From contig JACQZQ010000079.1 in NCBI GenBank assembly GCA_016213785.1, forward strand, positions 1-44,024: DNA of 44,024 nt, read 5' to 3'. Below are positions 1 to 44,024 of the stretch, piece after piece (the first letter of the stretch is position 1; each line of letters begins with the position of its first letter). Under the pieces are notes generated by a model. That model was not told the origin of the DNA, ran no database searches, and saw nothing but the letters and a program-made list of their open reading frames with translations. This DNA is from Acidobacteriota bacterium. Lineage in GTDB: Bacteria; Acidobacteriota; Blastocatellia; Chloracidobacteriales; JADJPF01. A program made the position numbers and the translations under genes.

Positions 1-738
1 ATTAAAATAGATCCATCGCCTTGTTTGAATAGGTTGTCCATGACGCTGACCATAGATCATTACTTGGCTTTTCATCAACTGACTATTAGGAATTAATACT
101 GTTTCCCAGTTTCTTGTTTCTACTACGGTTTGTCTCCAACGCACTTCTTTAACTCGCCCAACATAAGGTTCAACCTTAATCCAATCACCAGGTTTAATAA
201 CATGTTCTATCTCTAAGGCAAATCCTGCTATTATATTTCCTAACGTATCTTGTAGAGATAAACCTATAACTGCTGAAATAATTGCTGATGTTGTTAGCAG
301 CCCTGTTACATTTATTCCTCTTGATGATAGTATTACTAATATCGCAACTATGTAAGTTAAAATTACTGTAGTTTCACGAAGTAGTCTAGGAACTTTTAAG
401 TGTAGCCCACCTAAGATAACATCAAAGAGCATTAATGAGCCTAGGTTTATTAAAGATACACTAATAAAAGCCGTTGCTAGAGCGCGTGCATAACTGCTAT
501 AAATAGCCTGTTGGTTTAGCTCTAGTATTATAGCTAGTAAAATAAAGCAAATATAGATAAATACTGGAATAACTACACCGCGTAGTTGTCTGCGTTTTTC
601 TGGGACAATACGAGCAATAATTACTGCACCAAAAATTGTAGCTAAAATAAACCAGCTTGCCCCATTAGCAATAAACTCACGCATGATAGCTTGGGAAAAA
701 AGCTCAAAAATAAAACTTGCTAAACTAAACAGAGACAT
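1..738 (-). CDS. MscS-family mechanosensitive ion channel (3' end cut by window)
   Basis: The first 246 codons are present, starting at the ATG at 736-738; the C-terminus runs off the window edge. The protein begins with hydrophobic helices (about residues 25-45, 55-75, 85-110 and 125-145). These are followed by a pore-helix and beta-domain region that is diagnostic of MscS: TSAIISAVIGLSLQDTLGN at about 153-171, then IIAGFALEIEHVIKPGDWI, and a later VLIPNSQLM motif. The family opens under membrane tension to release solutes on osmotic downshock, in the inner membrane. More N-terminal helices than in E. coli MscS suggest a larger YbdG/YnaI-like member. Four phased TGTAA repeats and a TATACT box lie upstream, so it may be controlled by an OmpR/PhoB-type activator. 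The family call is solid; the subfamily is open. Confidence 0.88.
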   Translation of the reverse strand, partial: MSLFSLASFIFELFSQAIMREFIANGASWFILATIFGAVIIARIVPEKRRQLRGVVIPVFIYICFILLAIILELNQQAIYSSYARALATAFISVSLINLGSLMLFDVILGGLHLKVPRLLRETTVILTYIVAILVILSSRGINVTGLLTTSAIISAVIGLSLQDTLGNIIAGFALEIEHVIKPGDWIKVEPYVGRVKEVRWRQTVVETRNWETVLIPNSQLMKSQVMIYGQRHGQPIQTRRWIYFN

Positions 739-816
739 TTCCTTAAAATCCTATTGTATTCTTAAATAAATCTTAGCTACTCCCAGAGCAGAATTTATTC
801 GAGTGAGGATTTAGAC

Positions 817-869
817 AGTATAGCGAGTTTTTTACATTTTTGTTACATAAATTTTACACTTTTGTTACA
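817..869 (-). promoter_or_regulatory. Pho-box-like array of four 11-bp direct repeats with -10 box
   Basis: Read on the minus strand, TGTAA occurs at 869-865, 858-854, 847-843 and 836-832, an exact 11-bp period with A/T-rich spacers. A TATACT hexamer follows at 822-817, 9 bp after the last repeat, and the MscS start is 79 bp further on. No -35 hexamer is needed in this layout. It matches the architecture of PhoB/OmpR-family activator sites, where direct repeats one helical turn apart replace the -35 element. The repeat and spacing are seen; the regulator is inferred. Confidence 0.6.
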
Positions 870-977
870 CTTTTACCGAAAAGCTTATAAAACTATTTAA
901 TACTCTTAAGTATTTATATAGGTCTTCAAATTTTATTTTTGTGTTTTTTATTGAAAGAAAAAGGCAGGAAGATAAAA

Positions 978-2879
978 TTATTTGTTTACTACTTCTTTAA
1001 CCATTTTTAGTAATTGTTCGGCAGTATAAGGTTTTGTTAGTATGCCACTAACATTATAATTAACATCATTTAGCATATTATTTGAGGCTACACCGCTAAC
1101 AATAACTACTTTAACACCAGGGTTAATATTTCTTAAGGCTTTTATAGTAGCTAATCCATCCATAAAAGGCATTATAGCGTCTGTAATAACTAAAGAAATT
1201 CTTTCTTTATGTTGTAAATAAATAGTTACAGCCTCAGTACCATCATTAGCGGTTAAAACCTCATAATTATTGGCTTCTAAAGAGGCTTTGGTTATTTCAC
1301 AAATAGAAACTTCATCATCAACAACTAAAACTAATTCTCCTTTACCAGAAAAAAGATCATGTGGTTGGGTTTTATCAACCAAGGGTTTTTCCACAGATAT
1401 TGCAGGTAAGTATATTTTAAAGGTTGTACCTTTGCCTACTTCGCTTTTTAAGGATATAAAACCATCATGAGCTTTAACTATGCTAAATACTGTTGGCAGA
1501 CCTAAGCCTGTCCCTTTACCTATTTCTTTGGTAGTAAAAAATGGTTCAAAAATTCTATCTATTATTTCTTGTGACATGCCCTCACCAGTATCAGTAACAG
1601 TAGTTAATACATAAGGGCCAGTATTTGCATCAGGATTTTTTTGCGAATAATCTTCATCTATAAAAATATTTTCCACTAAAAGATGTAGAGTTCCTCCATG
1701 AGGCATAGCATCACGAGCATTTACACAAAGATTCATTAGTACTTGGTGAATTTGTGTAGTATCGGCTAAAACTGCCCAAAGATCTTTTTCAATACTAACT
1801 ACTGGCCTAATATTTCTAGGAAAAGTTTCTGAAATAACTTTCTGAATTTCTGAAATCAAATGGCTAACTTGAATTGGAATACGTTGGCTTTCTAGGCCAC
1901 GCCCAAAAGAAAGTACCTGTTTAACTAAATCAGCACCTCTTTGAGAGCTACTTTCTAACATAGAAAGCAGTTTTTGGCTTTTTTCGTCTGGTAATCTGTT
2001 TTTTAGTAAATGTATAAACATCATTATTGGAGCTAATACATTATTTAAGTCATGAGCAATTCCACTAGCTAAGGCCCCAACGCATTCCATTCTTTGAGCG
2101 CGTAAAAATTGTGCTTCTAACTTTTTTTTCTCTGTAATATCAGTATTAACAATTAATTGAGATATAGGGCCGCCTACATTATCTTTGACTAAAGCAAGAC
2201 GACTTTCTACAACTATCTCTTTACCACTTTTAGTTACTTGTTTTAATTCTCCAAACCATTCTCCTTTTTCAATAACATTTTTAGCTGTATTGATAAATTG
2301 ATTAGGATCATTCTTAAACATCAAGTCTTTAGCATTTTTATTAATGGCTTCTTGAGCAGCCCAACCATAAATACGCTCAGCGCCTTTACTCCAAAATAAA
2401 ATATTACCCTCAAAATCTACTTCTTGAATAGCATCTGGAGCAATATCAATTAATGCTACTTGTCTACGAATTTTTATATCAGCATTCTTATGCTCGCTTC
2501 TTTCTTTAGTCTCACGCAATGCACGAGTTACAGCAGGCAAGAGTTTTGCTAGCTTATGTTTTAATACATAATCTGTTGCCCCATTTTTAATACTCTCAAT
2601 AGCTCTTTCTTCTCCTATTGTGCCAGAAATATAGATAAAAGGGGTTTCAGGACTTCTTTCTTGTGCAATTTCTAGGGCAAGCTTTCCGCTAAATGAAGGA
2701 ATAGAGTAATCTGAAAAAATTAAATCAAAAGTGTCTTTATCAAAGGCTTTAATAAAAGATTCTCGGTCTTTAACTTGTAAAATGTCAAAAACTACATCCT
2801 GAGAGATTAATATCTCTTTGATTAATTCCGCATCTCTATCATTATCTTCTAGGTGAAGAATCTTTAGTGCTGTTCCCAT
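978..2879 (-). CDS. Hybrid sensor histidine kinase: receiver-PAS-HisKA-HATPase-receiver
   Basis: This 633-residue soluble protein has no membrane segment. In order it carries: an N-terminal receiver (about 5-125, phospho-acceptor Asp57 in FSDYSIP); a PAS domain (about 138-250); a dimerisation/phosphotransfer domain with the H-box His276 in GIAHDLNN; an ATPase domain with N-box Asn387, the DTGEGM loop at 430-435 and a GKGTGLGL box; and a C-terminal receiver (about 515-633) with acidic pair Asp521/Asp522, phospho-acceptor Asp567 and Lys616. All catalytic residues are present. The build suggests that an upstream phosphorelay feeds the first receiver and that output passes through the second. The only nearby partner is the GAF kinase whose start lies upstream on the same strand. 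No DNA-binding output domain is present. The signal is unknown. Confidence 0.9.
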
Positions 2880-2993
2880 ATCAATCTCCTAGATTATACC
2901 CTGCTATAATACGCATAACAACTTACCAAGCATAAATCTTAGGTATGAATTTTACCTATTAAAGTATGAGAATTTTTTCTACCTATTTTTTCC

Positions 2994-4259
2994 CTATTTT
3001 GTATTTAGTTTAGGAAGCGAAAAATAAAAAGTGGTTCCTTTACCTAACTCGCTTTCAGCCCAAACCCTACCATTATGGCGCTCTATAATTCTTTTTACTG
3101 TAGCTAATCCAATTCCTATGCCTTTAAATTCATTGTCATTATGGAGTCTTTGAAAAACTCCAAAAAGTTTCTCTGCATATTGCATATCAAAACCTACACC
3201 GTTATCATGAATAAAAATTATTTCTTGTTCGTTTCCTTTGTTTCCTTTGTTTCCTTCGTTTTCAGGTTTACTAGTTAAAAAACCTATTTCTACTCTAGGT
3301 TCTGATTTAGTACTTGTATACTTTATAGCATTAGAAATTAGATTATTTAAAACTACTTCTAGCATAGCAAAATCAGCTTTTATGGTTGGTAGAGCACCAA
3401 TAACCCAAGTGATATTTGTTTTCTCTAGCATTTCAGTTTGGTTTCTTATTACTTCTTCAACCATAGGGTTAAGCTCTATTTCTGTGCTACAAATATCAGC
3501 TTTTCCCATTTGTGAAAAGCTTAATAATTCATCAATTAAAGTCCCCATTTTTTTTGAGGATTCAGAAATAATATTTATATATCTTTTACTTTTCTCGCTT
3601 ATATTTGAAGACTCATTATTTTGTAGTAGTTCTATAAATCCACTAATATGACGCAATGGTGTACGCAAATCATGAGAAACAGAATAGCTAAATGCTTCTA
3701 GCTCTGAGTTAGCTTGTTCTAGTTCTTGGGTTCTATCCTTAACTCTTTGTTCTAATTCACTGTAGAGTTTAACATTTTCCATAGCAATGGAAGTACTATC
3801 TGCTAAAGCTTGTAGTATTTCTATTTGCTCTAGAGTTGGATTATATGGAGTTGCCCAGTAATTACCTATAGCTCCTATAGGTGATTGAGTACGAATTGGA
3901 ACCATTAGTAAGCTTTTAACAAAAGTGGGGCGATAAGCTTCTACAGGAATACGTGCATCTTTATATATATCTCCAATAATTACAGATTTAGCATTTTTCA
4001 TTACCCACCCGCTAATACATATTTCCATAGGAAAGCGCTTGCCTTTCCACAGTGGGCTAATTGCATTTTCTTCTGCATAAAAACAATTTTCCCCTTCACG
4101 TAGAACAAAAGTCGCTCCATCAGCATTAGTTAGTTCACGCGCGGCTATTCTAACAACTCTAGTAATATCTTCTAGATTGTGGGCTTTAGAGAGCGCTTGA
4201 ATTACTTCAATCAAATATTTTGCCGAGTTAAAATAATTTGTGTTTGGTGAGGTTGTCAT
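2994..4259 (-). CDS. GAF-domain sensor histidine kinase
   Basis: This cytoplasmic kinase has 421 residues. A GAF domain covers about 15-165, followed by a short coiled coil (about 165-188, rich in E, Q and L). Then come the H-box His196 in SYSVSHDLRTPL and an ATPase domain with N-box residues Asn306/Asn310, a DNGVGFD loop and a GIGIGLATVKR box. The H-box type is that of phytochrome-like kinases. The GAF domain lacks an obvious bilin-binding Cys, so the ligand is unknown. A 9-bp repeat adds N-K-G units in a loop of the ATPase domain, just before the DNGVGFD motif. It lies 114 bp upstream of the hybrid kinase on the same strand. The two may act in one phosphorelay, with this kinase feeding the N-terminal receiver of the hybrid protein; that is inference from adjacency. 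Confidence 0.88.
   Translation of the reverse strand: MTTSPNTNYFNSAKYLIEVIQALSKAHNLEDITRVVRIAARELTNADGATFVLREGENCFYAEENAISPLWKGKRFPMEICISGWVMKNAKSVIIGDIYKDARIPVEAYRPTFVKSLLMVPIRTQSPIGAIGNYWATPYNPTLEQIEILQALADSTSIAMENVKLYSELEQRVKDRTQELEQANSELEAFSYSVSHDLRTPLRHISGFIELLQNNESSNISEKSKRYINIISESSKKMGTLIDELLSFSQMGKADICSTEIELNPMVEEVIRNQTEMLEKTNITWVIGALPTIKADFAMLEVVLNNLISNAIKYTSTKSEPRVEIGFLTSKPENEGNKGNKGNEQEIIFIHDNGVGFDMQYAEKLFGVFQRLHNDNEFKGIGIGLATVKRIIERHNGRVWAESELGKGTTFYFSLPKLNTK
3231..3257. repeat. In-frame 9-bp tandem repeat (gtttccttt)x3 inside the GAF kinase
   Basis: Two exact copies and one copy with a single change sit head to tail. They encode an Asn-Lys-Gly run in a surface loop of the kinase ATPase domain. 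Slippage here would change loop length without breaking the frame. Confidence 0.85.
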
Positions 4260-4435
4260 AGAATACTCTTTTAATAACTTTTTTGCTCTAGTCTAACAAG
4301 TTATTTAGCATTTGTCACTACATATTATATTCTTAAGCGAACGTTTTAGAGACTACACTTATATAGTTAAATACCATTAAGATTATATAAGGCTATGTTT
4401 TAATCCTTTAAATCTTTTGGAAAAAGCTATTTAAA

Positions 4436-4467
4436 AACAAAAAACACTGCTTTTTAAGCAGTGTTTT
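4436..4467 (-). terminator. Rho-independent terminator of the secreted repeat-protein gene
   Basis: A perfect 12-bp stem (4441-4452 with 4456-4467) has a three-base loop. On the minus strand it is followed by a T-rich run. It lies 31 bp after the stop codon at 4499. The rest of the 4260-4498 gap shows no gene. Confidence 0.85.
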
Positions 4468-4498
4468 AATATGATATCAGAGCAATGCTTAATGAATT

Positions 4499-5797
4499 TT
4501 AATTACGTCTAAAAGAAGTCCACCCTTTTGTCCAATCATCGGTATCATTTGGCCCAATACCACCAATAAAATTAACTCTTTCAAAGAAAGGATCATTATT
4601 TGGTGCAACCATTCTAGGATCTAAAACTATAGAACCTGATTTAGGGCGGAAATTTGGTGAAGTTTTGTTTAAGGAGTCTGTAAGTTGTGGATCCATTATA
4701 AATACATTCTTAAACATTGCTGATAAATTACCTGCATCAGAACCATCATTATTTTGAAATTGTGCATCACCCTTTTTATTATCAAAGAAAACCCCACTCT
4801 CTAAAACTAAAGAACCACTATTAAGTTGGCTTAAGGTAGATTGATCCTTTACTCTTACTCCAACATCCTTAAAGTTCTGTACTATAAAATTACGAATAGT
4901 CGCAGCAGTACCAACCCGTAAGAGCATCCCTATTGAACTTGCTGTTTTAGTGCTAGCATCACCAATCAAAGTAATATTTGAAATAGTTGGGTTAGAACGA
5001 GGGGTTAAGTCATTATTTTCAGCATTATTATCAGCCTCAATCCCGTTATTTGCTTCAATTGAGCCATCTTGTTGAACTAGAACAAATTGAGCCTTACCTT
5101 GCCAACCGCCTGTCCAATCAAAAGCATCATCCATTGAGCCAAAAAGTAAGAGATGTTTAACATTAACTGTGCCACCAAAAAACTCTATAGCATCATCTCC
5201 GCTTTCTGTAATCTGGATAAAATCAACTTCAGTTCCACGTCCAACACCTTGAAGCGCAAGCCCATTAAGCTCATTTGTTGGTGAAAGAGGAAATCCAGCA
5301 AATTCAATACGGACATAACGCAAAATTCCACTATTATCATTAGAATTATTGCCACCATATTTTCCAGTGTTACCTTCGCCATCAGCCTCACCCTTAGCAT
5401 CTCCATTATTAATTGGGGCAAAACCATTAATAATCAATCCACCCCAATCACCACGTTTGCGATTTCCTTGATCTTGAGCACTAGTAAACACAATTGGCTT
5501 ATTAGCTTTACCTTTAGCAATAATCTTAGCCCCACGATCAATAACTAAAAAACTTCGTGGGCCTGCAAAGATTTGTGTTCCAGCTTTAATTTTTAAGGTT
5601 GCCCCAGCACGAACAAAAACGCCTCCTTCAAGCACATAACGATTAGCAGGAGTTAAAGTCATATTTTTACTAATGTCTCCACGCAGTGTGATCACATTAC
5701 TTTGTGCTGCTACAGTTTCAATATTTTGTTCAGTTATCAGATTAAAGGAACATAAAGTTAGTATTACCAATAAAATAAAAATTATTCTTTTAAACAT
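4499..5797 (-). CDS. Secreted right-handed beta-helix-like repeat protein paired with a TonB receptor
   Basis: I place the start at the second Met (5797), because GGAG sits 6 bases before it and overlaps the codons after the first ATG (5809). This gives 432 residues. A signal peptide (about 1-32) precedes a region rich in short strands with G, N, D and V (for example GGVFVRAGATLKIKAGTQIF and a GDWGGLIINGFAPINNG block). This pattern is typical of parallel beta-helix or polymer-forming proteins found next to outer-membrane receptors. No catalytic motif was recognised. The gene begins 67 bp after the stop of the TonB-dependent receptor on the same strand and ends at a strong terminator, so the two are probably co-transcribed. 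A surface or periplasmic substrate-binding role is a guess. Confidence 0.72.
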   Translation of the reverse strand: MFKRIIFILLVILTLCSFNLITEQNIETVAAQSNVITLRGDISKNMTLTPANRYVLEGGVFVRAGATLKIKAGTQIFAGPRSFLVIDRGAKIIAKGKANKPIVFTSAQDQGNRKRGDWGGLIINGFAPINNGDAKGEADGEGNTGKYGGNNSNDNSGILRYVRIEFAGFPLSPTNELNGLALQGVGRGTEVDFIQITESGDDAIEFFGGTVNVKHLLLFGSMDDAFDWTGGWQGKAQFVLVQQDGSIEANNGIEADNNAENNDLTPRSNPTISNITLIGDASTKTASSIGMLLRVGTAATIRNFIVQNFKDVGVRVKDQSTLSQLNSGSLVLESGVFFDNKKGDAQFQNNDGSDAGNLSAMFKNVFIMDPQLTDSLNKTSPNFRPKSGSIVLDPRMVAPNNDPFFERVNFIGGIGPNDTDDWTKGWTSFRRN

Positions 5798-5864
5798 TTT
5801 TTTCTCCATATTTCTTTGTTTATTAGCCTAGTTTTTGAGCAGAATTTTTATTTACTCAAAAGTT

Positions 5865-8687
5865 TTAGAAAAATGTATAGGAAACGCCTAAACTAAAATT
5901 TCTTCCACGTCGGTAAACTTGGAAAGGCTGGTCTAGGACTTTGAAGCGCACTAAGCGATTTAAGAGATTTTCACCAGAAAGCTTAATCTCCCACTTATTG
6001 TCTTTTTTGCCAAATTCTTTACTAAAAAGTAGATCTAATGTGGGATAGCCTTTTTCAACAATATCAGGTAAGGCAAATGTGCCTACATCGCTGATTCTGG
6101 CACCAGTGTAGTTAAAAATTAACCTAGCATTTGCTTGTAGCTTTGCTATGTCATAATCTATTGCAGTATTAAATAAATGTCTGGATTGCCCTGCTAATGG
6201 ACGTTCTTTTGAAGTGACTACTGAAAGATCTTGTACTCCAATACGAATATTAGAAGAAACAAAAGTGTAGTTAGTGTTAAGGCTAAGACCATTTAATTTA
6301 CTAGATATTTGTGCTAGATTTTGCCGAAATTCAAATTCTAGCCCTTTATTTTCAGCACCTAATGCATTACGAAAAGAGGTTCGTAGGGCTGTGGTAGGTT
6401 CAACAACTATTTCAATCGGACTAATTAAACTTTTGTAAAAAAAGCCTACTGAGAGTAAATTATTGCCCTCTAGCCACTCCCCACGAATATCAAAATTGCG
6501 AATGCGAGCACGCTTTAAGTTTGGATTACCTAAAGTAGCACGCCCACCGGTGATATCACTAAATTCAAACGGACTTAACTCCCTAAATTGAGGACGGGAA
6601 ACTGTTTTACTATAGCTTGTACGTACACTAAAGCGACTAGTAAAATTATAAACTCCACTAATACTAGGTAAAATATCTGTATCATCTAATTTTGCAACTA
6701 TAGGAATAGGTTGAACTGAAAAAGCATCTAAAGTGCTAACTTCTTGCTTACCTCTTTCAATACGTGCTCCACCAATAAACCTAAATTTACCTCTAGTATA
6801 ATCACCAAGAAAATAGCCTGCTGTTATATCTTGTGAAGCAACATAAAAATCTGTTGGACGAGTATCTTCGTTGAGTTCAAAACGATTAGGTGTAATATTT
6901 TCTGGAGCATAAAGATTTTCTGGGCTAGCAGAACGGTCTACACCATCAAAACCCCTTGGTAGAAAGCGAAAACGCCTAGAGTTAAACTTACGATCTCGAT
7001 TAATGTTAGAAAATCCTAGCTTAACACTAAAAGTAGATTTACTAGTAAAAAAATATTTTAATAAGTCAAAAGCAGGTTCACGAATATTTTCCCTCATCTC
7101 GCTAAACATTCGTAGCCCACTTTGAGTAGTGTCAAAATAGACAAATTTATTTAACGTAGTATCAAATTCATAAAGAACTTCTCTTAAGTCAGGCTCGTCA
7201 AAAGTTGCACGTGAATAAGTAAGCCTCCAATTTAATACAGCATTTCCTAACTGAGGAATTAGACTTTCTCCTGCTAGTTGAAAAGTTCCTGTACGAGTTT
7301 GTACATACTTTAAGCGTGAACCACGAATACGACTGCCACGATCATCAAAAAAACCATCTGTTGCCCTAGTCTCATCTGTAGCATCATTACTAAAAAAGTT
7401 CTTTAGTAATATCTTATTATTACTATTCACTTTATAAGCAGCATTTAGAATAAAACCTAAACGGACATTTTGATTACCACTATCATAGTTATAGCGTGTA
7501 GGGGCAAAAATAGTGCTATTACCATTAGAATCTGAGGCTACGCGAAAGAAATTACGAATTTCATCTAGTTGTTGAGAGCTACTACTATAAGTTAGATTCC
7601 CAACTAAACCTAATTTACCTATTTGAGTACTAGCTACAGCACCATAACTTTGATTAAGTAATCCTTTGCTAGTGCGAGGTTCAAAAACATTTTCAAATGC
7701 TCGGCCAAATTGCTGTAGCTCGCTGCTAGAAAAACCAGAAATTAGTTGGCTTCCTCTTCTAACTGTTTGATTAGGAATAAGGTTAGGTAGTTCGCGACGA
7801 CTTCGGCCAAACCCTAGAAAATCAAGGCGACTACCTGGGTAAGTCAAAAAATCCTGAAAAGTTGTTTGAGTATTACCACTAAATGAACTAGAAATTTTTA
7901 ATGAAGTGCGGTTAGGAAACTCTAGGGTCTCTATTTTTACAAGCCCTCCAGCAAACTCTCCTGGCTGGTCTGGAGTAAAAGACTTTAATACTTTTAGGCT
8001 TTGAACTAGTTCTGATGGAACTTGATCAAGTGGTACAACTCGGCGATCCGGCTGTGGTGTAGGCATTAAAGCATCATTTAGCACTGTGTTACTATAACGA
8101 TCACCTAAGCCTCGAACATAGACAAATTTATTTCCAACTACAGAAACACCTGGGACTTTTTGTAAAACTCCTGCAACTTCAGAACTACTATCTTTACTAA
8201 TTTCTGTACGACTAACTAAATCAGAAATTGCTATATTGCTACGACGCTCTTCTAAAAGCGAAATTGTTGGACTTGTTTGATTTGCAGTAACTTCTATAAC
8301 TTCTCCTGCTCCTTCTTGAGTAAGTACTAGGTCTAGAGTAGTTAACTCATTAGTAGTAACAACAATTTCTTTACGGGTTTCTAGAAAGTTATTTAAGTAA
8401 GCTCGTAGGTGATATGCTCCTGGCTCAAGATCTAGTGTAAAATTACCATCTAAGTCTGAAGAAACTATTTTTCCAGTTTCAATAACCTCTATATTTGCAT
8501 TAGGTAGAGCTTCTCCTGTAGAAAGGTTTACAACCAAGCCTACAACTTTTCCTAATTTTTGTTTATCTTGTTGGAAAAAATCGTTTGAATTTTTCGCTTT
8601 TACTACTGTGAAATTGTCTAAAGAAGTTAATAACCCTCCAGAAATTAAACAAGCTAGTATGATTGCAACACGTAGCCCATTAGGCAT
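5865..8687 (-). CDS. TonB-dependent outer-membrane receptor with carboxypeptidase-regulatory domain
   Basis: The 940 residues open with a signal peptide (about 1-32). A CarboxypepD_reg-like beta-sandwich follows (about 48-128, with a DLDGNFTLDLEPGAYHLRAY strand set). The plug domain (about 150-260) contains FVYVRGLGDRYSNTVLND and PDRRVVPLDQVPSELVQSL, a signature of large substrate receptors. The rest is a 22-strand-type barrel ending in FSLGVSYTFF with a terminal Phe, as outer-membrane barrels require. The family imports siderophores, glycans or other bulky substrates using TonB-ExbBD energy. TonB proteins are encoded at 17306 and 19016. The substrate cannot be read from the sequence. It leads a two-gene unit with the secreted repeat protein. 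Upstream lies a 516-bp divergent region with two phased-repeat arrays. Confidence 0.93.
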   Translation of the reverse strand: MPNGLRVAIILACLISGGLLTSLDNFTVVKAKNSNDFFQQDKQKLGKVVGLVVNLSTGEALPNANIEVIETGKIVSSDLDGNFTLDLEPGAYHLRAYLNNFLETRKEIVVTTNELTTLDLVLTQEGAGEVIEVTANQTSPTISLLEERRSNIAISDLVSRTEISKDSSSEVAGVLQKVPGVSVVGNKFVYVRGLGDRYSNTVLNDALMPTPQPDRRVVPLDQVPSELVQSLKVLKSFTPDQPGEFAGGLVKIETLEFPNRTSLKISSSFSGNTQTTFQDFLTYPGSRLDFLGFGRSRRELPNLIPNQTVRRGSQLISGFSSSELQQFGRAFENVFEPRTSKGLLNQSYGAVASTQIGKLGLVGNLTYSSSSQQLDEIRNFFRVASDSNGNSTIFAPTRYNYDSGNQNVRLGFILNAAYKVNSNNKILLKNFFSNDATDETRATDGFFDDRGSRIRGSRLKYVQTRTGTFQLAGESLIPQLGNAVLNWRLTYSRATFDEPDLREVLYEFDTTLNKFVYFDTTQSGLRMFSEMRENIREPAFDLLKYFFTSKSTFSVKLGFSNINRDRKFNSRRFRFLPRGFDGVDRSASPENLYAPENITPNRFELNEDTRPTDFYVASQDITAGYFLGDYTRGKFRFIGGARIERGKQEVSTLDAFSVQPIPIVAKLDDTDILPSISGVYNFTSRFSVRTSYSKTVSRPQFRELSPFEFSDITGGRATLGNPNLKRARIRNFDIRGEWLEGNNLLSVGFFYKSLISPIEIVVEPTTALRTSFRNALGAENKGLEFEFRQNLAQISSKLNGLSLNTNYTFVSSNIRIGVQDLSVVTSKERPLAGQSRHLFNTAIDYDIAKLQANARLIFNYTGARISDVGTFALPDIVEKGYPTLDLLFSKEFGKKDNKWEIKLSGENLLNRLVRFKVLDQPFQVYRRGRNFSLGVSYTFF

Positions 8688-8760
8688 ATTTTCTTACCTT
8701 TCACTAAATTATTGTGTTGGAAATTAATCAAATGTGTAAGAAGGAAGGTTAAACTAAAGG

Positions 8761-8809
8761 TGTAAAAATCTTATCAAAATACTGTAAAAAAATAGTAACT
8801 TTAATGTAA
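8761..8809 (+). promoter_or_regulatory. Phased TGTAA direct-repeat array 1
   Basis: TGTAA starts at 8761, 8783 and 8805, exactly 22 bp apart. The half-steps hold degenerate copies: tatca at 8772 and agtaa at 8794. The resulting 11-bp phasing matches the array before the MscS gene. It points toward the peptidase gene but could serve either divergent gene. Confidence 0.5.
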
Positions 8810-8991
8810 CAAATTATTAATCAATAACTTATTTATTATAGATCAAATATTATATGTATTATTTATATTGTAAGACTAATAATATCTTTTAGATGAATTA
8901 ATTAAAAGTTTTTATTTTTAGGAAATACATAGAAAATAAAAATTTTTATGTATTTATTGGCTAATTTAGCAATTTTAATATAATCTAAAAA

Positions 8992-9040
8992 TGTAAAATA
9001 AGTATTAACTAAGTGTAAATTTTCTATTACAAAGATGTAA
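8992..9040 (+). promoter_or_regulatory. Phased TGTAA direct-repeat array 2
   Basis: TGTAA starts at 8992, 9014 and 9036 (22-bp steps). The half-steps at 9003 and 9025 both read tatta. The array is 231 bases long in phase with array 1 (8761 to 8992 is 21 turns of 11 bp) and lies 164 bp before the peptidase start. A downstream -10 is not clear. Confidence 0.5.
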
Positions 9041-9203
9041 AATATTAAGAGCTTTGGTAAGCACCTGTTTAAATCTCCTGCCTTATTGCAACTTATTTTC
9101 TTGCCTTTACGTTGAAAAACAGTAATAAATACCTAAAGACATACGTTATATTTATACCCATTAAAATATTTTCTTTGCTTTAATCTTAAAAAAAGGAGAT
9201 GGT

Positions 9204-11945
9204 ATGCAAATTAGATATAAAACTGCTAATAGAACAAACAATAGCTTAAAATCAGTCTATAAGCTATTTATTCTAAAAGCTTTAATTATCACGCTTTTCT
9301 TTTCTTTTACAGCCTTAACAACACAAGCTCAAACCAATAACAATAAAACCCCACTTCTAGATCGAGAATTAATATTTGGTAATCCAGAAATTGCTGGAGC
9401 ACAACTCTCACCCAATGGTCAATTTATTTCTTTTATTAAGCCATTTAAGGGAAATCGCAATATTTGGGTAAAACGAACTAATGAGCCTTTTGAAGCAGCT
9501 AAACCTATTACAGCCGATACAAATCGCCCAATTGGTGGCTATTTCTGGAGTCATGACAGTAAAAATATCCTTTATGTACAAGATAAAGGTGGAGACGAGA
9601 ATTTTAATATTTTTGTTGTTAACCCTGCTGAAGCACCTGAAACAGGCCAAGAAGTCCCTAAATCACGTAACTTGACAGACGTTAAAGCAGTAAGAGCTAT
9701 TATTTACTCTGTCCCAGAAAGCGATCCTGATTTACTTTATGTAGGATTAAATGACCGTGATGCAGCTTGGCATGATCTTTATAAAGTCAAGATTTCTAGT
9801 GGAGAAAAAACCTTAGTACGTAAAAATACAGATAATATTTCTGCTTGGATATTTGACTTAAAAGATAATTTAAGACTCGCAACCCGTACAAAACCCCAAG
9901 GAGGAACAGAGTTTTTACGTGTAGATGATGGTAAACTTACCACTATTTATGATTGTAGCGTTTCAGAAAATTGTGGCCCAATTCAATTTCATAAAGATGG
10001 TCAAAGACTATATGTACTTAGCGATAAAGGTGAAACTGTTGATCTAGCTAGACTTACACTATTAGATGTAGAAAAGAGCAAAGAAGAAGTAGTAGAAGCT
10101 GATCCCAAAAACCGAGTTGATCTTTCTAATGCAATATTTTCCCCTATCACTGATGAGTTAATCGCTACTGCTTATGTAGATGAATATCCGCGTATCTATT
10201 GGAAAGATAAAGAGTTTGAGGCTGATTACAATTTACTAAGAGAAAAACTAGGTAATAAACAAATTGGCTTTGGTTCATCAACTAAAGATGGTCGCTTATA
10301 TTTAGTCTCTGCAACTAGCGATATAGAGCCAGGTGAGACATATCTTTTTGACCGTAAAACTAAAGAGCTTAAGCTTCAATACCGCATTAGAGAAAGAATC
10401 CCTCGTGAACATTTAGCTGAAATGAAGCCTATTAGCTATAAATCCTCTGATGGTCTAGAAATTCCTGCCTATCTAACTTTACCTAAAGGGGTTGAGGCTA
10501 AAAATTTACCTTTAGTAGTATTCCCACATGGTGGCCCTTGGGCGCGTGATTTTTGGGGCTATCATCCATATGCACAATTTTTATCAAATAGAGGTTATGC
10601 GGTTTTACAAGTTAATTTCCGTGCTTCTACAGGTTATGGAAAGAAATTTCTTAATGCTGGCAATAAGCAATGGGGCGACAAGATGCAAGATGACCTAACT
10701 TGGGGAGTCAAACATCTAGTTGCACAAGGAATTGTAGATTCAAAACGTGTAGGTATAATGGGCGGCTCTTATGGTGGCTATGCAACTCTAGCAGGGCTTA
10801 CTTTTACTCCTGATGTTTATGCAGCAGGTGTTTCTATTGTTGGGCCATCTAATTTAATTACTCTGCTTGATACAATTCCACCTTACTGGGAATTTATACG
10901 CAAGATTTTCCATGAAAGAATGGGAAACCCATCAACGGCTGAAGGTAAAGCTCAACTTGAACGCCAATCTCCGCTTAATTCTGCTAATAAAATTAAAAGC
11001 CCTCTTTTAGTAGTACAAGGAGCAAATGATCCTAGAGTAAAGAAAGCTGAATCTGATCAAATAGTTATAGCGCTACGTGAAAGAGGATTTCCTGTTGAAT
11101 ATATTCTTGCACCAGATGAAGGCCATGGTTTTGCACGCCCAGTTAATAATATGGCAATGCTTGCAACGGCAGAAAAATTCTTAGCTAAACATCTTGGTGG
11201 CCGTTATCAAACCGATATGACAGATGAAGTATCTAAACGCTTAGGCGAACTTACTGTTGATGTTAAAACAGTATCTTTAGTTAAGAAAGTAGCAGCACCA
11301 ACCTCAACCCCTAAACCCGCAGTTGCTTTATCAGCAGGTGACACAAAATATAAAGCAACAATAGAAGTTGGTGGACAAAAAATTCCTCTAGATATAGTTT
11401 CTTCTATTAAAGAAGAAAACGGTAATTGGATAGTCTCACAAAATGCTCAATCTGCTATGGGTGCAATTAGTGATTCTTGTGTATTAGAAAAAGAGACATT
11501 ATTAACCCTTAAACGAAGTGTTAAACAAGGCCCTGTTACAGTTGATGTGGACTTTAAGGATAATAAAGCTACAGGAACCATTAGTGTTAATGGTCAAAAC
11601 AACCCTATAAATTCAGAAGTTGGAGGTGCTGTTTTTGCTGATGGGCCTGCAAACGCTTTTGTTATAGCTACTCTACCTTTAGATGAAGGCTATAGTACAA
11701 CCTTCCGTAATTTTGATGTACAAACCGCAAAAGTAAAACTTATGCAGCTTAAAGTAGTAGGAAAAGAGTCTGTAACCGTTCCATCTGGTACATTTGAAGC
11801 AGTAAAAGTAGAAGTAACTTCTGCTGAAGGTGAAGGTGGTCAAACTACTCTTTGGATAAATAAAGCTGATCGTAAGCCAATTAAAAGTAGTTCTGTATTA
11901 CCACAATTTAATGGTGCAGTTCTAACTTTAGAGTTAGTTCCTTAA
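9204..11945 (+). CDS. S9-family (prolyl oligopeptidase-like) serine peptidase with extra C-terminal domain
   Basis: The start is preceded by a good AGGAGA site. Of 913 residues, about 20-43 form a signal peptide. A beta-propeller region (about 50-400) gates an alpha/beta-hydrolase domain (about 410-668). The catalytic triad is visible: Ser522 in GGSYGGYA, Asp609 in GANDPRV and His641 in DEGHGFARP. The family cleaves short peptides in the periplasm or outside the cell. Unusually, about 240 residues follow the catalytic domain after a Pro/Ala linker at about 696-708. They end in a segment (KESVTVPSGTFEAVKVEV, then a TTLWINKADRKPIK stretch) like the DUF3108-type beta fold found in stand-alone acidobacterial exported proteins. 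The terminator at 11970 closes the gene. Confidence 0.9.
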   Translation: MQIRYKTANRTNNSLKSVYKLFILKALIITLFFSFTALTTQAQTNNNKTPLLDRELIFGNPEIAGAQLSPNGQFISFIKPFKGNRNIWVKRTNEPFEAAKPITADTNRPIGGYFWSHDSKNILYVQDKGGDENFNIFVVNPAEAPETGQEVPKSRNLTDVKAVRAIIYSVPESDPDLLYVGLNDRDAAWHDLYKVKISSGEKTLVRKNTDNISAWIFDLKDNLRLATRTKPQGGTEFLRVDDGKLTTIYDCSVSENCGPIQFHKDGQRLYVLSDKGETVDLARLTLLDVEKSKEEVVEADPKNRVDLSNAIFSPITDELIATAYVDEYPRIYWKDKEFEADYNLLREKLGNKQIGFGSSTKDGRLYLVSATSDIEPGETYLFDRKTKELKLQYRIRERIPREHLAEMKPISYKSSDGLEIPAYLTLPKGVEAKNLPLVVFPHGGPWARDFWGYHPYAQFLSNRGYAVLQVNFRASTGYGKKFLNAGNKQWGDKMQDDLTWGVKHLVAQGIVDSKRVGIMGGSYGGYATLAGLTFTPDVYAAGVSIVGPSNLITLLDTIPPYWEFIRKIFHERMGNPSTAEGKAQLERQSPLNSANKIKSPLLVVQGANDPRVKKAESDQIVIALRERGFPVEYILAPDEGHGFARPVNNMAMLATAEKFLAKHLGGRYQTDMTDEVSKRLGELTVDVKTVSLVKKVAAPTSTPKPAVALSAGDTKYKATIEVGGQKIPLDIVSSIKEENGNWIVSQNAQSAMGAISDSCVLEKETLLTLKRSVKQGPVTVDVDFKDNKATGTISVNGQNNPINSEVGGAVFADGPANAFVIATLPLDEGYSTTFRNFDVQTAKVKLMQLKVVGKESVTVPSGTFEAVKVEVTSAEGEGGQTTLWINKADRKPIKSSSVLPQFNGAVLTLELVP

Positions 11946-11969
11946 AAACATAACTTTTATAAAACTATT

Positions 11970-12005
11970 AGGAGCAGGACAAGTAGTTCTGCTCCTAGTT
12001 TTTTA
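11970..12005. terminator. Bidirectional terminator between the S9 peptidase and glycosyltransferase
   Basis: An 11-bp stem with one G-T pair (11970-11980 with 11986-11996) is followed by a T run on the plus strand. It sits between two convergent stop codons, 24 bp after the peptidase stop. Confidence 0.82.
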
Positions 12006-12015
12006 TAACAAAGAT

Positions 12016-13212
12016 TTATTTTGTATTGTTAAATTCTTGCGTCATTTTTTGATAAACTTTTTCCATTTTTGTAGTAACACTTTGCCAAGAAAAATGCTCT
12101 TCTATCATTTTGCGCCCGTTATCTCCTATTTGTTGGCGTAGTATTGGGTCAATAAGTAGCTTAATTATTGATTCTGCTATATTAGGTACTACTCCTCTAT
12201 CTATTAAAACTATATTATTTCCTGGTTGTAAAACACCTTTTCCTAAATCATCTACTCCAATTGATGAAACAACAGGCTTTCCTACAGCCATTGCTTCCAT
12301 TGCTGCAATACCAAGCCCTGGAGCATTCCCTAACCAATGTGCTTCAATAGTTGCAGCAGCAAAATAAGCCCCTATTTCCTCATGGGGTATTCCCCCAGTA
12401 AATGTCACATGAGATTTAATACCTAGTTTTTCAACTAGCTCAATAGGTTTTTGTATATAAATATCCCCTACAATCATTAAGTGAACATCGGGAACATGTT
12501 TAATAATTTCAGGCATTGCTGAAATTAAATCACATCGATCTCGCAAATTATGTACATGCCCTAAAGAGAGTATTAGAGGACAAGACCCTAAATTATATTT
12601 TTTTCTAATCTCTAGACCTTCCTCAGGAGTGGCAAAAAGCTGGTCAACCCCGTATGGAACCTCTTCAACCCAAGAATGGTCATAACGTTCATTAATGTTA
12701 TCTACAACCGTTTGATCTGGAGCAACTAAAACTTGTGCATGTTTAACAATTAAGTTTTTAACAATATTTTTATCTAAAAAAACTAATATTTTTGAATAAA
12801 GCGCAACTGTATGACGAACAGGGGTGTGAATTGTTGTAACTAATGGGATTTTTAGCTTTTTAGCTGCATAAGATGAACTAAGCGCTGTATCAAAAATTTG
12901 ACCATGTTGATGCAATATATCAAATTGTTTTTCCCTGCAAAGTGAAATAATTTTTTTTACATTTGAAGGAAGAAAAGTAAAGGAAAGATACTTAAATCCG
13001 TGTGCTATTTCCATTTGAGGAAACATTAAACAAGGAAGACGATAAACCTCTATTCCATCTATTTTCTCATATTCTTTGCTATCGCCAACTCTAGCTCCAA
13101 TAACCGTTATTTCATGCCCACGCTCAACAAGCATCTTAGATAACATAAAAGTAAAATGGGAAGAACCGCTTTTAATAGGAGGAAATAAGTTATTAAACAT
13201 GCAGATACGCAT
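12016..13212 (-). CDS. Glycosyltransferase family 4 (GT-B fold)
   Basis: The protein has 398 residues and no signal peptide. The N-terminal Rossmann half contains the acceptor-site loop PPIKSGSSHF (about 11-20) and a HQHG motif. The C-terminal half carries the donor-binding signatures LSLGHVHNLRDR, a GGIPHEEIGAYF segment and APGLGIAAMEAMAVGKPVVSS, whose E-x7-type glutamate region marks GT4 retaining enzymes. Such enzymes move a sugar from a nucleotide-sugar to a lipid or glycan acceptor at the inner membrane face. The acceptor and sugar are unknown, because no other polysaccharide genes lie beside it. It is divergent from the lipoprotein gene at 13406. Confidence 0.88.
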   Translation of the reverse strand: MRICMFNNLFPPIKSGSSHFTFMLSKMLVERGHEITVIGARVGDSKEYEKIDGIEVYRLPCLMFPQMEIAHGFKYLSFTFLPSNVKKIISLCREKQFDILHQHGQIFDTALSSSYAAKKLKIPLVTTIHTPVRHTVALYSKILVFLDKNIVKNLIVKHAQVLVAPDQTVVDNINERYDHSWVEEVPYGVDQLFATPEEGLEIRKKYNLGSCPLILSLGHVHNLRDRCDLISAMPEIIKHVPDVHLMIVGDIYIQKPIELVEKLGIKSHVTFTGGIPHEEIGAYFAAATIEAHWLGNAPGLGIAAMEAMAVGKPVVSSIGVDDLGKGVLQPGNNIVLIDRGVVPNIAESIIKLLIDPILRQQIGDNGRKMIEEHFSWQSVTTKMEKVYQKMTQEFNNTK

Positions 13213-13405
13213 AGGCTTAAATCCTTAGAAATAAGGTTGTCTAGCTTGTGTGGCATTATAACATAATAGATTAAATGGTCATTTTAATTAATTTTTCCCT
13301 TAAAAATATTTTTAAACATATATTTTTAGTTTTAGCGAATTTGTCTATACTTAATAACATAACTTTGAAATTAGGTTTATATCTAAATAACTTAAAGCAT
13401 ATCAT

Positions 13406-13861
13406 ATGATAAAAATACTATCTTTAATAATACTTACACTTTTTGTTATGACTTTTATTAATTGTTCAGATAAAAAAATTAACCTTAATCCTAGCGCTAA
13501 TAAAGAAAACGTTCTAATTTCTTGGCCTTCAGACTGGACACCATACCTTAATAAAAAAGTTGTGTTAGAAGGTATAGCCATAGATTCTAAACTAGGCGCT
13601 CAACTTCTTGGAAAAGATAATTCAATATGGATTGATGGGCTAGACTCTTGGCCTAAAGGTTTTTATCAAGGCGGTAGTCAAGGAAAACTCTTACATGTTA
13701 CAGGTATTGTAATTGAACGCAGTGATTTACCTGTATTTGTTCCTAAAGAAGGTGAGCCTCAAAAAACAGGCATTCCTGTTTCTCAAGAAAGTGATATACC
13801 TAAAGCTCAAAAAAGGTTTTTATTAAAAGATGCTAGTTGGGAAACTATAGATAAACCTTAA
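13406..13861 (+). CDS. Small exported (probable lipo-) protein of unknown function
   Basis: The protein has 151 residues. A hydrophobic leader (about 1-19) ends at Cys20 in FINC. The Asn before the Cys makes a poor lipobox, so lipidation is uncertain. The mature part (about 45-150) reads as a small beta protein, with WTPYLNKKVVLEGIAIDSK and a later LLHVTGIVIERSDLPVF segment. It looks like an OB-fold-like domain that binds a ligand or metal, but I recognise no family. The ribosome binding site is weak. It lies between a divergent glycosyltransferase and the convergent rplS, with its own terminator, so it is probably monocistronic. Confidence 0.72.
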   Translation: MIKILSLIILTLFVMTFINCSDKKINLNPSANKENVLISWPSDWTPYLNKKVVLEGIAIDSKLGAQLLGKDNSIWIDGLDSWPKGFYQGGSQGKLLHVTGIVIERSDLPVFVPKEGEPQKTGIPVSQESDIPKAQKRFLLKDASWETIDKP

Positions 13862-13911
13862 GATAATGTATTGTAGAAAAGGCTATTTTTAGAAAAGATT
13901 AAATAACAAAC

Positions 13912-13960
13912 AAAAGCTAGACATAAAGATAAAACTATTTAGTTTTTTATGTCTAGCTTT
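13912..13960. terminator. Bidirectional terminator between the lipoprotein gene and rplS
   Basis: A long inverted repeat pairs aaagctagacataaa (near 13913-13927) with its complement near 13945-13960. It sits between two convergent stop codons, with A- and T-rich flanks on either side. Confidence 0.78.
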
Positions 13961-13983
13961 AAGTTTTAAGGATATTTTGATTT

Positions 13984-14385
13984 TTACTTATTGTTGGCTT
14001 TAGCAGCTTTAGCAGCTTTAGCAGCCATCTTTTCTGCTCTAGTATCAAGCTCACGAATACGAGCAGCTTTACCTCTTAAATCACGTAGATAGTAGAGTTT
14101 AGCACGACGAATTCTTCCACGTTTTATTAGATCAATATGATCAATAATTGTTGCATGTAATGGGAAGATTCTTTCTACACCAACTCCAAAACTTGTTTTA
14201 CGCACAGTAACTGTTTCACGTATTCCACCATGTTTACGAGCAATTACAACACCTTCAAATATTTGCAAGCGTTCTTTATCGCCTTCCTTGATTCTTACGT
14301 GTACTTTTATAGTATCTCCAATGCTAAAAACGGGGTTTTGGCGTAACCCTTTCTTTTCCACATCATCAATAATTGGGTTGTTCAT
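13984..14385 (-). CDS. rplS: 50S ribosomal protein L19
   Basis: The 133 residues include the L19 hallmarks: [20 protein letters not shown] (about 21-40), [21 protein letters not shown], and the C-terminal [19 protein letters not shown]19 lies at the 30S-50S interface. The usual length is about 115. The extra residues are a lysine-alanine tail ([15 protein letters not shown]) created by a 9-bp repeat. In many bacteria rplS follows rimM and trmD; here it follows a GNAT gene and murA instead. A palindromic leader lies just before the start. Confidence 0.97.
13997..14023. repeat. 9-bp tandem repeat (gctttagca)x3 in the rplS tail
   Basis: Three exact head-to-tail copies encode Ala-Lys-Ala units at the basic C-terminus of L19. 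Confidence 0.85.
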
Positions 14386-14395
14386 CTCTTTTTAT

Positions 14396-14434
14396 CAGTA
14401 CCTGCCCAAAACCGCTATTGAGTTGATGGTACTG
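14396..14434 (-). promoter_or_regulatory. Candidate structured leader of rplS
   Basis: CAGTACC (14434-14428 on the minus strand) pairs with GGTACTG (14402-14396), 10 bp before the rplS ATG. A purine-rich AAGGAGG lies just 5' of the stem, away from the start codon. L19 genes in other phyla have autoregulatory leaders; similarity to those is not shown here. Confidence 0.4.
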
Positions 14435-14487
14435 CCTCCTTATCAATTAAAATTAAAACTTAGATAAAATAAATTTGGATCTTTATT

Positions 14488-14541
14488 AGGTTGTGCAAGG
14501 AAAATTCTAATTTTCCTTATAGAGCTAAAAAAATGCAACCT
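14488..14541. repeat. Nested inverted repeats between GNAT and rplS
   Basis: An inner perfect 10-bp stem (14497-14506 with 14509-14518) lies within an outer pair AGGTTG/CAACCT (14488-14493 with 14536-14541). It lies 22 bp after the GNAT stop. No strong T run follows, so it may be an RNA-processing or weak termination structure. Confidence 0.5.
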
Positions 14542-14563
14542 GTTTTAGTATATAAATTGCAGA

Positions 14564-15394
14564 TTAAGTATTATTTTCTAGTAGTTTTATAGGTTTCATT
14601 AATTTAATACGGGTATAAACAACTTGAAAACCTTGTCTTCCAGCATTTCTTTCAGAAATGGTTCCTGGTAATGTGCTAATTACAGCCAGATCACAACCTA
14701 ACTCTATAGCTAAATTAAGTCTATGTTGAAGCAATTTAGTTTGAACACCGAGTTTTCTAAACTCTAGGCTAGTGCTAGCACCAGAAAATAAAGCTATATT
14801 TTGATAAATAGAAAGCCCGCCTCCACCAGCAGGATTACTATCTACTTTGGCTAAAAAGAAATAATTATCAGCAATATCAAAAGAAACTTGCCAAACGGTT
14901 TTTAAGTGCTCTGCAAATTCCCCCTCTGCACCAAACCCTTTAGATACAATATCTGCCCAAGTCTCTATTGTAGTTCTATCAACAGAAGTAATTTCAATCT
15001 CTGAATCATTAGAAGTAGAAACTTTATCTTTACCTAAGGATTTTACTAATACATTACTTACTTCTATTAAGCGATAGCCTCGATTTGCTAATATTTCTAG
15101 CAAAGAAGGCTCTACATAAGGAGAAAGTTCTATATTAACAGCAGAATTTCTTTGATAATAAAAATCCTCTAGTTCTTCTATTTGACTAATAGAAACTGTT
15201 TTGTCTAACCCTATGCCTAAAACTTGAGTTAAAGGAGAATTATCACCTAAGTAGATTGCATAGCCTCCAGCAATTGCTAGGGTTGAAGCTTTAGACTTAT
15301 CATATTTTTTTTTATAAAAATCAGCAATTTTTGCATTAGAAGTAGCATTAGCCATCTCTATACGACGAGAGAGTGCTAGATCAGAAAAGATCAT
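14564..15394 (-). CDS. GNAT-family N-acetyltransferase
   Basis: The 276-residue protein starts at an ATG preceded by AGGAGA. The C-terminal half (about 130-270) is the acetyl-CoA binding fold. It contains NPAGGGGLSIYQNIALFSGA and a SLEFRKLGVQTKLLQHRL helix in the place of the usual R-x-x-G-x-G/A loop. The tail SERNAGRQGFQVVYTRIKL matches the beta6-beta7 end of GNATs. The N-terminal half (about 1-120) is a second, degenerate domain, as in two-domain GNATs. The substrate is unknown. It lies 29 bp downstream of the HIT gene and is probably co-transcribed with it and murA. Confidence 0.83.
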   Translation of the reverse strand: MIFSDLALSRRIEMANATSNAKIADFYKKKYDKSKASTLAIAGGYAIYLGDNSPLTQVLGIGLDKTVSISQIEELEDFYYQRNSAVNIELSPYVEPSLLEILANRGYRLIEVSNVLVKSLGKDKVSTSNDSEIEITSVDRTTIETWADIVSKGFGAEGEFAEHLKTVWQVSFDIADNYFFLAKVDSNPAGGGGLSIYQNIALFSGASTSLEFRKLGVQTKLLQHRLNLAIELGCDLAVISTLPGTISERNAGRQGFQVVYTRIKLMKPIKLLENNT

Positions 15395-15423
15395 TTTTTC
15401 TCCTAAAATTTTTAAGAATTAAA

Positions 15424-15774
15424 TTATCCTGGAGGCCAAGCAAGCCCACGTCCCCCTAAAATATGAATATGAATATGAAAGACGGTTTGCCCTGCTAAGG
15501 CTCCTGTGTTAATCACTGTACGAAAACCTTCTTCAGCAATACCTAAATCATTAGCAATTTTTGCGGCTGAGGTTAAAAGATGCCCTAATAACTCATTATT
15601 TAGAGAAGTTGCTTCTTTTAATGAAGCAATATGTTCTAGTGGAATTACTAAAATATGTGTAGGTGCTTGAGGGTTAATATCATGAAAAGCCAAACACTTA
15701 TCATCTTGATAAGCAATTTTTGCAGGTATTTGTCCATCAACTATTTTACAAAAAAGACAATTGCTAGTAGACAT
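15424..15774 (-). CDS. HIT-family (histidine triad) nucleotide-binding protein
   Basis: This 116-residue HINT-type hydrolase has the triad H100-x-H102-x-H104 followed by ILGG, and an N-terminal Cys6/Cys9 pair typical of zinc-binding HIT proteins (CLFCKIVDG). The family hydrolyses nucleoside phosphoramidates and adenylated intermediates in the cytoplasm. Length and motifs are complete. It lies between murA and the GNAT gene with gaps of about 28 bp on each side, which suggests an operon. No further role can be read from the sequence. Confidence 0.95.
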   Translation of the reverse strand: MSTSNCLFCKIVDGQIPAKIAYQDDKCLAFHDINPQAPTHILVIPLEHIASLKEATSLNNELLGHLLTSAAKIANDLGIAEEGFRTVINTGALAGQTVFHIHIHILGGRGLAWPPG

Positions 15775-15802
15775 ATTAAAATTAGTTCCTTAAGTGTTTT
15801 GA

Positions 15803-17059
15803 TTAGTCTCTAAAGCGTTCTATTTGCCCACCAAGGCGTTGAAGTTTTTCCTCTATTTTGTCATAACCTCGGTCAATATGATAAACACGATCAATAATAG
15901 TTTCTCCTTCAGCAGCTAAACCTACTAAAACAAGTGAGGCACTTGCACGCAAGTCCGAAGCTAAAATCTTAGCACCTGTAAGTTTTTTTCCACCTTCGAT
16001 AATGGCTTGATTACCTTTTATTTGCACATTTGCACCCATTCTCATCATTTCACTGGCATGCATAAAACGATTTTCAAAAATTGTTTCTGTGATTACTGCT
16101 TGCCCTTGGGCTTGAGTCATTAAAGCCATATATTGAGCTTGTAAGTCTGTTGGGAAAAGAGGAAAAGGTTCTGTAATCATATCTTTAGCTTGTAAATTAC
16201 CTGACTCTACCCTTAAAGTTACATCGCTTAAACGTTCTATTTTTACCCCAGTTGAGGAGAAAAGATCAATCACTGATCCAATATGTTCAGGATTACAATC
16301 AGTAATTTCTAAAGCCCCATTGGTAATAGCAGCTGCAACTAAAAAAGTCCCTGCTTCAATTCTATCAGGAATAATGGTATGTTCTGCACCTCGTAATTTT
16401 TCAACACCTTCAATTTTGATTTGATTTGTTCCTGCTCCAATTATTCTTGCTCCCATCCGGCTAAGTAATTTTGCTAGATCAACTACTTCTGGTTCACGAG
16501 CAGCATTATTTAAGATTGTAGTACCTTTAGCTAGCACAGCAGCCATCATTATATTTTCTGTTCCAGTAACAGTAACTTTATCAAAGGTAATTTCTGTGCC
16601 TTTTAGTCTTTCGGCTGAAGCAACAACATCTCCGCCGACTAATTCAATTTTTGCTCCCAAGAGTTCAAGGGCTGAAAGGTGCATATCTATTGGACGTTGG
16701 CCTATTGCACAGCCTCCAGGCAGCGAAACTTTAGCTTGCCCAAATCTTGCAACAAGTGGGCCAAGTGCAAGAACTGAAGCACGCATAGTTTTTACAAGTT
16801 CATATGGTGCTTCAAAAAACTGTATGTCTTCAGCAGTGATTTTTAATGTATTACGTTCCGGCATTAAAACCATACAACCCATATCTTCTAAAAGACGACG
16901 CATTGTAATAATGTCACGTACATAAGGAAGATTATGTAAGACAACTGTTTCTGGCGTAAGAAGTGCGGCTGCCATACAAGGCAATGCTGAATTTTTTGCT
17001 CCACTAATGCTAATACGCCCTTCTAAAGGTTTGCCACCAACAATTCTAAACTTGTCCAT
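15803..17059 (-). CDS. murA: UDP-N-acetylglucosamine 1-carboxyvinyltransferase
   Basis: The 418 residues match the family length. The enzyme transfers enolpyruvate from PEP to UDP-GlcNAc, the first committed step of peptidoglycan precursor synthesis, in the cytoplasm. Visible features are Lys22-Asn23 in SGAKNSALP; the catalytic loop PGGCAIGQRPIDMHL with Cys117, so the enzyme should be of the fosfomycin-sensitive type; and the C-terminal ASDLRASASLVLVGLAAEG block. It is the first gene of a compact unit with the HIT and GNAT genes. A run of A/T with internal repeats (17060-17299) precedes it and contains no gene. Confidence 0.97.
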   Translation of the reverse strand: MDKFRIVGGKPLEGRISISGAKNSALPCMAAALLTPETVVLHNLPYVRDIITMRRLLEDMGCMVLMPERNTLKITAEDIQFFEAPYELVKTMRASVLALGPLVARFGQAKVSLPGGCAIGQRPIDMHLSALELLGAKIELVGGDVVASAERLKGTEITFDKVTVTGTENIMMAAVLAKGTTILNNAAREPEVVDLAKLLSRMGARIIGAGTNQIKIEGVEKLRGAEHTIIPDRIEAGTFLVAAAITNGALEITDCNPEHIGSVIDLFSSTGVKIERLSDVTLRVESGNLQAKDMITEPFPLFPTDLQAQYMALMTQAQGQAVITETIFENRFMHASEMMRMGANVQIKGNQAIIEGGKKLTGAKILASDLRASASLVLVGLAAEGETIIDRVYHIDRGYDKIEEKLQRLGGQIERFRD

Positions 17060-17305
17060 AAACTATTTTCCTATCTTTTTTACTTAAGGCGATTGAGAAT
17101 AACAAAAGCTGAGGGATGTTAACATAACCTAGGAAAGGTTGAAAAATAGGATTAGCCTATGAAACCCTGAATTTTAAATGTATTTTAAAATCCATTTTTT
17201 TGGAAATTTCCGATTTTTTGGAAAAATTTTAAAAAAACCTGAAACATTTTTAAAAAACTTACCACTCACTAGCATATTAAGAAGAAGGAATTCTAAGGAG
17301 TGGTT

Positions 17306-18301
17306 ATGAAAGAAAACATTTTTACTTTTATTGAATCTGAATCAACATTACAAAGATTTGCTAGAGTATCAAAAGAAGCTTATCAAGAAATTAAGGCTGA
17401 TCCTAAAAAATTTATTACTACTTTATTTTCTAAAGATAAGGTTAAAGGTCGTCAATACTTGCGTTTAGGGCTAGTGGGTGCTGCTTTTTGCTGGTTACTA
17501 GGTATAGTTGTTTATACTGGTATTTATTTTTGGCAAAGCCCAAAGAACTTAGAAGAAGGTCAGCACCTTCAATTAATCACTAGACTCGTTGCCCTTCCAC
17601 CAAGCCCAAAACCTAAACTTCCTCCAGTTAAAGCAGTCAATCGTGCTAGTGGTGGTGGCGGTGGTGGCAGAGTACACGAAATGTCTCCTCCACCTAAAGG
17701 AAGACTGCCCATTGCAGAATTAAAAAAATCAATTGTCGCACCAACAACTCGCCGTCCTGAAATAAAAATACCCATTTTGCCTGTTACACCAACTATTAAT
17801 GTCCAGCCTGAATTAATGGTTAAACAGGACAATACTATTGCTATAGGTCTACCAACAAATCTTCCTGCTCCTCCATCAGATGGAAATGGCGATGGTGGTG
17901 GCTATGGTGGTGGCAAAAATGGCGGTGTAGGTAAAGGAAATGGCGATGGTTATGGTGAAGGAATAGGAGGAAATCGAGGTAGTGGAGTTAATTCCCTAGG
18001 TGGAGGTGAAACCTACACTCAAAAATCACCAGGAATTAAACTTCCTATAATAACCCATACAGAAAAAGCTCGTTATACTGAAGAAGGCCGCTTAAATAAA
18101 ATTCAAGGCAAAGTAGTTATATCCGCTTTACTTAATAGAAATGGCACTATTACAGACATCAAAGTTTTAAGAAGTATAGGCTATGGGCTTGATGAAGAGG
18201 CTATTAAAACTACAATGAAAGTTAAATTTATTCCTGGAACTAAAAATGGACAAACTATTGATGTAAGAATGCTACTAGAATTTGATTTTCGTTTGCTTTA
18301 A
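17306..18301 (+). CDS. TonB-family energy transducer
   Basis: I choose the ATG at 17306, because AAGGAG ends five bases before it and overlaps the upstream GTG at 17300. The protein has 331 residues. A cytosolic N-terminus (1-52) precedes one transmembrane segment (about 53-76). A Pro-rich spacer (LPPSPKPKLPPV) and a Gly/Asn-rich periplasmic linker (about 195-230) follow. The TonB C-terminal domain (about 245-331) contains ARYTEEGRLNKIQGKVV and SIGYGLDEEAIKT. The cytosolic part is longer than in E. coli TonB. The region around the membrane segment and the C-terminal domain are homologous to the protein at 19016. ExbB and ExbD are not in the window. Confidence 0.9.
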   Translation: MKENIFTFIESESTLQRFARVSKEAYQEIKADPKKFITTLFSKDKVKGRQYLRLGLVGAAFCWLLGIVVYTGIYFWQSPKNLEEGQHLQLITRLVALPPSPKPKLPPVKAVNRASGGGGGGRVHEMSPPPKGRLPIAELKKSIVAPTTRRPEIKIPILPVTPTINVQPELMVKQDNTIAIGLPTNLPAPPSDGNGDGGGYGGGKNGGVGKGNGDGYGEGIGGNRGSGVNSLGGGETYTQKSPGIKLPIITHTEKARYTEEGRLNKIQGKVVISALLNRNGTITDIKVLRSIGYGLDEEAIKTTMKVKFIPGTKNGQTIDVRMLLEFDFRLL

Positions 18302-18417
18302 TTTCTTCAACTATTTAGCAAACATTTTTGGATATTTTGAGTAAATACAGAAGAAAAATTTTAATTTGTGGCTTTTAATTTAATATGAACTATGATTATT
18401 TTTTAAGGTGATAAAAA

Positions 18418-18999
18418 TTGCTTAAAGTGCCACTTTTGACTAAAACAGAAGTTAGCCTTAGTAGAGAAATGCTTGATGTTGTTACCCGAAGTCAACAGGG
18501 AGACAAAGAAGCATTTCATCACCTTTTTAGGCGTTATAGTAAACCTATACTTAGCTTTATTTATAATTTGGTAGGCGAAAAATCTCTTGCAGAAGAACTT
18601 GCTCAAGAGACTTTTGTAAGAGCTTATAAAAACCTAAATAATCTAAAAGATACAAGCAAATTCTCTAGCTGGCTTTTTGGGATCGCTAAAAATATTGTTA
18701 AGGAAAGCCTAAAAGAAAGCTATACAAATCAATATGTAGAATTAACAGAAATTGATCTAGAAACTCTAGAAACCCCTGATAAAAAAATAATAAATAATGA
18801 ACTTAATCAAGCTATTAAACTTGCAGTTTTAGAACTAAATGAGGATTGGAGAATTGTTTTTACGCTAAAAATGTTTCACCAAAAAAGTTATGAAGAAATA
18901 GCTGAAATAACTGGATGGTCAATAGCAAAAATAAAAACAGACCTTCATCGTGCTCGACTAGAACTTAGAACTAAACTACAAAACTATATAGTTTTATAG
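18418..18999 (+). CDS. ECF-type RNA polymerase sigma factor
   Basis: The start is a TTG at 18418 with a strong AAGGTGAT site six bases before it; the next ATG would cut into region 2. The 193 residues contain sigma region 2 (about 25-90: FHHLFRRYSKPILSFIY, EELAQETFVRAYKNL and FSSWLFGIAKNIV) and region 4 (about 135-190: DWRIVFTLKMFHQKSYEEIAEI with the recognition helix around SIAKIKTDLHRARLEL). It lies 16 bp before the zinc-finger/TonB protein, the position of a cognate anti-sigma factor. The target promoters are unknown. It is about 115 bp after the first TonB gene and may be co-transcribed with it. Confidence 0.94.
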   Translation: MLKVPLLTKTEVSLSREMLDVVTRSQQGDKEAFHHLFRRYSKPILSFIYNLVGEKSLAEELAQETFVRAYKNLNNLKDTSKFSSWLFGIAKNIVKESLKESYTNQYVELTEIDLETLETPDKKIINNELNQAIKLAVLELNEDWRIVFTLKMFHQKSYEEIAEITGWSIAKIKTDLHRARLELRTKLQNYIVL

Positions 19000-19015
19000 C
19001 TATTAGGAAACTTTT

Positions 19016-20266
19016 ATGAAATGTGCAGAAATACTTCTAATATTAGAAGACTATACTTACGGCGAGTTGCCAGATATAGATAGCATAGGCGTAGCTGCAC
19101 ATTTACGTGACTGCTCTAGTTGTCTAGAAAAATACGAATTAGTACTTAAAGAAAATGAAACTTTTGCAGATTATTTTACAGATATAGAAGTTAATCCTAA
19201 GCTTTGGGCAAATGTCCAAAAATGCATATCTTCAGAGCTAGAGCTTGAAGACTTAAAAAACACAAATAGTTTTCCTCAAAATCAAACTATTTCTCTTATC
19301 AAACCTGTGTTTTTAGAATTCTCTGAACCTCAAGCTCTTTGGAAAAGGTTAGTAACTGTTTTAGACACAACATTAAGTGATTTTAGTTCAAACCCTAAAC
19401 TCTTTTTTCAAAATCTATTTCAAGAAGATAGATTACTTACGCGAGATAAAAAATATTGGAGGGTTGGTAGGAACATAGCAACATTTCTTTGGCTATTTAG
19501 TTTAATTTCTTACGTAAGTGTAATTGAAAATTTACCAAAAAGCTTTTATCAAAAAGAAGAAGTAGAAAAAATAGTAGACTTAGCACCTCTCACTTTTCCA
19601 AAAAATTTAACGTCTAAAGAAAATCAACCTAGCCAAAATAATTCAAATAAAAATTCTATTATCTTATCAGAATCAAACACTTACAAAGGGAGTAGTTCAT
19701 CTTTAACTAATCAAGAGCCTAAGAATACTGTAAGTAATAGATATAGTTTTCCAAATATATCAATGCCTAAAGATTTACCTGATAGTAATTTACCTAGCTT
19801 AACATTTGGGATTACTAATGATAATGGTGCAAATAATGGAAGTTCTGATATTGCAGGATCAAAAGATGGGAAGGGAAAATCAGGTTTAGGTGAAAATCAA
19901 TCAATAGTTCAAGGAAGTGAAAATGGTTATGGGCTAGGAACTGGACAAGGGCCACAGCTTTTAGAAGGCGATATTATTTATAATGCTAATGATACTAATA
20001 TAATTCCTGTTAGGGTTTTATCTAAAGAGAAACCCCGTTATACAGAAGAAGCACGTCAAAAACAAATAGAAGGAAAAGTTATTTTATTAGTAATTTTTAA
20101 TAAAAATGGAGCAGTGACTAACATACAAGTTATCAGTAGTCTTGGGTATGGGTTAGACGAAGAGGCTATAAAAACAGCGTCTCAGGTAAAATTTCTTCCT
20201 GCAACAAAAAATGGATTAAATGTAAGTGTTAGAGCAAGGTTAGAATATACTTTTACTCTATTTTAA
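19016..20266 (+). CDS. Anti-sigma zinc finger fused to TonB C-terminal domain
   Basis: The 416-residue protein begins with a ZAS-type motif: Cys3, then His29-x3-Cys33-x2-Cys36, the pattern by which cytosolic anti-sigma domains hold ECF factors. A soluble stretch (about 60-150) leads to one membrane segment (about 153-172), a Ser/Asn/Gly-rich periplasmic linker, and a TonB C-terminal domain (about 330-416: PRYTEEARQKQIEGKVIL and SLGYGLDEEAIKT). Residues from about 105 onward are paralogous to the TonB at 17306, so the gene looks like that TonB with an anti-sigma head added. The start is 16 bp after the sigma stop. I infer that it binds the sigma factor and responds to receptor engagement in the periplasm. 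Whether it also energises receptors is unknown. Confidence 0.85.
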   Translation: MKCAEILLILEDYTYGELPDIDSIGVAAHLRDCSSCLEKYELVLKENETFADYFTDIEVNPKLWANVQKCISSELELEDLKNTNSFPQNQTISLIKPVFLEFSEPQALWKRLVTVLDTTLSDFSSNPKLFFQNLFQEDRLLTRDKKYWRVGRNIATFLWLFSLISYVSVIENLPKSFYQKEEVEKIVDLAPLTFPKNLTSKENQPSQNNSNKNSIILSESNTYKGSSSSLTNQEPKNTVSNRYSFPNISMPKDLPDSNLPSLTFGITNDNGANNGSSDIAGSKDGKGKSGLGENQSIVQGSENGYGLGTGQGPQLLEGDIIYNANDTNIIPVRVLSKEKPRYTEEARQKQIEGKVILLVIFNKNGAVTNIQVISSLGYGLDEEAIKTASQVKFLPATKNGLNVSVRARLEYTFTLF

Positions 20267-20277
20267 TAAGAAGACAG

Positions 20278-20317
20278 AAAAACCCAACCTTGTTTGTAAT
20301 TTACAAAGCTGGGTTTT
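20278..20317. terminator. Bidirectional terminator after the sigma/TonB cluster
   Basis: An arm of about 15 bp (aaaacccaaccttgt) pairs with acaaagctgggtttt, with one G-T pair or mismatch. It has A and T runs on each side and sits between convergent stop codons at 20266 and 20356. Confidence 0.85.
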
Positions 20318-20355
20318 ACAAAAAATCTCTAATATTCTAGATATTTTATTAAATA

Positions 20356-20634
20356 TTATTCAACTTTTATACCATTCCAAAAAGCCACATAGCCTTTAAT
20401 TTGTTTAGCTGCTTCTTTAGGTTCAGGATAAAACCATGCAGCATCTTTATTAACTTGACTATCAACAACTATATGAAAATAGCTTGCGTGTCCTTTCCAT
20501 CCGCAAAAAGTATGAGTTCCACTTTGGCGAAAATAAGCTTTATTAATTGAATCTGGGGGAAAATAATGATTACCTTCTATCACTATTGTTTTATCACTTT
20601 CTGCTATTACAGTGCCATTCCAGGTTGCTTTCAT
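20356..20634 (-). CDS. DUF427-family protein
   Basis: The 92 residues match the DUF427 fold nearly end to end. Visible features are MKATWNGTVIAESDKTIVIEGNH at the start, YFPPDSINK, the conserved TFCGWKGHASYF core (about 42-53), and DAAWFYPEPKEAA near the end. The family is widespread and small, and its biochemical role is not established. The conserved Cys, Trp, His and Tyr residues are present. It stands alone, with a terminator on its 3' side and a long gene-free region on its 5' side. Confidence 0.92.
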   Translation of the reverse strand: MKATWNGTVIAESDKTIVIEGNHYFPPDSINKAYFRQSGTHTFCGWKGHASYFHIVVDSQVNKDAAWFYPEPKEAAKQIKGYVAFWNGIKVE

Positions 20635-21072
20635 AGGTGTTTGCTCCTTTTAGGAAAACTTTATTATGTGAGGGGACTTTAATTAATCTAAAGATTATAA
20701 CACTAAATATTATCCAAATTTTTAAGCAAACTTATTTTAGATATATTTTTTGTTAAATCTCCATATTTTTGAAGTTAAAATACATTTTTTCAAAAACGTT
20801 GTTTAAGATTTTACTCCAAAAAAGATTTTTGTCTTTAGCTAAGATTTTCTATTACTTATACCTTACAAACAATCCTCTTAATAAAAACCCCTATGGCATT
20901 AGATTTGCTCAAGGCTTTTTAACCAAAATCAACTTATTTTCTTTAAGAAAAAAAAGTCTATAACACTCTAGTAGCCTATTTATTTAGGTTTTAGGATAGC
21001 TTTGTTTCTTAAAAACTATTTTTCTTACCTAATGTAAGTTTCTTACAATAATAACTTTAGGAGTATAAATTT
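20635..21072. other. Gene-free AT-rich region
   Basis: I see no gene in these 438 bases. A short inverted repeat, cttac/gtaag (21024-21028 with 21034-21038, and a further cttac at 21042), lies just before the decayed gene and may be its old promoter region. Confidence 0.6.
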
Positions 21073-21376
21073 ATGAGCAAGAGTTACAGTTTAGATAAGC
21101 GCTTAAAAGTACTTTCTCCTTGTGATGAAAGCTGGGAAACAATGAAAGGAAATGACCAAATACGTTTTTGAAGTCATTGCCAACTCTTAGCGATGAACGG
21201 GGCAATTTTTCTTTTTCATCAATACCAGAAGATGAGTACTTATTGGTGAGTACAGCAGATGGTTTTAAGAAAGTAGAAAGCGATATTCTTATATAAAGTT
21301 TAAACTCAGAGCTAATGGAAAAATTTACTGCTCTTGCGGTAAAACGTTTACTAAAATCTGTTAGAGCCAAAAAATA
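21073..21376 (+). pseudogene. Decayed gene: Cys/Trp-motif N-terminus plus carboxypeptidase-regulatory segment
   Basis: The ATG at 21073 opens a frame encoding 32 residues that include LSPCDESWETMKGNDQIRF, then hits TGA at 21169-21171 and continues SHC. Acidobacterial proteins of this kind read RFCSHC here, so the TGA replaces a Cys codon. Beyond it the frame loses homology. Another frame (from about 21183) encodes SDERGNFSFSSIPEDEYLL and STADGFKKVESDI, the end of a CarboxypepD_reg-type domain, and stops at 21294. A third frame encodes KIYCSCGKTF before stopping. A stop, at least one frameshift and an apparent internal deletion together indicate a pseudogene. A terminator remains after it. Confidence 0.75.
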
Positions 21377-21382
21377 AAGTTG

Positions 21383-21422
21383 AAAAAGAGAGCCTTAGCT
21401 ATAGCTAAAAGCTCTCTTTTTT
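21383..21422. terminator. Bidirectional terminator between the pseudogene and groEL
   Basis: AAAAAGAGAGC pairs with GCTCTCTTTTT. Inside, TTAGCTATAGCTAA adds a further stem. It lies 18 bp past the groEL stop and at the end of the pseudogene. Confidence 0.85.
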
Positions 21423-21440
21423 AATTATTACTTCTTAAGA

Positions 21441-23081
<1,641 letters not shown>

Positions 23082-23099
23082 TTATGCTGTTCTCTTAGA

Positions 23100-23399
23100 T
23101 TAAGCATTTTCTAGTATTCCTAAAACTTCTTCTTCTTTCATAATAATATATTCTTTATCATCAACTTTTATTTCTGTGCCTGAATATTTTCCAAAAAGCA
23201 CAGTATCCCCAACTTTTACACTAGGTTGAAGACGTAAGCCATTATCTAAAAGCTTTCCATCACCTACGGCAACTACTTTAGCGCGTTGTGGTTTTTCTTT
23301 GGCTGTGTCAGGAATAATTATTCCTCCACGAATTTGTTCTTTTTCTTCTTCGCGAGTAAGTAAAATACGATCGCGCAATGGTCTAATTGACTGTGACAT
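23100..23399 (-). CDS. groES: 10-kDa co-chaperonin GroES
   Basis: I choose the ATG at 23399, with AAAGGG nine bases before it; an upstream TTG at 23417 would place that site inside the gene. This gives 99 residues, beginning [14 protein letters not shown]. The mobile loop (about 18-33, [18 protein letters not shown]) and the C-terminal EEEVLGILE are typical. It caps the GroEL ring. As first gene of the operon, it directly follows the CIRCE/promoter region. Confidence 0.97.
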
Positions 23400-23450
23400 T
23401 TCTATGAACCCTTTCAACTATTGATTTTATAAGCAATTAAAATAATATAA

Positions 23451-23504
23451 TTAGCACTCTGATTCTTAGAGTGCTAATTATATTCATAGATTTTTTCTTG
23501 TCAA
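23451..23504 (-). promoter_or_regulatory. groESL promoter with perfect CIRCE operator
   Basis: On the minus strand, TTGACA (23504-23499) and TATAAT (23482-23477) are separated by 16 bp, a near-consensus sigma-70 promoter. CIRCE follows at 23477-23451: TTAGCACTC, nine bases, GAGTGCTAA, with both arms perfect. Its first base is the last base of the -10. CIRCE is the binding site of the heat-shock repressor HrcA, which should therefore be encoded elsewhere in this genome. Confidence 0.96.
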
Positions 23505-23556
23505 CATTCAGATGAAAAGCTTTTAAGGGAAAGTATTAGAAAGCGTAGCGCTTAAT

Positions 23557-26500
23557 TTATCGTAAAAAGCCATAGGTTAGGGCAAATTGGATTGTCCTAG
23601 AAGAAAGAGAGCTATTTACACTTGATCCAAAACCTGGTGATTCTAAAATCCTTACAGGTACTCCAAAATGTGTGCGATTAAAAATATTAAAAGCTTCAAC
23701 CCTTAAATTAATTGTTTGGCTTTGAGTTAGCTTAAGTTTTTTTGAAATGGCTAAATCTAGTGAAGCAATTCCCTGACTACGAAAGGTGTTTCGCCCTACA
23801 GCGCCATTATTTCCTGCTAAAGCAAGTAGCGAAAATAAAGATATATTAGAAGGTAAACTTATTCGAGTTCGCCCTTTATTAGAAATTATTAAATTCTCTG
23901 AATTATCTAAGCGATCAGACAAATTACCATCAAAGTTAATATCTGAACTAGAATTTACAGTAAATGGTTGACCAGTTTGTAATGTTAAAATCCCAGAAAA
24001 ATTAATTTCTTTTAGAATATTTATTAATCTATTATTACCTATGGTATTAAAAGGTTGATATTGGAAAGCTGTACTAAAACGATGTCTAACATCAAAATTA
24101 GCACTAGCTCTTTCTGCTTTTAATCCTAGATTAAATTCTCTTTCATCTTGAGCAGAATTAAAACTTGCGGCTGTGTCAAAAATATCTGACATTTCATCTA
24201 TTGTATGAGAATAGGTATAGGCTGTTTGAAAAAAGAATTTTGTACTAAACCTTTTATTTATGGCTATTTGTAAAGAATGGTAATTAGAATTAGCCGAGCT
24301 AGCAAAGCTAGTAACAGTATCTAAGGCTGGATTAGGTCGTTTTAGTAAAGCTAAAACAGAAGGGGTAACACCTGAAATTGCCCTTATTCCTACTGTAGTA
24401 AATTGTCCTCCATTTGGAGTACGAACTTTAATTAGTTTTTTACCTAGAGTTGCAGCATAAGCAATTGAAAGAGTAAAGCGATTAAAGAAAGCTTGTTCTA
24501 AGGAAAAGGAAATTTGTTGAGTATAAGGTGAACGTAAGTTCTTTTCTGGCAATGTGATACCAGCACCAAAACCAGCACCTACAAAAAATCCACCTACAGA
24601 AATCAATCTACCTATACTTCCTACAAACTCTGTAGATGGAAAGTTTAGAGTATTTAGACTACCAGGAACAATAATAGGCCGACTAATATTCTGAGTGCTT
24701 AAGCGTAAGAAAGCAGGATTAGCACTTAAAACATCAGGAAAAAGAATAGCTGAGCCAAAATTAATAGGAATAAAATTAGGAAAAGCATTACGAGACTGAT
24801 TAACAACCACACCAAGAATCGGGTCATAAAATACACCATAACCTGCCCTTAAGGAGGTTCGGCCATTTCCTCTTATATCCCAAGCAAGTGATAGACGAGG
24901 AGCAAAGTTATTATTATCAGCGCTATAGATTTTTTCTCTGCCTGCTAAAAAGCCTCGTTGAGCATTTACAGCATCAAAAAATCTATCAGAAAAAACACTT
25001 GTTGGATCAAAAACAAGCGAGTCAATGTCCTTAAGGCTTAAAGAGCGTTCTAGCCTGCCTCTTTGATCTGTTGGAACGCTATTACGTTCATAGCGAAGCC
25101 CTAGAGAAAGATTTACTCTAGGGTGAAGTCGAAACTGATCATGAAGAAAAAGGTTTATCTCAGTAAAGCCTAAGGCAAGCGATGAATTTGGCTCAATGGC
25201 TAAGGCTTGAAAAATACTTGATGGAAGCCCAAGAGCAGCAAAATCTACTCCTGTACCTAGAGATGTTCTACCGCTTAAACCTCTGGATATAAAACCACTG
25301 GTAAAGCTAATTTGAGTTCGGTAATTACGTTCTAGAAAGCTATTTAACTCAACAAGTCTTAAGTCAAAACCAAATTTAATTGTATGTCTTTTAAGGTCTA
25401 TTATTGTTGTATCTGCGATTTGAAAAGTGTTATTTACTCGGCCTTGAGGAAAAATACTTGGGTCAATACCTATTGGGCTAAAAGGAGCTAAAAGGATTCT
25501 CCCAATTGGGCCTGTGCTTCCATCCGGTAATCCATCGCCTGTTCGGTCTTTTTGTCTAATTCTAGATTGAAAAACTAATGGACTACCTAAAACTTCGGCA
25601 AAGTTTAGTGATGTACGTCCATAAGAAAACCTAGTTTGGTTAGAAATACTTTTAGTCAAAGATAAATTTAGAGCTAAAACTAAATTTTGTGTTCTGGTAA
25701 ATGCTTTAATACTTGAGTTTAGTGCATTGTCAACGGTTGGAATCAAAGTCTCATCATCAGTAAAATTATAGCGAGTGTTAAAGGTAGAAGGTTTAGATAA
25801 AAAATTATTTTTCCCATCTAATCTTAAGCTAAAAATCCTTCCATCTCCATTAGCAGAGATTAACCTAGTAAAAGTATTGTCCTGATAAGGGCCACCAGGG
25901 TTATTAGGTAAAGGATAAAAGCTTGGATCAAGAACATCTCTACCTAACTTGCTACTATTTTTAGCAAACCTAAAAGCTTTTTCCCTTTCAGAAAAGCTAG
26001 GGACAACAAAATGTACTTCCTCCATTTTTTCAATATGTTGGAGTTCAAAAGAGCCAAAAAACTGTAGCTCATTTTTCTTTATTGGAAAGGCTAAAATCCC
26101 TCCAAACTGATTTCTAGTAAAAGGGTTTTTCTTAGGGTTAGCTTGGTTTTGGAGGTCAAAAAAATCTCTAGCATTAAATTTAGAATCTGTAAAATAATTA
26201 TGAAGTTGGCCTTGAATAAAATTACTACCTGTCTTTGAAACAATATTTATTTGGCCTCCAGAATTTCGGCCTGATTCAGCATCAGCTAGTAAAGTAGAGA
26301 TTTGAAACTCTTTAATTGACTCAACAGATTGTGATGTAGTAGGGGTAAAACCTTGGCGACGAACGCCTATGTCTTGATCATTATTATCTGACCCATCAAT
26401 TGTAAAATTATTACTTCGAGCACGAGCGCCATTTACAGAAAATTGTCCTGTACCTCCAACACCTGTACCAATAGCTGGCCCATTAGATCCTTTAGTAGCA

Positions 26501-27060
26501 GGTGAAGGAAAAACTCCTGGTAGAAGTAAGGCTAGGCTATCAAAGCTACGAATACCAGGCAAAGGTAAAATACTAATTAGATTTTCTGCAAAATTTCCTC
26601 TTAATGTTGCATCTACAATATTTACTTGTAGAGGATCATCAGCAACTAATGAAATAGGTGTTAAAGGAATATTATTAGTTGCTGTGCTATTTATTTGGAT
26701 TGTTAAACTAGCTAGGCTATTTAGCTTTATTGGAGGAGGTTTAATTACTTTTGGTCGGTTTACTTCAATTAAATATCTAGATATTTCTGTAGTCTGATAG
26801 CCCTCTTTTGAGGCTGTAATACGATATTCTCCAGCTAAAAGTAAATCAATTTTATATAAGCCATCAGAGTCAGTTAATTTTGCGTAGTCAAAGCCCGTAG
26901 TAAGGTTATAAAGTTTTATTAATACACCAGATAAAGTATTACTTTGTTCATCTATAACAGTTCCTTCCAAACTACCAGTAATGGTTTGTCCTTTAGCTAT
27001 AGAAAACCCACAAATCAACAAAAGAGTTAGAAAAAATACCCTAGAAAAATTTATTTTCAT
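23557..27060 (-). CDS. Oar-like TonB-dependent receptor
   Basis: The 1167-residue protein starts with a signal peptide (1-24, ending in AKGQ). A carboxypeptidase-regulatory domain (about 28-115: SLEGTVIDEQSNTLSGVLIK and GEYRITASKEGYQT) follows. The plug (about 200-290) contains GQFSVNGARARSNNFTIDGSDNND and the RNSGGQINIVSKTGSN signature seen in Oar/adventurous-gliding type receptors. The barrel ends FALTYGFLR, with an aromatic residue near the end. These large receptors are greatly expanded in Acidobacteriota and import unknown polymers or peptides. It lies downstream of the two NHL-repeat genes in the same orientation, with a 127-bp gap that carries a long inverted repeat. Confidence 0.92.
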   Translation of the reverse strand: MKINFSRVFFLTLLLICGFSIAKGQTITGSLEGTVIDEQSNTLSGVLIKLYNLTTGFDYAKLTDSDGLYKIDLLLAGEYRITASKEGYQTTEISRYLIEVNRPKVIKPPPIKLNSLASLTIQINSTATNNIPLTPISLVADDPLQVNIVDATLRGNFAENLISILPLPGIRSFDSLALLLPGVFPSPATKGSNGPAIGTGVGGTGQFSVNGARARSNNFTIDGSDNNDQDIGVRRQGFTPTTSQSVESIKEFQISTLLADAESGRNSGGQINIVSKTGSNFIQGQLHNYFTDSKFNARDFFDLQNQANPKKNPFTRNQFGGILAFPIKKNELQFFGSFELQHIEKMEEVHFVVPSFSEREKAFRFAKNSSKLGRDVLDPSFYPLPNNPGGPYQDNTFTRLISANGDGRIFSLRLDGKNNFLSKPSTFNTRYNFTDDETLIPTVDNALNSSIKAFTRTQNLVLALNLSLTKSISNQTRFSYGRTSLNFAEVLGSPLVFQSRIRQKDRTGDGLPDGSTGPIGRILLAPFSPIGIDPSIFPQGRVNNTFQIADTTIIDLKRHTIKFGFDLRLVELNSFLERNYRTQISFTSGFISRGLSGRTSLGTGVDFAALGLPSSIFQALAIEPNSSLALGFTEINLFLHDQFRLHPRVNLSLGLRYERNSVPTDQRGRLERSLSLKDIDSLVFDPTSVFSDRFFDAVNAQRGFLAGREKIYSADNNNFAPRLSLAWDIRGNGRTSLRAGYGVFYDPILGVVVNQSRNAFPNFIPINFGSAILFPDVLSANPAFLRLSTQNISRPIIVPGSLNTLNFPSTEFVGSIGRLISVGGFFVGAGFGAGITLPEKNLRSPYTQQISFSLEQAFFNRFTLSIAYAATLGKKLIKVRTPNGGQFTTVGIRAISGVTPSVLALLKRPNPALDTVTSFASSANSNYHSLQIAINKRFSTKFFFQTAYTYSHTIDEMSDIFDTAASFNSAQDEREFNLGLKAERASANFDVRHRFSTAFQYQPFNTIGNNRLINILKEINFSGILTLQTGQPFTVNSSSDINFDGNLSDRLDNSENLIISNKGRTRISLPSNISLFSLLALAGNNGAVGRNTFRSQGIASLDLAISKKLKLTQSQTINLRVEAFNIFNRTHFGVPVRILESPGFGSSVNSSLSSRTIQFALTYGFLR

Positions 27061-27117
27061 TGCAAATTTAAGAGATAGAAATTTTGTCTTTGCTTTTATA
27101 AATTTGCGATAGAAACT

Positions 27118-27177
27118 TATGTCTCTATCCTACAGCTTAAACATTAAAATACTAAAATTACTGAGGATAGAGACATA
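27118..27177. repeat. 14-bp perfect inverted repeat between the NHL gene and the Oar-like receptor
   Basis: TATGTCTCTATCCT (27118-27131) is repeated inverted at 27164-27177, with a 32-base loop. A weaker direct copy of the left arm (gatagaaattttgtct) lies at about 27073-27090. No T run follows on the minus strand, so it is more likely an operator or RNA structure than a plain terminator. Confidence 0.7.
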
Positions 27178-27187
27178 GTGTTGCCTT

Positions 27188-30100
27188 CTACCTCAATTTA
27201 ATAAAACGCACAGCATTAAAATCTATTCTGCCATTAACAAGAACAAAAATATTGCCGTCTTTATTTATAACTAATCTACTTAAAAAATCTAAACCAGCTT
27301 CTGATAGTGGTTTTCCATCACCAGAATAATCTCTTATTTTGCTATCAGCAACTGTAGTTATTATTTTTGTTTGGGCATCTATACGACGAATTTTGTAAGT
27401 TTGACTTTGAAAATCAAAAACAAGAAGAAAAAGATTGTCATCACCATCAATGCTTAGACTTATTATACTACCCAACCCAGCATTATTTACTAATCCTCCA
27501 TCACCAGAAACAGTAGTTGAACCATTGCCTCCAATTATAACTATTTGCTTTGTAAGGGGATTTATTTGTTTAAGAATATTACTATCTTCAAATATTAAGT
27601 TCCCTAACTTATCAGTAGCTATAACAAAACCTGAAAAAGTATTTCCCAAAATTAGAGAAGTAACTATTTTTGTATTTGAATCAATTCTACGTACTTTTCC
27701 GCCTGAAGAACTAGTATAAACATAAGCATTGTTTTTATTATCTACAACTATTTCAAAGATAAAACTAAATCCTGCATTTGTAGCTAGTTCCCCGTCTCCA
27801 ATATCTGAGGCAATTCCATTACCAGCAATACTAGTAATAATCCCTGTTTTCAAGTCTAATTTCCTAATACGGCTTCCTTCTAAGAAATTATCGCGATTAT
27901 CTGCAATTAGTAAATTATCTTGATTATCAATAGCTAAAGCGTAAGGAAAGCAAATAGCATTAATGCCTAAGCCGCCATCACCATTTCCAGTAGTATTGCT
28001 AGTATCTTTACCAACAATAGTAGAAATCTCTCTTGTAACAGCGTCTATTTTTCTAACTAATCCATTTCTATAATCTGCTAAATAAAGGTTATTACTTGAA
28101 TCAACAGCAATATCTTCAACTACTCCAATAGAAGCTTTTTCTGCCAAAATATTATCACCAAAGAGGTTAAAGTTTTTATTGCCTGCAACTAATGTAGCTT
28201 CTTGAGTGGCTATATTAAAGCGGTAAACAAAACTTGGAAAAGCAGTAAAAAAGAGATTTCCTAAACCATCAAAAGCAATTTTTCCAACAGTAAAATCAGG
28301 AGGAAGAAAACTATCGTCAAGTTTTATAGATTTAGTAGATAAAATTCCTGTTTTTGAACTGACTTGTAAAATTTCATTTGACGCAAATGGGTTACTAGCT
28401 TGAAAGTCTCCACCAAAATCAGAAATAAATAAATCTCCATCTGGAGAAATTGCTATCCCTTCAGGAATAATCAAACCTGCTCTAGTAGCTAGTTTACCAT
28501 TTCTATTGTTAGCATCATTTCTATTACCAGTTCCTGCAACAGTAGTAATTATTCCTGTTTTAGCATCTATTTTCCTTATTCTTTCACTAAGATTTTCACA
28601 GATAAAAATGTTATTTTCTTTATCAAGAGCAATGGAAAAGGCATCTCCAAGACTTGCTTGGGTAGCTGGGCCACCATCGCCATCAAATCTTTCTCTACCT
28701 GTACCAGCAATAGTATTAATTATGCCTGTTCTAGCACTAATTCTACGTAAACGAGTAGCTTCTAAAACTAATAAGTTACCATCTTTATCAAAAGTAATAT
28801 CTCTTAGGTCTCTAAAACCAGCTTTTATAGCAGGCCCCCCATCACCTGAAGAAATAAAACCATTTCCACCAGCAATTGTAGTAATTGTGTTTGTCAATGA
28901 ATCAACTTCTCTAATACGATTACTTCCTATGGTATCAGCAATAACTAAATTACCTTTCCCGTTAAGTGCAATACTTATAATACTTAATTTTGCTGTAGTA
29001 GCTAAAACTCTATCAAAAACACTACTACCGCCACCAGCTACCGTAGTAATAATGCCTGTATTTGCATCTACACGACGGACTCTTAAAAATTCAGAGATAA
29101 AGAGATTATTTTTACTATCTGCTATTATTTTTGTTGGTATAGCTAAACCTGTTTGTTTTGCGTCTGCACCATCTCCGCTAAAAATACTCCCTCCAGTAAC
29201 AGTAGTTATTTGTCCAACACCTATAGAAGATGCAGCAGGAGCAACAGCGCTTAGAGTACTTTGGGCTAAACCTCCACGAGTTAGAAGAGAAAGTGTTAAT
29301 TTTCCAGGCACTTTAGGGGCATTAAGTGGAAAACGTAGTTCCTCAGCACTAATAACAGAAACATTTGATACAAGTTCACCTCCAACAACTACTTGGGTCT
29401 TAGGAGCAAAATTTTTTCCTTTTACTATTACTTCTTTAGTGTTTTCCAAAGTTATAGTGTCTGGTTCAATAGAATTAATTATAGGTGCTCCAACAGAAAC
29501 AATCTTTAGCGCCTCGCTAGAGGTTTCTAAATCTATGAATTCTTCAAAAGAAGTAACTCCTACCCCAGAAGCTACTGATTTAGAATCTAAAGTATTTATT
29601 TTAGCAGTACTATTATCTAAGACAAAAACTTCTGAGCCTTTAACAGTTAAGCTAATAGCTTTATTAAATGTATTTTCTTGAGCTAGCGAAGATACTTCAA
29701 TAACATTATCTGAAATACGATTAACTACTTGAACACCTGTACCATCAACAACATAAATAGTACCTAATCCATCTATCCCAACAGACTGAGGTTTACTAAA
29801 AGAAATTTCTATATTTTGATTTGCTTCAGTTTTAGATAAAGTTGAAACTCTACCAATAGGAGCACCTTTACTAGTGGGTAAGAGTTCGATTAAACGAACT
29901 CGATTATTATCTTCATCAGCAACGGTAAGTAACCGGCCATCACTGCTTAGTGCCATACCTGATGGGCGACGAAATCTAGCCTCTCTACCCATTCCATCTT
30001 CTTTTCCACTTTCGCCAGGTTCTCCAGCAACAAGAAAAATCTGTTCTAATGAAGAATCTACATAATAAATTGCATGATTATCTGTATCAGCAATATAGAG

Positions 30101-30853
30101 ATTACCACCATTATCAGTAACTATCCCTCTAGGGCTATTAAGTAGAATTTGGTCAAAACCTGTAAAGCCCTCATTAAAACGGCTTACTCCTGGAAAACCT
30201 CTACCAATAATGGTTTCCACTTGTTTATCAAAGCCAATCTTACGAACACTGTGATTAAGTGTGTCTGTAACATAAATTCCGCCCTTATCTCTATTATCAA
30301 CACCAATAGCGGTTGGGCCTGCAAAAAGGGCTTCTGCTAATAAACCATTTCTATTTCCTGCAATTTTTGGTTTACCTGCAAAAATCTTTAGTTTTGAGTT
30401 TAGAGCATTATCTGTCTTAAATATTACATTTTGCAAAGGGTTGGAAATATAAACTGCTCCCTTAGCATCTGTTTTTGTATCTCCTGGAACAATTAGCCCA
30501 TTGCCTTTTTTTACTCTAGTAACAGCTAAGAAAACAGAAAAAGTTTCTGAGCCGCGAATTGCAGTAATAGTAGCAAATCCTGCCTTAATGCCTAAGACTT
30601 TCCCTGTAGTAGTTTCTATTTCTGCAATATCTGGACTACCAGACTTCCAACTAACTCCGTTAGTTAAGGAATTTCCACTATTATCAATTGCTGTTAGTGT
30701 AATTTGATTTCCTTCATTAACTACAGGAGACTTTTGTTTAATTTCAAAACTCCTAGAATTAGCTTTTATTGCTATATCCTCTTGATAAAAATCATTTGTA
30801 GTTAAAAGAAAACCCAAAGTTAGAAACAAAATAAAGAAATATTTTTTATTCAT
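27188..30853 (-). CDS. Giant secreted NHL-repeat protein with Big and IPT/TIG domains (paralogue A)
   Basis: I prefer the Met codon at 30853 (MNKKYFFILFLTLGFLL...), because AGGA lies 11-12 bases before it; the ATG at 30865 has only AGG directly against it. The result, 1221 residues, matches its paralogue at 31512 (1220). In order it has: a signal peptide; a bacterial Ig-like Big-2 domain (about 45-115, SPDIAEIETTTGKVLGIKAG); a first group of NHL repeats (about 120-430, units like GNLYIADTDNHAIYYVD); an IPT/TIG domain (about 455-535, INSIEPDTITLENTKEVIVKG); and a long second run of NHL repeats, each with GDGG and ITTVAG-type turns. NHL propellers bind proteins or ligands; no enzyme motif is visible. 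Antisense frames here are long only because the repeats bias codons. Confidence 0.88.
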   Translation of the reverse strand: MNKKYFFILFLTLGFLLTTNDFYQEDIAIKANSRSFEIKQKSPVVNEGNQITLTAIDNSGNSLTNGVSWKSGSPDIAEIETTTGKVLGIKAGFATITAIRGSETFSVFLAVTRVKKGNGLIVPGDTKTDAKGAVYISNPLQNVIFKTDNALNSKLKIFAGKPKIAGNRNGLLAEALFAGPTAIGVDNRDKGGIYVTDTLNHSVRKIGFDKQVETIIGRGFPGVSRFNEGFTGFDQILLNSPRGIVTDNGGNLYIADTDNHAIYYVDSSLEQIFLVAGEPGESGKEDGMGREARFRRPSGMALSSDGRLLTVADEDNNRVRLIELLPTSKGAPIGRVSTLSKTEANQNIEISFSKPQSVGIDGLGTIYVVDGTGVQVVNRISDNVIEVSSLAQENTFNKAISLTVKGSEVFVLDNSTAKINTLDSKSVASGVGVTSFEEFIDLETSSEALKIVSVGAPIINSIEPDTITLENTKEVIVKGKNFAPKTQVVVGGELVSNVSVISAEELRFPLNAPKVPGKLTLSLLTRGGLAQSTLSAVAPAASSIGVGQITTVTGGSIFSGDGADAKQTGLAIPTKIIADSKNNLFISEFLRVRRVDANTGIITTVAGGGSSVFDRVLATTAKLSIISIALNGKGNLVIADTIGSNRIREVDSLTNTITTIAGGNGFISSGDGGPAIKAGFRDLRDITFDKDGNLLVLEATRLRRISARTGIINTIAGTGRERFDGDGGPATQASLGDAFSIALDKENNIFICENLSERIRKIDAKTGIITTVAGTGNRNDANNRNGKLATRAGLIIPEGIAISPDGDLFISDFGGDFQASNPFASNEILQVSSKTGILSTKSIKLDDSFLPPDFTVGKIAFDGLGNLFFTAFPSFVYRFNIATQEATLVAGNKNFNLFGDNILAEKASIGVVEDIAVDSSNNLYLADYRNGLVRKIDAVTREISTIVGKDTSNTTGNGDGGLGINAICFPYALAIDNQDNLLIADNRDNFLEGSRIRKLDLKTGIITSIAGNGIASDIGDGELATNAGFSFIFEIVVDNKNNAYVYTSSSGGKVRRIDSNTKIVTSLILGNTFSGFVIATDKLGNLIFEDSNILKQINPLTKQIVIIGGNGSTTVSGDGGLVNNAGLGSIISLSIDGDDNLFLLVFDFQSQTYKIRRIDAQTKIITTVADSKIRDYSGDGKPLSEAGLDFLSRLVINKDGNIFVLVNGRIDFNAVRFIKLR

Positions 30854-30934
30854 AAATCTATGCATCCTACGCTATTTAATACAAATTTTTTGTATTTTTA
30901 TTTTTATTAAAAATCGATTGTAGCTTACAAACAT

Positions 30935-30964
30935 AGACGCGTAAGATTTTATTAAACTCTATCA
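30935..30964 (-). promoter_or_regulatory. Conserved upstream element A (TGATAGAGTTT - 10 bp - TACGCGTCT)
   Basis: On the minus strand, TGATAGAGTTT (30964-30954) is separated by exactly 10 bp from TACGCGTCT (30943-30935). The same pair with the same spacing precedes the paralogous gene at 35174. The second block, CGTCT, resembles an ECF-type -10. It lies about 80 bp before the start codon. Confidence 0.5.
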
Positions 30965-31010
30965 TTAAAACTAATAATTTTTTTAAACAAACTATAAAAT
31001 TCTCCAAATT

Positions 31011-31367
31011 TTATAAGGTGATAGTTCTTTTCTTTATTTCACTATAGATCCACATTTTAGCTATTTGCCACTCCATAGATACTTTAGTAGGAGAAATACC
31101 TAGTATTTTAGCTATTTCTTCTGTAGACAAACCACCAAAAAACTTAAATTCAACTATTTGGCTTTGTCTTGGGTCAAATATAGCAAGTTGATTAAGTACC
31201 TCCTCAAATATGTGTAAATCTATATTTTTACGTTCAGAGTAGCTTATAATTTTATCTAGCGCAGTATTAAGTAGGTGTTTACTTTTAAGGGCTGTTTTAG
31301 GAGTAAAGGGATTAGTAGAGTCTAACAAACCAACTTGACAGGTTTTATTAGTAAAATCCTTTGTCAT
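31011..31367 (-). CDS. Sigma-factor region-4-only protein (ECF PF07638-like)
   Basis: The protein has 118 residues. The second half (about 60-115) reads LNQLAIFDPRQSQIVEFKFF, GGLSTEEIAKILGISPTKVS and a helix ending KMWIYSEIKKR. This is the C-terminal half of the long ECF-like sigma family common in Acidobacteria and Planctomycetes, with the DPRQ and FFGGLS motifs intact. The N-terminal half has no region 2 (no core-RNA-polymerase or -10 binding helix), and the 144 bp upstream hold no remnant of it. It may be a truncated sigma factor or an evolved stand-alone DNA-binding domain. It lies between two paralogous NHL genes with gaps of about 145 bp on each side. Confidence 0.78.
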   Translation of the reverse strand: MTKDFTNKTCQVGLLDSTNPFTPKTALKSKHLLNTALDKIISYSERKNIDLHIFEEVLNQLAIFDPRQSQIVEFKFFGGLSTEEIAKILGISPTKVSMEWQIAKMWIYSEIKKRTITL

Positions 31368-31511
31368 AAGTTAGACCCTACTTAATATAACGTAATATAA
31401 AGTTTTTATATTTATCGTAGAAAACTATTCTATTGCATATAATTAGCAACTATTCTAGGGCTTTTAAGTTGTCTAAGCGATATTAAGCAACGGAATAAAA
31501 TTCTAAGATAA

Positions 31512-34500
31512 CTACTGACTAAGTTTAACTAGTCTTACAGAATTAAAAAGTGTTTCACTAATTACTAGGTAAAGATCTCCTTTTTTATCTGTAAGAACCG
31601 TGTTTACAATTCCTAAATTGGCTTTGGTTGCTATATCACCATCACCTTTGTAGTCTCTATCACCAAGGGCAGGATTTTTATTACCTGCTATAGTATTTAT
31701 AATTTTTGTCTGAGCATCAACTTTACGTACTACAATAACAAAATTTTCTTCGCCAAAAGATATTTTTTCAGAAACAATAAAAAGATTGCCTGCTTTATCT
31801 ATATTTAAGCCAATAACAACACCTAAACTTGCTTGAGAGAGTGGCCCACCATCACCACTAATCTCTATTTTACCATCACCAGCAAAAGCTGTTACTTCGC
31901 CCGTTTTAGGGTCAATACTTTTAATAAAGCTAGTTGCATCACAAACAAGTATTCTCCCAGATTTATCAAAAACTAAAGAAGTAGAAAAACTATTTCCTGC
32001 AACTTTAGCCACAGTAGTAATAATTCCTGTCTTACTATCAATTTTACGTAATTTACTCCCTCTAGTAACAAAAAATATATTATCATTCGGATCTAGTGCT
32101 AAACTAAAAGTTGGGCTTATACCTGCTCGTATTGCTGGGCCATCATCTCCAGTATCTGTATTAGTACCATTACCCCCTATTGTAGTAATGATATTTGTTT
32201 TTAGATTTACTTTCCTTATCTGTGAACCTAAAGCTCGATTATCAATAATAATTAAGTTATTTTGACTATCAATGGCTAACTTAATAGGTCTAACAATTGC
32301 TTTAGCAGCATCTCCCCCATCACCATTACCAATAGTCCCACTAGTATCTTTGCCTACTATAGTAGTTACAATAGATGTATTAGCATCTATTTTTCTTACC
32401 ATAAAATTAGCAAAATCTGCTATATATAAATTATCATTTGAATCAAAAACAGCATCCAGACTACTGCCTAAGCTAGTAATTTGTGCAGGCTTACCATCTG
32501 GAGTAAAGTTAAATTTTTTGCTACCTGCCAATAATCTAGCATCACCAGTATTTGGGTTAAGATTATAGATAAAACCATTTCCACTAAAGAAAAGATTACC
32601 TAGTCCATCCAAAGCCAATTTGCCACTAACAGAAAAATCCTCAGGCATAGTATTAAAATTAGATAGTTTGATTTTTTGAGAATGTATAAGACCTGTGGTT
32701 AAATCTATTTTTGAAATAGTTGCAGCTAAAAATGCCCCTCCATCTGGAAATTTTACTAGTTTATTTCGATCAATAAAAAACAAAGTGTTATCAGAAATAG
32801 TAATAGCATCAGGCGAGCTTAAACTTACTTTGGTTGCAGGTCTACCTTCTCTATCTTTTTTAATTGATAGCTCACCATCTCTAGTAATACCTAATCTTTT
32901 TCCATTACCAGCTATTGTTCTAATAATTCCACTAGTATCAATACGTCTAATTCTTCCACTTAAAAGTTCTGTAATAAAAATATTGCCTTTTTTATCAACA
33001 TCTATAGCACCAGCAAAACCCAAACCAGCATTTATGGCTGGGCCTCCATCACCACTAAATCTATCAGTTCCATTACCAGCTATTGTTCTAATAATTCCAT
33101 TAGCGTCAATATGGCGTAAACGTTTTTGTTCTAAAACCAATAAATTGTTATTAATATCAAAGGCTAAATCAATAATCTCTTCAAAACCAGCATTTATAGC
33201 AGGCCCACCATCACCACTAAACTTGCGGCCTTTGCCTGCAACAGTAGTAATAGTATTAGTTATACTATCGATACGTCGTATTCTTTGAGTAAAACCATCT
33301 GCAACAAAAAGATTCCCTGATTTATCTACTGCAAGGCTTCTAGCAAGTATTTTAGCTGTACCTGCAAGTACATCATCTTCAAATGATTCTCCATCACCTG
33401 CAATAGTAGTAATAAGTTTTGTTTGGGCATCAATTCTACGAACTCTAAGTGAATCAGCAATAAACAGATTACCACTACCATCTATCGCTGTTTTAGATAC
33501 AAAAAGAAAGCTACTTTGATCAGGACTTCCTCCATCACCATTAAAAGAACGTCCACCTGCAATAGTAGTAATCTCACCAGCATTAAGCATAGAAGCAGGC
33601 TTAGCTATAACATCTAAAGGAAGTTGAGCTATACCTCCACGAGTTAAAACTGTAAGAGTTAATTTACCTGGAGCATTTTTAGCAGGAAAACGAAAACGTA
33701 TTTCTTCAGCACTAACAACTTTCACATCCTGCACAAGCTTACCAGACACAATAACTTGGCTTTCAGGAGCAAAACTACTTCCTTTTACAACAATCTCTTT
33801 ATTTTCACCTAAGTTAATTATTGGGGGTTCAACAGAGTTTATTTTTGGGCCTCCTACAGAAACAATTTTTAATGATTCTGAATCTAGTCCGCCATTATCC
33901 AGCACAAAAACCTCTGTGCCCTTAATAGTTAAACTTACTGCACTATTAAAAGAAACCTCCTGTTGTGCTAATGGCATAACTTGTGGGGCTTGTCTTTGGC
34001 TACGAGTAATTAACTGAACCCCTATTCTATCAACTACATAAATATTACCAAGACCATCTAAACCAACCGATTGAGGTTTGTCAAAAACAAACTCTTCTGC
34101 TGATGCATTAGATGTTTCACTAGCTAAAGATTGAGTTATACTAGCTGCTCCTAAAGTAGAAACTGTACCTGTTAAATTACCTTGGCTATCACGCGAAATA
34201 TCAATAAGTCGAACTCTATTATTATCTTCGTCTGCAACTGTTAAAAGCCTCCCATCACTACTTAGAGCCATTCCTGATGGACGACGAAATTTAGCTTGCC
34301 TTCCTATTCCATCATCTTTTCCACTTTGTCCTGGTTCACCTGCTAGCAAGAAAACTCTTCCACGTGACATATCTGCATAATAAACTGCATGGTTATCTGT
34401 ATCAGCAATATAAAAATTTCCACCAGCATCGCTTACTACACCTCTTGGGCTACTAAGTCTAACATTACTGAGGCTTAGTCCTTCACTAGGAAAAAGGCTT

Positions 34501-35174
34501 ACTCCAGGAGATCCACTACCTATAAGGGTTTCTACCTGTTTATTAAAACCTACTTTCCTAATACTATGATTAAGTGTGTCTGCTACGTATAATCCTCCAT
34601 TAGCATTATTATTTACACCAATAGCAGTTGGGCCTGCAAAAAGGGCTTCTTCTACTTTACCATTTTTATTTCCAGCAACTTTTGTGGTGCCAGCATAAAC
34701 TTGTAAGGGTGAATTTAAGGAATTGTTTGCTTTAAGAATTACATTTTGAAGGGGATTAGAAATATAGATACTACCATTTGAATCAAGTTTAGTGTCACCA
34801 GGAACTTTAGCTCCATTAGATTTTCTTACTTTTGCAACAACAATAAAAACAGATGATGTCTCTGAACCTCTTTTAGCTGTTATAGTGGCAAAGCCTGACT
34901 TAACACCAAAAACTTCTCCTGTGTTTGCATTAACTTGAGCAATATCTGGGCTACCAGATTGCCAAACCACTCCACCACTTATACTGGATCCTGAAGCATC
35001 AATAGTAGTTAAAATAATCCTGTTACCCTCATTAACTACTGGATTTCTTTGTTTTATTCTAATTTGTTGCTGATAGGCTTTTGTGCCTAAAGAAAATAAA
35101 GGTATTTGATCAAAATTTTTTGGACTTAGAAAATAACCTACTAATAATAAAGAAAGAAGCATAGCCCTTTTCAT
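31512..35174 (-). CDS. Giant secreted NHL-repeat protein with Big and IPT/TIG domains (paralogue B)
   Basis: The 1220 residues share the domain order of the product at 27188: a signal peptide (about 1-33, MKRAMLLSLLLVGYFLS); a Big-2 domain (about 45-115, SPDIAQVNANTGEVFGVKSG); NHL repeats (about 120-420); an IPT/TIG domain (about 440-520, INSVEPPIINLGENKEIVVKG); and a second propeller run with GDGGPAINAG- and ITTIAGNG-type turns. It is exported and probably extracellular or surface-bound. No catalytic residues are recognised. It is the 5' member of a run containing paralogue B, the sigma-4 ORF, paralogue A and the Oar-like receptor, all on the minus strand. I infer a tandem duplication of gene plus promoter. 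Confidence 0.88.
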   Translation of the reverse strand: MKRAMLLSLLLVGYFLSPKNFDQIPLFSLGTKAYQQQIRIKQRNPVVNEGNRIILTTIDASGSSISGGVVWQSGSPDIAQVNANTGEVFGVKSGFATITAKRGSETSSVFIVVAKVRKSNGAKVPGDTKLDSNGSIYISNPLQNVILKANNSLNSPLQVYAGTTKVAGNKNGKVEEALFAGPTAIGVNNNANGGLYVADTLNHSIRKVGFNKQVETLIGSGSPGVSLFPSEGLSLSNVRLSSPRGVVSDAGGNFYIADTDNHAVYYADMSRGRVFLLAGEPGQSGKDDGIGRQAKFRRPSGMALSSDGRLLTVADEDNNRVRLIDISRDSQGNLTGTVSTLGAASITQSLASETSNASAEEFVFDKPQSVGLDGLGNIYVVDRIGVQLITRSQRQAPQVMPLAQQEVSFNSAVSLTIKGTEVFVLDNGGLDSESLKIVSVGGPKINSVEPPIINLGENKEIVVKGSSFAPESQVIVSGKLVQDVKVVSAEEIRFRFPAKNAPGKLTLTVLTRGGIAQLPLDVIAKPASMLNAGEITTIAGGRSFNGDGGSPDQSSFLFVSKTAIDGSGNLFIADSLRVRRIDAQTKLITTIAGDGESFEDDVLAGTAKILARSLAVDKSGNLFVADGFTQRIRRIDSITNTITTVAGKGRKFSGDGGPAINAGFEEIIDLAFDINNNLLVLEQKRLRHIDANGIIRTIAGNGTDRFSGDGGPAINAGLGFAGAIDVDKKGNIFITELLSGRIRRIDTSGIIRTIAGNGKRLGITRDGELSIKKDREGRPATKVSLSSPDAITISDNTLFFIDRNKLVKFPDGGAFLAATISKIDLTTGLIHSQKIKLSNFNTMPEDFSVSGKLALDGLGNLFFSGNGFIYNLNPNTGDARLLAGSKKFNFTPDGKPAQITSLGSSLDAVFDSNDNLYIADFANFMVRKIDANTSIVTTIVGKDTSGTIGNGDGGDAAKAIVRPIKLAIDSQNNLIIIDNRALGSQIRKVNLKTNIITTIGGNGTNTDTGDDGPAIRAGISPTFSLALDPNDNIFFVTRGSKLRKIDSKTGIITTVAKVAGNSFSTSLVFDKSGRILVCDATSFIKSIDPKTGEVTAFAGDGKIEISGDGGPLSQASLGVVIGLNIDKAGNLFIVSEKISFGEENFVIVVRKVDAQTKIINTIAGNKNPALGDRDYKGDGDIATKANLGIVNTVLTDKKGDLYLVISETLFNSVRLVKLSQ

Positions 35175-35228
35175 AGTTTTTAATAACCCTTAGTTAAATG
35201 TGTATCTTTTATTTTTTATCTTGCTAAG

Positions 35229-35258
35229 AGACGCGTAGAATCGTGAAAAACCCTATCA
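35229..35258 (-). promoter_or_regulatory. Conserved upstream element B (TGATAGGGTTT - 10 bp - TACGCGTCT)
   Basis: TGATAGGGTTT (35258-35248) and TACGCGTCT (35237-35229) on the minus strand lie 55 bp before the ATG of paralogue B. They differ from element A at one base in the first block and not at all in the second, whereas the spacers differ. Conservation of the two blocks but not the spacer supports function. Confidence 0.5.
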
Positions 35259-35354
35259 TCAAATCCGGTAATTTTTCAGAAAATTTTAGCAAGTTTTCCA
35301 GTATTTTCGAGATTTAGAATTCAGTATTGATTTAGGGGGTTATTTTCTAGAAAT

Positions 35355-35954
35355 CTATATTTCGTGGCGGTTAGTTAAAGCTTTGTGCATAGTCACTTCA
35401 TCGGCATATTCTAAATCACTACCCACAGGAAGCCCCATTGCAATACGTGTAACTTTTACTCCTAAAGGCTTTAATAAACGGCTTAGGTAATTTGCCGTAG
35501 CCTCTCCTTCAGTAGTAGGGTTTGTAGCAAGAATAATTTCTTCTACCTCTGCTGAACGCATACGCTCAAGTAAATTCTTAATTTTTAATTCTTCTGGGCC
35601 AATTCCTCTAATTGGAGATAGTGCTCCGTGTAAAACATGGTAGAGGCCATGATATTCACGGGTTTTTTCCACTGTAACTAGATTATGCGGTTCTTCTACA
35701 ACACAAATTAACTTTTGATCTCTAGTTGGGCTAGTACAATAGCGGCATGGGTCTATATCTGTAATATTATTACATAAGGAGCAAAAAATTATTTTCTCTT
35801 TAACTTCTTTTATTGCATTAACTAGGTTTTCTACTTTTTCTGTATCTGCTTGTAGTATATGAAAGGCAATTCTTTGAGCCGATTTATGACCTATTCCAGG
35901 CAAACGTTTAAGTTCATCAATTAAACGCGCAACGGGTTCTGCATATTCCAACAT
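35355..35954 (-). CDS. recR: Recombination protein RecR
   Basis: The 199 residues are the standard length. The protein acts with RecF and RecO in gap repair, helping RecA load on single-stranded DNA. In order: a helix-hairpin-helix (about 15-30, [16 protein letters not shown]); a four-cysteine zinc finger (Cys58, Cys61, Cys70, Cys73); and a Toprim domain (about 80-175, [15 protein letters not shown] and [16 protein letters not shown]). It is the last gene of the dnaX-ybaB-recR unit, with gaps of 125-132 bp. Confidence 0.97.
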
Positions 35955-36086
35955 TAGAACTACCTTTCCATTATCTTATTAATTATAAACTAGTTAAACT
36001 TATTTTACCTTTAGGCTATTTAGGCTATTAGCTATTATAGAGCTACCAGCCTAGACAGGATATTTTAAGTTTTTGGGTATTACTGC

Positions 36087-36413
36087 CTAAAACCCTAAGC
36101 CTAAACCACCTAATAATCCGCCCATCTGAGCTTGCATTACTGATTGCCCTTTTTCATCAGCCTTACGGCTTGCTTCATTAACAGCGGCAACAATAAGATC
36201 TTGTAACATTTCTACATCCCCATCTTTTATTGCAGAAGGATCTATTTTTATAGAAAGCATTTCTTTAATTCCTGACATTTGGACTGTAACAATCCCACCA
36301 CCAGATGAAGCTTCTACTTTAATAGCTTTTAACTTATTTTGCATGTCATCTTGTTGTTTTTGGGCTTCTTTCATTATATTTTGCATTTGGCGTGGATCAA
36401 AAGGTAATTTCAT
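36087..36413 (-). CDS. ybaB: YbaB/EbfC-family nucleoid-associated protein
   Basis: The 108 residues match the family length. The N-terminal helix is rich in Gln, Met and Lys (MQNIMKEAQKQQDDMQNKLK), followed by the core VEASSGGGIVTVQMSGIKEM and DLIVAAVNEASRKADE. The C-terminus has the Gly/Met-rich GGLLGGLGLGF tail. It forms a DNA-binding dimer. Its position between dnaX and recR is conserved across many bacteria. Confidence 0.95.
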   Translation of the reverse strand: MKLPFDPRQMQNIMKEAQKQQDDMQNKLKAIKVEASSGGGIVTVQMSGIKEMLSIKIDPSAIKDGDVEMLQDLIVAAVNEASRKADEKGQSVMQAQMGGLLGGLGLGF

Positions 36414-36538
36414 TTTCTTAACTCCTTAACTTTATCTATTTATTTAAGTTATATTGATAAAAAATTTTTTGTTATCATAGCATAACTACTTTGATTAAAC
36501 CCAGGAATGCCTCCTGAACTATTTTTTCAAACAAATAG

Positions 36539-38455
36539 CTATTTTTTCCTCTCCTCTTTAACTCCTATAATCTCACCCTTAAAGGTCTTAAGGAATTTTT
36601 GCACAATAGGCGAACTTTCCGCTTGCTTACGTAATTCTTCCTGCTTATTTTCTATAGCCATCTCTTCTGGTTTAGCACTGCCCACTTTTACATCAAGCTT
36701 TATATCTTTATCTAAAAGACTTTTTACTACATCTATTAAAGCTTGCTTATTCTCTTTATTTGATACTGTTTGATAATAAACTTTTGCTTTTTCATCAAAC
36801 TGCACTTTTAAGACATTATTTTCTAGCTCAACTTTGCCCTGTTCTAGAGCAGTTAAAAGCATCCATTTACGACTTTTTTCTAGCCCATCTTTTATCGCTT
36901 CCAAAATGTTACTAGGATAACTATTTTGTTCTAAATTTGTTTCTCCTATTTCTTCTATTTCTTCTATTTCTGGGAGTTTACCAACTATTTTTTCAGGAGG
37001 AACTAATTTTGGGGTAGTTTTACTAGATTTTGGTGCTTCTACTGGCTTGGGAGACGCTAAAAGCTCGCTTTTATCTTCTACTATTTTATTAACAGTTTTA
37101 GGTTTAGCTGATTCTTTTACTGGTTCTTTTACTGATTCTTTTACTGATTCTTTTATTGGTTCTTGTGCTTTAAGATTTATGGTTTGAGGTAAAACACTTT
37201 GTGTAGAAGGAGTTGAAGGGGCTAAAGAACCTAAAGATGCAGAAGCAGTAACAGTTGCTAAAGCGGGTAGATTTGTTTTTTTAGTAGCCGAGCTAGGAGC
37301 ATCACCTGTAATCTTTTCCTCTACTGCCTTTAACCAAAAAATTATCTCTTCTATGCTTTGAAGCCTAGTTAAATGTCCTAGTTTAATTAACCCTATTTCT
37401 AAGTGAAGCCTAGGCTGACTACTTATCTTTATCTCTTGCTCTAATGCAGTTAAAAGATGAAAAAACCTTATTAAATCCTCAGTAGTAAAGCGCCCTGCCT
37501 GCTCTTGATAGCTAGGTAGCTCACTTTTAAGGAGTGAAACTATTTCTCTATCATAACCTACTGTTTTTAACATAACTAGATTACGAAAATGTACCATTAA
37601 ATCACGACAAAATTGCCGTAAGTCATAACCTGTTTCTGCTAGTTTGGCAGTTAAATAAATTAAATTTTTTTGATCACCATTAGCTATAGCTAAAGTAAAA
37701 TCTCTTAGAGTTTGTTGATTAATTAGCCCTAAAGAATTACGAACATCTTCTTCACTTATTTCTGTACCAGCAAAGCTAATTACTTGATCAAAAGCTGACT
37801 GTGCATCTCTCATACTGCCTTGACCAGCAAAAGCAATCATCATCAAAGCATCATCATTAATTACTATCTTTTCTGCATCAGCAATTAAACGTAGTCTTGA
37901 AGCAATGGCTTCAGCAGCAATGGTACGAAATTCAAAATGTTGACAACGAGAAAGAATTGTTTGGGGAAGTTTATGGATTTCAGTAGTTGCTAAAATAAAA
38001 ATAATATGTGGGGGCGGCTCTTCTAGAGTTTTAAGTAACGCATTAAATGCGCTAATTGAGAGCATATGAACTTCATCAATAATAAAAATTTTATAACGAT
38101 CTCGTGCTGGATTTATCGCTACAGTATTAATAATTACATCACGAACATTATCTACACCAGTATTTGAAGCAGCATCGATTTCTAAAACATCAATAGAACT
38201 ACCTGAAGCAATTTCTAAGCAGGAGTGGCATTTTTTACAAGGTGTAGCAGTAGTATCTTCAAAACAATTTAGGGCTTTTGCTAAAATTCTTGCCGTAGTA
38301 GTTTTACCACAGCCTCTTGGGCCAGAAAAAATAAAAGCATGGTGAAGACGCTTCATTTTTATTGAGTTTTGAAGTGTTTTAGTGATAGCTTCTTGGCCTG
38401 TTATTTCTTCAAAGGATTGTGGCCGCCATTTGCGAGCAATGACTTGGTAGGACAT
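36539..38455 (-). CDS. dnaX: DNA polymerase III subunits gamma and tau
   Basis: The 638-residue protein is the clamp-loader ATPase. It has Walker A GPRGCGKTT (45-53, Lys51), a zinc-binding group (Cys64, Cys73, Cys76, Cys79), a DEVH box at 127-130 and the sensor FILATTEIHKLPQTILSRCQ. Domain III covers about 220-370. A low-complexity linker (about 395-530) rich in K, P, E and S includes a repeated KESVKESVKEP tract. The C-terminal tau-like region covers about 530-638. I did not see an obvious slippery sequence for a shorter gamma product. It follows two SRP RNA genes, as in Bacillus. Confidence 0.96.
   Translation of the reverse strand: MSYQVIARKWRPQSFEEITGQEAITKTLQNSIKMKRLHHAFIFSGPRGCGKTTTARILAKALNCFEDTTATPCKKCHSCLEIASGSSIDVLEIDAASNTGVDNVRDVIINTVAINPARDRYKIFIIDEVHMLSISAFNALLKTLEEPPPHIIFILATTEIHKLPQTILSRCQHFEFRTIAAEAIASRLRLIADAEKIVINDDALMMIAFAGQGSMRDAQSAFDQVISFAGTEISEEDVRNSLGLINQQTLRDFTLAIANGDQKNLIYLTAKLAETGYDLRQFCRDLMVHFRNLVMLKTVGYDREIVSLLKSELPSYQEQAGRFTTEDLIRFFHLLTALEQEIKISSQPRLHLEIGLIKLGHLTRLQSIEEIIFWLKAVEEKITGDAPSSATKKTNLPALATVTASASLGSLAPSTPSTQSVLPQTINLKAQEPIKESVKESVKEPVKESAKPKTVNKIVEDKSELLASPKPVEAPKSSKTTPKLVPPEKIVGKLPEIEEIEEIGETNLEQNSYPSNILEAIKDGLEKSRKWMLLTALEQGKVELENNVLKVQFDEKAKVYYQTVSNKENKQALIDVVKSLLDKDIKLDVKVGSAKPEEMAIENKQEELRKQAESSPIVQKFLKTFKGEIIGVKEERKK
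37110..37169. repeat. 12-bp tandem repeat, five degenerate units, in the dnaX linker
   Basis: Units gattcttttact, ggttcttttact, gattcttttact, gattcttttatt and ggttcttgtgct are head to tail. They encode Lys-Glu-Ser/Pro-Val units in the flexible linker between the ATPase and tau parts. Confidence 0.85.
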
Positions 38456-38491
38456 AAGAAAAACTATTTTATTTTGGAAAGTTTAAAAATC

Positions 38492-38620
38492 AAAAACTCT
38501 TTGATCGGACCCCGGTGCTACGGCAACACATGGCTAGTTGGTTAGTGCTGCTACGTTCCCGCCCTGACACGGTTCCCAGTTCGCTATTGTACCGCGTCGG
38601 AGCCCGGTCAAAGAGTTTTT
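38492..38620 (-). ncRNA. ffs: Bacterial signal recognition particle RNA, copy 1
   Basis: On the minus strand the core GTCAGGGCGGGAACGTAGCA fits SRP helix 8: CAGG, a 3-bp stem, a GGAA tetraloop and AGCAG, flanked by GUGU/GCAC pairs. This is the site bound by the Ffh protein. The 5' and 3' ends form a long helix (CTCTTTGACCGGG with its partner ending TCAAAGAG, about 17 of 18 pairs), followed by a T run for termination. The ends are set by this helix and are approximate. It lies upstream of dnaX, the classical position of scr/ffs. Confidence 0.87.
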
Positions 38621-38664
38621 AGGAGTAGTTTTATAACTACTTATCTTTGCATAAGGCAAATAGA

Positions 38665-38792
38665 AAAAACTGCTTGGTAGGATCCCGGTTGAACGGCAAC
38701 ACACGACTACGTAGTACCGTTGCTACGTTCCCGTCCTGGCGGGGTTCCTATTTCGCCGTTGTACCGCGCCGGGACCCAACCAAACAGTTTTT
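38665..38792 (-). ncRNA. Bacterial signal recognition particle RNA, copy 2 (divergent)
   Basis: The core CCAGGACGGGAACGTAGCAA on the minus strand keeps the CAGG, GGAA tetraloop and AGCA blocks, with an ACG/CGU stem in place of GCG/CGU. The terminal helix (CTGTTTGGTTGGGTCCCGG with its complement) pairs at 18 of 19 positions although the bases differ from copy 1, so compensatory change has kept the fold. One conserved closing G of the core is A here. It lies 44 bp upstream of copy 1. Boundaries are approximate. Confidence 0.78.
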
Positions 38793-38840
38793 AATATTTA
38801 TAAGATTCAAAGAAACTATTAATTTTTTGCTAATTACTAA

Positions 38841-38927
38841 CGGAGAGGGCGAGATTCGAACTCGCGATACGGTTTCCCGTACGCACGCCTTCCAAGCGTG
38901 TGGTTTCAACCACTCACCCACCTCTCC
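38841..38927 (-). tRNA. tRNA-Ser(GGA)
   Basis: An 87-nt class II tRNA. It has acceptor stem GGAGAGG/CCTCTCC with discriminator G, anticodon loop CTTGGAAGG with anticodon GGA, a long variable arm (TACGGGAAACCGTA) and a GTTCGAATC T-loop. The CCA end is not encoded. It decodes UCC and UCU. Confidence 0.97.
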
Positions 38928-39011
38928 AGTTTTGTCGCTTGGGAAAAGCGAAAAGCATTCTACCTATATATTAGTAAAATGTTCAAACAATTTTTCCGTC
39001 ATGTTTGCTGA

Positions 39012-39093
39012 CGGAGGGAGGGGGACTCGAACCCCCAAGCGGTCTCCCGCGCCGGTTTTCGAAACCGGTGCCTTACCATTAGACTACCCCTCC
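39012..39093 (-). tRNA. tRNA-Ser(CGA)
   Basis: An 82-nt class II tRNA. The acceptor GGAGGGG pairs with TCCCTCC (one G-T). The anticodon stem is CCGGT/ACCGG with loop TTCGAAA and anticodon CGA. The variable arm is GCGG-GAGA-CCGC and the T-loop is TTCGAGT. Discriminator G; no encoded CCA. It reads UCG and lies between the other tRNA-Ser and tadA. Confidence 0.95.
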
Positions 39094-39107
39094 TAAAGCC
39101 TTGGGGT

Positions 39108-39578
39108 TTACCTTCTGGCACGAAAGAATTTCTGCATAACCGCTCGACAATCTTCTTCTAGTACCCCGCTAGTAACACTTATCCGATGATTTAGACTAGT
39201 GTTATTACATATTTGAAATACAGAATCAACCGCTCCTGCTCTTAAATCTTTTGCTCCATAAACTAACCGAGCAACCCGCGCCCAAATCATAGCCCCAGCA
39301 CACATTGCACAAGGTTCTATTGTAGTGTAAAGAGTTGTATCTATTAAGCGATAATTATTAAGCTTTTTAGAGGCTTCTCTTATTGTGATAATTTCTGCAT
39401 GAGAGGTTGGATCTATATCCAAACGAGTACGATTATAACCTACTGCTATTATTTTTTCTTCAAAGACCAAAACAGCCCCTATTGGAACTTCATCAAGAGA
39501 ATAAGCAGTTTCAGCAGCTTCTAAGGCTAAGCGCATAAAAACTATATCTTGATTTGGGTTAACAACTAGGTTTTTCAA
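39108..39578 (-). CDS. tadA: tRNA adenosine(34) deaminase
   Basis: The 156-residue zinc deaminase converts A34 to inosine in the anticodon of tRNA-Arg(ACG). Catalytic residues are visible: His60 and Glu62 in SHAE, and Cys90/Cys93 in PCAMC. The motifs DEVPIGAVLVFE and YRLIDTTLYTTIEPC are typical of TadA. An internal Met15 (39536) is an alternative start; the upstream one gives a modest N-terminal extension. It lies beside tRNA-Ser genes, SRP RNA and dnaX, an order also seen in Bacillus (yaaJ). Confidence 0.93.
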   Translation of the reverse strand: MKNLVVNPNQDIVFMRLALEAAETAYSLDEVPIGAVLVFEEKIIAVGYNRTRLDIDPTSHAEIITIREASKKLNNYRLIDTTLYTTIEPCAMCAGAMIWARVARLVYGAKDLRAGAVDSVFQICNNTSLNHRISVTSGVLEEDCRAVMQKFFRARR

Positions 39579-39626
39579 AGCGAATCGGCATAATAGCTTC
39601 TGATTTTACTCTCTGTCAAGCTATTT

Positions 39627-41132
39627 TTATTTATTTTCCATAGAAAACTTCGTCTTAGTTATTTCTACTGGCATAATAGTCGTTAATGCCCAATATGTAG
39701 CGCCTGAAACAAAAAAGCCTACAAACCAAGCATAATCATAAAGTGGGGCTAAAGCTTTGATCCAAATTCCGCCCCAAGCTAAGGCACATCCTAAGATTGT
39801 AGCTATAGTGGCAGCAATATTCCAGCCACTTATAAAGCGATAAATTCCTTCTGAAAGATAGAGATCAGGAACTTCTAAATGTGTTTTTCTAATTAGCCAA
39901 TAATCTGCAATCATTACTCCAGCAATAGAACCAAGCCCTCCAGAATAGCCTACAAGCCAAGTAAATATATATCCTGAAGGATCAGCTAAAAGTTTCCAAG
40001 GCTGCATTATAATCCCTATTATTCCTGTTAAAAGCCCCCCACGTTGAAAAGAAATCCACTTAGGAAAAGCATTTGCAAAATCATTGGCAGGCGAGACTAC
40101 ATTAGCAGCAATATTTACAGAAAGCGTAGCTATAACTACTGTAAACATTGAAATTGCAACAACTACTGGTTGCTTAAATTCTGCAATAAGTAAAACAGGA
40201 TCCCAAATTAATTTATTATAAATAATTGCTGATGCTGAAGTTATAATTACTCCCATAGCAGCAAAAACTGTCATAGTGGAAGGTAGTGCAACAACCTGTC
40301 CTACCATTTGTTCTCTTTGGCTACGACCATAGCGGGTAAAATCTGGCATATTAAGCGAAAGCGTAGCCCAATATCCTATCATTGCTGTTAAAGAAGGAAT
40401 AAAAACAGGAAAAAATTCAGAAAAGCTTTGAAATTTCCCTGATGACTGCATTATCACACCTAAACCATTAGCTTTCCAAATTGCCCAAACCATTAACAAA
40501 AACGCCATTACTAAAACAAATGGAGCAGCCCAATTTTCTACATGTTTTAAGAGATTCATTCCTTTATAAACAATAAAAATATTTAGCGCCCAAAAAAGTA
40601 GGAAAGAAATATATTCTGTAGGTGTATAACCTGCAATTATAGCTGGGCTTATAATTTTCTCCCCTAAGAAAGTTTCCCAGCCAGGCCAAAGAGTACGAAA
40701 AAATACCTGTAGGGCTTGTCCACCAATCCAAGCTTGAATTCCAAACCAACCACAAGCAACTAAAGCACGCATTAAGGCAGGTAAGTTTGAGCCAATCGTT
40801 CCATAACTTGCACGAGCAAAAACTGGAAAAGGAATTCCATATTTTGTTCCAGGATGCGAGTTAAGCAATATTGGAACAAGCACAATTATATTGCCTAATA
40901 AAATTGTCACTAGCGCTTGCCACCAATTCATCCCAGCGCTAATTAACCCTGAGGCTAGCATATAAGTAGGAATACAATGAGCCATACTTATCCAAAGAGC
41001 AGCAAAATTATAAGTTGTCCAGTCACGTTTTTTTACTGGTACAGGAGCAAGATCTTCATTCCACAGCGAACTATGAGAAACATCTTCTTTCATTTCATAA
41101 AGCTCTTCTTTTCCTGATAAAGGTGTAGCCAT
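39627..41132 (-). CDS. NCS1-family nucleobase:cation symporter
   Basis: The 501-residue inner-membrane protein shows about 12 hydrophobic helices. Family marks include NEDLAPVPVKKRDWTTYNFA (about 25-44, the N-terminal NCS1 motif), GTKYGIPFPVFARASYGTIG (about 95-114), GWFGIQAWIGGQAL, and SLNMPDFTRYGRSQ (about 258-271). The family imports uracil, allantoin, hydantoins, thiamine or cytosine with Na+ or H+. The motif set is closest to the hydantoin/allantoin/uracil branch; the exact substrate is not readable. It starts after a good AAAGGG site and lies 49 bp before the tadA start. No nucleobase catabolism genes are adjacent. Confidence 0.93.
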   Translation of the reverse strand: MATPLSGKEELYEMKEDVSHSSLWNEDLAPVPVKKRDWTTYNFAALWISMAHCIPTYMLASGLISAGMNWWQALVTILLGNIIVLVPILLNSHPGTKYGIPFPVFARASYGTIGSNLPALMRALVACGWFGIQAWIGGQALQVFFRTLWPGWETFLGEKIISPAIIAGYTPTEYISFLLFWALNIFIVYKGMNLLKHVENWAAPFVLVMAFLLMVWAIWKANGLGVIMQSSGKFQSFSEFFPVFIPSLTAMIGYWATLSLNMPDFTRYGRSQREQMVGQVVALPSTMTVFAAMGVIITSASAIIYNKLIWDPVLLIAEFKQPVVVAISMFTVVIATLSVNIAANVVSPANDFANAFPKWISFQRGGLLTGIIGIIMQPWKLLADPSGYIFTWLVGYSGGLGSIAGVMIADYWLIRKTHLEVPDLYLSEGIYRFISGWNIAATIATILGCALAWGGIWIKALAPLYDYAWFVGFFVSGATYWALTTIMPVEITKTKFSMENK

Positions 41133-41354
41133 TTTAGTAACCCTTTCTTAAACAAGATTATTAAGCAAAATAATTTTTGAAAAGTACAAAATTAACTAAA
41201 TAAAAATAAATAGCAATAGACTAACTAATCCAAAATCAACGAGATGAAAAATCTTTAAAGGTAGGCTTAAATAGATAGAATAGCAAAAAATGAAGAAAAA
41301 TGGCAAAAGAGAAAGTCAATAAAAATAAGAAAAAAGTAAGTCTTATATAGTAAC

Positions 41355-41385
41355 AACCCCATAAAAAATATTGTTTTATGGGGTT
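41355..41385. terminator. Hairpin downstream of the cytochrome c gene
   Basis: AACCCCATAAAA pairs with TTTTATGGGGTT around a seven-base loop. A T-rich run follows on the plus strand, while the minus side is weaker. It lies 38 bp past the cytochrome stop. The remaining 41133-41354 has no gene. Confidence 0.68.
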
Positions 41386-41422
41386 CTAAATTTTTTATTT
41401 TGCAAAAGAACCTGTTAGTTTG

Positions 41423-41935
41423 TTAGGAAACAGGTTTTGCTGCTCCGCGATGACAAGTATAACAAGTAACTTGTCCATTAGTTGGATAGGCTTTATTCAT
41501 TTCCTTTACCATTTCTAACATTTTACGAGCGGTTTGTTTCATTGCCTTATCATCTTTAGCAAGTTCATCTGTAGAAACATGGCAGTAAACACAATTTACT
41601 CCTAAACCCTCAGTAAAAGCTTTCATTACTGTAAGAACTTGATCTGAAGGAACACCTTTTAAGACTTGAATATTTTTATAAACACTTTCCGCTGGAGGAG
41701 TTTCTGGACTAGACTCTTCAGATTTTTTGGCTCCAAAGGCTTCTAATGCTCCTGTTTTACTAGCTGTAGCAGGAGAAGGGGTCTTATTTGTTGTTGTAGG
41801 CTCAGCGCTTTCTGTAGCTTGATTTGTACTGGTGTTAACACCTCCACCAGCTTGATATTGAGCATTAAAATACAAAAAACTAATAATAAAACCCACCACA
41901 AACCCAACTATTAAAAGCACAACATTCTTATTCAT
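41423..41935 (-). CDS. Di-haem c-type cytochrome, reaction-centre cytochrome-subunit type
   Basis: The 170 residues begin with one membrane anchor (about 5-24). A Ser/Thr/Pro-rich spacer (about 30-85) leads to the cytochrome domain with two haem sites: Cys115-x2-Cys118-His119 (CVYCH) and Cys158-x2-Cys161-His162 (CYTCH). The blocks KNIQVLKGVPSDQVLTVMKAF and QTARKMLEMVKEMNKAY match the photosynthetic reaction-centre cytochrome family (CytoC_RC), in a shortened two-haem form. No reaction-centre genes are present here, so a general periplasmic electron-carrier role is likely. It lies downstream of the VWFA gene and a small membrane protein. Confidence 0.88.
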   Translation of the reverse strand: MNKNVVLLIVGFVVGFIISFLYFNAQYQAGGGVNTSTNQATESAEPTTTNKTPSPATASKTGALEAFGAKKSEESSPETPPAESVYKNIQVLKGVPSDQVLTVMKAFTEGLGVNCVYCHVSTDELAKDDKAMKQTARKMLEMVKEMNKAYPTNGQVTCYTCHRGAAKPVS

Positions 41936-42044
41936 TTATTATTTTCCTTGAGATTTTCTTTAGCTAATGACAGTGTAGAAAACGAATTTTAGAAAAGCCT
42001 TAAAGCATTTGTCGAGAAAGACTAGCTTAATGTCTCCTAAGAAG

Positions 42045-42404
42045 CTATTTATCCAAGGAGAGTTGCTTAAGTTGGGTTTTAGCCTGCCAAATTTGTGCTA
42101 TATGCCTTAAAGTAAGCATAAGTCCAATAAAAATGAATATTAAAGGGACATTATCAAGTAGCAAAATGCTACCACCTGCTCCACTTTGAATTATAGTAGA
42201 GTTAAATTTTATACCTCCAAACCAAAGAATTATTTCTGCTATGACTGTACCTATTATTGCTCCTAATAAGCCTTTGTAACCATCTCTAAGCGAGTTTTCA
42301 TAATAAATTCTATCTGTTTGGTCTCCTAATTGGTCTTCTAACTCTTTATTATCTTTATTATCTTTATTATCAACCGGTTGATCTAATTCTTGATTTTCTA
42401 ACAT
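42045..42404 (-). CDS. Small two-helix membrane protein of unknown function
   Basis: I choose the ATG at 42404; an in-frame TTG at 42413 is possible. This gives 119 residues. The N-terminal 35 are highly charged, with a repeated DNK unit from a 9-bp tandem repeat. Two membrane segments follow (about 47-65, LLGAIIGTVIAEIILWFGG; and about 82-98, VPLIFIFIGLMLTLRHIA), and a short basic/Gln-rich tail. I recognise no family. It lies 33 bp (from this ATG) after the VWFA stop and before the cytochrome, suggesting co-transcription. Confidence 0.7.
   Translation of the reverse strand: MLENQELDQPVDNKDNKDNKELEDQLGDQTDRIYYENSLRDGYKGLLGAIIGTVIAEIILWFGGIKFNSTIIQSGAGGSILLLDNVPLIFIFIGLMLTLRHIAQIWQAKTQLKQLSLDK
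42343..42369. repeat. 9-bp tandem repeat (tctttatta)x3
   Basis: Three exact copies encode an Asp-Asn-Lys run at the charged N-terminus of the small membrane protein. Confidence 0.85.
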
Positions 42405-42437
42405 TTTAATCAAAACTTCCCTAAATTTAGAGTACTG

Positions 42438-43574
42438 TTAATGGTTTTTAGCCCAGTATCCTTTTTTATAACATAATGTTACATTAGGCAACATAGTCTT
42501 AACCTCTAAATTATGCCATTTAGCTTCTAAATTTGTCTGTTCTGGATAATAGCCTATGCTATAAACCATATGTAATTCTTCTAGTAATAAATCATATTGG
42601 CTAGTCAAATCCTCTAGGTTTGTTATTGAAAATAGCCGCCCCCCAGCTTGTGAAATAAGAGTCGTGATTTCTTCTTGAGCAATAAAATAAAGCGCTTTAT
42701 TTATTTCTTTTAGCTTTTCAACAGGTAATTTGTTCATACCCTCCAAACAATCTTCACAATTAGCTAGAGTAGTTTTTCCATCATTAATCTCAACACAATC
42801 TTTACAGGGAAAACGCTTAAAATATTTTTGAAACTGTTTAGTATTAAAACCTCCTCCTTGACTTAAATAACCTTCCATTTCTTTTTGGTTTTCTAGTTTC
42901 ATTACATAAAGGCTTATATCTGATTTTGCTAGTTTTGTTTTAATTAAATCAAAGCTAGTTAAACTACCTGTATCCATCCAATCACTAAAAACTAGAATAG
43001 CCTTTCTTCCTTCAGTTTTTTCTAGTAATTTAATAGCTAAAGCAACTGAATCATAGACATTTGAGCCTTCGCTAGAAAAATATGTGTCTCCCTCAGTAGT
43101 CTCTATTACACGATCACCTAAGTTAATTAAACCAAATAGCATTTTCTCACGGTTTGAAGAAAAATCTGAAAGTAAAATAGGTCTATCCTTAAATTGCAAT
43201 ATCGCCACACGATCATAAGCATTAAGTTTATAAATAAAGTCATGAACTGCTAATTTTATAATGTCTTTATGCTGATTAACACTACTACTAGTATCTATTA
43301 CCATTACTAGATTAATAGGGGTTTCTACTCTACTAAAATGGGCTATTTCTTGTTCTTGCCCATCTTCATAAACTAAAAAGTCTTTGGGATTAAGTTTTGA
43401 AAGTAGTTCCCCTTTACTAGTACGAACTCTTAGCTCAAAAGATACAGCTTTAGTATCAATAGAAATAGTGTTTGTCTCATCTTCAACATCATCTTTATTT
43501 TCTGTTACTTGCCCATAACTATTTATTATTAAAAACATAATTAACATTAGTAACAAACAAAATCTTTTTAACAT
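42438..43574 (-). CDS. Exported VWFA-related protein with cysteine-pair insertion
   Basis: The 378 residues begin with a signal peptide (1-21, ending SYGQ). A short beta domain (about 40-85, PKDFLVYEDGQEQEIAHFSR) precedes the A domain (about 86-350). The metal-ion-dependent adhesion site is Asp94-x-Ser96-x-Ser98 in MVIDTSSSV. This is the layout of the VWFA-related domain family abundant in Acidobacteriota. Between the adhesion-site strands and the last helices is an insertion (about 245-285) with two Cys pairs, Cys257-x2-Cys260 and Cys273-x2-Cys276, which could bind zinc or form disulphides. It heads a possible unit with the membrane protein and cytochrome. Confidence 0.88.
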   Translation of the reverse strand: MLKRFCLLLMLIMFLIINSYGQVTENKDDVEDETNTISIDTKAVSFELRVRTSKGELLSKLNPKDFLVYEDGQEQEIAHFSRVETPINLVMVIDTSSSVNQHKDIIKLAVHDFIYKLNAYDRVAILQFKDRPILLSDFSSNREKMLFGLINLGDRVIETTEGDTYFSSEGSNVYDSVALAIKLLEKTEGRKAILVFSDWMDTGSLTSFDLIKTKLAKSDISLYVMKLENQKEMEGYLSQGGGFNTKQFQKYFKRFPCKDCVEINDGKTTLANCEDCLEGMNKLPVEKLKEINKALYFIAQEEITTLISQAGGRLFSITNLEDLTSQYDLLLEELHMVYSIGYYPEQTNLEAKWHNLEVKTMLPNVTLCYKKGYWAKNH

Positions 43575-44024
43575 AAGACACTAATACCTTCTATTTTTCA
43601 AATTGGCTTGCTACTAAATTAGGCGAAAAAAAGCTCTCTAAAAGACCAAATAATAAAAAGATTTTTGATAAAAAATCTTTTTTAGAACCTGTTTAGCAAA
43701 AAATCTTATGACCCGGAAAAAAATTTATGAAGTATTTTGCTAAATCTGGAATATATAAAAACAATTCTAGATATTAAACTTTGTAAGCTTACTTTTTTGC
43801 CAAAGTGCTTATTTAGTATCTTGGCAAAATTTTAAGTATTTGTATTAATTTTTTATTTTTGTCTATTTTTCGATTTCTTTTTTGGGCTCTTCCGTAATTG
43901 GCGTGGAAGGCACAAGATATAGTGTTAAGAAAAAGAACCAAAAAGAGAATAACCTTCGAGATCAAGAAAGATTCTTTGAAAAAGGTGAGAAGGGTTAAAA
44001 ATGCCATAGCAGCGACGCTTGATA
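43575..44024. other. Region upstream of the VWFA gene with several inverted repeats, no clear gene
   Basis: A perfect 12-bp hairpin with a GATA loop (43655-43666 with 43671-43682) looks like a terminator of a gene beyond the window. Two further inverted repeats follow: tttagcaaaa/ttttgctaaa (about 43692-43744), and ttttgccaa/ttggcaaaa (about 43796-43829). On the minus strand, one frame near 43863-43960 reads FFFLTLYLVPSTPITEEPKK before a stop, like a C-terminus. It has an upstream stop and no start, so it could be the tail of a frameshifted gene. Confidence 0.5.

Follow-up and report, generated by a model that had tools for sequence, protein, structure and literature searches.

A membrane protein joining a putative zinc anti-sigma domain to a TonB C-terminal domain behind an ECF sigma factor gene in Blastocatellia

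We analyzed a 44,024-nt stretch of DNA from an Acidobacteriota bacterium of the class Blastocatellia (contig JACQZQ010000079.1; genome G000), referred to here as the window. Three consecutive genes encode a TonB-family protein, an ECF sigma factor and a hybrid protein with the following features.

17300..18301, plus strand: upstream TonB-family protein, related to the TonB half of the hybrid but lacking a zinc finger (PF03544, 57.7 bits)
18418..18999, plus strand: gene for an ECF sigma factor of 193 aa with a TTG start, the presumed partner of the hybrid (Pfam Sigma70_r2 and Sigma70_r4_2; SigW match)
19016..20266, plus strand: hybrid gene, 416 aa, ATG start (putative anti-sigma domain, membrane helix, linker and TonB C-terminal domain)
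19016..19225, plus strand: putative class I anti-sigma domain, residues 1–70 (conservation, RsiW/RsrA profile, model, dN/dS)
19022–19024, 19100–19102, 19112–19114 and 19121–19123, plus strand: presumed zinc ligands C3, H29, C33 and C36
19472..19531, plus strand: transmembrane helix, approximately residues 153–172 (hydropathy maximum, alignment with the plain-TonB helix, dN/dS)
19532..19990, plus strand: periplasmic linker, ~150 residues (alignment with plain TonBs, dN/dS)
19991..20263, plus strand: TonB C-terminal domain, residues 326–416 (PF03544, model, match to receptor-bound TonB, dN/dS)

The sigma factor matches SigW in the PDB at E 2e-21 and belongs to an ECF group found across the class, with relatives among named records of the phylum Acidobacteriota (for example, Blastocatellia and Pyrinomonadaceae bacterium). 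Its stop codon lies 16 nt before the hybrid ATG. The upstream TonB gene ends ~117 nt before the sigma gene, an order that is identical in a second genome (G001, locus L088), and its product shares 47% identity with the hybrid over the last 108 residues. No transporter gene is present in the operon of the hybrid; the nearest, at 23557–27060, lies on the opposite strand behind groES/groEL and encodes a TonB-dependent receptor with a CarboxypepD_reg N-terminus, in which Pfam detected no STN domain. An STN-bearing receptor is encoded elsewhere in G000 (L332), and an argument from absent FecA-type receptors was dropped for this reason. No convincing ECF promoter common to the sigma genes was identified in their upstream regions; in a third genome, G002, the contig ends there. 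As separate observations, the window also encodes two large proteins with NHL-repeat, Big_2 and TIG domains (27188–30865 and 31512–35174, minus strand), which are likely paralogues, and STN-like domains occur outside secretins and receptors (L327, L328 and L329, L333). This STN-like set includes small secreted proteins that carry two STN-like repeats as well as others with a kinase-like N-terminal part and an STN-like end, the two kinds lying close together in both genomes.

As the first-pass annotation had described, the hybrid has an N-terminal anti-sigma-like domain connected by a single membrane helix to a TonB C-terminal domain, a layout borne out by Pfam, hydropathy and structure models. 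Pfam placed zf-HC2 at residues 3–36 (22.3 bits, cut-off 22.2) and TonB_C (PF03544) at residues 339–415 (63.8 bits, cut-off 24.6). The zinc motif reads C3...H29-x3-C33-x2-C36, confirming the full Cys-His-x3-Cys-x2-Cys signature noted directly behind the ECF gene. Only one hydrophobic segment was found by hydropathy, around residues 153–172, and this single membrane anchor with the long periplasmic linker gives the protein a TonB-type layout. The helix lacks the ExbB-coupling histidine of E. coli TonB (SHLS), as does that of an ExbD-adjacent TonB from the same genome. The linker is rich in Asn and Ser in the window protein and in Gly and Pro in G002. Likewise, the periplasmic end had correctly been read as TonB rather than FecR type: no FecR family was matched by Pfam in the hybrid, whose outer part consists of the linker and TonB_C.

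The class was searched with the sigma factor using a three-row profile (A2), in which its group scored ~150–240 bits and other ECF factors <~115 bits. Members of this group occur in many genomes of the class, and at 27 of 27 loci (L131–L157) the next gene starts with the same anti-sigma domain (26–49 bits against window residues 1–80) without a TonB domain. Named records (L158–L166, some from genomes shared with the former set) agree, with the sigma gene followed by the same domain. Alignment of the anti-sigma domains that are paired with ECF factors across the class showed no variation at C3, H29, C33, C36 and E46 and 97% conservation of W64; the window hybrid retains all of them. Among PDB structures, a profile of ten such domains matched RsiW (E 4e-7) and RsrA (E 7e-4). 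By these matches and that of the sigma factor to SigW, the two proteins resemble the halves of the solved SigW–RsiW complex. The AlphaFold model of the anti-sigma domain contains four helices (residues 3–14, 20–32, 34–56 and 61–83). Foldseek with this model returned weak E-values (best 0.34), with RsiW, RskA, RslA, DdvA and MucA as top matches, and fold comparison with ECF anti-sigma domains (RsiW, MucA, RslA) gave Z scores of ~7 and up to 7.4. For a small helical domain, a fold match is weak evidence when taken alone but strong in combination with the sequence profile and pairing. The zinc-finger assignment of the first-pass annotation is likewise supported by class-wide pairing, the RsiW profile and the fold, while its Pfam score alone is borderline. 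There is strong evidence that residues 1–70 form a SigW/RsiW-type class I anti-sigma domain, for which sigma inhibition is predicted.

For the TonB end, the AlphaFold model (pLDDT 90) resembled TonB in complex with FoxA (Z 11.8, 6i97_D), TbpA (Z 11.0) and BtuB (Z 10.1), and a profile of the domain matched TonB chains at E values down to 3e-12. The whole TonB half, including the cytoplasmic stretch before the helix, aligns with plain TonBs from the same taxonomic family. On profile and model evidence, the outer end is a real TonB C-terminal domain and is predicted to contact receptors. The protein, therefore, looks like a genuine single membrane chain with a sigma-inhibitor-like inner end and a TonB receptor-contacting outer end, as judged from sequences and models.

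A search for proteins with zf-HC2 and TonB_C, suggested by the first-pass annotation, identified three genomes (G000, G001 and G002), with an ECF gene in front in all three. The full architecture is 53% identical in G001 and 37–38% identical in G002, and the presumed zinc residues, expected to be conserved in orthologues, are invariant there as in the class-wide anti-sigma family. When all fetched loci were scanned, ORFs containing both domains came solely from these three genomes. Among the matches listed from a three-row profile search of 297 genomes of the phylum, a sample outside which G001 and G002 lie, the only full-length exact fusion was that of the window itself. Within what was searched, the exact zinc anti-sigma/TonB fusion is confined to one family. 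Selection was estimated between G000 and G001 (dS ~1). The dN/dS ratio was 0.09 for the sigma factor, 0.21 for the anti-sigma domain, 0.18 for the membrane helix (residues 146–172) and 0.16 for the TonB C-terminal domain, with 0.46–0.59 in the linker and juxtamembrane parts; both ends of the hybrid are under purifying selection. The fusion is not due to chance, since the anti-sigma domain is conserved class-wide and matched by the RsiW/RsrA profile and since the full architecture recurs with its ECF gene in G001 and G002. An artefact or chance motif was ruled out by this recurrence in three genomes, the class-wide pairing, the invariant residues and purifying selection.

G001 and G002 carry an ordinary ECF/anti-sigma pair (L238, L239) alongside the hybrid pair. 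None was seen in G000 in the class-wide sigma search, which may reflect loss or an assembly gap. In both the sigma and anti-sigma trees, the hybrids fall on one side of a supported branch (98/96 and 98/91, respectively). The tree of the TonB half groups it with the upstream TonB, the plain TonBs on contigs C91 and C509 and that of G003, all of its own family (99/99), and within this group the G002 half and the G003 TonB are joined with weak support (85/78). G003 belongs to the same family and has this TonB without a zinc finger or adjacent sigma gene. Two origins of the TonB half were considered, but a single origin was not rejected (p-AU 0.108). These sequence data are best read as duplication of the class-wide ECF/anti-sigma pair followed by replacement of the outer part of one copy with a TonB half, because all 27 ordinary pairs lack TonB and G001 and G002 keep both versions.

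Each half of the hybrid has counterparts among known proteins. Like the class I zinc anti-sigma factors (zf-HC2/ZAS) of SigW/RsiW, RsrA, ChrR and RslA, it has a cytoplasmic Hx3Cx2C domain and is encoded directly behind an ECF gene, and it shares a single membrane helix with the RsiW type; it differs on the outer side, where a long linker carries a TonB C-terminal domain. Similarly, the ordinary Blastocatellia pair (L131–L166, L238, L239) has the same sigma group and anti-sigma domain but an outer part without TonB. The plain TonBs of the same family (17300–18301, G000 C91, G001 C509, G003 C20) align with the hybrid in the juxtamembrane stretch, helix, linker length and C-terminal domain but lack the anti-sigma domain and an adjacent ECF gene, except that 17300–18301 precedes the sigma gene. 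In FecI/FecR surface signalling, an ECF sigma factor is likewise connected to the outer membrane by a membrane protein. The first-pass annotation had stated that receptor, anti-sigma factor and TonB are separate proteins in known surface signalling, which agrees with FecR-type systems, where the STN domain of the receptor contacts FecR (PMC9249621); in contrast, the hybrid anti-sigma protein itself bears the TonB domain. Another ECF-system signalling component with a TolA/TonB-like C-terminal domain is VreA of the Pseudomonas aeruginosa PUMA3 system, a periplasmic STN-domain protein whose C-terminal domain was proposed to contact outer-membrane partners (PMC2729926). VreA has an STN domain and its operon encodes the anti-sigma factor VreR as a separate protein (PMC4971064), whereas the hybrid unites the TonB and anti-sigma ends. 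TonB goes unmentioned in the main text of a survey of class I anti-sigma factors (PMC7406223). No anti-sigma/TonB fusion was found in the literature searched, which included few subscription journals, VreA being the only comparable case; such fusions are possibly listed in domain-architecture databases although unreported in papers.

Regarding the spread of the design, the exact fusion is a one-family feature within the material searched, but TonBs that lie next to ECF genes and have different N-termini are present in other parts of the class. Neighbourhoods were read for 45 TonB_C ORFs, chosen by similarity to the window protein rather than at random. An ECF gene lay directly in front of eight, as judged by a single-sequence search that could miss distant ECF genes, and all eight have a cytoplasmic N-terminal extension. 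This extension is the zinc anti-sigma domain in G001 and G002, as in the window; a YLWDxSGEPDPEI segment in family f2 (G005, G008, G012); and an LLxxWxxPxP segment in family f4 (G015, G023, G055). The N-terminal segment ‘YLWDxSGEPDPEIxxLExxLG’ (L092, L098, L099, L256–L284; Blastocatellia) was found directly behind an ECF gene at 26 of 30 loci, with TonB_C fusions at six, and Pfam matched no family to it in the two fusions scanned. The f4 segment (L094, L095, L096, L286–L292) was a TonB fusion behind an ECF gene at all seven clear loci, and in seven f4 genomes ‘LLxxWxxPxPSxxLDxRV’ is followed by a CxxC...CxxD-type ribbon and then TonB_C. By their position, both segments may act as anti-sigma parts. 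Since ECF-adjacent TonBs with unrelated N-termini occur in these two other families, the TonB/ECF-regulator design may be recurrent. A broader proposal, that Blastocatellia practice one-chain surface signalling in which TonBs are ECF anti-sigma factors with an inner end acquired at least three times from unrelated segments, each beside an ECF gene (the zinc domain in f1, the YLWD segment in f2 and the LLxxWxxPxP segment in f4), and TonB-box engagement rather than a receptor signalling domain switches transcription, is tentative and in our view somewhat doubtful.

Other N-terminal variants were also recorded. Several TonBs (L102, L103, L105, L106, L111–L115) start with a zinc-ribbon-like ‘MKICPTCQQQYPNGFQYCPND’ segment and had no detected adjacent sigma gene. 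Others (L090 8438–9667, L093, L101) carry up to three copies of a cytoplasmic ‘LxxRLxxExxxxxxDFxxNPxxFxxxxF’ motif before the helix. A second ECF-preceded zinc anti-sigma protein in G000 (L021 1483–2205, contig C6) has a truncated TonB_C-like outer end, its zinc and TonB_C-like domains both scoring just below Pfam cut-offs.

We moderately favor a model in which the hybrid is a transmembrane ECF anti-sigma factor that originated by domain swap, uses its TonB domain as outside sensor and frees the sigma factor on transporter contact. Residues 1–70, identified by sequence, pairing and fold, would hold the adjacent ECF sigma factor at the inner membrane. On its ~150-residue linker, the TonB domain could reach the outer membrane and engage the TonB box of ligand-loaded transporters. 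This engagement would release the sigma factor, either by tension on the membrane helix or by making the stalk accessible to regulated proteolysis. In this way, one chain would inform the cell of the number of transporters presenting a TonB box, with no receptor signalling domain. Such a chain would have arisen from a duplicated class-wide pair with one outer part replaced, as the trees and the genomes with both versions suggest. TonB–receptor contact as the signal is plausible, with VreA as the nearest precedent found. The model is supported by the many TonB-dependent transporters in G000 that the domain could contact (130 OMP_b-brl_4 match rows from 54 scored candidates; the rows are fragments, so the proteins number fewer than 130). 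Against it, signal passage through a flexible 150-residue linker is not obvious, and the hybrid was found in only three genomes, with no transporter in the operon and no convincing ECF promoter.

The hybrid could alternatively be a real anti-sigma factor in which the TonB fold was reused to sense a non-transporter input, such as peptidoglycan or a periplasmic protein. Sensor input can change by domain swap, because the ordinary class-wide anti-sigma protein has an unrelated outer part; moreover, the truncated outer end of L021 is hardly suited for receptor binding, and the Gly/Pro-rich linker composition was lost in G000 and G001. We nevertheless consider this option rather unlikely, given that strong purifying selection acts on the C-terminal domain, whose TonB fold is complete and most similar to that of TonB bound to receptors. 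Less probable still is a mainly working TonB energy transducer whose sigma factor gauges TonB abundance or modulates TonB, serving homeostasis rather than surface sensing. The G002 hybrid retains the Gly/Pro-rich linker of plain TonBs and is the only clear TonB of its clade seen in that genome (83% complete), and the neighbouring gene 17300–18301 encodes a plain TonB; however, G000 and G001 possess plain TonBs from the hybrid’s clade, and further TonBs adjoin ExbD genes elsewhere in G000. A vestigial or chance zinc finger without anti-sigma function, conceivable from a Pfam score just 0.1 bit over the cut-off, is hardly credible against the class-wide pairing, invariant residues, profile and fold matches, purifying selection and occurrence in three genomes.

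The established role of TonB is to deliver energy outward to receptors. The hybrid joins a part predicted to touch transporters and a part predicted to control genes in one chain rather than in separate proteins, and this natural union of TonB and a putative sigma inhibitor would allow inward signalling by receptor contact to be tested directly with a single gene, a single sigma factor and a single reporter. If the favored model is true, it would give bacteria with dozens of Oar-like TonB receptors a simple means of tying gene expression to the overall activity of their transporters.
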